Source: Corbicula japonica
Taxonomy: Eukaryota > Mollusca > Bivalvia > Venerida > Cyrenidae
Reading direction: 5' to 3'
Assembly (NCBI GenBank): GCA_038501625.1
Contig: JAZAYU010000019.1
Location: 6,108,709-6,172,708 of the forward strand
DNA length: 64,000 nt
Part shown: one piece after another, positions 1-64,000 of the stretch
How the letters are laid out: each line of letters begins with the position of its first letter
How positions within the stretch are numbered: the first letter of the stretch is position 1
The notes under the pieces: generated by a model
What the model was told of the DNA's origin: nothing
Database searches by the model: none
The model's input: only the letters and a program-made list of their open reading frames with translations
Program-made: the position numbers and the translations under genes

Positions 1-3000
1 TGTTAGTTCTTGGCCGTTGTATCCGATTATGTAGACGGCTGGTTCCCCCGGCACGGTAGCCACAACCCTACAACCGTCGATAATCTCTACATCCCACGGG
101 TTGTTAGGGAGCGCAAGCCGTGCAATCAGAACTCCTCTCTTGTTGAACATCTTTAGACAGGCGTTGTTCCAATCAGCCAGAACCATCCGACCGTCTGGCA
201 GGAAAGTACATCCGGTCAAACAACAACTATTCGTATCCGAGCCACTTGTTGCGTCGTTACTTCCCGCAATATGGAACGCCATCTTTGAGAAATCGATTTC
301 TTTAGACATCGATAGGAATCCCGGAAGTTTTTGTTCCTTAGGGCGTGCGACGACGTCACCGAGACTGGTTAAGTTCTGGAAGATCTGGTCTACCCAGGGG
401 TCCGGTCTAAACTCGTAGTCCATTCTCACGGCGGCGTTGAAGTCTCGTCTAAGAATCTCCTCGTAGACTGGGCATTTGTCGTTCAGCCTCTTCTTAAGCT
501 TTGAATATTCCTCTCCACTGGATGGACATGCCTGAATCATAGCAAATAAATATTTACGTTTCATATAACGTTAATACACAGGATGCCCGCAGACTGAGGA
601 ATTATTACGTCTTTTTACGCATTTCCCAAACTGTATTGTAGTCGTGTACGAGTTACTTCCCTTGACAAGTAATCGGCCCAATACGGAAAGCTCGCAGATC
701 TGTAGAATTTTATGACCAATTTATAATAGTAATAGGAAATCTGATAAATTATTGACACGAATAATGAACGGTAAATAACAAAACATGAAAATGAAGTCAG
801 TCGTTGTATAAAAGCGTATGTGACGAATTTAAAACTGCGAGAGACCAAATCAATTCTAGTGTATGCAATGCGGAATGAAAAAAAAAACTTTTTTTTTAAA
901 AGTAGTGTGGCTAAAATTTACGGCCCAGTTCGCTTGCAGGCTGTCGTATATGTTATTTTAAGTTCCCGGTGGCTGCGGCAATCAAGGCTCGGACCACCTT
1001 GGAAAAAACGGGATAAATGAGAGAGAAACGAACGGAGTAAACTTACGTTACATATAGGGCTTTATAAAGCAAGCCGACGGTCTGGGCTTCAAAACCGCCC
1101 GTTATACTGAGTGAGCTCAAGCCTCTGTCGCTTTCTTGGGTGGTAGTGCATTGCATGAAATCCTCCGTCTACAAACGAACATGATATCTTTTAGTCAAAT
1201 ACTACTTACTTCTAATTCCTGTAGACTCTCATTGGTTTCTTGCTGCACTTTCTTACAGCGCCTTATTTGATCGTTGACCGTTTTCATGTGCTTGGCGTGG
1301 ACTTCGTCTAGCCTAGCCATGAACTCTTTCTGTCTGGCGAGCAGTAGGGCGATCAGGTCCTCGACCAAGTCCAGGAAGTCATCCTGCACGTCTTCCTTGC
1401 TCTCACACAACTGTCGCTTCATGTTGGACCGTTCCTGTAGCATCGTACCTGTAACAACCAAATGTTGCATTACTTTACATACCTCGAACGTTCCTGTAGC
1501 ATCATACCTTTTACAAGTAAATGTTCCATTACTTTACATACCTCGAACGTTCCTGTAGCATCGAACCAGTAACAACCAAATGTTGCATTTCTTTACAGGC
1601 CTTAGCCTTCCCTAACTGCTAACTGAATTTTAACATTTTAAGTAATCCTTAACTCAATACTGTTGGCTTTTATCAAGTGAGCGAAAGGTTTAGATCCAGA
1701 TCAGCCACCATATCAGTGCCATCTGATTATTGATCTTACCTGTTCGCATTTCGATTCTTCGGATTTTTTTCTGGCCAAGAGTGCAGATCCAAATCAGATG
1801 TCATGGATGTGCCGGCTGATCTGGATCAACGCTGGTTGCACATGCGATAAAACCCGTATTAAGTAAAGGCTTAATTTATAATTTACTAGCATTGCTAGTT
1901 TTATGGAATGTTGCGCTCCGATATGCACCATATATTAGTAGAAAGCTTATCATGTAAATATCTCCTTCATTTCTAATTAAACATACTTAAAATTAACTAA
2001 TTGTATACAGTGAAAGCTCGCTTTTAAGCCCACCATTGGGGCTCGAAAAAGTGGTGTTAACCGAAAGGTGGTCATTATTTAAAGGTAGAAAATAGTGAAA
2101 TACTACAACATGGGACACTGGTGGTCTTAATTTCGGGATGATCTAATGAGGATTTCACTGTAGAATATGAAAAAAACGCTATTTTTGCGCGAAATAACGA
2201 AAAGTCGCCGTGCAATGAAACGCCAATTTAACTGTACAAAATAGCGTTCTTTCTAGCTTCGCCTGGCGCTTTTTCGTTATTTCGCTTGGCGTCGTTTCGT
2301 TATTTCGCTTGGCGTATTTTCGCTCGGCGTTATTTCGTTATTTCGCCTGGCGTTTTTTCGTTGTTTCGCGTGGCGTTTTTTCGTTATTTCGTCTTTTCGC
2401 GTGGCGTTTTTTCGTTATTTCGTCTTTTCGCGTGGCGTTTTTTCGTTATTTCGTCTTTTCGCTTGGCGTTATTTCGCGGCGAAATAACGAAAAAACGAAA
2501 TGGCATAAATCAGCCACCATAGTAGAACGTGATGTAAATTATTTACAAGCAATCTAACTTTATATGAATTATGAGTGTGATTGTGTACTTAAAAAATGAT
2601 ACTGCCTCTACCTGGGAGCGAACCCACCTGGGAGCGAACCCGCACCGTCACTGCGACAGCGCCTAGCCCTGCAATTCCGACAACGCAACCAATTGAAGAA
2701 TAAAAACTAATAAAAATATTTACCGGCAAAGACATCGAAACGTTTTAGTTGGGCCTCTACGTTCTTACGGTCTCGCTCCATGGTCTGGGCCTCCGCCCAC
2801 TCAAAGGCGGGAACCAGGAACTCGCACTTGTTGTGAACTTCTTGGGCTTCCTGTGAAAAGATAGACATATAAAATAGGAATCGGATCGAATACCGAAATC
2901 ACTATTCGAATATTTGTTAGGCATATTCGAATAAATTCGAACATTCGAATTTCATCCAAGTTTGTTAATATAAACAACAATCACAATCTGTCCGAATATT

Positions 3001-5156
3001 TATATTTAGGTTGATGCAATAATCCGCCATACAAATATAATTAAATCCTCTGATCATCTTTGAGAACAATAAATCAGTTTTAAGGTATCGCAAACATTGC
3101 AAATGGCGATAAAAGGCTAAAATTTCAAAAAATGAATTTTGGGGGAAATACTTATTGCCACCTAGATTTTAGTAAATAAATGTATTTAGCTATGGATGTA
3201 GTAAATGTTACTTCCTGGTTCAAAGTGAAAGTAGATTCTACTTTCAATTTGAACCAGGAAGTAAGATTTCTTTGAATTTCTTGAATACCCTAACATTATT
3301 TTGACGAATTGGCACTAAACATTGTAGACCAGCATATACTTATTTCAGGTATGAGTTGCTTTGGTATATTGTTCATGAATTTCAGAGTTCTCATGCAAAT
3401 AGTTTTTCTTTTGTTTTAGTATGTGCTTGGTAATTAGAACATGAATTAGACTAAACTGAGCTTGCAAACATTTACTACATCCATAGCTAAATACATTTAT
3501 TTACTAAAATCTAGGTGGCAATAAGTATTACCCTCAAAATTCATTTTTTGAAATTTTAGCTAGTTTTCGCCATTTGCAATGTTTGCGACCTCTTAACTCA
3601 AACTTTTAAAGTGCTGTTTTTATACGTAGTCTTCAGGCGGTTTAGACATTTTGTTACGTCCAGTAATTTTCATGCAACAGTCATTTGGAAGAGACATATA
3701 TTTTTAATACTTTCCCAAATATTTTGATACAAACACGTATTCGAATATTCGTTGTCAAACCGAATATTCGGCTATTCTAATATTCTGTCCCATCCTTAAT
3801 ATAAAACATTATCTACGTTAATTTGACAAACAAATCACGTGAAAAATGCGCAGCGATCTGTTACATTCTCAAATCGGAAATCATTTCATTCTAAAAGCAG
3901 TCTCTCTAGGCAGTATATTGACACACAGCGAAAATTAACCGTATTTAGGTTGAATCAAAGTAAATCCAATTCTCATAAAGCTGAATGTTAAATTCCCAAT
4001 ATTCAATGTATATACATTATACATTAAACATGAAAAGCTTAAATTCCTAGATAAACCATATTTTGGTGTGAAGATCTACATTTCATCTTTTCACAACTAT
4101 ACATCCGCTGAAGGGCTTTTTTTCTTTCTTTAGTAGGGGCCGTTTATGGGCGCCTTCCCCTCAAAACATTTCTTTAAAATCATGCAGTTTCCACCCCCCA
4201 CCCCCCAAAAAAGTATCTTTACCTCAGGTTTTTTCATTCCCCTTCAGAGAAAAAACCACGCTATTTTACCCAAAATTATAGGGCGTTTGCCCTTTCTCCT
4301 GGCATTGAAAAGAAGTCCTGCGCTGTTCCGGCACTAGTCCGCCTCTGTCGATCAAGATAGTCATGAAAACGCTTTCGTTTCTTTCTTAAACATTGCATGT
4401 TATATCTGAAAACAAGCCACAAACAAGCCGATTTTTAAGGGATAAGAGGCCCCCAGATGAAGAAAAAAAATTATCATATATTAAAACGGAGGTATACTGC
4501 GTTATTTGGTGTAATGTAACCTTTATAAATTTAATTCTTACCTTGCTGGAACAAAGCGTCATATGATCCACACAGTAGTAATCCGAATCACCACCACCCG
4601 CACTTCCGGTGCGACTGGCACTTCCGGGAGTGCCCGACTTAGTTCCAGACCGGCTCGAGCAGCTACTGTGAACCAGTGCACGGACCTCCAGATCGCTAGA
4701 CGGCCTCGACGTTGGTGTTTTAGGTAGTGACACACTTTTGCTGGGAGAATCCATTATATCTGCGATCTCATCGTTTAGGTCGTCTGTCCGATTCGTTTCG
4801 CGAGAGACGGCCGATCCATTGTTTTTCTTATCTTTTGGATCAGCACTTACAGTGATATGAAGCAGCGCTTGATCTGCATTGGAATTCGGATTCCTGGGGG
4901 ACGCACCTGTTGTAGCTTCCCCGAACGAGCTGGTTTTGTTTCCCGAATTACCCTTTGATTTTCCATCGGTTTTTGCAGCAGATGCTGCCTTGGGCTGAGT
5001 TTTCTTCGTTGTCGTGACATCACGTAATTCAATGCTTACGTCATCTGCAGGTCCTCCTCCCACCGGACTCAAACTACGTCTGCCGCCTTCAACATCCGGT
5101 AAACTAAGTATACCGGTGCTCACCGGCTTCTTCCGCCTCGCAGTCTGGGATGACAT
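1..5156 (-). CDS. TRIM-like protein (half B-box, coiled coil, NHL-like propeller start), 3' end beyond window
   Basis: Model: complement(join(<1..531,1210..1448,2724..2850,4542..5156)), at least 504 codons. All junctions are GT-AG and in phase. Exon 1 (205 aa from the ATG at 5156) is Ser/Thr/Lys-rich and probably disordered. It ends in YYCVDHMTLCSSK, which resembles the second half of a molluscan B-box. Exons 2 and 3 are charged and helical (for example EAQTMERDRKNVEAQLKRF), as in a TRIM coiled coil. The exon at 1-531 contains PDGRMVLADWNNACLKMF, typical of an NHL propeller blade. No RING is seen, and the first Cys-x2-His of the B-box and the Cys expected after CSSK are missing, so a small exon may be unrecognised between 2850 and 4542. 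The likely role is a TRIM-like scaffold or ubiquitin-pathway protein; this is inferred from architecture only. Exon structure is secure, family naming is moderate. Confidence 0.8.
1431..1600. repeat. 59-bp tandem repeat across an exon-intron junction
   Basis: About 2.9 units of 59 bp; anchor GTTCCTGTAGCATC begins near 1431, 1490 and 1549. The first unit includes the first bases and the acceptor of the TRIM-like coding exon 1210-1448, so the array arose by duplicating a splice junction into the intron. The extra copies have altered acceptors. Confidence 0.8.
1672..1855. mobile_element. Diverged copy of the GATC-rich double-hairpin MITE
   Basis: Two arms with the family cores TAGATCCAGATCAGCC and GCCGGCTGATCTGGATC in inverted order, separated by a spacer related to the family spacer TTTCTGACCAAAA. 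The ends are eroded and no TTAA flank remains. Confidence 0.6.
2006..2162. mobile_element. Short MITE with TACAGTGAAA termini
   Basis: The left end TACAGTGAAA is matched by TTTCACTGTA on the right, about 157 bp apart. A TA at each edge fits a mariner-like element. It has no coding capacity and lies in an intron of the TRIM-like gene. Confidence 0.5.
2240..2490. repeat. Minisatellite, about 31-bp units
   Basis: Units of the form TCTTTTCGCGTGGCGTTTTT plus TCGTTATTTCG recur with a period of 31 bp in the right half and shorter variants on the left. The open frames across it (from about 2286 and 2309) are by-products of the repeat. GCGAAATAACGAAAA occurs in reverse orientation at both margins. 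Confidence 0.75.
2590..2700 (-). mobile_element. tRNA-derived SINE fragment
   Basis: On the minus strand a B-box-like GGGTTCGCTCCC and a D-arm-like segment resemble a tRNA with a long variable region. Related sequences occur at 29255-29350 and 30060-30150. The head is partly duplicated (TACCTGGGAGCGAACCC, then CCTGGGAGCGAACCC). Confidence 0.45.
2876..3800. mobile_element. Composite element: outer ATTCG-rich termini with a nested inverted-repeat MITE
   Basis: The outer ends (2876-2960 and 3720-3800) are rich in inverted TTCGAATATTCG motifs. Nested inside, about 3088-3200 is the near-exact inverse complement of about 3470-3595, giving a roughly 500-bp foldback element with arms near 115 bp. 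A further small palindrome at 3210-3262 (CTTCCTGGTTCAAA against TTTGAACCAGGAAG) sits at its centre. The composite occupies the intron between the first two TRIM-like exons. Confidence 0.7.
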
Positions 5157-5327
5157 CTTGCGGAATTACCTACAAGAAATCAATTTGTCATATTGCTGCG
5201 CACAAAAATGCTCAAAAGGTATCAAATTCAAGTGTACCTGCATTTTATTATAATTATATTTACATTCCTATTGATTTCTTCGTTTAACAAAATTCGGTTC
5301 ATTTTGCATGAACCGCATGACCCGTAA

Positions 5328-5344
5328 TGACGTCAGTAACGTCA
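5328..5344. promoter_or_regulatory. CRE-like site upstream of the TRIM-like gene
   Basis: A full palindromic TGACGTCA at 5328-5335 is followed by a second half-site context, TAACGTCA, at 5337-5344. Both lie about 170-190 bp upstream of the gene's ATG at 5156. This spacing suits a proximal CREB/ATF site, but no transcription start was mapped. Confidence 0.4.
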
Positions 5345-5466
5345 TGGCTGTTACTATTGAAAACTCCCACGTATTACTCCCCCTTTTCACTTAATACTAA
5401 TTTTTGAAAGCGCTCGACTTAAGTTTATTTAAAGAAAAAAAAAACAAATAAAATGTAAATATAAGT

Positions 5467-5617
5467 AATGATTCTTATTTTGGTGCGGTTCATGCAGATT
5501 GGACGTGCACGCGCGAGCTGGCAAATTTACCATAAAGCGCTAGCGCGCTTTATGGATTTTCCAGCTCTCGCGTGCACGTCCAATCTGCATGAACCGCACC
5601 AAAATAAGAATCATTCC
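5467..5617. mobile_element. Near-perfect 150-bp palindromic element
   Basis: About 65-bp arms run inward from AATGATTCTTATTTTGGTGC to the inverse sequence ending ACCAAAATAAGAATCATT. The short centre contains AAAGCGCTAGCGCGCTTT. Nothing is coded. This is a foldback MITE or a recent inverted duplication, about 310 bp upstream of the TRIM-like gene's start codon. Confidence 0.75.
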
Positions 5618-5659
5618 TTAATTATACGTGTGACAAATAAATTTGAAGGTGCAACGAAA

Positions 5660-6977
5660 ACCAAGGGTGCACCGATGTTAAGATAGTATAGATGCATTCG
5701 TAAGTTTGCGATGCACCTACAAATTTATATGCCCAACTTGTAAATTTATACGTCCATCGCATAATTCAGCGGTGCACCGTTATTTATGCGACGTACACGT
5801 TAGACGTAAAAAGTGAATGAAACGGTATTCGAAAAAGCCACACATCGGTATTTTGTAGGTGAAACTATACCACGTGACTGAGAATGTCGTGCACATACAA
5901 ATCACTTGCTTCAGGTATGTTTGTTTTGCTTATTTCGCCTTAATTTCTGGATCGATTTTGATCAGAAAAAGAGCACCGTACTATTGTTAAAAGCATTTGC
6001 ATCGACATTAAATTTTCAATATCAGTAGGCTGCCGTTTTCTCTAACATTCAAAGACATTTCAAACAAAATAAATTTATCTTTGAATGTATGAGAAAACCT
6101 GACCGCTCTTGGTGCCAAGATGACGAATGATATATGTACGCATATGTCTTTTACAAGTGATTTTTTAAAATTCTTTCATTATTGTATACTCTTTTTTTAG
6201 CTTTTTGGAAAGAAAGAACGTTTAAATGTCTCATTTTCATTTATTATTTTTCATGTACATTGCTGTTAAGTTTTTAATGAGATTAAACTCATTCAAACAA
6301 CAACAACAACAACAACGTTATGTTTCAGTTTATAAGCTTTGGGGCCTATTGGTAATCGCAAAATTTACTTACAGTTTGTGTATAATCCAAGCTCGAACCC
6401 TTAATATATACTTTAAAAATTTCAAAATCACCGGTTTAAGCCATTTTAATTTTTTTATAAATTAGCCGTTCTGTAACACAACGCTTTCTAGACTTTTACC
6501 TGGAATTAAAACTATTATCTGGAAATGAATTATTTAAGTTTACCTTAGGAATAATCGATACGTCCTATGTTTAATTTTTTACTATCATCAACAATTTATT
6601 GAACCGTTATATTGTATTTCTAACAGAAATGTATTGATTGGAATTTTCCTATTAGATAAGTCTTCAACCGGAACAGATTCAGTAAGCTGGACCATTAACA
6701 AGAGATATCAAAGCACATATTATTTTAATAATAAATGGAACTGTATTAAAAACGAACCTGTCAACCTTAAAGGGAAATGTGTCTCATTGTTTCACATTGA
6801 AGTAAAACATTCTAAGTTAGTATAAATGTACGTGAAAACATACGAACAATCACGTCGTAAAAACACTGATTTATAAAAATTAGAGAGGGAGTGATCCATT
6901 TTTGTTTTAACGAAACGGGATGACATATATTCAGACAGTCAGAGACTCACTCAACAAAAGGCTATGTTGATGTAAAG
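5660..6977. other. Intergenic, no gene recognised
   Basis: AT-rich DNA with a small (CAA)n run near 6297-6315. The open frames at 6226-6465 and 6634-6825 have no recognisable domain and look like chance ORFs. Confidence 0.5.
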
Positions 6978-7917
6978 AAGTTCTCAATTGTCCAGCATCG
7001 TCATGTACAAAATTCTCAATGGTCCAACACCGTCATGTGCAAAGTCCTTGATGTTCAAGCCCCGTCATGTACAAAGTCGTTAATCTACAAAGTCCTCAAC
7101 GGCCAAGCCTCGTCATTAACAAATTCCTTCATGTACAGTCTTCAATCATCAAGCGCCATCATGTACAAAGTTCTCAATGGTGAATAACCGTCATGAAAAA
7201 AGTCCTTCATGTACATACCGGTAGTCCCAAATGGTCAAACACCTTCATGTACAAAGTCCTCAACGGTCGATTAGCGTCATGTACAGAGTCCTTAATGGTC
7301 AAACATTGTCATGTACAAAGTCTTCAGTTGTCAAGCACTGTCATGTACAATATTCTCAAAAGTCATGCACCGTCATGTACAAAGTCCTCAATGTTAAAGA
7401 AACGTCATGTGCAAAGTCCTCAATGGTCAAGCAGCGTCATGTACAAAGTTCTCAGTGGCAAAACACCGTCATGTGCAAAGTCCTCAATTGTCAAGCACCG
7501 TCATGTACAAAGTTCTCAGTGGCAAAACACCGTCATGTACAAAGTCCTCAATTGTCAAGCACCGTCATGTGCAAAGTCCTCAATGGTCAAGCAGCGTCAT
7601 GTACAAAATTTACAATGGCCAAACACCGTCATGTACAAATTCCTCAGTGGTCAAACACCGTCATGTACAAAGTTCTCAATGGTCAAACATTGTCATGTAC
7701 AAGGTCCCAATGGTCAAGCACCGCCATGTTCAAAGTCCTCAATTCTCAAGCACCATCGAGTTCAAAGTTCTCAATAGTCAAGCATCGTCGTGTACAAAGT
7801 TTACAATGCTCAATCACCGACATGTACGAAGTCTTTAATGGTCAAGCACCGTCACGTACAGAGTTCTAAATGACTAAGCACCGTCATGTACAAAGACCTC
7901 AATGATCAAGCACCGTC
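6978..7917. repeat. 32-bp minisatellite, about 29 units, open in all three forward frames
   Basis: Units of the type GTACAAAGTCCTCAATGG plus TCAAGCACCGTCAT repeat with a regular 32-bp period, clearest at 7441-7640, with scattered substitutions. Because 32 is not a multiple of 3 and the unit has no forward stop, three overlapping frames of 143, 194 and 212 codons stay open (7193-7869), each translating to a period of 32 residues built from MYKVLNGQ-like blocks. No splice or promoter context was recognised, so it is annotated as a repeat, not a gene. Confidence 0.85.
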
Positions 7918-7919
7918 AA

Positions 7920-8770
7920 TAATCTAGCGCCAATGATCTAATGAGTCTCATACTATTGGGTTATTTCTAATTTGTTGAGCATATCATGCATCACGGTTTA
8001 CTTGAAAAAAATACAGTCCGAAATATCATACGTTTACACAAGGAAACACTTTCATTGTTTGAATAATCAATTTTTAATTGTCCGACTTTCCCCCTGTGAC
8101 ATTGAATCTGTCACGGAGTCATGGACCCTGTAATCGTTAATATGGATCGAGAGCATCAGTACCGCAATAGAGAGATTAAAACTGAAATGTTACGAACCGC
8201 CATGCACCTGATATACCAGGGGGTATGACGTGGCACTGCTTCCGAAGATAGTTAAGCGAGGACAATGTTGCATTATGATAAAAATGGCGGTTTAGTCGTC
8301 CTTTTGTTAAAAAAAACTTTTTTTCAAGGTAAGTGCCTTCATACTATATTTAATTTAAAGTGTACCTGTGCATTCCGCTACCAGATGCCTAAGATATCCT
8401 CTACACTTTTTTCAGCAACGCAGATTTGGTAACAAAAATGTTATAGACAGTTTTACACAGAACACGCCAAAAATATGGTATTTTAAGTCAGATCTTCAGA
8501 CATCTGGGCACTAAGATGTTGGGTTTTAGCATTTTATCAAGTCAAAGTAACATATTCTTTTTTTCTACGTGGCTCGTCCCCAACAAGCAACCCCCCGCAA
8601 TCAAATAAAAACAGGACATGCCATTATCTGGCATTCGAAGATTAGGACATTCCCTTTCTGGCGCTTCCTGGATAACTTGTATACGTTAACAAGCCAGTAG
8701 AGCTATTGTCAAGATGGCGGCGTCCAAAAGATTCGAATTTGCACTAAGAAATCTGGCTCTTATGGTCTTA
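7920..8770. other. Intergenic, no gene recognised
   Basis: No conserved frame, RNA gene or clear repeat was found. Confidence 0.4.
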
Positions 8771-8774
8771 TTAT

Positions 8775-8780
8775 AATAAA

Positions 8781-8815
<35 letters not shown>

Positions 8816-8816
8816 C

Positions 8817-8915
<99 letters not shown>

Positions 8916-8969
8916 TATAATAATTATAATAATAATTATAATAATAATAATTATTATTATTATTTTATA

Positions 8970-9040
<71 letters not shown>

Positions 9041-9042
9041 TT
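8775..9042. repeat. (AAT)n/(ATT)n microsatellite, self-complementary
   Basis: (TAA)n with a few interruptions from 8775 to about 8935 passes into (ATT)n from about 8949 to 9042. The two halves are inverse complements and can fold into one long AT hairpin. Confidence 0.9.
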
Positions 9043-9049
9043 TAAAAAT

Positions 9050-11255
9050 TCATACATTTTATGATCGGAAACAAATTTTAATTTGAATGTAATAATGTTC
9101 TGTTGGAGGTAATTGTGACCTTGACCTTTGATTTTTCATAAGGTAGTCGATAGGTAGTCATTTACTTATCATAAAGTACCTCATAACCAAGTTTACTCAC
9201 GATAAGTTCAGCTGTTCTTTCATATTTATTTTTACCATAATGCATTTTTTCTGGATGTAACGTGACCTTGACCTTACACAATGACCTATATATAGGTCTT
9301 TGGTCTATATTAGTTTTGTTTGAAAACAACATTTATTGGAAGGTATCATTCCCATTAAACTTTGATTAACAGGGTTCATCAAATGATCATAAAATATCCC
9401 ATACCACAATTTAATTATTAATTGTGCATTTTGCTCTTCGTTTATTGATCAACAAAATTTAAGGGACATTAACCTCTCTTAGTTTGATCTCAGTAGCAGT
9501 GTGGATTATAAAGTCACTTTGAACGACCGCCAATTCAAAGTGACTGTTCTTCCGTCATTCAATGGTACGTTGCACTAAAATCGAGTTTAAAAATGAAAAC
9601 TTTTCCAATTGTTACAATTTCCTGACATAATTCCACAACATCAATTCCGCGCAGAACATCTCTATATTAATTAAACACATCATAACTGATGTCCATTGAA
9701 TAAGCCTCGAATTAGAATAAGTGTTATGGAAACCCCCGGAGTTGGGAAACTCCTACTTGAAGAACATTTCTTCTAGAAATGAACAATAATCATGTAAACT
9801 GATGCAATTTAAAACCTGTAGACGGGTAACATACATGTTAAATATTGACAAGATAACATGATTCACAGTTTATTTGCATTAAATGATTAACAAATCATAT
9901 TTATAAAATTTTGGTATCGAACACAAGCAAGGACTATTTTCAAGTGTTTCGGCACGCAGATATTAAAATAACTATTATTTAATGCATAATGCATGGTATT
10001 TAAATCGCGTAAAATATATAGGGATAATAATTGATAATACCTAGTTCGTTTGAACCGACTGAGCGCAAAAATATCACCTGCGAACAACAGGTTTTGGGAT
10101 CGGCAGACCCAGAGTTATCAGTTTTCTGACTCTTGACAGTATCAACTTTTCTTAAAATAGTAAAAACAGCCAGCCTAAGAACCGCCATAAAGTAGTTCCA
10201 ATTTTCAAAAGTCCTGACTGTAGGGTATGCCGACACCTCAGAACTTTCAATGCTTTGATTTTCATAGTCGTTTCAAATGTCAACTGCAAACCTAACAAAA
10301 TATTTCTTCGAATATATTATTTAGACATTGAAATAATTGTTCAGGAAATGAAATTAATCTACGCGAAATTCAGTGCTTATCAATATATTTTACATTAATA
10401 TGTATTTGCATCTGAAGATTCAGAAGTAGTTCCAAAAATGGCACATAATTACAATGACGCAAAACTGTAAGGGGAAGAAACCGCTGCAACGAGTTTGCCT
10501 AGTAACCGTAGTGACCTCCCTTCGACGCAACGTTTAAAAATGAGTGTAATTAAGGCATAAAACATACATAAAAGTTATACACTTATGAAACTATTTTTTT
10601 TTGACAATTACGGGCTATCAGAGATGATGAGCAATCGTTAAAATAAAATAAAAACTCAGAAAATAATTGACATCTTCGGACATGTTTGAATATGTTTTGC
10701 ATAAAAACAGAGAATGTACTTTGGGATGAGACTCTGTCCTTCAGTGCACTGAACATCTCCATTGTCTTCAGTGCTTTGATTATTGTTCTGTACCGCAGCT
10801 AACTTAAAAAAATAAGAATATTTGACTTAATAATGTATCTACCAACTCTGCAATTGTGAAAATTAGGGTCAAAATTTAATTTAAGTCAAGTCGAAGAGAA
10901 AGCTTGTTAACGCATTACCAAATTTTCATCAAAGTTACTCATAATGTATGTCTTTGTGTAATTTGAAAAATGTTTGAAGGCAAGAAATTTATAGGGAGAT
11001 TGATGCCATATTTTTAATATGATTAAACTTACCTAAAACAAGTGCCTTGACGGAATAAAAGTTGGATTGGGTCATCTTGGTTCAAAAATGCTTCAAAGGA
11101 AAATAAAAGGCAATATTATATTTTCTCCCTGTTATTCGTAAAAACCATCTGTAAATTCAAAAGAAAGGTTTCCAACATGATATTCTGCAGCGCTCTGCAG
11201 GTCAGGAGATTAACCCATTTACAGTTGATCATTATGCCTACCTCTTTGGTTGCAT
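9050..11255. other. Intergenic, repeat-derived, no gene recognised
   Basis: Contains two TGACCTTGACCT blocks (near 9116 and 9264), often seen in molluscan repeats, and otherwise AT-rich unique DNA. The frames at 9887-10236 on the minus strand show no known domain. Confidence 0.4.
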
Positions 11256-11790
11256 GACGGTGGCAGGGGTTTAATTTATGAAGGTTTATAAGGATTTTTT
11301 TAAAGAACATAGAAGCTCGATTTGTTTCTTTTATCCCTTTCATCGTGTTCTTGCTGATTTGACTCCAGATGCTTTGGTCTTGGTAAGGTCATTGAGTAAC
11401 CGCCCCTTAGGCTTTTCAATGCTATTAGCTTCTTTTGTTTTATATGTTTGTGTGTTTTTGCATGCAACATTATACAGTTATGGGTGGGTTGGTTATTTCA
11501 CCAAGACAACTAGTACTTGTTTTGTGATATGAGAACCTGTTGTGGCAAGTGTGAGGTTGGTGCACCCTAGAACCTGGTTTAAACCCCCAGTGGCAATTTG
11601 TTTTGTTACTGTCCGTTCCAAGGCGGTAACCCCAATGGTTCTCTTTTTCGTTAATTGTTTGTGGCGTCTTATTTGAATTGACATACTTATAACAAACATG
11701 CTCTCTCTTCATCTCTACTTTTTCGCTGCGTGGGGAGGCTGTGTTTTTTAGTGTGGCGATTCCTGATATGCATATTTCACTTTTTTCATT
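11256..11790 (+). mobile_element. Dispersed repeat family D, copy 1
   Basis: Carries the family core GGTTGGTGCACCCTAGAACC, then TTTAAACCCCCAGTGGCAA and CTGCGTGGGGAGGCTGTGTTT. The same blocks occur in the same order at 24430-24700 and inverted at 13690-14105 and 30930-31290. Its first part (11278-11395) is related to 31895-31990. Class unknown, no coding domain. Confidence 0.65.
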
Positions 11791-12482
11791 AGGTAAAATA
11801 AAATATATAATTATGAAGGCCACATTGTTTGTTATAACATCTGCTCAAAATATTAAAAAAAACTAGGGCATCTTGTTAACACAATGCAGGGCAGAACATT
11901 CTAATTTCAAAATTAATAAAATTGTTGTCAAGACAAACATTCTAATCAAGTCTGGTAAGACCGTTGGGTTCTCAATTGATTTAGCGCGATTTTTATTGAA
12001 CTTTTTGACCTAGTTTTCCTCCAAAAAGTCGTGTCGACAATGTCCAAGGAATCATCAAGTAAGATATACGGAGCAAGTTTGATAAGAAAAGTAGCTTCCA
12101 TTTCGTAAACATTTTTGAATGATCTAGTAACCTGTGTTTTTTGTTGTTTCCAGATGCCCCAGTTTTAAAATTATTCGAGGTATTACCGAAAAAAAATTAT
12201 TCCGAGAAAAGTTTGATGAAAAAGTGGCATCCATTCCAGTCTAACCAGAGTCGTAATATTTCATGTTAAGAAACTATCCAGCTAGCTTACGGAAGGTACC
12301 CAGGTTTCTGCCTGTGTCGGAAACAATGCCCAGGCTCACCTTGCATCTTCATACTCCAGAAAAAGCTGTCAGTCTACATCCAGCGGGACAGTACTTAATC
12401 GATCAAATTAATAAATACGAGTATTCATTGTGGTATGTAATGAAACAATAGGATAGTTGACTGTCCCGAACGTCAGTTGTCT

Positions 12483-12650
12483 AATGGGAGTTCTGGGCCC
12501 AAGATCATATGACTAACACGGGAAAACATTCTCAAATCTCAAACATCTGGTTGGTTGAAATGGCGACCCGTCGCCATTTAGCCTATCAGATGCTTGAGAT
12601 TTGAGATTGGTCTCTAGATTTAGTTTTATGATCTTTGGCCCTAGCGAGAA
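12483..12650. mobile_element. Palindromic MITE family B, copy 1
   Basis: The inverted arms contain GGGCCCAAGATCAT on the left and GATCTTTGGCCC on the right. Inside are paired CAAATCTCAAACATCTGGTT and inverse CAGATGCTTGAGATTTGAG, with GGCGACCCGTCGCC at the centre. Related copies lie at 30605-30760 and 50130-50285. Confidence 0.7.
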
Positions 12651-13346
12651 CCGACTTAGATACATATTCTTTCCTCTGGAGGCATGTAATAACAATATGA
12701 AACGAAAACACGCGCATACGACAAATAAATATTTAATTAAGTTACATTAATCAAATATAAGCATCAGTAGGTACAGATCATGTGAGAAAACAAACAACAA
12801 AAGTGACATAAAATACTGTAAATGATATAAAAACATAGCTGTCATAAACAGTAAGTCACCGGTTTAAATGAACTGTGTGAACATTTTACAATAAATATAC
12901 ATAGAAATAAATAATAAATAATCTACAAATTACTCTAACTACATAAAGTCACATATTCTTGCTCTTATATTGTACAGCAATCCATTTTGTCACGCACTCT
13001 ATATTGTCACGCACGCCATATCGTAACGTAATCCATATCGTCACAGACGGGTAGCTAGCTTAAATCCTACTTGGATTTTATCTGGAGAAACAGGACTTTT
13101 AAGAAAAAAAATCAAAATACTTGAGTGGATGTTGTACGGTCGCCTTAATAGTTGTTTAAAGGATGAAATTATTTGAGTGCGACATGATTCTGTCGGTGGT
13201 CAATTTATCCCGCGTGGAAGATTTAGATGTAAGTCGTTTATTTCAATTTTACAGACGAACATGCGCAATTAAACCCGGCTACTGTCTTTGCCTATAGTGA
13301 CTTAACATTTGGTACGTGTTACTACATTGTTAAGTGTTCATTATGT

Positions 13347-16300
13347 CTAGTGTCTTGTTGAGAACCTCAGCGGTAAGCCGTCCTTCGGACATGGCATAGG
13401 AAAGGTCTCGAACTCCGTATCGCCGTTCACAAGCGTCCAGTCACAACTACGAACCAACTCAACTGTGAACACTTTCAGCATTAACTTTGCTAGTTCTTTC
13501 CCTACACATGATCGTCGTCCTCCGCCAAATGGCAAATAATCAAAGCTCGAGCACTTCGTAGAAGCAGTCTCCCAGCGGTCCGGGTTGAATTCCGACGGAT
13601 TGTCGAACACAAGCGACATCTCTTGAGTGTCTCTGATAGAGTAGGTTACAGTCCATCCTTTCGGTACCTGATAACCCTGCAAAAAAGTGATATGTGCATA
13701 ACAGGAACCGCTACATTCAGAAAACACAGACTCCTTCCGCAACGAAAAAGTAGAGAGGAAAAGAGAGCGTGTGTTTACAAGATTATCAATTTCAAATAAG
13801 ACATCACAAACAATTAACGAAAAAGAGAACCTTTTGGGGTAACCGCTTTAGAACTATCAGTGGCAAAACAATTTGCCACTGGGGGTTTAAACCAGGTTCT
13901 AGGGTGCACCAACCTCATATTTGTCCCCAACAAGTTTTCATATGAACAAACAAGTTGTCTTGGTGAAATAACTCCAACCCACCATTCAGCTCAACAATGT
14001 TGCATGCAAAGGCACACAAACATAACTATAAAACAAAAAAAGCTTAGGTACTTGCAAAGCAAAATAGCGGAAACAAAAACAACAACGCCAACAAAAACAC
14101 TCTCATGACGGACAAATTGGTACATTTTTAAGTTCATCTTCTATAATTCAGAAAAGTTATTATTTCTTTATTTTGGGAAGATGACATATCTCGCATAGCC
14201 ATTCTTCCATATGGTCCTGTGAATTAGAGCCAAATCTTATCGTCGGGATTATAAACAATAATAATATTCGAAAATAAAACGAATCGCTCCTGATTTAGAA
14301 TTTAAATCTCAAGGATTTGTCAAATCCTTTAATATCCGACTCAAAAATATACTTATTTCTTGGATACTTTCCAAGGAAGTTGAACTCCTGATCCCCGGAT
14401 TCAAATATATTTTGCTAAGCGTAAGCCAACAACTTTACCGAATGGAAGGACAAATTCATACGCATTTGGAACTATTTTGTTGTGTATCAGAGAATAAATG
14501 ATCGTTTTAGTCTGTTTTTCACTAGCTTCTATGTAATATAATTTTGGCAGAAGTCATTTTATTAGTACTTTCGTCTTCAGTACCACTATTTATTTCTAGA
14601 TGGATCGAATACATGTTCATCTTAAATTAACAATATTCCGTAACTAAATAGCGTTTTAATAACTCTCTTTTTTATAGTAAAGTAAAAAAAAAAGATAAAG
14701 AGAAGTTAAAATTCCCATTTGAATAAAAAAACAACTTACATTTATTTCAAACGTTTTCAGTGCCTTTTTGAAGCCTCCGCCAACAGGTGGACTGAGCCTC
14801 AGAACTTCTTTTACGACGTAGTTAAGATATTTGACTTGGTTTATTTGATGAAAGTCAATTTCCAATTCTTCGCTTCGGTCCAGCAGGCCTAATTCTTCGA
14901 GTTCTTTACGTAGCTTTGAAACCACAGACCGATGTTTCGATAGCGCGTAAACCAATGAGCATGTTGCGCTTGAAGTAGTCCCATGTCCGGCAAAAAGTAG
15001 TTCCAAACCTAAGTTCTTAACTTCACTTAGTGGAAGGTTATTATAGCTGACATCGCTCATGATGGTTGTAAGAATATCATTAGAATCTTTGACATCGCTC
15101 CTTTCTTTGTCGTTAAGTACTTTGTCGATCTGATTCAAAAGGATATCTCGGGCTTTTCTCGCCTGTAAATACATAACAACCGTTTTATACACAATTTATT
15201 GGGGGGGGGGGGGGGGGGGAATCAACATTGAAAGCAGAAGATTAGCAATACTACAAGTATTTTTCGTCTTACAAACAGCTTTTGGAAACCGTATCAACAA
15301 CGATTTAAGTGACTTGATTAAAATCAATAAGCAAACAATGAAATATCAAAGCACTGAAAGTGTTGATTCCCTCAGAGCGTAAACCTTAAAAATAAAAAAA
15401 ATCGATAATCTTCATTGTTACAGAAATTCCAGTATGAGAAAGTTATCAAAGCAGACATTTTATAAAAGATAACTTATTTTAGAAAAATACCATTTTCTTT
15501 CATCCGTAACTCAAACATGTACGGCTACACACAACTTTTTTTCGAAATGCTGAATTTACGTAATATAGAAGAAAGTCTTTCACTGACATTGAAATTTGTT
15601 AATATCTTTTTTAAATGTATGTTTTATCTTAAACAGATTTTAAGCAGTATCATTTGAAAATCACAGTAGTGCTATTGGTGCAGTGTGACGCGCATAAAAT
15701 GTCTCCCCGTACATATAGCCATTACTGTTATCATTTAGTTATCGGTTAACGATGTCATCGGTTAACGATGTCATAGAATAAAGATCACGTTTTTCAAGGT
15801 AAGCAACGCAGCTTTTTGGGGCGGAATGGGGGGGGGGGGGGCGGTGACTGATTAGCTCAATCGGTAGCATGCTCGGAGTTACATGGTTGCCGTAATGTTC
15901 GGGTTCGATTCCCATTATGGGTAATATCATACAATCACGTGACAGACAAGTAAAATTAAAATATAGCTCTTCAGCGAACAGTTTTACAAATTTATATAAT
16001 TTTTTTGATATCGTTTGTTCTTTCAGCTAACAGTTCAAAAATTTATATTATGTTTGATATCGCTTGTTCTTATTGTATAAGTTACTTACTGGAAAATATT
16101 AACTCGCCCATATTTTGCAATAAGAATAGAACTGTTTATAGATTCAGAGAATCACGTGACTGTCTACTTATCTATAATCATTCATACCTTGCGAAATCCT
16201 GTCCCTTTAATGTCTAGCGGAATGGAGAATATATTTGATACGAAGTTCTCGAAGACCTCCATCAGGTATTTGCAATCTGTTTCGTTGTTATGGAACCCCA

Positions 16301-19300
16301 GTATTAATCGAGAAGACATGTCCAAATTCATCTTCTTAAACTCGGCATATCCCATGATACTTCCGGACTGACACCATTTCCGGATGTACTTTCTCGCGAT
16401 CTCCTGTATGACAGGTACGTAGCGAGAGAGAGCATCGTGTGAGAACGCTCTCATTATCCCCCTTCTTTTTGTGGCGTGGTCCGCACCATATGAGTGCATT
16501 AAAGAGCCTTCTCCGAGCAGGATACGTGCGCTTGCCGGCCACTGGGTTTGTACCAGTGTGTTCTCTCCTCGAAGAATCCGTTTTACCCACTCAGCACCGG
16601 CTACACGAATGGTCGGCTTGCCCAGTACATGTGTCTTGTATATATCGCCATACTGACATCTCCTCTGTTCAAAGTACTTTCGGCCCTGTGTTAAACAGAA
16701 GAAAACTTCATCAGCAAAAAGTGGTAAACCCATAACAGCTTTCTTTGAAGGTTTAAATGTTGCCACACATATTTCACGTTTGTTAAGCTACTCGGCAAAA
16801 CATATAATTTTTTCCAAATTAAAGAAGACAAAATCCCCCCCCCCCCACCCCCACCCCCGGGCCAGTGAAAAACCCGCATTATCTGTGTAATTTCATAAAT
16901 AACTAGCTTGTTAGTTTATAAGGCATCATTTGTTGTTAAATATTTGCACACGAAAAAATTATTCCTCAATGAATGAAAAAAATCCCAATATCATGCAAAA
17001 ACCACGCGAAATTTCCCAATTCCATGGGTATGGTCATATTCCCAAAATGGTGAAAAAAGCCCTGGATGTCGTTATTTTCAATAAATTTAATTTTTACATT
17101 GAAAAAAAATTCCTTTTAAAAATGAAATAAATGGAGTAGATAGATTTACTTACAAGTAACAGCATATGCAGCGTCTCTCCGACAAACGGAAGTCCGTAGC
17201 TTCCGGGCGGAAGTGGCAGCTTACACGATCTGTCACGTGAAGAGTTCGTGTAATAGTTCCACAAATAAAGACAACCGAAGATCAGAATGCCGTGTAAAAA
17301 GACCAGTCTTAACACATATGACAGGATGAATCCTCCATATATGAGCCAACTGAAAAAAAAGCAAATGGTATAACATGTATTTCATAACGTACTGTTGTAT
17401 CATATAATTTCTTGGGGATCCAATTCAGAGCAAATGACATCAGTGACATTTTCGCGAGGGATTTAATTCGCGCAGTTGTAATATTCTCATAAGACTAGAT
17501 ATTAAATGGATATAATAATAATTTCTTTATTTGAAGAAGGTAACATGCACAGATATATAAACCAAATATTCATATACCTTATTTTAAACATGGCCTTCTT
17601 AAACAATTTCATAAATACAATATAACTGTAAAAATTTGACAATTTTAAAAAAAGGGAATTATTTTTTTAAATCATATTGCGTGTTTGTTTCAACTTACAT
17701 TTTGATTTATATTTAGTTACGAACAATTTCGTTACATTTTATGTATTTCAACAGACCTCACGAAATAATTTAGAGAAAACATATATAAAAATTTCATACA
17801 GTATTGACGCACTATGCTTTTTTTTCTTTACTTCATAAACTGATTGCAATCTTTTTTTTTAATTCGCGTAGTTCTCGCTTAGGTATATAAATTCAAACCT
17901 TTAAAAATGTTTTACTATCTGCATTACAATTACGCCGTACTTTTACAATCGTAAATTTTTTTAATATCTCGAAATTGCGCAAATTATTCTGCGCGAAATT
18001 ATCATTGAGGCATGTGCGCGAAAATAAGTTCCAGAGAAACAAATGATACATTAAAAGCTCTGATTTGACATCGAAACGACATTCAGTTCAAAAGCGGCAT
18101 TTTAGAATGGACCTAGTTAAATAAGTTATAAAAAAAGATTGAAAAAAGATTCACATTCCCTAAAACCCCAAAATCTTTATAAAAATAACGTTAAGTAAAG
18201 AAAAAAAAACTGGAAACTTCCTTAAATATTTGAGTGGTTGAAATTATACTTTATGCAATGTAATTGGGGTAGTTTTCAAATTGTTTGAAATTTATTTCTA
18301 TAAATCAGTGCTTACGCATCACTGAATGATTTACATAGTAATTAATTTACTAGATATAATATAACATTATATATTACAAATTTAATCAGCCGAGCGACTG
18401 CGCGGTCTTGACCGAATTATTTTGTAAACACTAACCTCTGCTATGACAATATTGTAGCCAAATAAATCACATTTAATAAAATCATTAAAAAATAAATATT
18501 TATATAAGAATATGAATTTATTTTAATTTCATCTCGCGCTAAAATATAGTTCCCATCGAAGAGCAGGTATCTTTTTAATTGTGTTTGGACAAATAAAAAA
18601 AGAAAATTATTTTAAAAACAACAACAACAACAGAATGCGCGTTCGTTGGAACTAAAATTTAAGTTTAATTTATCAAATGCATAAAATTGGCCGTGCTGAT
18701 TAGTTTAAGTCAATTCGGTAAAACAAAATGTATGTACCTTATTTTTCATGATAAAGGGCACGAGTCCCAAAAGTAAAATTAAAGAGAAAAATACATAGAA
18801 TATTTAAATTAAATTTTCGCTTATAGTGTGGGTCTTTTTTTTTAATTTCGCGTATAAGTGTTTTGGTAACCAGTTAAAAATTTCCTAATTACCTAGAAAA
18901 ATAGCGCTATTTTTACAGTAATTTTAAGGTTAGGTGTATTTATGGTTTTTTTCTTCAAGTTTTCATGATAAAGGGCACGAATCCCAAAAGTTAAATTAAA
19001 GAAAAAAAATACATAGAATATTTAAATAAATTTTTCGCTTACATCGTGCGTCTTTTTTAATTTCGCAATTAGGTTTTTTTGGTAACCAGTTAAAATTTTC
19101 CTTATTCCGTAAAAATAGCGTTTTAAAAGTGATTTTAAGATTATGCGTATTTATGTTTTAATAAAAATATGAGAAATAAAGTTTTTACTAACCTATGTTG
19201 GAAATATGTTGAAGAGTGCGTCTGCGTGTTGTTCAGGAAAAGATCAAAGCGTTCCGAAAATTCGGGAATCCGAATTCCTTCCGACACATTTCTCAGCTCC

Positions 19301-19317
19301 AAATACAATTCAGTCAT
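13347..19317 (-). CDS. CYP26: Cytochrome P450 family 26 (retinoic acid hydroxylase-like), complete
   Basis: Model: complement(join(13347..13676,14740..15162,16188..16685,17154..17349,19193..19317)), 523 aa, all GT-AG and in phase. A membrane anchor (WLIYGGFILSYVLRLVF, then LHGILIFGCLYLW) precedes the proline hinge KLPLPPGSYGLPFVGETL. CYP26 hallmarks follow: YKTHVLGKPTIRV, WPASARILLGEGSL, the I-helix at about 329-340 (LFAGHGTTSSAT), ExxR at E392-R395, PPVGGGFKKALKTFEIN, GYQVPKGWTVTYSIRDT, FNPDRW, and the heme loop FGGGRRSCVGKE with ligand Cys471. CYP26 enzymes oxidise all-trans retinoic acid at the ER, ending the signal. Unusual: glycine replaces the acidic residue of the I-helix (AGHGTT, not GGHETT), and the start lies in a separate 41-aa exon before the anchor. 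An AATAAA (minus strand) is at 13237-13242. Confidence 0.93.
13690..14105 (-). mobile_element. Dispersed repeat family D, copy 2 (inverted), in CYP26 intron 4
   Basis: Contains TTTGCCACTGGGGGTTTAAA and GGTTCTAGGGTGCACCAACC in inverse order to copy 1, plus AAAAAGTAGAGAGGAAAAGA at its left. It begins within about 15-75 bp of the acceptor of the last CYP26 exon. Confidence 0.6.
15201..15219. repeat. G19 homopolymer
   Basis: Nineteen consecutive G in CYP26 intron 3. Other G/C runs in the gene lie at 15828-15841 and 16834-16847. Confidence 0.9.
15848..15925 (+). mobile_element. tRNA-like Pol III promoter fragment (probable SINE head)
   Basis: An A-box-like TAGCTCAATCGGT and a B-box GGTTCGATTCC are separated as in a tRNA. 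The acceptor stem does not pair, so it is not a functional tRNA. It follows a G14 tract in CYP26 intron 3. Confidence 0.4.
17350..18740. other. CYP26 intron 1, AT-rich, no other gene
   Basis: Very AT-rich with many short homopolymers. No frame, RNA or defined repeat was recognised. Confidence 0.5.
18745..19140. repeat. Tandem duplication of about 215 bp in CYP26 intron 1
   Basis: TTCATGATAAAGGGCACGA followed by TCCCAAAAG and ATACATAGAATATTTAAAT occurs near 18745 and again near 18960. The rest of each unit (ATTTTCGCTTA, GGTAACCAGTTAAAA, AATAGCG) also aligns. The second copy ends about 50 bp before the exon 1 donor. Confidence 0.75.
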
Positions 19318-19398
19318 CTTTTTCAGAATTAATTTCACCGATGTTCTTCGATTGATAAATTCGTTCAAAATCTTTCCTACTTCGCGGCCTCTCGGGCA

Positions 19399-19404
19399 TT
19401 TATA
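19399..19404 (-). promoter_or_regulatory. TATA box of the CYP26 gene
   Basis: TATAAA on the minus strand, about 82 bp upstream of the proposed ATG at 19317. This predicts a transcription start near 19370. The position fits a single compact promoter. Confidence 0.5.
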
Positions 19405-19420
19405 CGAGATGTTACCTCAA

Positions 19421-19475
19421 TCACCCTTTGACCTCGCAAAAGTACGTAATGTTCGAGCGTGACCCGGTAAGGTGA
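19421..19475 (-). promoter_or_regulatory. Nuclear-receptor half-site cluster (DR2 plus everted pair) at the CYP26 promoter
   Basis: On the coding strand 19434-19421 reads AGGTCAAAGGGTGA: AGGTCA, 2-nt spacer, GGGTGA. Both halves fit RGKTSA, forming a DR2 of the retinoic-acid-receptor type about 17 bp upstream of the TATA box. Further upstream, TGACCC (19460-19465) and AGGTGA (19470-19475) form an everted pair with a 4-bp spacer. Vertebrate CYP26A1 is controlled by promoter retinoic-acid response elements, so the position is suggestive. Function is inferred. Confidence 0.5.
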
Positions 19476-19479
19476 ACGC

Positions 19480-20270
19480 GGAGGCGAGAATGGGCCCATT
19501 CATTAGTCACTTAAAAATACGCGCCAAAGAATTACTATATTCTTTCACAAATCTTCTTTACGTTTGTGCTTACATCTTTGTATTGTTTTGATATTTATTT
19601 AAAAAAGACAATGGTAGTGGAAATAAATCTACACACTATACACAAAAATAAATCAATCATCACTCAAAAAGTTTTCGAACGTTACGTGTTTACTAAAATG
19701 CAAAAAACGTTCTCCGAAGATAAGAGGCATCAAGTATGAGGCATTGAGTAGAATTTTGTAAGCTCTTTTAACACGCGGAACTTAGATTGAAATTTTATTA
19801 TATGTACATTTAAGTTGTAGCTATTTTCTGAAAATTACGTGTATGCTATTCGTATAGACGTTTTAACGATAGTTTGGAATCGCTGTAAACATGTCCCGAT
19901 GGATGCCGACGTCTGATTCTATTGCGTTACTGAATTGAATAAAATTGAATTTTAAGAAACAAAGATGTTCGGATATTTATTAAACTTTGATGTGCTTTGT
20001 TTGTTAATTTACCAAAAACATATTTTACAATTTTTCAGATGTGTAAGTCTGTAAATTACTGCATTCACGTGTTCGTCTAAAAAGTTAAAATCCTTTGTTT
20101 TGTTTTTTTAGATGTTTAGTTACGTTTTCCTTTTGGATTATCATTATTATAAATATTTTGTTATATTTATTATAATTATATTAAAGACGCTCGTAAAAAG
20201 TTTGCATTTTCTTTTTTTTTCTTTTTTAAGCAATCTTTTTATCACGTGACTGTTAGTTATCAATTACGTA
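19480..20270. other. CYP26 upstream DNA, no gene recognised
   Basis: AT-rich DNA beyond the promoter; no clear coding or repeat structure. Confidence 0.4.
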
Positions 20271-20273
20271 CTA

Positions 20274-20516
20274 TCCCTTTCATCCATATCGTATACGCCT
20301 GTTATCGCATACATCAGCAAAGAGTGTAGATTCAGATCTGCCTGCACATCCGTGCCGTCTGATCAGGATTTGTGCTGTCCGCTTTCTGGTCAGAAATAAA
20401 CTTATAAATAAAACGCAAACAATGTAGATCCTGATTAGACGGCACAGATGTGCAGGCTGATCTGGATCTACACTGTTCGCCCATGCCATATACCTGTATA
20501 TATGGAGGAAAGGGAT
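20274..20516. mobile_element. GATC-rich double-hairpin MITE
   Basis: Ends ATCCCTTT/GGAGGAAAGGGAT. Left arm core CACATCCGTGCCGTCTGATC, right arm core GATTAGACGGCACAGATGTG, spacer with GGTCAGAAATAAA. Flanks are no longer TTAA. Confidence 0.75.
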
Positions 20517-21656
20517 AACATATGTACACACGTGTCCTGATACATATTTTTGGCTTCGCACTTCTGATCCCCGAGCGGGCTCGTAATCTGTTATTCATTT
20601 AGACTGACCTGACCGCAGTTCATGGGTGTAATCTAAGGTCAGTTTACCGCATTATATAATTCGATAATATCCAATATATTTGACCTGATAGTTAACCCGG
20701 GGTCACCTGGTTTTCTTTTCTCAGTGTGTAAATAAAAGAAATTATGAATGAGTAACCGACATTGTTCTTTATTTACTAGTAGTTGTAGTTTATTATAGAA
20801 ATATGAAAATGATGCAATAGGCATTGTCTAAATCGTCGATTTATGAAGCATGGCCATACAGCGGTCCATCCCCACGACGAGATGTAATCTGGGGTGAAGG
20901 AATGTGTGGGCAAGGGGTTACCTCAGTTCATGAGTCAGAGGTCAAATGTTGCAGGATAATTAGGGGACGTCCCCTATTATGCTGCTTCTGATCTCTTTTG
21001 TCTGCATGCAGTCAGGAATGATGTTTCATTCAAAAGGATGGGTCATTTGTGGTCACACTGTCCGGGTTGACCGGATGTGGGGACATCGCAGCATGATCAA
21101 TAGGTGACAACAAAAAAGCGCTCGTTGCGTTTACCCGCTTCAATCCAATGAAAAAACCCAGATCAAGAATGTCTTGGACCGTGAACTGTGTTTTATACAT
21201 TGGCTTCAGTCTAATGAGGTTGAACAACGCTCATACGTATCAATTGTCCGAAATCATTCAACATCCACAGAATGCTAGTAATGAACAAATCATTAAATTT
21301 GGTATTGTACAGAATTTACAGACCTCAAAGAACTTCGTCTGTGACTGAAATTATACTTTGTCCGATGGAATTGCATTATTTTTCATACTGTTTGGAATTT
21401 TATTTCCATATATATTAGAATTTATGCACCATTGAATTAATTTACCTAGTAAGTGATTTGATTTACTTAATATTTGATTTACTTATATTTTTAACCTCTA
21501 ATTAGGTAAGTGTTCACAAATAAAATCGCCGCTCTTGCTCGATTTTATTCTGTAAATGCTCAATACTCAACTTCTGTCGTTGGTTCGCCATCATGACACC
21601 ATTAGTTTTGTCGTGTTAGCACTTCGTTGAGTAAGGGGCCTAGCAGACTGTATTAA

Positions 21657-21857
21657 CCCTTTCCTCCATTATACACCTTTTTACGCATGTGTGACCTATG
21701 TAGATCCAGATCAGTCAGCACATTCGTGCCATCGCATCAGGATCTGCCCTGTTCGCATTTTGGTCAGAAATAACCTAATGTTAACCGGATTTGCCGGCTG
21801 ATCTGGATCTACACTGTTTTCACCCAAACAATTAAGGTGTGTCTATGGAGGAAAGGG
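21657..21857. mobile_element. GATC-rich double-hairpin MITE, TTAA on both sides
   Basis: Starts CCCTTTCCTCC after TTAA (21653-21656) and ends GGAGGAAAGGG before TTAA (21858-21861). The spacer holds GGTCAGAAATAACCTAATG. Confidence 0.85.
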
Positions 21858-22046
21858 TTAACCAAGGAATAAATATCGAACATGTGCATGATGATGATCA
21901 CTTTAAAGACGCCTGCGGTAGTTTCTGTTTTCACAAGGTTATGAATTTTACGTGTTCACCGCTTGTATGACAAAATTGTTATAATTTTTCATTTAAATTT
22001 GTCTGTTTTCATCATTTTCATATTGTTCTTGAAATTTTATTGTAAC

Positions 22047-22195
<149 letters not shown>

Positions 22196-22335
22196 TTATT
22201 ATCTTTCTTTCAATTATATTATGAGAATGTATGTATGTATGAATGTAAATTTGTAACCATTTGTACTTGTTTTTCAGAGGACCATATGGAAGAATCGCTA
22301 TGCCAAATATGTCATCCTCTCAAAATAAAGAATTT

Positions 22336-22339
22336 ATTA

Positions 22340-22383
<44 letters not shown>

Positions 22384-22387
22384 ATTA

Positions 22388-22461
<74 letters not shown>
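22336..22461. repeat. (ATT)n microsatellite
   Basis: Almost pure ATT triplets with two substitutions near 22381-22391. The short unique island 22196-22335 separates it from the preceding block. Confidence 0.9.
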
Positions 22462-22462
<1 letters not shown>

Positions 22463-22469
22463 GAATTTG

Positions 22470-24430
22470 GCAATATCATTCGTTGAAAAAAGTTGATTCA
22501 CTAGTATTATGAGAGACAAAAGTATTTTTTTTTTTTGCCAATAGATAACAAAATTTACATTTCCTTGAATTAAAATAACCATAAAAAGACCGTTATATGT
22601 GAAAATGGTGCTCTTGTAAAATTAATTATATGTGAAATCGGAATATACCGGAATTATCTTTAAAGCTGGTTATAACACGAGTTTACTATGAGAAAATATT
22701 AACTTTTTCATCGATTAAGTGACATTAAAGAAGGTTTTTAATGTGGAATTAATATCAAACATGTGCATGAAGCTAGTTAGACTGGCTCCCGTCCCTATGT
22801 TCTGTTATTTATTTTCACGTCGCTTATATAATAATAATTTATAACTCCAAGAAAAGCAACTCCTGCAGGTACCTTACTGATAGGCATTTTGCTTCCTTAT
22901 CTCCCAGAACATAGATGGTTCAGCATGTCAGAAGAAAGAAAATGAAATAAAAAAAGAGATAATAAGTATTTCAGTGTCTTTTTTTAAATAAACCATCTAG
23001 CTGGTGCCAGGCTAGAAGCTAGTGTGCTGGTGCCGCTATCGCTCTAAAACTGGTTGTATCACAAGTGTACTACAAGAAAATACTCATTGGCTTACGAGTT
23101 ACGACTAAATATTTTACGAGTGTACTGTGAGAAAATGCTAACTGGCTCACGACCAAGTGTTACACAACTGACCGATAGTTCGACCACCTAACCTCGCTCA
23201 AACCTTCCGTTGGTATTTTAAGGTATAAACAATATTAAATGGTCAATGAGGTCACGATTATTTACATGTCATTTGCAGTGCAATGTCATTTATCTCGTGA
23301 CCTCTATATCGTGACCTCATATCTTTGTTTACATATGACAGAGTTAGCAAGACAAATTTTGATGTGGTCAGTTTGAAGAAAATCTGCAATTTACCTTCCC
23401 TAGCTACCGGCTGTGATTTCAAATATAATCACATAATATTTTCAAACACTTTTCTATTATATCTGTGGAATTAAGTTTTTCTGGGACGAATTATATTTTC
23501 ACATCTGAGAACTAAGAACATTTATAATGTACGGAAAGGGGAGCTTTCAAGTAAGAAAAATATAGAGATGTAAGGAAGACTTACCCTACCGTGTTTAAAT
23601 TTAACAATTATTTCCGCCACCCCATCCCCCTCCTCACCCCACCATTACGGCGATCTGTCATGTGACATGGTATTTCGCAGTGAAGCCGGCAACCTAGAAT
23701 ATTGCGTGGCTCATATTTATGTTAACCGACAAAAACCTATTTTTTACGGGAGAAATTATTTAAAAAACTACATTTCTGATTAGTAAAATTTTAAAATCTT
23801 TTATAAAAATGTTGGAAGCGGAAATTGTAACAATAATCTTTTAAATGAAATAGGTACGAGTAAATATTTACACTGAGTAGAAATTCACTTTAATAACATA
23901 ATATTTTTCAATTTTTAGTAATTTAAAAGCAATTGACTAGAATTAACAAAAATATTGTCAGCGGTAAATTGCTATATACATAGCAGTAAACAAAGATGCA
24001 ATCAGTTCTCATTACGACAATCGTCTGCCAAATCAAGCATCATGATAACGACGCGGGACATGATATATACCGGTATCTTTAATATAATAATTATTTCCAT
24101 AACAAAAAACCCTTCTAAACCAGTACGATGGAAAAAGACTATCGTTTCCATAACGGTACATGGAATGATGTATTAAGTATTTAACATACAAATTATAGTT
24201 TCATATTCACCAAAATAAAAGCTAGACTTGTTCTGAAACCATGTACTTTTTAACAACAAAACAGTAGCAACAACAACAATATTTCCACAGTTTTATTTTC
24301 TTTTACTTTTAAATGCAAATACGTTAAATTTATATTTCCACATTCGGAAGTTACGGAAATGGTCGATTGTTGTTTTTGTGTATCCTCAAACACAGTTCAT
24401 TCATTTCAATTTATTCATTCTTTTTTGCTC
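22470..24430. other. Intergenic, no gene recognised
   Basis: Short imperfect internal repeats near 23040-23160 (TATCACAAGTGTACTACAAG-like). No conserved frame; the 73-codon frame at 23955 has no recognisable domain. Confidence 0.4.
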
Positions 24431-24700
24431 GTAATTTAGGGGCTAGTGTGAGGTTGGTGCACCCTAGAACCTAATTTAAACCCCCATTGCCAAATTGTTT
24501 TGCCACTGACACGGTTTCAAGGCGGTGTCCCATCGGGTTTTCTTTTTCGTTAATTGTTTCAAAATGATCACTTTATAAACCCATGATCTTTTTTCTTCTA
24601 TACCATTTGGCTGCGTGGGGAGGCTGTGTTTTCTGGGTGTTGAAAAACCGGATGTGCATATTTCGCTCATTTCCGGCATTCTTGCTGGCGATCTATGAGT
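24430..24700 (+). mobile_element. Dispersed repeat family D, copy 3
   Basis: Shares GGTTGGTGCACCCTAGAACC, TTTAAACCCCCATTGCCAA and GGCTGCGTGGGGAGGCTGTG with copy 1 in the same orientation. Confidence 0.65.
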
Positions 24701-24949
24701 CTTTGGAAAATGTATAGCTGCAGTTTTATGTAAGATATGGTGATAAAGTTTGAATATTGGTTGCTGTCAGTTTTTTATCTTTTTTTGGGACCCAGTTACG
24801 GGTAACCCTATGTTTTTTCTGTTTCTGTTTTTACAATTACACATTATGTTTATACATTTATTATTTTAGATGGGACTAGAAATATATTTAACATGAGCAT
24901 CGTTCTTTCATACAATTTAGTACAATTTTGTTCATTGCTAGCATTTTAA

Positions 24950-25643
24950 GGGCTTACCACACTCCTCCCAACCACGTTCATCGATAACAAGAAAATTATC
25001 AAAATCTCAAAAATGGCAAAATGCCGTTCAATGAAACTTTGCATAAATGAATGTTACTAATGTATCTTTATTTTGCATACAGTAAGACACGTTAGAAAAG
25101 TAAAGAAAAAAGCTAGACCTAAAAATTACTTAAAATTCTATTTACATAAATTCACAAAAACTAAGCGATACAAAACATAATTTAAAATTCCCACGTGAGT
25201 GGAATGATACTGAAAAGAACATGTTGTTTACTTTGTAAAAAAATCTTTCAACTACTAAAAGAGAAATCAGTGATTGTTATCTGTTTACGCGACCAGGAAG
25301 CGACCAGGAAATTGAAGGTCAAACACACTCTTACTAATATCTTGTAAAGTTAACAGGAGGACACGATAAATTGTTGTCAGTATCATATATTTCTTATGTG
25401 GGCATTTAAAATGATGTTTTGTGTTCTTTAGTTTTTGTGAATTTACGTAAATAGAAGTTGAGGGAATTTTTAGATCTCGCTATTTTTCTGTACTGTTCTA
25501 ACGTGTCTTACCATATGCAAACTAAAGATACATTAGTAACATTCATTTATGCAAAGTTTCATTGAACGGCGTTTTGCCATTTTTGAGATTTTGATAATTT
25601 TCTTGTCATCGATGAACGTGGTTGGGAGGAGTGTGGTAAGCCC
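24950..25643. mobile_element. TTAA-flanked long-arm foldback element
   Basis: Begins GGGCTTACCACACTCCTCCC after TTAA (24946-24949) and ends with the inverse GGGAGGAGTGTGGTAAGCCC before TTAA (25644-25647). The arms match for about 190-250 bp, including AAATGGCAAAA and TAAGACACGTTAGAA. No transposase frame is seen. One arm recurs alone at about 32611-32800. The TTAA edges suggest mobilisation by a piggyBac-type transposase. Confidence 0.75.
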
Positions 25644-25649
25644 TTAAAG

Positions 25650-26360
25650 AGAAAATATATAAATATTGCCACAAAATGGACCACCAAATTTTTGTAGAAT
25701 ACGAAAGAAAAAAAAAAACAAAACGAAAGACAAGTAAAAGAACAATATTAAATTTGTAATAAAAAGTATATGTAATAAAGTAAAATTGTTCAAAGTGTCG
25801 CGCAAATCCCACTCCCATACCTTAACCCCGAAAGCGTGTTGTAAATAACATTTAGGTTACAAACCACCAATTCAATTTCCATAGACTTCCATTATAGCAT
25901 TTCATCAATTTCTGAATTTACTATTGAGTCAAGCCCTTAAAATCATACAGTTCTCAAGAGAACCAACATAGAGACACCATAAAATACTAATTCAACAATA
26001 GCATGACCGATAAACTTTTTCGGCATTTAAGATTTAAGCCAGAAGTGTATCACCCCTGTCTCTGCGGAACTTTAGTTTGCATTCTGTTTAAAACGACAGC
26101 TATTTTGATAGTTGAATTTCACTTTGTTTAATTATCAATTTCATATAATTTGTATTCAAATTACTACAAAATCATTATATTTTCTCAAGATAATTTTCTT
26201 TTTAAAATATATTTATTATCATTTTCTACCAATCATGCTTGACTTCCTGTTACTGATCCGCAAATACCCTGCACAAAAATTTTTTAGAGGCCTGATCACC
26301 AATATTTAGTGGTCTATAACCTTTATATTTATTTGATAAAAGGATCTGAGAAGTTGTGCA
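25650..26360. other. Intergenic to sulfotransferase 3' flank
   Basis: AT-rich; no coding frame. The minus-strand AATAAA at 26328-26333 lies about 30 bp beyond the sulfotransferase stop codon. Confidence 0.5.
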
Positions 26361-26361
26361 A

Positions 26362-28676
26362 TCAGTATGCATCAAGGTCTGTGGAGTAGTTAAACATTTC
26401 AAAGTCTAATCTATATACTTTTCGGATCCTGTTTATCGTACTTTCTGTTATATGGTCATATTCCTTAATCAATGCTTCCCGTCTTTGTTCCTTACTTTGC
26501 TCCAATGACAGCGGATATTTCTCAATCGTTTCTAATACAACATCTATCAAATATGTTTTGTCTTGGTATTCTTTTTCCGAGAACTTGTAATAGGGAAATG
26601 TAACATGTTTGCTTATAAGCCCTTGAATTTGAAATGCTTTCCAGATTCTTTGTACAATCAACGGCCATGTCCAACAGTCCGGACTCTCTTTGAAATCATT
26701 TTGTCTCTGCACGGCTATATAGAGTGCATTTATTACGCTTCGCACTGTGAACTCCACGCGACCGGAATGGAGAAGCTCCTGTATAACATGGAATGATTCG
26801 TCGCTCACATTGACAGTTTTCAGAACGTGTTCTATATCATCGCCAAATGTTTCTTGTTTCACTACCACAGTTCTTTCACTGTTACAAATGACATCTGAAT
26901 GCAGCGCTGACACCGGTCCGTAATGATCAAACATGGCTTTCTTTTTTTGCTTCGACAACGCAAAATCAAGGAAGTCTTGGAATGAAACGTTTACGGTACA
27001 AGCCAAAAGATTCTTAGCTAATTTATGGTTCGTTTTGTTAAATAGAATGTTAGATACCAGCATATACTTGTCAAATATCACACTTTTGCCAAGACTAACA
27101 GAAAACGGTAGGTACACCTTGTCCACATAAGCGGCAAAGAGTCGGCTAAACGGATTTCTAGCGGGTATTATGGCCAGTGCACGGTTCAGTTCAGTACGGT
27201 TCAGTTGGTGTACCCATTCGCCAGCGTTGGCATGAACATGTGCTCTACTCCAATCCATAATCTTTTGTGACTTTGCGACCCCAAAGTTCAGTATATGAAA
27301 CATCATCTTGAAAAACGTTGAACCGATTTTCGGTGTTTTAATGTAAGCGAGTTTGTATTTCTTGGCAAAAATCAGGCTATAAGTAGAATTAGAACTCTGT
27401 TTGTCCGCGATGCCTAGCTGTGTACACACCTTGTGTACCTGAAGATTGTTTTGGGCTGATAATAACAAGGGTTCCGTCATGTCTGACTCCCTAGAACTCT
27501 GTTTGTCCGCGATGCCTAGCTGTGTACACACCTTGTGTACCTGAAGATTGTTTTGGGCTGATAAAAACAAGGGTTCCGCCATGTTTGACTCCACTGGCGT
27601 GTCTGCAATCACAATGAATAATGGTCAATGTTTTCGAACTGAATTAGACTCATGATAACATTTAGACTTAAATTGTAAAATAGTAAATAGTACAGGGATA
27701 GAACTAGAGGGGGATCAGCTGCGTTATTCGAATCCCCGTTTTAGCATCAATGTTTAATTTTCATGGCGATTTCGGAAAGAAAGTTGGAAATTATCATGTT
27801 TTTTTTCTCTCTTTTTTTCTTTTTTTCCCTAGTTTGAGGCGGAAATTATCATGTTATTATTCTAAGACTTCAACTAATCCTTTTCTGTAAACCTCGCATC
27901 CGACCCTGAATATTATGTCGTGAAACGTGTTTTTCATTTTTTCAGTCCCACTGTTAAAGCCATACATGGGTTTTGTGCATGATTACAGCTATACTTATAA
28001 AATTGACACTAGTTTTGACTTTTGCGGTAGAAATGTCGGTGTCGCGAATTATGGTTATAAATCGGATTTTCATCCGATTCAACCTTGGGGCTGATTGAGG
28101 TTAAAGAACAGTGTCTGCCCAGCTGCTTTTACATTTATTCTACAATCCCTTATTTAACGAGGATACAAATAATGTTCAGGCTGGAAGAAAAAGGACTTTC
28201 CACTTTCGGTCTTGTCATTAAAACCGGAAGTAGGAAGTACCTTACGGATTTTTTTTGTCCAAACTAAACATGATTTCTTACAGTACTCTTAAAGAGATTC
28301 GGGCACCATGTATAAAGCATCTGGCAGATACTTTTGATTAACATGAGTCGACCCCAAAATTATACGATATATATTGTTTTGGTTCTGACGTTTATGACAA
28401 AAAACCTATGAAATGCGGTTATACTTATAGGCATTAATTGTTGTCGTTCTGCAATAATTCCTTACTTAAATAATAATAATAATAAAAGCTGTTAACAAAA
28501 TCTTTAATTTCATTTTGAAGCAACTGTTATCTGAAGACAAAAACACAGTAAATAATAAAGTTGTAAAACTTACGCGGCTGCGTTCGCCATGAAGAGAACA
28601 AGAACTCATTGACATAAAGAATGCAAAGTATCGCTCCTGCAAGCACAAACACACAGCATTGTCGTTTGGAAGCCAT
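26362..28676 (-). CDS. Carbohydrate sulfotransferase (Sulfotransfer_2 family, CHST8-14-like), type II membrane protein
   Basis: Model: complement(join(26362..27602,28574..28676)), 447 aa, junction phase 1. Exon 1 encodes a short cytosolic start (MASKRQ) and a signal anchor (CCVFVLAGAILCILYV), fitting a Golgi type II enzyme. Exon 2 holds a stem and the catalytic domain. The 5'-phosphosulfate loop TPKIGSTFFKMMF is at about residues 124-136 and the 3'-phosphate loop ARNPFSRLFAAYVDK at about 182-196, both typical of the chondroitin/HNK-1 group that transfers sulfate from PAPS to glycans. The stem carries a 34-residue near-exact tandem duplication (about residues 40-106; DNA period 102 bp, 27389-27590) with SAQNNLQVHKVCTQLGIADK in each unit. 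The acceptor glycan cannot be told. Confidence 0.9.
27389..27592 (-). repeat. In-frame 102-bp tandem duplication in the sulfotransferase stem
   Basis: AGAACTCTGTTTGTCCGCGA starts at 27391 and again at 27493. The units differ at only a few bases (for example Ala/Thr and Phe/Leu changes). The reading frame is kept, adding 34 residues between anchor and catalytic domain. Confidence 0.95.
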
Positions 28677-28679
28677 TTC

Positions 28680-29220
28680 TGCAGTTGAAAAAGAACGAGA
28701 TCGTTAAATAACTTTTTAAATATTCTTTAAACCACTGCACCTATAAAATATAACATGGAATATTAAAAAACTTTGAACAATGCCATACTCAACGTGCGTG
28801 AAAAATTATTTCTTCAACGGTAAAGCATTTTATATTTTGGGGTCATATCGAATTTCAAAACATTCAGTGAATTACTTTTCTTTTAAATTTTGCTTTTAAA
28901 CTAATTTTATAATTTTAATTTATCACAAAAAGTTAATAAATAACATTATTGGGAATAATCTGTTGCAAGTCTCAAGTCTACAAACTTAAAAATCTCTCCG
29001 TAGAATTAAAAAAAATGCATTATAAGCGACATGATTTCAAAACACATGTATATGCACCAAATAAGTACATCAACATAAACTTTCGGTATCTTTGACAGTG
29101 CTCTCGTTAGGTTTCGTAACGTATGCACATCATGAAACATTCGACATCCGTAGTAATTAATATTGTTTCGGCAAATGACGAATTTGAGATTGTGACAGAC
29201 ATTTGATAAGATTAACGCTT
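28680..29220. other. Upstream of the sulfotransferase, no other feature
   Basis: AT-rich; probably holds the promoter, but no TATA box or conserved element was singled out. Confidence 0.35.
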
Positions 29221-29224
29221 AAAT

Positions 29225-29520
29225 TCAGGTTAAAGTAATGAAAATGGGGCATAACTAAAAATTGATATTGCCTCTACCTGGGTGGGAACCCACCTAGTCT
29301 GGAATACCGACAACGCAACTAATTGAGCTAACCAGGACAACTCCATTTGCCGGATATACGTTACAATCACTGCATGACATCGGTGACGGGTTATTTTTCT
29401 AATAACAGTACTGACTATAATTATGTACAGGGAGATTTTTTACGGCACACTGCACAAATAACGTTACTGTGAATTTCAAAAGATATGACCTCTACCTGGG
29501 CGCGAACCCGCAACGTCAAG
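29225..29520 (-). mobile_element. tRNA-derived SINE copies (one nearly whole, one truncated)
   Basis: On the minus strand, GGTTAGCTCAATTAGTTGCG (A-box region) and GGTGGGTTCCCACCCAGG (B-box region) are followed by TAGAGGCAATATC. A second truncated head, TACCTGGGCGCGAACCC on plus, starts near 29493. Related to 2590-2700 and 30040-30330. Confidence 0.5.
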
Positions 29521-30039
29521 GGGACAGCGAAAGTAAAGTGTTATCAATATTATTGTTAATATTGTCTGTAATATGCAGATTTTTTATTCGGAGTATAAAT
29601 ATTTTTCCAGGAGAACTCTTGATTTTAAGGACATTCGCAACTATAAAATTCATGTTAAATTTGAAAGGGCATACCTGAAAAAAAAGTAAAGCAGGAGTTA
29701 TCATTCTTGTTGTCAGAAATTGTTATGCTGGTGCAGATGAAATATTCTCCTTTTAAAGTAATTAGCAGAATCCAGTTTCAGATTAAATCATTTAATTTAA
29801 TTTAATCGTAATATATTTAAGAAGTAGTTATAGTTCTGCTTTCTGTTTTTGTAGATAAAATTTCCAAGTATTGTGACACTAGCATACCTTCTTCTAAAGT
29901 AATATTCAACGTTACGTTTTAATGTAAAAGTCAGTTGAAGGGGGCATAACTAAAACATATTCAACATGGGGTTAAAGTTCTTGTTGTCAAAAATAGCTCT
30001 GTTCAAGAAGAAGGTGTATTCCATGTTTTGAATAATGGA

Positions 30040-30330
30040 TATTGTACTTTCAAATAATATTTCCCCTACTAGGGAGCAAACCCGTACGAGGACAGTGTCT
30101 AGACGTGCAATGCCAAACACGCTACTTATTGAGATAACCTGGACAACACCAAAAAGTTTGATCGGATAACCCTGATAAACGTAATCATCACTGCATGACA
30201 CCGGAAACCGATTATTTACTGATAACAGTACGGACTATATGTAGGGGGAGACTTTTTACGGCCGCTGCACTGTGCAAATAGAGCTACTGCGAATTCCAAA
30301 TGATATTGCCCCGGCTTCAACATTAAGTTG
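30040..30330 (-). mobile_element. tRNA-derived SINE, further copy
   Basis: Shares CACTGCATGACA, TAACAGTAC, GACTATA and TTTTTACGGC with 29360-29460 in the same order, plus the tRNA-like head at 30060-30150. Confidence 0.5.
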
Positions 30331-30604
30331 CAGTTTAGTCATTTAAAATTAGAGCTAAATAATAATATTTATATTATGATTCGTTTGCAAACAGATATGA
30401 GTACAAACACATTCAAAAAATAAAATTTGCTTTTTCTTTTCAGAAAGGGCATTAGGGTCAGCCTGTAAACTTACAAAGCTTATTGCCAAACAAGTTTAAT
30501 GAATTGGAAATATCAAACATCATTCCCACAATGAATTCAATATTTGGTACCTTTAGAAATTCAATGATGTAAGTAGTTGGTCTTTCTAAAGAACAACTGT
30601 AACG

Positions 30605-30760
30605 ATATGATCTGGACCCAATATCATAAAACTGAAATTGGATAACAGTCTCAAATATCAAGCATCCTACTGGCTGAAAGGGTCGCCATTTTTGCCAATC
30701 AGATGCTTGAAATTTGAGACTCGTCTCCAGTTTTAGTTTGATGATCTTGAACCCAGCAGT
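30605..30760. mobile_element. Palindromic MITE family B, copy 2
   Basis: GGACCCAATATCAT against GATGATCTTGAACCC, with paired GTCTCAAATATCAAGCATCC and inverse AGATGCTTGAAATTTGAGAC inside. Confidence 0.65.
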
Positions 30761-30929
30761 CTGTAGTAAACTAGCAAAGTTCGAAAAATATAATTTGCGA
30801 ATCAGAGCAATAGGTGTTTTATTGTAAATAAAAACTGGAGTTGTATTTATAACAAACGATAGGTGTTTCAGGAAGGTCAATTAAATTGATCTTCTTGTTT
30901 AAAAACAGCACACTAAATTTTGGAAAAAG

Positions 30930-31290
30930 TGAAATATCCATTTCAGGAATGGCAACATACAGCAGACACATCCTCTCCACACAGCCAAAAAGTAGAGAGA
31001 AGAGAGCATGGTTTTACCATGTTTCAAAATAGACGGCACAAATAATTCACGACATAGAGAACCCTTTGGGTTACCGCCTTGGAACAGTCAGTGGCAAAAC
31101 CATTTTGCCACTAGGGGGTTTAAACCATGTTCTAGGGTGCACCAACCTCACACTTGCCCAAAGAGGTTCTCATATGAACAAACAAGTACAAGTTTTCTTT
31201 GTGGAATAATTCCAATCCACCCATCAACTCGGCAATGTTGCATGCAAAAGCTCACAAACATATAAAACATAGGAAGCACAAGTAAAGCAA
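30930..31290 (-). mobile_element. Dispersed repeat family D, copy 4 (inverted)
   Basis: Contains AAAAGTAGAGAGAAGAGAGC, CTTTGGGTTACCGCCTTGGA, TTTTGCCACTAGGGGGTTTA and TTCTAGGGTGCACCAACCTC, in the order of copy 2. Confidence 0.65.
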
Positions 31291-31299
31291 AAGGGTGGA

Positions 31300-32200
31300 A
31301 ACCTTATCATACTACATGTCATTGAGGCTTCTGAGTAAATGCAAAATTAGGCTCACAACTTAGTAAGGCGTAGTTTCTGCTTCCTCATTCAGATTCTTTG
31401 AGGGCATTTGTAAAATGACACCAAACCTGAAAAATAGCATCCCTGTCCCTGTCCCGATGTTTTAATATTTTAAGAGCTATAAATGGAAATATAACCCGGC
31501 GATTTTGTTTATATAAAAAACAACATCCATGCAACCACGATTGTCTATTTTGTGTGATCAGACCTTCAGAATTTTATTGGACGAAACTTATCACTGGAAC
31601 CAACAGGTACCGTGCTTTTTAATCCTGTGGTCTGACATTATTAAACTGACCCTTAAGAGTCAGATCAGTGTTGTTACATCCGTAAATAAATCAATTTGAA
31701 TTGAATTGAACAAGGTGTATACTAAAAGCCCAACACTTTAAGCTCTCTGAAAACAAAAATAATTGTGAAATTCGTACATTTTCTATTCCATTTTCATCTA
31801 TACAATGCCACTTTTGATTTTTTTTCTCTTCTGGCTGAAAGCCATGTTTGTGTCCATTAACGAAAAGTAACGTCCTTTTTAATGCCGGTTAAAAAACACG
31901 TAAGAAGCTCGGTTAGATTGTTTACTCCGGCAATCGGATTCTTGCTGATTGAACTCCAGCTGCTTTGCTCTCGGTAGGGTCATTGATTATATGTATATTT
32001 ATTGTCATGTTTTATCATGAATCATTGTAAAGAGTAATATTGCTAGTTGATAAGAAGCTGGAGGAGAAAAATAGATACAGACAGCAAGTGTTACGTCATC
32101 CAACAGCCAATCAGAGGCCTCTAGTTTTTTTTTGAACAGCCGTTTATAACACAGACTACTGAGTAAGAGTCTAACTAGCAGTTTTGTACCGAAAAGAACG
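31300..32200. other. Upstream of SNRPG, mostly unassigned
   Basis: 31895-31990 resembles the first part of repeat family D (CGGATTCTTGCTGATTGAAC, CTCCAGCTGCTTTG). No other gene is seen. Confidence 0.4.
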
Positions 32201-32320
32201 GATACCACGCTAATAGGGATACCGCATTTAAGGTTAATTCAAGTAACGCGATAGACACCGAGAAATCAACGTTTGTTATTGTTTTCATAAAATCCTTAAG
32301 AAAATCCAGAAAAATCAACA

Positions 32321-35300
32321 ATGAGCAAAGCGCATCCACCAGAATTGAAGAAGTATATTGTTTAATATCTTTACTCCTGATGATAAATCTGTTTATTTCT
32401 TGTTTGTTTGATGTTAAACATAAATTATGACGGCCAAGGAAGGAACCGGCAAAAAATCTACATTCCTGAATTGATTTAAATTAAACTCTGTCGAAATTTG
32501 AGACGCATTTACAGTTTATGCTATGATGTTTTGATAGAACAACCGCATACTATTATAATAATGCATGAATTCTTATATATTACGAGCGTTTGTGTTTAAC
32601 ACCGGTGAAAACTGATCTTGAATTTTTAGATCTTGCTATTTTTCTTTACTGTTTTAACGTGTCTTACCATCTGCAAAATAAAGATACATTAATAACATAC
32701 ATTTGTGCAAAGTTTCATTCAACGGCATTGCCGTTATTGAGATTTTGATAATTTTCTTTTTATCGAACAGGATTGGGAGGAGTGTGGTAAGCCCTTAACA
32801 CAGCCGCCTAAATCAACTTCTGAAACACACTGTTTTTGTTTTGATATACTGGAACTTTAATACCAGTCTGTTCCCAATCAGATACAAAATTCTATAAAAA
32901 AATTAACATTTTGGCTCTAAGTAGAAGGTCAACTCCAGACCTCCATTTTGTAAGTGTAAATGTAAGCACACTTAATCAAGTCACTCATCAATATTCACGA
33001 TCTACAAGTGACAAGCATAATAGTGTATTAATGAATAGGAAGGATTCACAGGTAGCCAATATGCTAAAAATAGATTCCCTGATAAGAACTGACCTTAGCA
33101 ACCGTTGCTAGCGGTACAAATTTTGTATCACTTGCATGCAGTTTACTATAGATTTGCATGTGTTTACGTATGGATCTGCAACCAAATTCTTCTAAAAAAT
33201 ACTTTGGTAGGACAAAAATTGTTGCTATGGTGTTTGTAAAAGTGACTCGAGGTATGCAGACAAAGATGACATGAAAGATGTATTTTTTATACCCTTTCTA
33301 AATCCAAAAACAAATGAACAGAAGTGCAAAAAGTGGATAAGTGCTTGTGGTCGGGAGTATTATACTATTGACAAAGTGAAAAAATGGACATATATATGCA
33401 GTAAACATCAATGGAAATAATAATGTCCTTCTCTCCCCCAGCTTCAATGCATGTGTGAGGAAAATTATTTGAAGATTTAGCTTGGGCCGAGTCTAACTGC
33501 TAAATCTTTTTGGTTATTTTAATGCTTTGTGTTAAATAAGCATGTTTGAACGGTAAAGTCCGAGGACTTCCGTCAGATGGTATAAAAGCAATTACCGTTC
33601 ATTGATACAGGGCAGTCTGTCGCTGAGTGTCGAGGTATTCACATCGTTGAGATTCAACATTTTGGTCTGCATTATAGGTCCAATATAGTACATATCTGTA
33701 CTAGGGCATATTGACCGGGTTGTTTCGTTCAACATGTATGATGTGAATAGTATTGGTTGAAGCTAGGGTTGATAGGGTTTTGAGATAGTGTCTTCAGACA
33801 ATTGCTGGAAACACATGCGTCTGAAACACTTGTGTCCCTAAGGTAGCTTCAGAGTAGATGATGAGGATATGTTTCTAGATAGTGACCTCAGACAATTGCT
33901 GGAAACACATGCGTCTGAGCCACTTGTAGTTTGAGAGTAGGAGTTCAGGATAGGGTTTAGAATAGTGTCTTCAGACAATTGCTGGAAACACATGCATCTG
34001 AGACACTATTGTTGAACAGGCTAGGCTAGATTTTAGTGTTGAAGGTTGTTTGTTTCGGGTTTTGTTTGAATAGAGATTGTTCAAACCTTGTTCAGCATTA
34101 TTTTGAAAGTTTTAGTTGCTCAGGTTTGCTTGATGCAAGTGTGTTATTGTTTGAGGATCTGTTGAAAGTAGTTCGAAACATCATTGTGTTTCATATAGTT
34201 TTATTGCTCAGCATATGCGCTGAGATCGTGCTTGAAGTTCGTGTGTGATTGTTATGTTTCGGACTGTGATTTTTGTTTGGGTGAGTGGTTGAAACTTTAG
34301 CATCAGCTATTTTTGTCCAGGAGGTTCATTGCCCTGGGAATATTGTTATATGTTCAGCTGATTCTTATCCTGATTATTGTGTTTCACCCCAATCATTTCA
34401 GCAATCATTGAAATCATTTTGGAGCAAAGTAGCTCAGGAAAAATTTATTATATTGTTAAAACAATACATTGCCCTGACATACGTTGGAATCATTTTTCGA
34501 GAAAAATTATATATATATTGGCTGAGACAAATAGTCTGAGTGCCTTCCGCTCGAGGCACGTTACACATGCCCTGCATCTGAAAAACAAAGACAGCAGCAC
34601 TGAACAATATATTTAATTACTATACTTGATTAAGTATTATCTCAATTACTGGTATCAATAGCTACATAAATAACCAGTGATCTTCATTTTACATTATTGA
34701 ACACATAAATATAATGATAAGATCAGCCATGATACAATCATACAGATATGAAACTGCATCTGTATCTGACTACCTCTAGCTCAAGATTATGTAAATGTAT
34801 GCTTACACTGAAATGAAAATTCCATTTAGTATTATAATTTATTATTCTATAACATAACAAATGCATTTCAATGATTTTGTTTCAAATATTATTTAAAGAA
34901 TCAAACAAAAAATACAATGCCTCAAAACAGTCATGTTTCTCAACTGTAAACAAAGAAAATATAAAGTGGATGTTGCTTCTCTGTCAATTAATTCTTGCCT
35001 TTTTCCTGACAAATTTAAACCATTACACTGTAACCAACGTTTTAATTCAACATTTGAATGCTCAGCAGTGTCAGATGAGCGAAACTTAGCTCCAGGTACA
35101 TCATTTTCTGTTAAATTTACAGCAAATATCTTATCACAAGCAGCATTGTGTTGTACCACATGTGTATCACATGGTACAGATTACACTAATTGATGACGTA
35201 GTTGTGAATCCTTCCTATTGGACTTGTTGATTTTATTTTGAAGTTAACCTTCAGTTTTTAATTGTTTTTGTAAAACTATTTTCCAGGGTAAAAGTAATAC

Positions 35301-38300
35301 ACTAATTTGTTGTAAGCAATATTTGGTGAAGACTGCATTTATCTAACATGTTCCAATAAAGCCAAAGGAAAGCATGTGGCATGTGGTCCGAAAATTAAAC
35401 TTATTTTCTCTTTTTTTCAGGTATATGGAGAAGAGGCTGGCTTGTAAGTTCTGTTTGTTATATTTCATTTTATCACTTTCCTCCATATACACATGTTAAT
35501 GGTAGGGCAAACATGTAGATCTTTGCTGTCTGGTCAGGATCTGCACTGTTTGCTTTTTGTGTCGCCCTTTCGAAGAAATGGCGATACATAGGGACCGCTT
35601 CGTCCGCCCGTCGGTCTGTTACGAAAACTTAACGTTGGCAATAACTTTGCCATATCTTAATATTTCTTTATCAAACTTGCAAATCATATTGCTTATGACA
35701 ACACGCTCGAGATGATGCCAAATTCTCAAGGTCAAGGTCACATTTGATGGAGTTATGCCCCTTTTTGTACTTGGATTTTTACACGAAAACTTAACGTTGG
35801 CTATAACTTTGTCATTTCTTAATATTTTTACATCAAACTTTCAAATTATATTCCTTATGACAACACGCTCATGATAATACCACATTCTTTAGGTCAAGGT
35901 CACATTTGATGGAGTTATTCTTCTTTATATGAAAACTTAACATTGGCTATAACTTTGCCATTTCTTAATATTTCTTCATCAAATTTTCAAATTATATTCC
36001 CTATGACAATACGCTCGTGACGATACTATATTCTTAAGGTCAAGGTCACATTTGATGGAGTTATGCCCCTTTTTGTACTTGCATTTTTATTCTGACAGCA
36101 CCAGAGGGCGACACAAGTGTTCAACTGCAGCGTTTTTTTTCCCCAAAGGGGAAAGGTTCCCCTTCCCCTACAATTGGGAAATTTTCGCGTCGTAAAATCT
36201 TGAAATTGGGAAAAAAATCACTCGCAAATCAGCCAAATTGGGATTTTTTCTTTATTCATGTAAATAAACACTAGGGATTTTATTCAGCTTCACCAAGCAT
36301 CATAAGCTCTGGTTTTTTAACAGGAAACCCTAGTGATGTAACTGTTAAGCCAGAACTAAGTTACAGCCAATCCAATGACTGCCTGTCTATGGAAAAATAA
36401 TTTCCATTGGCAGGAAAAGTTTCATTGAGGTTGCAATTAATTTAATGTGAAATGAATCTGCATTTGAAATTATAATGGAAGGGTGGGGGCTGGAGTCAGT
36501 GTCAGGTTGAGGCAATGTGTCTTTGAGCTACATCTAGCTCAAGGATAGCTTCTGAGTGGGACTCAGTTTGGTATCCAAATACGTCGGAAAGGTTGGATTC
36601 AAGTTTAGTTTCAGTCCGATAAAATTTCGGGGGGAAGTACGGGAGGTTGCTCGATACCGGTACCTACATTCATTGGTTCAAATCGCTCAGACTCGGGACT
36701 CGTCGCCAATGGCATGGGATCGGTCGATATATACCCAAAATCTTGCAACAAAAGAGTGCCAGTGTTCGTATTTAACGGCTTCCTTTGATTAATCGCTCAT
36801 TCTAAACGTTGTTGTGAAGTAACTACTTTCAGTTTCTGGAGACTGGTCATTGCGCTTCAATTTTATACGTAAGAATCAGTCAACTTGCAATTATTTACCG
36901 TAAGCCAGTCTGAAAAAAGGACGTGTATAAAACGCGTACCGGATCAATGACGTCACATGTCTTTTTTATTTAATGATAAAAACTGAGTAAGAGTCTAACC
37001 GGAGTGTTAATAAGAGTTACTCCCCTTTTGAACCGTACAGTTTTTTTACGCGAACGACATTTCTTGCAAAAAACTCTTTGGTCAATTGGGAAATGGCACT
37101 GTTTGTTGTTGGAAATATAGCTTTGGGGATTGGGAATGTCTGGTACTTTAAATTGGGAAGACTCCGGTCAGCTTTGGGAATGGTACCGTTTTGCGGAGGT
37201 AGTTAAAGAAGGAAAAAAAACACTGAACTGAACACCCATCTAGTTTATTTATAAGTTACTTTTGACAAAAACAGCGAGCAATGCTGGTCCTGATCAGATG
37301 GCGCAGATATATAGAGTATAAAGTTAATGTTACAGCTCTCACCAAGTGTAACTAAGTTATAATTTCATATGTTGCTCTTTTTACCAGATGTTTTATTTTG
37401 ATTGAAAATTGAATGAAAAAAATTTACTGGTTGTTGCATCAGAATTTTATTTACTAAAGTAGTAAAGTTTAAGTTGTATAATTAATAATGTTGAGCCAGT
37501 GTCAATCAGGAAAATCGTTTTGTGAATGAAATGCTTGGGAAGCAGACAGTAATATTATTTAGTTGTCTGGCAATGATGTTTGCAAATATTGCAGAAAATG
37601 TCACTCGTAGGAATTCAGCAATCAATATATATTTTTGTCACAGTATACATGCCATTGTTTGTTTGCAGTGAAGCTTAATGGAGGCAGGAGGATAAGTGGT
37701 ATTCTGAGAGGATTTGACCCCTTCATGAACCTTGTAATAGACGAGACCATTGAGGAAACAAAGACTGGAGAGAAACACGCAATCGGAATGGTGGTAGGTT
37801 TTAATAATATTATTTTGATATTGTCTCTTTTCTTGGAGTCCCCTAAATGGTTAGAATGTAAAATTTGAAAGATATTAAAAGTTAACGAATTCAGCAAATA
37901 ACATCCGCAGACATATGATTCCTGCATATGAAACTAGCAGTTAAAGTTTGAAAATGCTTGGTTCATTATCTTTTCTTTGGTATCCCAAATTCAAATTGAA
38001 CACATTCATATTCATACTTTTTCATTTGAAAAGTTAAATGAATGGATAGAAGTTCATGCCTATTTACGTAGTATACTAACAATCCCAATCTTATGTAGAT
38101 CCCCAAAAAGTTAAAATGAAGTGGTGCGTGGTTAGTTTTCCTGAACCAATTCATAGTCTGTTGTCACAGTGATATTTTTAACCATACATATATATGTAGG
38201 TTTAATCGCATGTGCAACCAGTGTATTTATCCAGATCAACTGGCACATCCATGCCATCTGATGCTGATCTACACTGGCTGCATCTTAGTAAAAAATAACT

Positions 38301-38555
38301 TAATTTAAAAGCAATCGGGGTAGATCCAATTTTCCGGCTGATCTGGATCAGATCGACAAAATTAGCCTACATGATAGAGACTATCTAGGAGTTTTGGCTT
38401 AAGTCTTCCGTCATGGTTACAATAGACCGGTAATAATCAACATTCCACAGAGAAGTGTGCGACTTCTGAGAAGTGTTGTTACTTGCTTGTGTTTTATCTT
38501 ACAGGTTGTTAGAGGGAACAGCATCATTATCCTGGAAGCTTTAGACCGAGTCTGA
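32321..38555 (+). CDS. SNRPG: Small nuclear ribonucleoprotein G (Sm protein G)
   Basis: Model: join(32321..32352,35421..35443,37669..37793,38505..38555), 76 aa, the usual length of this protein. All junctions are GT-AG and in phase. The start [20 protein letters not shown] and the Sm1 stretch [23 protein letters not shown] are followed by Sm2 [20 protein letters not shown]. SmG is one of seven proteins of the ring on U1, U2, U4 and U5 snRNAs, needed for spliceosomal snRNP assembly. Exon 2 is a 23-nt microexon. Intron 1 (3.07 kb) holds THAP and SAP transposon fragments and intron 2 (2.2 kb) nested MITEs, so gene span is about 27 times the coding length. AATAAA is at 38863-38868. Confidence 0.95.
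32611..32800 (+). mobile_element. Single arm of the long-arm foldback element
   Basis: Matches about 25450-25645 (GTTTTAACGTGTCTTACCAT, AAAGATACATTAATAACAT, AGGAGTGTGGTAAGCCC) and ends at TTAA. The opposite arm is absent. Lies in SNRPG intron 1. Confidence 0.7.
33214..33420 (+). pseudogene. THAP zinc-finger domain fragment, transposon-derived
   Basis: A 68-codon frame entered from an upstream stop, ending at TAA. Reads [18 protein letters not shown], then [22 protein letters not shown], and [12 protein letters not shown]. The Cys-x3-Cys start, the FFIPF block, CKKW and the closing CSKH are those of a THAP (C2CH) DNA-binding domain. The frame stops just after CSKH, where the AVPTY-type end should follow, and there is no start codon or attached transposase. 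Same strand as SNRPG and inside its first intron. Likely a remnant of a P-element- or THAP-bearing transposon. Confidence 0.75.
33787..34005. repeat. Three tandem units of about 83-94 bp
   Basis: The block TTCAGACAATTGCTGGAAAC plus ACATGCGTCTGA recurs, with units starting near 33787, 33881 and 33964; linkers differ. Lies between the THAP and SAP fragments. Confidence 0.8.
34893..35159 (-). pseudogene. SAP-domain fragment of a transposon ORF
   Basis: An 88-codon frame with [19 protein letters not shown] followed by [20 protein letters not shown]. The second part is a SAP-type helix-turn-helix, and the 'DVPGA ... ELKRWL' layout is that of the first domain of SAP/YqaJ proteins spread by mobile elements in molluscs and cnidarians. 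No continuing SWIM or YqaJ region follows in this window, so it is called a fragment. Opposite strand to the THAP fragment and SNRPG. Confidence 0.55.
35466..35557. mobile_element. Left part of a GATC-rich double-hairpin MITE, interrupted
   Basis: TCCATATACACATG, TAGATCTTTGCTGTCTGGTC, AGGATCTGCACTG and GTTTGCTTTTT form one arm. The series is broken by the element at 35556-36117 and another at 36126-37233. Arm-like sequence (GGTCCTGATCAGATGGCGCA) resumes at about 37285. Confidence 0.6.
35556..36117. mobile_element. MITE with TTGTGTCGCCCT ends and three internal tandem units
   Basis: Exact 12-bp inverted ends TTGTGTCGCCCT/AGGGCGACACAA. Inside, ACTTAACGTTGGC-like units of about 147-163 bp begin near 35617, 35783 and 35930. 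Each carries AGGTCAAGGTCACATTTGAT, which includes TCAAGGTCA or a one-base variant, the extended half-site bound by orphan receptors of the ERR/FTZ-F1 type. No coding region. In SNRPG intron 2. Confidence 0.75.
36126..37233. mobile_element. DNA transposon relic with CAGYGTTTTTTTTCC ends
   Basis: The left end CAGCGTTTTTTTTCC and right end GGAAAAAAAACACTG are inverse complements with one mismatch, flanked by a direct repeat AACTG on both sides. It is 1.1 kb with no intact transposase frame. The 5-bp target duplication and CAG start suggest a hAT-like relative. In SNRPG intron 2. Confidence 0.6.
38180..38370. mobile_element. Diverged GATC-rich double-hairpin MITE
   Basis: ATCCAGATCAACTGGCACAT and inverse GGCTGATCTGGATC arms flank AAAAATAACTTAAT. 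Lies in SNRPG intron 3. Confidence 0.6.
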
Positions 38556-39139
38556 TAGTGTGAACAGACAATATGTGACATTTTAATCTTTTGTTAATGT
38601 GTTCTCCGATAGTCTCTGACCAACAACTATATCTTCGACCTACAAGACAACAATGATCTCTACGAAAAGACGGCATGCAGCTTGGAGACTGCAGCTATCG
38701 GAAAAAAAAATGTTGTCTGAGAACATAGATATTGGATATGTCTGTGACACTAAATGTTCCAATCCATTTTGAAAGAAAATGTGAACATCTCATGTTTATG
38801 ATTTCATTGTTTTATATGTAATCATGTTGTAAAAAAAATTCATTGTCTACATTCATTGTATAAATAAAACATTTTATTTCTACCACTTTCTCTTGATTTG
38901 TTGGCTTCAAATATATTGATATTTTGAAGGTTATGCAAAGATGTTATTCATAGTCTAGACAATGTTCAATTTCAACCAGACTACTTAATCCATTAATACA
39001 CCTTTATCTTGTGGACAATCAGTTTAGGTCCAATCAGCTGGCACATTTGTTAGCCACAATAAAAATAAAGTCTAGGTTTATTCTTCGATGACCAGAGTTC
39101 TTTGGTCTATACAAACTTAAACCAGGTTCATTTCTTAAA

Positions 39140-39330
39140 CCTCTTGCTCAACAGTAACTAGATCCAGATCAGCTGTCGAATCAATACCATGTGATCAGGA
39201 TCTTCAATGTTTACTTTTAAACTTGATAGGATATTTCTGACCAAGAACCAAAAAGTAGATCCAGATCAGATTGCATGTAAGTGACAGCTGATCTGGATCT
39301 GTAACAACTGCAATAAAACCTGTATATATG
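39140..39330. mobile_element. Diverged GATC-rich double-hairpin MITE
   Basis: TAGATCCAGATCAGCTGTCG on the left, GCTGATCTGGATC on the right, spacer with TATTTCTGACCAA. Ends are lost. Confidence 0.6.
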
Positions 39331-39765
39331 GACTGATGTAGAAGTGAAAAAACAAGTCCTCTGCAATCCGAGTATTATTTTTTGCGGTACAACTCGACAA
39401 AAAACTTGAACACGTTAGCATAGTTTTAATTATTTATCAAAAATATGTGATTTCCACTGGCATAATAATGATATTCATTCACTTTACATACATCATTACA
39501 TGTACACTGTTTAAATCTGCAATTTGACAGCAATTTATTTACAAGAACATAATAGAAAACAGCTGAAGTGCTCAAGAAAACAAATGAACTTGTAACAATC
39601 CTCTAAACTGACAGGACAAGCCAAAAGTATGTACATGTTAACATTTTTTCCCTCTTAACCCTCGACTATTAATTTTATTGGTGACCAGTGTAATTTCAGA
39701 TTAGCCTGCAGACCTATCATCTTACTTGGAAATAATCTAACGAAGCTAAATGCCACCTGTGTAGA

Positions 39766-39945
39766 ATATAGGAATAACCATGCCGTAATTTTGAAGTTTG
39801 CGACGGTATACACAGATTTTAATGGTCGCAAATATTTTTAACGGCGAAGGCACAGCCTGAGCCGTTAAAATGATTTAAAACCATTAAAATCTGTGTATAC
39901 CGTCGCAAACTTCAAAATTACGGCATGGTTATTCCTATTCTAACG
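39766..39945. mobile_element. Palindromic element with about 75-bp arms
   Basis: AGGAATAACCATGCCGTAAT on the left is matched by ATTACGGCATGGTTATTCCT on the right, with GCGACGGTATACACAGATTT and its inverse inside. The centre carries AACGGC/GCCGTT. The right flank continues as AACGCTCTTCGACGTTTCGG. A small fragment of the GATC-rich MITE lies just downstream at 40105-40185. Confidence 0.8.
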
Positions 39946-40350
39946 CTCTTCGACGTTTCGGCCATAATGCCTTCTTCAGGATTGTTTGTCATAACAGGAA
40001 ATGACGTCAACGTCAAACGACAGTAAACAAGGAATTTTACGGTCGCAAATTTTCGCCATCTGACCAATCAGATTGCTCGAAATTTATTTAGTGCGTTAGA
40101 ATCTGATTTAACAGCACAGTGTAGATCCAGATCGTCTGCATATCTGTATAGCCTAATTGGTATCTACACATGCTTTTAGATTTAATGAGGTATTTCTGAC
40201 CAGGCACTTAAACAGATAAAAACAATGGCTCAAACAATTATGTTAAACTGATAAATTAAGAACAATGGCCTAGCCGACAGGTCACAGCTCATGGGTCATA
40301 ATCAGACTAAAGTATAACTTGGGGGTGATGAAGGGGGGGGGGTACATTAA

Positions 40351-40582
40351 CCTTTTCCTGTATAGATACAACTATTGATAGGGTGAACAGTTTAGATCCA
40401 GATCAGCCGGCACATTTGTGCCGTCTGATCAGGATCTAAACAGTTCGTTTTTTGATTCATTGGGTTATTTCTGACCAAAATGTGACCAGTGCAGATCCTG
40501 ATCAGACGGCATGGATGTGCTGGCTGATCTGGATCTACACTGGTCGCACATGCGTAAAAATGCGTATATATCAAGGAAAGGG
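40351..40582. mobile_element. GATC-rich double-hairpin MITE, TTAA on both sides
   Basis: TTAA at 40347-40350 and 40583-40586. Hairpin cores GATCAGCCGGCACATTTGTG and the inverse in the right arm; spacer GATTCATTGGGTTATTTCTG. Confidence 0.9.
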
Positions 40583-40920
40583 TTAAAGGAAAACTGGATT
40601 GTTTACAGAGATGTAAAATAATATTCAAGACATCATTTTGACACTTTGCCGTTAAAATATCTGAAACTAATCATATAAAACTAAAAAAAAAACTGACAGA
40701 ACATAATGCAGACAAAGCTTGGTACCCGGCGATGTCAACACAAATGAATAAATAACTAAAATAGCACAATGAAATAGGAATTCATAGACAAATACATAGA
40801 TATATATCAACATTTAACGCAACCCGCACCATGACTGAATATTGCAAAACATAAATCATGAACATATAAGACAGTTTAAAACATGAGTTTCACTTCATCA
40901 GACACTGTTAAACAACTTAA

Positions 40921-41154
40921 CCTTTTCCTTCATACATACGCATTTTTACACATGTGTGACCAGTGTAGATCCAGATCAGCCGGCACATCCGTGCCTTCTG
41001 ATCAGGATCTGCACTGGTTGCATTTTGGTCAGAAATAACCTAATGAATCAAAAAGCGAACAGTTTAGATCCTGATCAGCCGGCGTGGATGTGCCAGCTGA
41101 TCTGGATCTAAACTGTTCGCCCATGCAATAAAGGTGTTTCTATGGAGGAAAGGG
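40921..41154. mobile_element. GATC-rich double-hairpin MITE, TTAA on both sides
   Basis: TTAA at 40917-40920 and 41155-41158; a 234-bp copy in the opposite orientation to the previous one (spacer GGTCAGAAATAACCTAATGA). Confidence 0.9.
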
Positions 41155-41310
41155 TTAAGAAAGAGAGGAAGACAAAGTTTTGTCCAAATGGAAAAACTAA
41201 CAAACTAACAGTTTGCACAAGTTTCAAAACCAAATGCAGCTATATTGTTTGGGTATTGGTCTGAAGGGAAGAAACGATATATAGTGTGTGCTAGATTGAG
41301 TAGCCAACAT

Positions 41311-41523
41311 AGCCATTTCCTCTATAGATACACCTTCATTGCGAGGGGAAAACAGTGTAGATCCAGATCAGCTTTCACGTCTGTACCATGTGATCAGAAT
41401 CTACACTGTCTGCTTTTAGATTCATTATTTCTGACCAAGATGTGACCAGTGCAGATCCAGGTCAGATGACAAGGATGTGCCAGCTCCACAGATACACCAT
41501 TATTAATCTCGTGGAGTAAAGGG
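41311..41523. mobile_element. GATC-rich double-hairpin MITE, partly degraded
   Basis: Left hairpin intact (TAGATCCAGATCAGCTTTCA), right hairpin shortened (AGATCCAGGTCAGATGACAA then CAGCTCCACAG); right TTAA at 41524-41527. Confidence 0.7.
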
Positions 41524-41962
41524 TTAAACAATTTTTTATGGCACTTATGTTCTAATAACACCAATAAATAAATTTGCACGAAATTCTCAATTTGCTTACA
41601 AAGCGATATTTAAGCCACTCACCCACCACACAACTGTATACTGTACTAGCTTTTATGAATATGTAACAATTAACTTGTCCACTTATTTTTGACACACACT
41701 ATACAACAAAGTTTTACACAGTTATATAACATTAATATTGAATATTCAGAAATTTCCTGAATATAATAATTGGTTGCATAATATTTTCCCTTCACTTATT
41801 AAGTGTAACATAGATTTACACCCATTTGTTGTTTTTTTCTGTTCTTCAAGCTTTATGGTTATGGGTGCTGGGTAATTCTAATTTTCTGAAGTTTCTATCA
41901 ATGCAATATATGCTTGAAGAATGCAACTTAGAAATATTTTTCAATTAACTATTTACTCCTTA

Positions 41963-42548
41963 ATTTTATATACGCCTTTTACAACATCGGCAAACAGTGT
42001 AGATCCAGATCAGCTGGCACATCTATATCTGATATAGATCCACACTGTTATCCCATGGGACAATAGCCATATTCTATGGAGTAAATTGTAAATTGTTTAA
42101 GTTTTGTCCATTAATAAAAAAAGAAGGTACACAATTTTACGAAACAATTTTATATGTTACAATTTTATAAAACTCTTTTATAAATGTATGAAACATCCTT
42201 ATTTCTTACCTGTCAACAAACTTTTCAATATATATCCCAATTTCTTATCTGTCAAATATTTAAAAATTTTGTGTTTTTTGTTTTAGTATACATAGAGTAT
42301 GAACATTTTTTATTCAAATAGGCGAATAAAAAACAGATGTTTGATTGGAATTTTATTGAAGATAGTCAATGATAATCAATACCTATTTATTCATATTAAA
42401 TTTATGCTTTTGGCCCTTTGCTACATATAAATGATTTTTGATAGTTAAGGGCAACCAGTGTAGATCCAGATCAGAATGCATGGATTTGATGGCAGATCTG
42501 GATCTACACTAGTTGCCAATGGGATTTAAGCCTATACAGGTTTATGGG
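41963..42548. mobile_element. Two single-hairpin remnants of the GATC-rich MITE
   Basis: 41963-42080 has TAGATCCAGATCAGCTGGCA then ATAGATCCACACTG. 42441-42548 has TGTAGATCCAGATCAGAATG then GGCAGATCTGGATCTACAC. Each keeps one hairpin with the central half deleted. AT-rich DNA lies between. Confidence 0.6.
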
Positions 42549-43160
42549 GGAAACCTCTGTTTTTCTGCCAAGTGAAGCTAATGTAAACAGCTTTAAAAAA
42601 TGATTGCTTTTTTGTGAACTGAAGTAGTACCTAAGTAACAGCTTGTTCACAGCTGCTCTCAATAATTTATAGTTGTATGTAAATGGCAAGAACAAATCAT
42701 GGGTTGAGTGTTAAACAATTGTAACAGTCTTTTGTATTCATATTTAGTCACAACTGTTTTGCACAGTGTCACAGATGTAATGATCATCATGAAATGAAGA
42801 TTTTTTTCCAATCATCAGGTCTCAGAATTGTAAATAACTGAATAGTTTTATCTTCGGCATATATATACAGGGAAATAATTAATTTTCGTGGAGTACTGAT
42901 TTTCGTGGACAGATTGATCCACAAATTTTAATCTACAATGAAATATAATGATACATTAAATTGAACAAAACATAGATTGGAACATGAAAAAAGCTATGAA
43001 TTTAAGAACCACGATAATCCCAATTTACAGAAAGTCACGCAATTTTATTCCCATGAAAATAAATGCCTACACAGAACCTTTTGTGATCATGAAGAGAAAC
43101 ACCTTTACATCATCATGAACATATTCATTAAACACACTGGTATTCATAAATAAACTTGTA

Positions 43161-43700
43161 ATCCTTTCCACCATATATAAGCTTTCTTTGCGTGGATTAA
43201 CATTGTAGATCCAGATCTGCCAGTACATCTGTGCCGTCTGATCAGGATCTGTTCTGTTTGCATTTCGAGTTATTAGGTTATTTCTGACCAAAAAGTAAAC
43301 AGAACAGATCCAGACAGCATTTGTGTGCATGCTGATCTGGATCTACACTTGTTGCACATGCCATCAAGGCGTATATATGGATTGTTTGTTTGTTTGTTTG
43401 TTTGGGGTTTAACGCCTGGTTTCAACACCTTTCTGGTTATATCCCGGCGGTCAGTCCACCTAACCGGTGTTCCTGGGTCTCTAACCAGTACTAACCAATT
43501 TCTCCGCAAGCGACTGACTGCTTCCTCACTTGAATCAGAGGTGAGGGACAAATGACTCTCAGACGCAATGTCCGAGTTCAATTGTCACGGAGAAATTTTT
43601 CCCGCCTCGGCTGGGGATCGAACTCACGACCCCTGGATTGACAGTCCGATGCTCTATCCACTGAGCTAGCCGGGCGGGCGCGTATATATGGAAGAAAGAG
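43161..43700. mobile_element. GATC-rich double-hairpin MITE split by a SINE
   Basis: Both hairpins are present (43195-43260 and 43300-43355). The right terminal segment GCGTATATATGGA is interrupted and repeated on the far side of a SINE. Right TTAA at 43701-43704. Confidence 0.8.
43382..43679 (-). mobile_element. Full-length tRNA-derived SINE (298 bp)
   Basis: On the minus strand the head starts with GGCTAGCTCAGTGGATAGAG (A box), has GAGTTCGATCCC (B box), then a body ending GTTGAAACCAGGCGTTAAAC and a (CAAA)n tail. An exact 13-bp target duplication GCGTATATATGGA lies at 43369-43381 and 43680-43692. The body end resembles the conserved 3' module of SINEs widespread in bivalves. The intact duplication means a fairly recent insertion. 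Confidence 0.9.
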
Positions 43701-43989
43701 TTAAAACACACTTGTATTCATACATGAACTCTTTATGTCACATTCTGTAATAATGTCATTTCCCTGATTGACCCCTATTTATAAGTCTATGTCACATCAA
43801 ATCACTGACGATTTCATCAAGTCATGCTCACCGTTCATATTGTAAATGACTACTCAGCGCAGACTGTGTCTTGAAACAATACAAAACTTTCACTTCTGCA
43901 CTTACACACTTTCTCCAAGTTTATCACTTTAATGATTAATGTGTGTATTTAGTAAAAATTTATTAGATTCTCTTAAACTAACACCAACT

Positions 43990-46900
43990 TTAATATAATC
44001 GTTTTCGTTTATTTGGTTCGTCTCTGTTAAATATAACGTATCCTACAGCACCGCACACGACGACACCTATCAGGATGAGCACTATAACGAAGAAGATCTT
44101 CAAGCCGGACCAACTTCCGCCCGACATAAACCCGCCCTTCACGTCATCTACGTGATCTGTAAACATAAAACAATAAACAATCACAACTTCATTCACATAA
44201 TTATGATTACAATAAATGAACTGCTGATTTATCACTAACTTGTGACAAATGTCCCGAAAATCTGAGGATTCATTTGAGGAATCACACATTTTAAACAACC
44301 AACTGTTTTCCATATCCAAATGAAAACCATCAAATATTGATTCAATCCTTAAATTTACACTCATAAATACTCTCATTTATACAGAAACTATGAGAAGAAT
44401 TTGAGATATTATGGCTTTTTCAAAAGGCTGTTGAACAGAAACATGGACGACACAGTGAACGACGGCACACTTTTTTCATAGCTACTCGTGGCAAAACATG
44501 CATGCTCTGAAACTTCACACATCAAAACATTGAGCAACGTACAATAAATTATGAACAGCTCTACTGTAGAGACGCCTTTTAAAATAATACGTCACACTGT
44601 TTACCAACAGAAATTATGATCCGTTTGATGAATAAGACTTTATCATGGAGGACAAAGTTGAAGTGTAAATATTTATAAATGTGATAAAAAAAATTGTAGT
44701 TTACAGGTTGATGCCATTTTGGGGTTTCTTAATTTGTGGATCTAAATTTACCAACATGTTAAATCAGGGATCACAAATGAAGGCGATTCAGGCGAAGAAG
44801 GCGCCCAGACCTGCCTAACTTCGCTTTATTTGCATAGAAAAGCAAAGTTCACTTCGCCCTTGATTTCCTGTTGAATTTGGCTGAGGGAATAATCAAATAA
44901 CTGCCAATAATCCACCAAATTGTCACCTACTCAATTAATAACATTGATAAACACATGTAATAAACATATTCGACCTGATTACCTAATCAGTCTTCACAAA
45001 TGTGATTTTATTGGCTGGTGTATACAGAATGAACCAATAAAATCGCACGATAGAATTCTTAGAGTAAGCTGCATTTTCTTATTGTAAATTACATAAGCGA
45101 TAATGGTGTTGAAAATGACAGCTTGTTAATTTGACAGTTAATTACAAGTTTTATGATACTTTGAGAACCTGTAAGAGGTGATAATTGGATTAAGATGATC
45201 ATCTATGATCAGAGCCGACTTTCAGAAATTTATAATGAGATGCACCTGTTGTGAGATTGTTTGCTCACTCGATTAAAGAGACACCCCAAGGCAGATGATG
45301 TCGGCTAGAAAAATAATTACAGAAAGGTGAGTATTAGTTTTTACAAGAAAATATGACAAAATAATCACACAAAAGTAGTTTTAATTATTACAGCTTTAAA
45401 ATTCCCCTAAAACACCAAAATACTGTCATGAAAAATGACAGACTGAATTTCCATTTGTGAATTATGATGCTAAAACAAAATCAATACATGTATTGCATTG
45501 TGTCTGAAGTCTGGCCTCCAATATATTTGCAACTGGTTTTTTTTATTGTAGAATACCGGTACAAGACCTCTGTTGGTGATGCAAGTTCCAGCAACAGATG
45601 CAGACTGCTGAACAAGTTTTGGTGGGCAAAAGTGGGAGTGCTGTCAGAAGTGCCAAGGCAAATTTACATTTTCTGGCACAACCACAGGAAGACCTTGCCA
45701 TAATTACTATTGCCATTTTTTCAAGAATAAAATATATTAAATATTCAGTAGAGGCTATTATTGTTATATAATATGTATGGGTGTATTAGAGAAAATTAGA
45801 GCTATTTGGTAAAAAACCCGACCAACTGCCTTGATCACTTCTCCCCGTTTCTGAAAACCTCTCCCTAAATTTCCAGGAGGGAGAAGTCAATTCTCCCTAA
45901 AATTTGCTCCTAGCTTAAATTCCTGTGTTTATGTTTAATTCAATATTTCATGGGTTTTAAATTGGTGGAAGGCTTGGACCACCTGGTGCCGTCTTGGACA
46001 ATTACATTTTAGTGGTTTACTGATTGATATGATTTTGGGGTTCTTAAATTTGTAGATAGAAATTTATCAACTTATTTTCTCACTCTACCCACTTTGTAAA
46101 TGCTATGGGTTTGAATCCGTACTCTGATATGCAAGATACACTTTATCAACATTATATAAGTTAACATTAATGTTATGAAACAGTTACCTCTAGGAGCAGC
46201 AAATATATCGGCTTGTGGTAAACCTCTGTATTCTTCTTTGTTACCCTGCTACAACACAGAGAATACCGTGTCACAGATACATAGTTGACCGTTTACTCCA
46301 TTTTTACACATTTTGAAACATGTGCAACCAGTGTAGATCCAGATCATCAGGCACATTTGTGCCATCTGATCTGGATCTACTCTTATCACATCTTGGTCAG
46401 AAAATAACCTCATGAATCTAAAAGCAAACTTGGTAGATCCTGATCACATGGCAAGAATGTTCTGGCTAATCTAGATCTACACTGTTTGCCCATGCAATAA
46501 GGGTGTATCTATAGAGTAACGGTTCAAAAGCCTGATTGGCTGAAAAGGTGACTTGTCTCAATATCTGAGATTGGTCTCCTTTTAACCCTTTCCTGTACAG
46601 ATACACCTTTATTGCTAGGGCGAACAGTTTAGATCCAGATCAGCCGGCACATCCGTGCCGTCTGATCAGGATCTAAACTGTTCGCTTTTTGATTCATTAG
46701 GTTATTTCTGACCAAAATGCGACCAGTGCAGATCCTGATCAGACGGCACAGATGTGCCGGCTGATCTGGATCTACACTGGTCGCACATGCGTAAAAATGC
46801 GTATATATCCAGGAAAGGGTTAATAACTGGAAAATCTATCATGAGCTTGGTTTAGGTTTTAAAATGGTAAAACTGTGTACATTAAGTGACAAGCCTCTTA

Positions 46901-49900
46901 AACTATGTCTAGACCGTTTGAAGGTAAACATAATATTATATAAGGTTACACAATACAAGACGTCATCTTCTAGTTATATTCGTGTCTTATAACTCCAAGT
47001 CAGTGACAGCTGTGTTAGTCTAATACAATCTTAGTAATACGGGTATGACAAAAAAATTGACGATTTGGTTTGTAATCATAAGACTTAAAAGTTTACTATA
47101 TGGTTTGTAATCATAAGACATAAAACATTTACTACATGGTACGTAATCATAAGACTTAAAATGTTGACTAGGGTTGTTATCATAAGACTTAAAAAGTTGA
47201 CAATATGGTTTGTAATCAATTTAAACCCCTAGCTGTACTTACCACATCTGGTAGATCCAACTCGTAAAGTTTCATTGAAATAATATCATGATTATCTGAA
47301 AAACACAACAACAGACTATCAGCAAATTTATGTCTACATTAACTATCTAAAGCGGCATTACTTCAATTTAACCCGCTCTTGTATGAAATATTACATGTAT
47401 TTGGAACTATAGGCACAAATTTGCAGCATTAGTTCAGGCTAATAAAATTTTAATTTACTAAAATAAATTTGGTCCGCGCAACTGAAAGCAAAAATAGGAT
47501 TTCCGAAACGTCACAGAAATCGAGATTGCCCATGAAGTGGTCTCTTCGTCAAAAATCGGCTAAATATATCTCCACTATATTTAGCTTCTTAAAAGTTCAT
47601 TAACGATAATTTAACAATATCATTGAAAATCCCGTCTATCAGAAAGAATTCCATCGGACCTTTTGTGTTCTGTTTGAGAGTTTATATACTGTGGTATCAT
47701 TTTATTTAGCGATGGCTTAATTTTTGCGTATTTCGCGCGCGGACCATTGGGCCAATTTAAAACCTAAGCTAAAATTTAACCAAAAGGTTCCACTTGGGTA
47801 TCCGAAACGTGCTATGTCCGAAATGACCTACACTTTATATATTGTTGCCCGTATCGCTATTTGATATAAATTTGAAGTATCGAATAATTATGTTAATAAA
47901 GAAAATAAAGTTAGTTATAACTGTCGAATTTCTTTTGGAATATGTTAAATGTTGCTTCAAAACTTGAACGACAATTTAGTCCGCGCATTTTAGGTCGGGT
48001 CACGTTTTACCAAACAGTATCGCTGTCATCTCATTTTTAATTTATCAACACTTTTTTGAGTAACTGTTTCGCAATTAATTGACACTTTAGACCATAAACG
48101 GGTACGCAATTTAACATGCAAATTATGATATGAAAGGTCCAGATAGAACGCCAATTTACGTCTGCGCGAAACAGTCTTTTTCGGTGATTGCGCGAAATTT
48201 CGTGCCAGCGAAATTAAATGATACCACAGTATTGGATTCTATATGGACAAATATGATTTTTCAATAGTATATTCTTACTTAAGTTTAGGGCTGGGGCTTT
48301 AAGGCATAGGCTCAGAATCAATCAATATTTGCTGCAATACATTGAAAAATACCTCAAACGACACAACATCAAACTGACAAGGGAAAGAGTGTCATGGATG
48401 CACTTGTATTTATGGGCATGAACGGTCATAGTTTTCCATTTGAAATATTTTCAGAGGGAAATTATTTTTTTAGAACTTAATTTTTCAAACTACATTTATG
48501 TCCATTTCTTAATTTCATGGTGATTTTAAATTTTTGGATCAATCTGAACACAAAATTCACGAAAATAGAACCCCAACAATATTAATGATTTAACAGAATG
48601 TTTTAATCTAAACCTATTTTGTTGGCTAGGAGCATTATCATTCTAGTCATTTAATAGTACTAAGAAACTTCACAAGATTACCTGCTAATTCCCCAGTGGC
48701 AGCCGATGCACCAAAATAATATCCGAGAGGTAGCCGCACTCCCTCCACTTTAAAACATTCTGTCCAACCATTCTTCCCGTCGACATCCATAGACACCTAA
48801 AATTATCGATAAATACCGGTATTTATAATTTTCTCACATTTCCAGTTGTTGTTTTTTCTGTCACACTAAAAACTTCTAATGGTGGGGGTGGGATAAGGTG
48901 GCAGGGATGGGTTAGGAGAAAACTCTAAACCGATAACTATTTGCAATACTATAAAATAATTAAAGTTTTCCTCAAATTTTAAGTTGTTGTGTGTTTTGTC
49001 ACATTACTGAAGTGGGGTTGGGGGAACAACAGTTGCCAAATTTCCTTTATAACTCTGTAATATGCATTTCCATGACTTCCCATGAACAGGCTCAATCAAT
49101 GGGAGAGCCTGAAATGTTTTCATGTTTGTCCTTTTGGCTTATCTTTTTAACAGTGGTATGAACATTACAAATTAATTACTTGTACATTTTCATTGGTGCA
49201 AATGGTCAAAAAGGGTCTTATGCTGATAAAAATTCAGGTGCAACAAAAATGTAAATCTAACGGATGTTAAAAGAATCTAACTGTTTATGAAATCAAAGAT
49301 GTTAAATGTGTTTTCTTTTGATTATTATGTATTAACCCTTTACTCCATATATACACCTTTTTAGCATGGGCAACCGGTGTAGATCCAGATCAGCTGGAAC
49401 AGCCATGCTGCTGTCTGATCTGGATCTTCACTAGCTGTTTTAAAATCCATGGGGTTATTTTTTTTTATCTAGAAGTGAACAGTGCAGATCCTGATCAAAT
49501 GGCAGGTATGTGCTGGCTGATCCGGATCTTCATTGTTCAGCCTTGCAATATAGGCATATACCGTCATTTTCTGAATATAAGCCGCACTTTTTTCCCTGAA
49601 TTCGTCGGTAAAAAGTTGGGGGTGCGGCTAATACACAGAGGTTTGGCTGCTTATACATTTTGTTAAGTCATTTTTATCTGTTTCATCAGGTTTGGGGGTG
49701 GTGCAGCTTATACATAAGTGTGGCTTATATTCGAACAATGACGGTATATGGAATAAATGAATAAAACCAATGCAAATTGTAAGGAAAACTCATCAAACAA
49801 GCAAAATAATTCAAATCAAAATACACTTTTTAGTAAAGAATTGTTCAATACAAATAAAATTTGTCAAGCAGAATTTCAATACTTTTCAAAAATCAAGCAC

Positions 49901-52900
49901 AACAGTTTTGTGTGCTTGAAAGGCTTAAGGAAAATGCTGTTCAAGTAGTATTGAATTGGAAAAGAAATATTGTTCAAATCAAAAGCATATGTGTTATAAA
50001 TGATACACAATATCAGCTATCTGTGAATGGTTTGCAACATGAAAAATGACACTAATAGAACATTTATCAGTCATACATGTATAATGAAATACTAATTGTC
50101 TGATGATAAGACAATATGAAGACCTTTCGAGCTTCGCCCAAGATCATAAACTAAATCTGGAGACTTGTCTCAAACCTCAAGCATCTGATTGGCTGAAATG
50201 GTGACTGGTCCCCATTTCAGCCAATCAGAAGCTTGAGATTTCAGACTGGACACCAAACTCAGGTTTCTGATCTTGGGACCTTACAGGGCTTTCCCCAGGC
50301 AATTATGGCATACCGGCGCCGGGATGCCTTAATTTCTAAACTAACATTTGCGGGATGCTTATAATCCGCCGGTATGCCATAAATCCTGGCCGGGATGCTT
50401 TAAAATTCAATATACAAGGTCAATAAACATGTCAAATTAGGAAACTTTCTCGCCAATTTCAAGTGTTTCTCTGATATTGTTAAGTGTCGACTGTACAAGA
50501 TCACTTCTTAAAATATTTAATGAGCGTCTGCTGTGGATCAGAAGTCGGATATTTGGATGAGTGTCTGTTGAATACAGAGAAGACAGTCATAAATCAACCA
50601 ATTAAGAACAGATTATCTCGGCAGTTATGATGGCCTAAATGAGATTAAAATCGGTATATTGTTCTTTGATGACCTGCTAACTGTGAAGAGTTGTGAGCAT
50701 GTATTGCTAAGTGGTAAATGATAATCTTGTCACTTATATTAACAGGCGAATACAGAAGGTTTATTATAACAAATTGTAACCATAAATGAAGACCATTTTA
50801 AAGTAATTTGATGTTATAAAAGTACTAATTGAAAGTACTTACTGTACATCTTTAAATGCTGTCCATATCAATAAATGGCCATTCTACTGAACTTATCAAC
50901 AAGTCATGTATTAAATTGTGGCATAATCATAATGACAAGAGCAGGTCTGCAATCAAGGGCTGTGTATATATTGCAACAAGAGACAGTTGTGGCATGATTT
51001 TAGACTGATGTACATAAAAAATGAAGCAACAACTGTTTTGTATTAAGTACAATACAATAGCAAGTCTGTGGTAGTTCTGTGAAAAATGTACTTTGTCACA
51101 TTTCAATAAAACTTAGATTACTTGTTGCTTTGTGCTAAATATATATTAATATAAATTGTATTTGTAAGATACACCCCATCAGCCATGTGAAAACATTTTG
51201 CACGAATTAGCATGTCACGCGTTGGATGCCAGGATGCCTTAAAATTTTTCTGGGGAAGGCCCTGCCTTATAAATCAACAATATTATTATCTTTGGCCTCG
51301 TTAATGTACCACTAGATTTGTATATTGACCTCATCATCCAATAAAAGACTGCATAAACAACACAAATCATGATAACTAGGCTTCTTTAATGACTTATATT
51401 TGTGTTTCATATTATTTTCTTCCATGTTTGAAAGAAATCAATGGGAATCTAGATTGAATCTCATAAACAGTTAATATCATCCCCACCATCTCTATGAAAT
51501 AAAATAGCACCACCAGTCAACTTTTCTAGCTTGGGGGCAAAAGTTATTGTATGGAATCATTCCTGTAAACATATTGCTACCTTAGTGCAAAACCAGTACA
51601 ACTACCATTTAACCCTTTCCTGTATAGATACACCTTTATTGCTAGGGCGAACAGTTTAGATCCAGATCAGCCGGCACATCCGTGCCGTCTGATCAGGATC
51701 TGAACTGTTCGCTTTTTTTTTCATTAGGTTATTTCTGACCAAAATGCGACCAGTGCAGATCCTGATCAGATCTACACTGGTCGCACATGCGTAAAAATGC
51801 GTATATATCCAGGAAAGGGTTGAACAAGAAAGAGTACTTAGGTGACAAACTGTTGTTGATGATAGAATTATGTCCTCAGCACCTGTCACATTTTATTTTT
51901 TTATACTAACTAACACACCTGATAATAAAATGTACCGGTACAGTCAAACCTGTACTAAAGACCACCTGTAAACAAAGACCACATATGGACAAAGACCACA
52001 CTTTATTTGCCCCACTGACTGATTTGAAGAACAAATTTACCTGTGAACAAAGACCACCTGCCTTAAATGAACACTGATATCTTAAATTGGGGTATTTCTT
52101 TTATATCTTAGACATCTATTCATTTTGTTGTCCGCTATTTTGCTTACTTCAGTATCTAATGTCAAGGAATGTTACATGTTGCTACCTTCAGTGTGTTACC
52201 CTCGTATCTGATGGCAAGGTATGTATCATAATCTCTGTTCCGGAACAATGAGGTACATCCGGCAAGCTCTGTGTGGGTACCATCCCTGTCATGATCATAG
52301 TGCAGGGAACCATTGTTTACCATCGCGGAGATATAGGGGTGCTGGTGCTGAAAACATACCAGAAAACTCAATATACAGTGAATTCCACCCTAAACCCTTT
52401 CCTCCATATATACCTCTTTATGCCATGGGTGAACAGTGTAGATCCAGATCAACTGGCACATCCATGGCATCTGATCAGGATCTGAACTTTTTGATTTATT
52501 ATGTAATTTCTGACCAAAAAGCGAACAGAAAAGATTCTGATCAGATGGTATGCATACAGGTAAAAAGGCATATGTATGGAAAGAGGGGTTAAGACCAACC
52601 TGAACCAAAGACCACTCCAGTATTATAACCTCTATTTTATTGTCCCTTTTTACAGATCAGTGCTTGGGTTAATTCTGCCCCAAAATATAGACCAGTCCAG
52701 AATTACGACCACTTTTTCCCAGCCTCAATATTTTCTGAGTAGTGAGGATTCACTTAACAAACATCAACTGTGAATATGTACATGTACCATTATGAATTAA
52801 AGACATTTTACCTGTAAATACATTTTATTTTTAAGCAATGCTATACTTGAATAAACACCACCTGCTTTTAAATTGTCTTTTTTTCCCAATTCAACTGTTT

Positions 52901-55900
52901 ATTTACATCTTTTTTTCCAAAGTTTCATGAACAATAAAGTCTGTCAGTTAAAATCTTTGCACAGTATGCTAAGGATAAGACAAGATTGATTTTAACACTC
53001 ATCTTGCCATTTGCTGCTTTGAAAGTCTTCAGACTGTATTCATGTGATGAAAAACATTTGCTCTAGGGTATGAATACATGTCACGGTACGAATCTAGTCA
53101 CTATCTGGGGAGAAGATGTGTATGCGGACGGATAGCTCGGTCGGGAGAGCACTCGCCCTGTAAGCAAGGGGTCCCAGGTTCGAGTCCCGGTCTGGCTGCA
53201 CATTCTTTCTCACCCTGTGACATTTGGCGCCCAACGGGGGACCGTGAAAGCTAGCAGGTTCGACCAACAGCCTGTAATAGCAAATTAAATACACGTAACT
53301 CTCTGGAATTCGAGGACGAATTTCCAAATTTGAGGGGGTGTATGTCACGGTACGAATCTAGTCACTATCTGGGGAGAAGATGTGTATGCGGACGGATAGC
53401 TCGGTCGGGAGAGCACTCGCCCTGTAAGCGAGGGGTCCCGGGTTCGAGTCCCGGTCTGGCTGCACATTCTTTCTCACCCTGTGACATACAGTAAAAAGCA
53501 GGACTATACATTAAGCAAACAGTGTAGTTCCTGATCTGATGGCCTGATGTGCCAGCTGATCTAGAACAATGTTTAATCCTTGAAATAAAGGTGTATATAT
53601 GAAGCAGAGCTTTCATTCTGAAGTACAAATTCATATGAATATCATCAGATACTTGCGCCAGCATCAAAATGATTTCATACCTTTGATGACCTAATTCAAT
53701 TTCTTTTTAACTCCTAATTGAATTGAGAAGTATTACTACCATACAAAACCTACTTTATTCATTACTACCTTTAAAATAAGCCAAAGAACTCACTGAAGAA
53801 TTCTTTTTGGAAACTACCAATTATCAATAAGTTGGTTATATATTTTGATTTTTTTTTCAACAAACCTCCTATTTTATTATGATGAAGCTAATAAAGCAAT
53901 GAGCAAACTGGTCTACTTACATTGTGTGGGCCATTGTGGTTACTGTAGGTGTCAGCTATCACGGCCAGGCCAACAAAATAATCCTTGTTGCCAAATACTG
54001 GACCTGAATAGAAATTTGCAATGAAGTCTTATCCCTTTCCTGTATAGATACACCTTTATTGCATGGGCGAACAGTTTAGATCCATATCGGCCGGCACATC
54101 CATGCCGTCTGATCAGGATCTAAACTGTTCGCTTTTTACTTTGTTAGGTTATTTCTGACCTAAATGCAACCAGTGCAGATCCTGATCAGACGGCATGAAT
54201 GTGTCGACTCACCTGGAATACACTGGTCGCACATGCGTAAATATGCGTATATATGGAGAAGGGTTATTGTTTTCAAACTCTTTTTAACCTTTCGCTCCAT
54301 ATTCATTTTACCGCATGTGGGAACCGTGCAGATCCAGATCAAATTGCACAGATGTGCCAGCTGATCAGGATCTGCATTTTTCGCTTTTAGATTCATTAGG
54401 TAATTTCTGACATTAGCAAATCACCATTTGCTTTTTGGTCAGAAATAATTAATCTAAAAACAAACAGTGTAGATCTTGATCAGATGGAAAAGATGTGCCA
54501 ACTCCATGTGCCAGCCGATCTGGATCTAAACTGTTCTCCCGTGCCATAAAAAAGGGGTATACATGGAGTAAAGGTTNNNNNNNNNNNNNNNNNNNNNNNN
54601 NNNNNNNNNNNNNNNNNNNNNNNNNNNNNNNNNNNNNNNNNNNNNNNNNNNNNNNNNNNNNNNNNNNNNNNNNNNNNNNNNNNNNNNNNNNNNNNNNNNN
54701 NNNNNNNNNNNNNNNNNNNNNNNNNNNNNNNNNNNNNNNNNNNNNNNNNNNNNNNNNNNNNNNNNNNNNNNNNNNNNNNNNNNNNNNNNNNNNNNNNNNN
54801 NNNNNNNNNNNNNNNNNNNNNNNNNNNNNNNNNNNNNNNNNNNNNNNNNNNNNNNNNNNNNNNNNNNNNNNNNNNNNNNNNNNNNNNNNNNNNNNNNNNN
54901 NNNNNNNNNNNNNNNNNNNNNNNNNNNNNNNNNNNNNNNNNNNNNNNNNNNNNNNNNNNNNNNNNNNNNNNNNNNNNNNNNNNNNNNNNNNNNNNNNNNN
55001 NNNNNNNNNNNNNNNNNNNNNNNNNNNNNNNNNNNNNNNNNNNNNNNNNNNNNNNNNNNNNNNNNNNNNNNNNNNNTCTCATAAACAGTTAATATCATCC
55101 CCACCATCTCTATGAAATAAAATAGCACCACCAGTCAACTTTTCTAGCTTGGGGGCAAAAGTTATTGTATGGAATCATTCCTGTAAACATATTGCTACCT
55201 TAGTGCAAAACCAGTACAACTACCATTTAACCCTTTTCCTGTATAGATACACCTTTATTGCTAGGGCGAACAGTTTAGATCCAGATCAGCCGGCACATCC
55301 GTGCCGTCTGATCAGGATCTAAACTGTTCGCTTTTTTATTCATTAGGTTATTTCTGACCAAAATGCGACCAGTGCAGATCCGGATCAGATCTACACTGGT
55401 CGCACACGCGTAAAAATGCGTATATATCCAGGAAAGGGTTGAACAAGAAAGAGTACTTAGGTGACAAACTGTTGTTGATGATAGAATTATGTCCTCAGCA
55501 CCTGTCACATTTTCTTTTTTTATACTAACTAACACACCTGATAATAAAATGTACCGGTACAGTCAAACCTGTACTAAAGACCACCTGTAAACAAAGACCA
55601 CCTATGGACAAAGACCACACTTTATTTGCCCCACTGACTGATTTGAAGAACAAATTTACCTGTGAACAAAGACCACCTGCCTTAAATGACCACTGCATGT
55701 ATCTAACACTGATATCTTAAATTGGGGTATTTCTTTTATATCTTAGACATCTTTTCATTTTGTTGTCCGCTATTTTGCTTACTTCAGTATCTAATGTCAA
55801 GGAATGTTACATGTTGCTACCTTCAGTGTGTTACCCTCGTATCTGATGGCAAGGTATGTATCATAATCTCTGTTCCGAAACAATGAGGTACATCCGGCAA

Positions 55901-58900
55901 GCTCTGTGTGGGTACCATCCCTGTCATGATCATAGTGAAGGGAACCATTGTTTACCATCGCGGAGATATAGGGATGTTGGTGCTGAAAACAGACCAGAAA
56001 ACTCAATATACAGTGAATTCCACCCTAAACCCTTTCCTCCATATATACCTCTTTATGCCATGGGTGAACAGTGTAGATCCAGATCAACTGGCACATCCAT
56101 GGCATCTGATCAGGATCTGAACTTTTTGATTTATTATGTAATTTCTGACCAAAAAGCGAACAGAAGAGATTCTGATCAGATGGTATGCATACAGGTAAAA
56201 AGGCATATGTATGGAAAGAGGGGTTAAGACCAACCTGAACCAAAGACCACTCCATTATAATCTTTATTTTATTGTCCCTTTTTACAGATCAGTGCTTGGG
56301 TTAATTCTGCCCCAAAATATAGACCAGTCCAGAATTACGACCACTTTTTCCCAGCTTCAATATTTTCTGAGTAGTGAGGATTCACTTAACCCTTTCCTGG
56401 ATATATACGCATTTTTACACATGTGCGACCAGTGTAGATCCAGATCAGCCGGCACATCCGTGCCGTCTGATCAGGATCTGCACTGGTCGCATTTTGGTCA
56501 GAAATAACCTAATGAATCAAAGAGCGAACAGTTTAGATCCTGATCAGACAGCACGGATGTGCCGGCTGATCTGGATCTAAACTGTTCGCCCTAGCAATAA
56601 AGGTGTATCTGTACGGGAAAGGGTTAAAGACATTTTACCTATAAATACATTTTATTTTTAAGCATTGCTATACTTGAATAAACACCACCTGCTTTTAAAT
56701 TGTCTTTTTTTTCCCAATTCAACTGTTTATTTGCATCTTGTTTTCCAAAGTTTCATGAACAATAAAGTCTGTCAGTTAAAATCTTTGCACAGTATGCTAA
56801 GGATAAGACAAGATTGATTTTAACACTCATCTTGCCATTTGCTGCTTTGAAAGTCTTTAGACTGTGTTCATGTGATGAAAAACATTTGCTCTAGGGTATG
56901 AATACATGTCACGGTACGAATCTAGTCACTATCTGGGGAGAAGATGTGTATGCGGACGGATAGCTCGGTCGGGAGAGCACTCGCCCTGTAAGCGAGGGGT
57001 CCCGGGTTCGAGTCCCGGTCTGGCTGCACATTCTTTCTCACCCTGTGACATTTGGCGCCCAACGGGGAACTGTGAAAGCTAGCAGGTTCGACCAACATCC
57101 TGTAATAGCAAATTAAATACACGTAACTCTATGGAATTCGAGGACGAATTTCCAAATTTGAGGGGGTGTATGTCACGGTACGAATCTAGTCACTATCTGG
57201 GGAGAAGATGTGTATGCGGACGGATAGCTCAGTCGGGAAAGCACTCGCCCTGTAAGCGAGGGGTCCCGGGCTCCAGTCCCGGTCTGGCTGCACATTCTTT
57301 CTCACCTTGTGACATACAGTAAAAAGCAGGACTATACATAAAGCAAACAGTGTAGTTCCTGATCAGATGTGCCAGCTGATCTAGTACAATGTTCAATCCT
57401 TGAAATAAAGGTATATATGAAGCAGAGCTTTCATTCTGAAGTACAAATTCATATGAATATCATCAGATACTTGCGCCAGCATCAAAATGATTTCATACCT
57501 TTGATGACCTAATTCAATTTCTTCTTAAGTCCTAATTGAACTGAGAAGTATTACTACCATACAAAACCTTTTTTATTTTCATTCCTAGTTTTAAAATCAG
57601 CCAAAGAACTCACTGACAAATTCTTTTTGGAAAATACCAATTATCAATAAGTTGGCTATATATTTTGACCTTTTTTTTCAACAAACCTCCTATTTGATTA
57701 TGATGAAGCTAATAAAGCAATAAGCAAACTGGTCTACTTACATTGTGTGGGCCATTGTGGTTACTGTAGGTATCAGCTATCACAGCAAGGCCAACAAAAT
57801 AATCCTTGTTGCCAAATACTGGACCTGAATAGAAATTTGCAATGAAGACTTAACCCTTTCCTCCACAGATACACCTTTATTGCTAGGGCGAACAGTTTAT
57901 ATCCAGATCAGCTGGCACATCTGTGCTGTCTGATCAGAATCTGAACTGTTCGCTTTTTGATTTGTTAGGTTATTTCTGACCAAAATGCGACCAGTGCAGA
58001 TCCTGATCAGATGGCATAAATGTGCCATCTAATCTGGATCTACACTGGTCGCACATGCGTAAAAATGTGTATATTGGAGGAAAGGGTTATTGTTTTGAAA
58101 CTCTTTTTAACCCTTCAATCCATATTTGTTTTACCATGTGTGGGAACAGTGCAGATCCAGATCAAATGGCACAGATGTGCCAGCTGATCAGGATCTGCAC
58201 TTATGGCTTTTAGAATCATTAGGTAATTTCTGACATTAGCTATCACTATATGCTTCTTGGTCAGAAATAACCTTATGAATCTAAAAGTGAACAATGTAGA
58301 TCCTGATCAGATGGCATGGATGTGCCACGTCCATGTGCCAGCTGATCTGGATCTAAACTGTTCTCCCGTGCCATAAAAAAGGGGTATACATGGAGTAAAG
58401 GTTTAACAGCAGCCTCTCTTTAGAGATTTTAAATGAAATCCAGAAATGAAAAATATCATAAGGGCTGGCAGTATTTGGTAGGTTGGGACAGGTACCCTAA
58501 ACACACAAATTTTTCCTTTATACCTTACAAATAATTATTCTTATATAATAATTTAATGGCAAATAATAACAGTTCAGATAGCTCAAAACTTGTCATCTTA
58601 GCAAAAATGACATGACCTGTCAACAGGGTTATGCAAACATAATTAAATATGTTAGTATTATTTATTGATGTTTTGAATTGATAAATTCCTGAAGTAGGTT
58701 AGTGTATTATTGTAAATGGTTGCTAATTTCTTCAACTTTTTACCATTTAAAATACTTCACTTTGGTTTTTCGTTTCTGACAGCATGTACAACACTTGGTC
58801 ACTGATACAAACTTTCAATATATATATAATACATATTACTGGTATAAGCCTAAAATGCACAGATTCAATTTGTGAAGAGTGTACACTTACATAAACTCCA

Positions 58901-61089
58901 GAATAACTTTATTTAACACATTATTTCCTTAATACCACTAATATCCCAAACACAACCAGTGTAGATCCAGAATAGCCAGCACATTTGTGCTATATGATCA
59001 GGATCGGCACTGTTAGCTTTTTTGTCACAATTTAATCTACAGTAATAAATAAAAAAGCTAACAGTGCAGATCCTGATCCGATGGCACAAATCCTGGCTGA
59101 TCTGGAACTTCACCGTCTGCCTATGCCATTAAGGCTTATATATGGAGGAAAGGGTTAAAGATGTACCCTGAGCTGAGAATATTTCAAGAATGCTTACTCT
59201 GTAAAATTAAAACTTCTTTCATCCTCTGTAATTATTTCTCCTACCTAGAAAAAGAAAACAAATGCTTACCAAGCTGATTTTTGTCTTTGGTGTACCATAT
59301 TGCAAATCCATCGCCAAATAAGTTCTTGCCCTGGCCATGTACTTTAAAATGGACATGCAGCTCCCAGTTCCTCACTCGACATGGCTAACGAAACAAAAGT
59401 CACAATAAGTATAATAATAATACAGATTACAGGGATTTCAATAGCTTTTAAATTAAGGGTTCATCTGAAGATTTTTAAGGGGTTACAATCAGATCATCGT
59501 AAGTCATATGTTGTATTTCTACTTATAAAGTTGCTTTAACTTCATTTTAATTTATTTTTATGGGTAAAATAAGTATTTACTTCATATTTCAAATGCAATA
59601 GTCACAATATTTATCTTCATTCATGCAAAAATTGACTACTTTCCCTAAATTCTCCTGCATTATAATGACCCCAAGCTCAGAATCAGGTGTGGTCAAAAGT
59701 GGAAAACTTTACAATTTCTTGCATCTAAATGCAAGAATCTGCATGAAGTGAAATCCCAGAGTTTACAGCATACTTCCAGTTTCTCATGTGCATAGCTAAC
59801 AAACCAAAGCATATGATGACCAGTCTGGATTGTAAATCCTTTCCTCCATATGAACGCTTTTCTGGAGTGGGCAAACAGGGTAAATCCAGATCATCTGGCA
59901 CATCAATGCCATCTGATCAGGATCTAATTGTTTACTTTTTGATTAATTAAGTTATTTCTGACCAAACAGCGAACAATGCAGATCTTTGTCAGAGGGCACG
60001 ATGTACCGGCTGATCTGGATCTGCACTGGTCACACATGCCCAAAAATTTGTATAAATTGAGGAAGGGGTTGAAATTATTGGTATCCCATTCAAGCTGGAC
60101 TTTCATGCATTTTCTTGCATACCGGATAAGTATTTCCACGTGATTTACCAGGGAAAGAAAATCTTATCTTTTCCCTAGGGAAAAGATAACGTTCGCGTGC
60201 TACATGATTGACGTCACGTCTTCAAATATCTGACGTCATTTATTCGAGTTAGTGACGTCATTTAGAAAATAAGGTTTACGTTTACGTCAATATTTTAACG
60301 TAAGGCAACAAAATTTAGTTTGTATACATGTACACAAATGTTAAAAATAGTAAAAGGTATGCAAGAAAAAGTATCTTGCATGGGAACTTCGGTTAAGATA
60401 GAAAAATCTGTCACCTCGGGTGAACTGTTTTGGCGGGAACTCGGCAGAGCCTCGTTCCCGCAAAACAGTTCCCCCTCGGTGACAGATTTTTCCATCTTCA
60501 CCTCACACTCATGCAAGATACTTATACTCAAGATTCAATATTAATGGCAGAAATGTTTTAAAAATGTTTTGTACATTTCTCTTTAAAATTTATAAAATTA
60601 ACATTTTGAAACTCCTCTTTTGTTTATTTTCTGTTAATTCTAAGACATAAAACACAAAAAAGATTCATTTTATTTTGTGCCTGTGAAGGCCTCTCACCAG
60701 ACTTGCAAATCAGGGAGAAATTTTGCCATAATTTTACTGAATTATGGAGAAGTTTGCAGTCAACAGCATTCTTTTCCTATTTAGTCTATACAAAAAGACT
60801 TCTCTCATAGCTCAAAGACGGGAGAAGTCTGGTCACTTTTGGGAGACCGCTTTTCCCAAGTCTCCCTCTAGTGAGAGCTGTGATAGTATGTGAAAGTCCT
60901 ATTCCAGCTTTGGTGAATTTTTTAATATTCATGTTACCATACAAAGATATTTACGTAATAGTTAAATACTTACCACACTGTTCCAGATAGCTCCCTGGGA
61001 ACTCTGCCGGTCAGGGGTGAGGCGAATGTAGTTACTTGTGACCATTGTCGTACCAACAAAGTCCCACAAAGGAATGTTCATCCCTGCAC
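43990..61089 (-). CDS. LMAN2: L-type lectin of the VIP36 family (vesicular integral-membrane protein), 5' exon not located
   Basis: Model: complement(join(43990..44156,46188..46248,47243..47295,48682..48796,52186..52347,53921..54003,59270..59384,60974..>61089)), in phase throughout. Encoded in order: MNIPLWDFVGTTMVTSNYIR; VRNWELHVHFKVHGQGKNLF with GDGFAIWYT; PVFGNKDYFVGLAVIADTYS with NHNG (sugar/Ca2+ loop); HQHPYISAMVNNGSLHYDHD with GCTSLFRNRDYDTYLAIRY; VDGKNGWTECFKVEGVRLPL with GYYFGASAATGELA; DNHDIISMKLYELDLPD; a linker; then the membrane span IFFVIVLILIGVVVCGAVGY and cytosolic tail NRDEPNKRKRLY. VIP36-type lectins bind high-mannose glycans and cycle between ER, Golgi and plasma membrane; the basic-aromatic C-terminus acts in ER exit. 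About 290 residues are recovered; the signal-peptide exon is missing. Exons 3 and 4 also occur at 57742-57824 and 55821-55982. AATAAA at 43959-43964. Confidence 0.93.
46291..46524. mobile_element. GATC-rich double-hairpin MITE, diverged
   Basis: TAGATCCAGATCATCAGGCA, spacer GGTCAGAAAATAACCTCATG, right arm TGATCACATGGCAAGAATGT; ends eroded. LMAN2 intron. Confidence 0.7.
46586..46819. mobile_element. GATC-rich double-hairpin MITE, well-preserved reference copy
   Basis: TTAA at 46582-46585 and 46820-46823. Left hairpin GATCAGCCGGCACATCCGTG, right hairpin GATCAGACGGCACAGATGTG, spacer GATTCATTAGGTTATTTCTG. 234 bp, eight or more GATC sites. A small family-B remnant (46525-46580) adjoins it. Confidence 0.92.
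49336..49757. mobile_element. GATC-rich double-hairpin MITE split by a second MITE
   Basis: TTAA at 49332-49335; both hairpins lie in 49379-49540. The right terminal stretch GGCATATA...TATGGAATAAA is interrupted at a TA by the element at 49559-49745. Confidence 0.75.
49559..49745. mobile_element. MITE with ACCGTCATT... termini and 'ATAAGCCGCAC' subterminal repeat
   Basis: ACCGTCATTTTCTGAATATA then AGCCGCAC on the left; GTGTGGCTTATATTCGAACA then ATGACGGT on the right. Flanked by TA, consistent with a mariner-type insertion. About 187 bp, no coding capacity. Confidence 0.75.
50130..50285. mobile_element. Palindromic MITE family B, copy 3
   Basis: GCCCAAGATCATAAACT against AGGTTTCTGATCTTGGGACC, with CTCAAGCATCTGATTGGCTG and inverse CAGCCAATCAGAAGCTTGAG inside. 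LMAN2 intron. Confidence 0.75.
50289..51265. mobile_element. Non-autonomous DNA transposon with CAGGGCYTTCCCCAG ends
   Basis: The left CAGGGCTTTCCCCAG and right CTGGGGAAGGCCCTG are inverted with one mismatch, flanked by an exact CCTTA direct repeat. Subterminal GGGATGCCTTAA motifs repeat in both orientations. About 975 bp, no transposase frame. Confidence 0.75.
51613..51819. mobile_element. GATC-rich double-hairpin MITE, right hairpin shortened
   Basis: TTAA at 51609-51612. The right arm has lost its loop (GATCCTGATCAGATCTACAC). The counterpart in the other haplotype segment is 55231-55438 with the same deletion. Confidence 0.85.
52394..52588. mobile_element. GATC-rich double-hairpin MITE, truncated right arm
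   Basis: Left hairpin TAGATCCAGATCAACTGGCA intact; right arm stops after GATCAGATGGTATGCAT. Right TTAA at 52589-52592. Counterpart 56029-56223. Confidence 0.8.
53079..53486 (+). mobile_element. Miniature LTR retrotransposon with a tRNA-like Pol III promoter in each LTR
   Basis: LTR1 53079-53222 and LTR2 53343-53486, each 144 bp, begin TGTCAC and end GTGACA. Target duplication TACA at 53075-53078 and 53487-53490. The 120-bp interior starts with a primer-binding-like TTTGGCGCCCAACGGGG and ends in a polypurine stretch (TTGAGGGGGTGTA) preceded by an open EFEDEFPNLRG, like the end of a Ty3/gypsy pol. No gag or pol otherwise. Each LTR holds a tRNA-like region (about 53126-53200 in LTR1) with D, anticodon and T stems and the B box GGTTCGAGTCC. 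The LTRs differ by two changes, both in the tRNA-like part. A counterpart lies at 56907-57314. The size fits the TRIM class. Confidence 0.88.
53390..53464 (+). ncRNA. tRNA-like domain in LTR2 of the miniature element
   Basis: D stem GCTC/GAGC, anticodon stem CTCGC/GCGAG with loop CCTGTAA, T stem CCGGG/CCCGG around TTCGAGT. The acceptor stem pairs poorly and position 33 is C instead of T, so it is not a functional tRNA. The A-box TAGCTCGGTCGG has one departure from consensus; the B-box is exact. Expression is inferred. Confidence 0.6.
53502..53605. mobile_element. Half remnant of the GATC-rich MITE
   Basis: AAACAGTGTAGTTCCTGATC then GTGCCAGCTGATCTAG and GGTGTATATATGAAG. Counterpart 57330-57415. 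Confidence 0.5.
54032..54265. mobile_element. GATC-rich double-hairpin MITE
   Basis: CCCTTTCCTGTATAGATACA at left, GGAGAAGGGTTA at right; both hairpins present, spacer TTGTTAGGTTATTTCTGACC. Counterpart 57854-58085. Confidence 0.85.
54288..54576. mobile_element. Tandem-expanded GATC-rich MITE ending at the gap
   Basis: Hairpin cores at about 54328-54375 and 54468-54530 with a doubled spacer (TTTCTGACATTAG and GGTCAGAAATAATTAAT). The sequence stops at the N run. Counterpart 58111-58402. Confidence 0.75.
54577..55076. other. Assembly gap (about 500 N)
   Basis: A round-length run of N, so its true length is unknown. The flanking sequences are the two ends of the same duplicated segment. Confidence 0.98.
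55231..55438. mobile_element. GATC-rich double-hairpin MITE (counterpart of 51613-51819)
   Basis: TTAA at 55227-55230; same shortened right hairpin (GATCCGGATCAGATCTACAC). Confidence 0.85.
55821..55982 (-). CDS. LMAN2: Second copy of LMAN2 exon 4
   Basis: Encodes the same 54 residues as 52186-52347, from HQHPYIS to EGNTLK, with intact acceptor CAG and donor GTAG. Nucleotide differences such as CACCAACATCCC for CACCAGCACCCC are silent. Probably the other allele, not an added exon. Confidence 0.85.
56029..56223. mobile_element. GATC-rich double-hairpin MITE (counterpart of 52394-52588)
   Basis: Same truncated right arm and same TTAA at the right end (56224-56227). Confidence 0.8.
56390..56623. 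mobile_element. GATC-rich double-hairpin MITE present only in the right segment
   Basis: Complete 234-bp copy, CCCTTTCCTGG to GGAAAGGG, between TTAA 56386-56389 and TTAA 56624-56627. In the left segment the same two TTAA sites (52754-52757 and 52797-52800) enclose 39 bp of unrelated sequence. Confidence 0.95.
56907..57314 (+). mobile_element. Miniature LTR retrotransposon (counterpart of 53079-53486)
   Basis: LTR1 56907-57050, LTR2 57171-57314, same TACA duplication and interior. LTR2 has TAGCTCAGTCGG, a better A box than the other copies, but its B box is damaged (GGCTCCAGTCC). LTR1 retains GGTTCGAGTCC. Confidence 0.88.
57742..57824 (-). CDS. LMAN2: Second copy of LMAN2 exon 3
   Basis: Encodes the same PVFGNKDYFVGLAVIADTYS and NHNGPHN as 53921-54003; the three nucleotide differences are silent. 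Splice sites are intact. Probably the other allele. Confidence 0.85.
57854..58085. mobile_element. GATC-rich double-hairpin MITE
   Basis: TTAA at 57850-57853, right end GGAGGAAAGGGTTA. Counterpart of 54032-54265. Confidence 0.85.
58111..58402. mobile_element. Tandem-expanded GATC-rich MITE
   Basis: TTAA at 58107-58110, three hairpin arms and two spacers; counterpart of 54288-54576. Confidence 0.75.
58917..59154. mobile_element. GATC-rich double-hairpin MITE
   Basis: TAGATCCAGAATAGCCAGCA on the left, GATCCGATGGCACAAATCCT on the right, ends GGAGGAAAGGG; TTAA at 59155-59158. Confidence 0.75.
59836..60069. mobile_element. GATC-rich double-hairpin MITE
   Basis: CCTTTCCTCCATATGAACGC left, GAGGAAGGGGTT right; cores AATCCAGATCATCTGGCACA and ACCGGCTGATCTGGATCTGC. 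Confidence 0.75.
60209..60260. promoter_or_regulatory. Three CRE palindromes spaced 22 bp apart
   Basis: TGACGTCA at 60209-60216, 60231-60238 and 60253-60260, start-to-start exactly 22 bp. In the LMAN2 intron between exons 1089-numbered 60974-61089 and 59270-59384. Could be a CREB/ATF enhancer or part of a repeat; binding is untested. Confidence 0.45.
60368..60528. mobile_element. Palindromic element with about 70-bp arms
   Basis: AAGTATCTTGCATG on the left pairs with CATGCAAGATACTT on the right, with AAATCTGTCACCTCGGGTGA and inverse TCGGTGACAGATTTTTCCAT inside, and GCGGGAACTCGGC/GCCTCGTTCCCGC at the centre. No coding. Confidence 0.8.
60530..60970. other. LMAN2 intron, no further feature
   Basis: AT-rich; contains a GGGAGAAGTCTGGTCACTTT-type repeat fragment resembling 45840-45900, of unknown class. 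Confidence 0.4.
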
Positions 61090-61099
61090 CTGAAATATT

Positions 61100-64000
61100 T
61101 TAACTCAGTTAAGTTTAGGATTAAACAAGAGAATTCAGTTAAACTTTATTTTACAGGTTTTTTTTTCCTTAACGAACTGACGCCGATAGCCGGCATCTTC
61201 ACCTGGAAAAAAAATTCCCCAACGAAAATTTTTTCCCCAATGAAAATCACTCCCCCTTCAAGGCTTATAAAGTGATAATTTTTTAGCAAAACGTAAACAG
61301 GAGCTTAATTTATTGTCATTTTTAATCTATTCCATCTAAAATCTGCACAATTTTCACGAATATTTGTTAGAAATTAGGTACGTACGGAACCAAGTATTAT
61401 TTGACGAAGGTTACTAAATTTATAATCACTACGTCACAGAAACTGTATCCTGGTTGTCAACTTTAACATTACTGGTACTGGATTATCGTCGTGTTGGGAA
61501 TAAAAGCATTCTACCTGCCAGTTTTAAATGGATTTTACAACAGTTGAGTACCATTAGCTAAAATAAACTCGTTCGCCGAATTTCTCGATAACATACGCCC
61601 ACCGGACTTCCGAAAAAGAATATCACAACCATCAACGTAGGCAGTCGTAGCAAATTTAAACCCTGCCTATATAATCTTTCAGGTCCACACCCCTTACGAT
61701 TAGATAGTAAAAAATGTTTTATTAAAACAATAAGCTCCGCCCACTTGAAAAATACCAACCAGTCGATTAAACGCACGCGCGCCGGTCTAATTATCGCCGA
61801 GGAATGTATTCTGACACCGGGCAAAAAAAGAATCTGTTGTTTTGATAACTGACAATTAATTAAAGATTAACTGAGTAAATTGCTAGTTGTTGTATATTGT
61901 CTTTGTTGTGCACTGTCTGGTAAAACGAATGACGAATAATGCAAAATACGAACAACACAATACGACGCCATGTTCTGTCACAAAAATACGAATCGTTAGG
62001 TGAAACACACATTCAAAACTATGCTGTGCAATCATTATTATTCTTCTATCCCAAGAATTTTATATCCCGTATCTTCCGGGGTATTAATTGAAGTCCAAAT
62101 TTACGATATGATTCACAACTAAAATAAAATTGAAAGTCAAAGTACCTTGTAATTTAATGACCGTACGTCGCGTGTTGTATTAGCATGTGCGTATCAGGGG
62201 GGTGGGGTCAGTGTTTTGAGCAACAATATTTAATTTTCTTACAAAATTCAGCAATTAGGTTGGAAATTATCAATAACTACCCAAGCACTGCCCTAAACAA
62301 AAGATTTCTGGAAATCTTTCATACCATATGATTCTGATTCTAAGCACACAATTAATGGATACATTTTAAGCAGGCTCCAAAAGTGAGCAAGTATACGCCT
62401 TTCCAATAATTCGATTAACTTTTTTAGTTACATCCCCTTTCCAGTCACGTGACTGCTCTATGGGAAAAATGATTGCTTGCTGTATTAACGCAATAGGGAA
62501 TATGTACCTGCAACTTTCTTTCTTTATCATAAAATTCTTTTTTTGAAAAATATATTTTCTCGTTGATTTAGTAATTATACATCAGCGTCATGTTATTTTT
62601 GATAATATTTTATAAAACAACCAAGTTTCTTTGACTAAACATGCTAAAAGTACCAAGTCATTTTTCCTTGCGTTAAACACTAAACGACTTTAACAAACAG
62701 CCAGTGTTCTCTCAACAGCTAAATTGAGTCTCGTTTCAAGATTAGCGTGTCTAATCAACTACTGGCACCATGTTATGAATATGTCGGCGCAATTGATTTT
62801 AAAGGTGGCATGCCATTAAGTCAGATTGTCGCGCACAAAATGTCACCTGTCAATTACTTAAAGGGGCAGATATCATTGACCAATAGAGATCATGTTATTA
62901 CTAGTATTTGCTAGGTATCTACACCTCCCAATTATTAAGTATATTGGAGTCCTTTAATCAGCAAATGTATTTGATTTAGCAATTATATGGATTCTTTATC
63001 CACATTACCAGGGATTCTAAAATTTCAAAATCCCAATCGGACATCGGCGACAAAACTGACATTTCGCCGACTTCCGGTTCGCACAAACAGCGACTTCCGG
63101 TCCGCACGAACAGCGACTTCTGGTCCCCGCGTTCGGCGTATTTCACTTTCCCGACCCCCAGTCCATTTCTCTTTTCCGGTATATTTTCTCGTCGGCGATA
63201 TCCTACAACCTCTAAACAGATTAATGTTTTTCGAGCTGTATACCGAAAAATTCTTTCGATTTATAAGAGCGTCATGCGATGTTTGATGTTTACGGCGATC
63301 GGCGTCAAGCATTCCATGCATTGAAAACGTGACGTAATGGTTCAAAACAGTTATCTTCAGCAGTGTTCATAGCAACTGTGAAGTGGATTATTTAGTTATT
63401 AAAAATGTTTTATCTCTCAGAAATTCGGGAGGCAAGTATTCGCTTTACGTTAATATACGTCGATCAAACCATGCTTTGTAACACTTTATTATAGTTGTTT
63501 GAAATATTATTCTTTTCTTTACCGGATGTAGTAATGTTTGAATCTACGAACTTACAAGAGTCTGCGTATGCAACATTACTCAGTGTCGGAAATAAATGTT
63601 CATTACGTAGATTTTTGTAAATTTGAAATTTATTTGAATCGTTCCATGCGTAAGTAAGCAAGCCGGTCACTCGATTTTTTTTTTCACATTTAAGTATATA
63701 TTCATTTGAGCCATTTCAAATATGTTGTGAAATGCTAACAGTTTAAGTAAACTTCGCATGATATAAGTTTTCTTTAAATTTGATAAACAGCAATTTAATT
63801 TTCGGTCGTCGGTCTTTTAGAATTACGAGCATATTGGACTAACACGTGTGTCAATAAAATGCAAACTGTTTCATCGTTTACGTTAATGAATGCAACCATT
63901 TGTATTGCTATCTTAAATTCTGACGTCAAACAGCCTTTGACTAGCGCAGTCCATTTTTGGAAATTAAATAACCCGCCCGTTATCAAAATGAGACCGACCA
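61100..64000. other. Presumed LMAN2 5' region; no exon confidently found
   Basis: LMAN2 should begin here or beyond with an exon that encodes a signal peptide and leaves one base of a split codon. I found no ATG-signal-peptide frame ending at a suitable GT. A short 23-bp tandem repeat (CGACTTCCGGTYCGCACRAA) lies at about 63066-63125, in GC-richer DNA. The right-edge frame at 63795-63986 has no recognisable domain. Confidence 0.4.

Follow-up and report, generated by a model that had tools for sequence, protein, structure and literature searches.

A 408-bp noncoding unit at positions 53079 to 53486 (plus strand) of the window, by which we mean the whole 64-kb stretch of DNA analyzed here, is very probably a Helenus-type miniature LTR retrotransposon (TRIM) of the TRIMp3 group, residing most likely in a heterodont clam, and we propose for it a cycle based on RNA polymerase III (Pol III). 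Its anatomy gives good support to the reading as a TRIM whose LTRs carry a Pol III promoter of the tRNA type. Since elements of this kind are already in print under the name Helenus, the present one is best regarded as a further member, probably in a new host branch.

The unit consists of two 144-bp LTRs (53079 to 53222 and 53343 to 53486, both on the plus strand), each starting with TGTCAC and ending with GTGACA, that surround a 120-bp interior and are identical at 142 of 144 sites, the other 2 being different. A 4-bp target-site duplication, TACA, flanks it on the left (53075 to 53078) and on the right (53487 to 53490). Two bases past the 5' LTR lies a primer-binding site (PBS), TGGCGCCCAACGGGG (53225 to 53239, plus strand), and a polypurine tract (PPT), GAGGGGG (53332 to 53338, plus strand), ends 4 bases ahead of the 3' LTR. 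All of these parts had been described in a first-pass annotation and were recovered at the same positions. When scored against the 3' ends of human tRNA-Lys, a reference other than the host's own tRNA-Lys, the PBS agrees at 16 of 18 positions with Lys-CTT and at 14 of 18 with Lys-TTT (15 and 13 of 18, respectively, in the second copy described below). Elsewhere in the window, the PBS motif has one 2-mismatch match, which is at chance level, in addition to its occurrence in both copies. A pre-PPT block (53303 to 53335, plus strand), the letters of which include GAATTCGAGGACGAATTTCC, is shared at the peptide level with three of the relatives discussed below (P0121, P0122, and P0125), and it may resemble the corresponding block of Gypsy elements. 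A literature search with the letters of the element returned, judging by title, only papers on aptamers or oligonucleotide drugs, and a search with the pre-PPT letters returned nothing related by title among the matches listed.

While no third copy or fragment of the element was found in the 64-kb window, a second copy, not listed at first pass, is present at 56907 to 57314 (plus strand), 97.3% identical to the first and with the same TACA flanks. Both copies are embedded in a block of approximately 3.2 kb that occurs twice, with 51459 to 54576 matching 55077 to 58403; the first version stops at the last base before a 500-N assembly gap (54577 to 55076, the sole run of Ns in the window), and the second starts at the first base after it. 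Because the shared block abuts the gap on both sides, as unmerged haplotype ends would, the two copies are probably two alleles of one insertion, and the junction at 54577 to 55076 likely reflects two haplotypes that the assembly falsely presents as a duplication. Between the blocks, substitutions amount to 11/408 sites in the element (2.7%), 6/282 just to its left (2.1%), 15/1239 further left (1.2%), 23/504 just to its right (4.6%), and 89/671 in the rest (13.3%), where repeats make the alignment doubtful. This unevenness along the block, together with the presence of both copies in one window and on the same strand, might point to a true tandem segmental duplication instead of two alleles, a reading that we nevertheless consider rather unlikely, given that the block ends and starts exactly at the contig edges with only the 500-N gap in between.

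Divergence of the element did not differ significantly from that of its flanks (Fisher's test; P = 0.40 for the nearest 786 sites and P = 0.08 for 1,521 sites on the left), so that the insertion most likely happened before the two sequences separated. The 3' LTR of the first copy is identical to the 5' LTR of the second, and each of the other two LTRs has differences of its own (2 and 5, respectively); since no LTR difference is common to both copies, little time seems to have passed from insertion to split. The insertion would then be fairly young, unless gene conversion acted. A palindromic repeat of approximately 242 bp (CCCTTTCC...GGAAAGGG), with TTAA at its ends and approximately 20 full or partial copies in the window, occupies 56386 to 56629 in the second block only; the first block has approximately 40 other bases there, which do not make a clean empty site.

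Each of the LTRs contains a tRNA-like segment. In the first copy, these segments are found at 53126 to 53198 (5' LTR) and 53390 to 53462 (3' LTR), both on the plus strand, with scores of 41.0 and 51.8 bits, respectively, against the Rfam tRNA covariance model (gathering score, 29), and ARAGORN calls both of them tRNA-Thr(TGT). In the second copy, they are found at 56954 to 57026 (5' LTR; 51.8 bits) and 57218 to 57290 (3' LTR; 44.9 bits), also on the plus strand, so that the covariance model, suggested as a check at first pass, matches all four LTRs (4/4). Both LTRs of the first copy contain an exact B box, GGTTCGAGTCC (53177 to 53187, plus strand, in the 5' LTR), and the initial description of a tRNA-like fold with an exact B box in each LTR of this copy was thus borne out. 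Besides tRNA, no Rfam family exceeded its gathering score in the window. Four of the five tRNA calls made by ARAGORN in the window are tRNA-Thr calls in these LTRs, and annotators should be warned that the program labels such LTRs tRNA-Thr genes.

Less regular is the A-box-like sequence, TAGCTCGGTCGG (53133 to 53144, plus strand), which, compared with the full box consensus, has a G at tRNA position 14; this position is G instead of A in three of the four LTRs, taking the A box off consensus. The motifs TAGCT, CGG, and GGTTC are present in both LTRs of the first copy. In tRNAs, position 33 is usually U. Here, the anticodon loop reads CCUGUAA, and since position 33 is therefore C, a working tRNA is unlikely; in addition, the acceptor stem contains a mismatched pair. 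We infer that the tRNA-like part serves as a promoter rather than as a functional tRNA gene. Its parent tRNA cannot be named, because ungapped identities to three human tRNAs are nearly even (52/73 for Lys-TTT, 50/73 for Thr-TGT, and 48/73 for Lys-CTT).

Divergent relatives of the element were found by means of an 87-residue minus frame that extends without a stop across the interior and most of the 5' LTR and that, although spurious as a protein, is a specific tag. Searched against 5.8 billion proteins, it yielded five matches from six candidates at E values up to 0.01, which are metagenome open reading frames (ORFs). Among these, P0121 (an ENA ORF of 144 residues; E = 2.8e-19) aligns in a single colinear run over 53079 to 53471, covering LTR, PPT side, interior, PBS, and LTR, with the tRNA-like part in both LTRs. 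Two stop codons of the frame in the window fall within the aligned run, and the interior piece of P0121 scores 115, versus 27 (median) and 44 (maximum) for shuffled sequences (n = 200). While the middle of the interior is hardly alike, the pre-PPT peptide LEIRPRI (7/7) and the peptide at the PBS/LTR junction, GPxLGAKCHRVRK (12/13), are kept. The possibility, raised at first pass, that the tRNA-like segment is a late insertion in one copy can be discarded, because P0121 has it in both LTRs.

The other relatives cover less of the element. In P0122, also an ENA ORF, an LTR lies between the PBS and the PPT side, an order (PBS, LTR, PPT) that suggests tandem arrays or one-LTR circles; P0123 and P0124 match the LTR part only, and P0125 matches the LTR and the pre-PPT part. 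The Lys-CTT PBS is compatible with the peptides at 18/18 positions in P0121 and 17/18 in P0122 (best of 2,000 random peptides, 16), and the B-box codons are compatible at 11/11 positions in all five relatives (5/5), with the proviso that a peptide fit is a matter of compatibility and not DNA evidence and overstates the agreement (the window's own peptide gives 17/18, versus 16/18 for its DNA). Fifteen loci in a viral-contig collection that matched the minus frame were rejected as relatives, as 15/15 overlap ARAGORN tRNA genes. In the same collection, P0121 as a query gave 0 related loci, and neither a 23-base pattern spanning the LTR end and PBS nor a pattern of B box, LTR end, and PBS gave any match; in a genome-contig collection, the latter pattern gave one match of 30 bases, in a Bacillota MAG (L001), which we took to be due to chance.

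A Helenus-type origin does not by itself make the promoter a working one: the tRNA-like part might be a relic, with transcription being carried out by Pol II from U3 or from neighboring sequences. The G at tRNA position 14 of the A box in three of the four LTRs would fit such a scenario, as would the loss of the B box in the 3' LTR of the second copy, where it is changed to GGCTCCAGTCC, and the fact that the LTR2 segment, when folded as RNA by minimum free energy, does not adopt a cloverleaf and is no more stable than expected by chance (z = -0.59; 51/200 shuffles at least as stable). However, the 408 bp of the first copy contain no TATAAA, TATATA, or AATAAA and just one ATTAAA, located in the interior, while the exact B box is kept in the 5' LTRs of both copies and its codons are compatible in all of the relatives. 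We therefore regard a relic as improbable and favor a Helenus-type TRIM with a Pol III cycle. Elements of the SINE2 class are single tRNA-headed units with a simple or A-rich tail and a duplication of their own. Despite the tRNA calls by Rfam and ARAGORN in each repeat, an ordinary pair of tRNA genes or a tRNA-derived SINE duplicated by chance is extremely unlikely, as the 4-bp duplication encloses a two-LTR unit with correctly placed PBS and PPT, the C at position 33 and the mismatched acceptor pair argue against a working tRNA, and the same order is kept in a divergent relative.

Elsewhere in the window (43380 to 43690, minus strand), a tRNA-Asp-like head (ARAGORN; Rfam tRNA, 29.8 bits) is followed by approximately 230 bases and a tail of AAAC repeats; this sequence, which occurs once in the window, resembles a tRNA-derived SINE.

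How a Pol III transcript of the element would end deserves separate consideration. The first-pass annotation had stressed that TTTT is absent from the plus strand of the 408 bp, which is correct but carries little weight, since 64% of dinucleotide-preserving shuffles of the first copy and 66% of those of the second (n = 2,000) lack TTTT as well; as a selected feature, its absence was therefore rejected as unproven. In the AT-rich 64-kb stretch, however, only 154 of 3,688 segments of 408 bp are without TTTT. The first TTTT is met at 53704 for the first copy and at 57569 for the second, 578 and 615 bases, respectively, past the start of the tRNA-like part. In 6/6 stretches examined in the relatives, the peptides allow, and do not force, a TTTT past the tRNA-like part.

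Noncanonical Pol III terminators of the interrupted-tract sort exist, and an interrupted T tract, ATTCTTTCT (53202 to 53210, plus strand, in the 5' LTR), which stands just downstream of each tRNA-like part, is a candidate weak terminator. According to a review (PMC5356446), four Ts are enough for the human enzyme and five or six are required in yeasts, with frequent read-through seen in human cells; a passage of PMC9278858 describes how, in budding yeast, nascent RNA structure aids weak terminators. A weak terminator at ATTCTTTCT would permit passage in the 5' LTR and cause a partial stop in the 3' LTR.

On this basis, the following cycle can be proposed. The A and B boxes of the 5' LTR would recruit TFIIIC and Pol III, and transcription would start near the 5' end of the tRNA-like part, leaving a U3 of only approximately 40 bp. 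The RNA would then cross the interior into the 3' LTR and might end at the ATTCTTTCT tract downstream of the tRNA-like segment there or else run on to the first TTTT of the flank. At the PBS, which is present in the sequence, a host tRNA-Lys would act as the primer, while Gag, reverse transcriptase/RNase H, and integrase would be supplied by a Ty3/Gypsy element; such a partnership is plausible and fits both the 4-bp duplication and the Lys-type PBS, although no Gypsy partner was found in the window. Finally, the observed PPT would prime the second strand, and integration would create the 4-bp duplication seen here. With its 408 bp, no T4, an exact B box, and a Lys-type PBS (16/18), the element lends itself as a compact model to the question of whether Pol III transcribes elements of this kind and how the transcripts end.

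The host branch was derived from a CYP26-type P450 gene, three exons of which are located on the minus strand between 16787 and 13347 (GT and AG were seen at the ends of the first intron and GT at the start of the second, with the start of exon 3 set by eye). A search with this protein gave 529 proteins at E values up to 1e-30. Among the best 120 of these 529, the closest molluscs were Mercenaria mercenaria (62%), Mactra antiquata (53%), and Mya arenaria (49%), while the top match by E value was a moray eel entry with 43% identity; no oyster, mussel, or scallop was noticed among the matches listed. In a single-gene tree of the window and 20 proteins chosen from the 120 listed, with no pteriomorphs included, the window grouped with Mercenaria, Mactra, and Mya at 100/100, and the freshwater mussel Sinanodonta fell outside at 96/92. 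Within that clade, there was no firm branching order, the nearest by branch path being Mercenaria, although an identity of 62% makes M. mercenaria itself an improbable host. Mercenaria, Mactra, and Mya are heterodonts, and because the CYP26 protein groups with them, the host branch is most likely heterodont.

Two other coding or repetitive features of the window were recorded. A 420-codon ORF with a Sulfotransfer_2 domain (26362 to 27624, minus strand) contains a 102-bp tandem duplication, the units of which are 97% alike, near its start (27390 to 27592); no homologues of this ORF were found at an E value of 0.001 among 3,261 candidates. In addition, a 32-bp minisatellite of approximately 30 copies (6970 to 7918) is accompanied by three overlapping open frames of 146, 197, and 214 codons.

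Compared with known systems, the element is most similar to Helenus, the name given by Kojima (2024) to TRIMs with tRNA-derived sequence in their LTRs, which are described in the main text of that paper from fungi, six animal phyla, and one plant, Selaginella, and which make up TRIMp3 together with Cassandra and Ajax (PMC10886601). The view, taken at first pass, that an animal element of the tRNA type would amount to a distinct solution is accordingly not supported. Five features of Helenus were found here by test: a size below 1,000 bp with two LTRs (here, 408 bp and 144 bp), a tRNA-derived sequence in each LTR with the motifs TRGCY and YGG, as named in PMC10886601, and GGTTC (here, TAGCT, CGG, and GGTTC), a PBS at the 5' end of the interior, a PPT before the 3' LTR, and a 4-bp duplication (here, TACA, representing one insertion in two copies). 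According to the same text, animal Helenus has 4-bp duplications, the primers of bivalve families include tRNA-Lys, and seven bivalve families are able to encode tRNA-Thr; the Pol III promoter function of Helenus is unvalidated in the source paper, too (PMC10886601). The likeness is one to the published description of the class, and the host is different: bivalve Helenus is reported from five orders, all of them Pteriomorphia (Table 1 of PMC10886601), whereas the host here is probably a heterodont clam. Nowhere does the main text of PMC10886601 contain the words Heterodonta, Mercenaria, or Veneri-, and a search of the literature that covered this main text and passages of PMC8905726 and PMC6934838 found no report of Helenus in Heterodonta. 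A probable heterodont host would thus be added to a class reported among molluscs, in that main text, only from pteriomorphs (PMC10886601), which bears on the age of the bivalve lineage.

Ajax of nemerteans is likewise a TRIM of animals whose LTRs contain a promoter derived from a small RNA, but it is 5S derived, with 5-bp duplications and a tRNA-Leu primer, as described in the main text of PMC10886601. Another bivalve TRIM, biv-TRIM, occurs in hosts that include venerid clams and forms tandem arrays; it differs in having terminal repeats of 202 to 218 bp, an interior of 77 to 80 bp, and no unambiguous PBS, as far as it is described in passages of PMC6934838, and its conserved interior motif TGATCCCAAAGGAC is absent from the plus strand of the element reported here. 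Cassandra of plants resembles our element in being a TRIM whose LTRs contain a Pol III promoter. In contrast to the tRNA-type element described here, which lacks TTTT and lies in a window with no 5S family above the Rfam gathering score, the LTRs of Cassandra carry 5S rRNA sequence in which promoter and terminator are conserved, and its transcript terminates within the 3' LTR, giving terminal repeats of 18 bp (main text of PMC10886601). Taking these comparisons together, we tentatively speculate, while holding the combined reading to be on the doubtful side, that this is a Pol III-transcribed LTR retroelement without a dedicated terminator, in which R would comprise most of the LTR, and that its presence in a heterodont either dates bivalve Helenus to before the split of Pteriomorphia and Heterodonta or reflects horizontal transfer or a separate birth. 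If so, an element without a terminator would represent an answer to the problem of two identical LTRs other than the one found in Cassandra, with its conserved terminator and 18-bp R.
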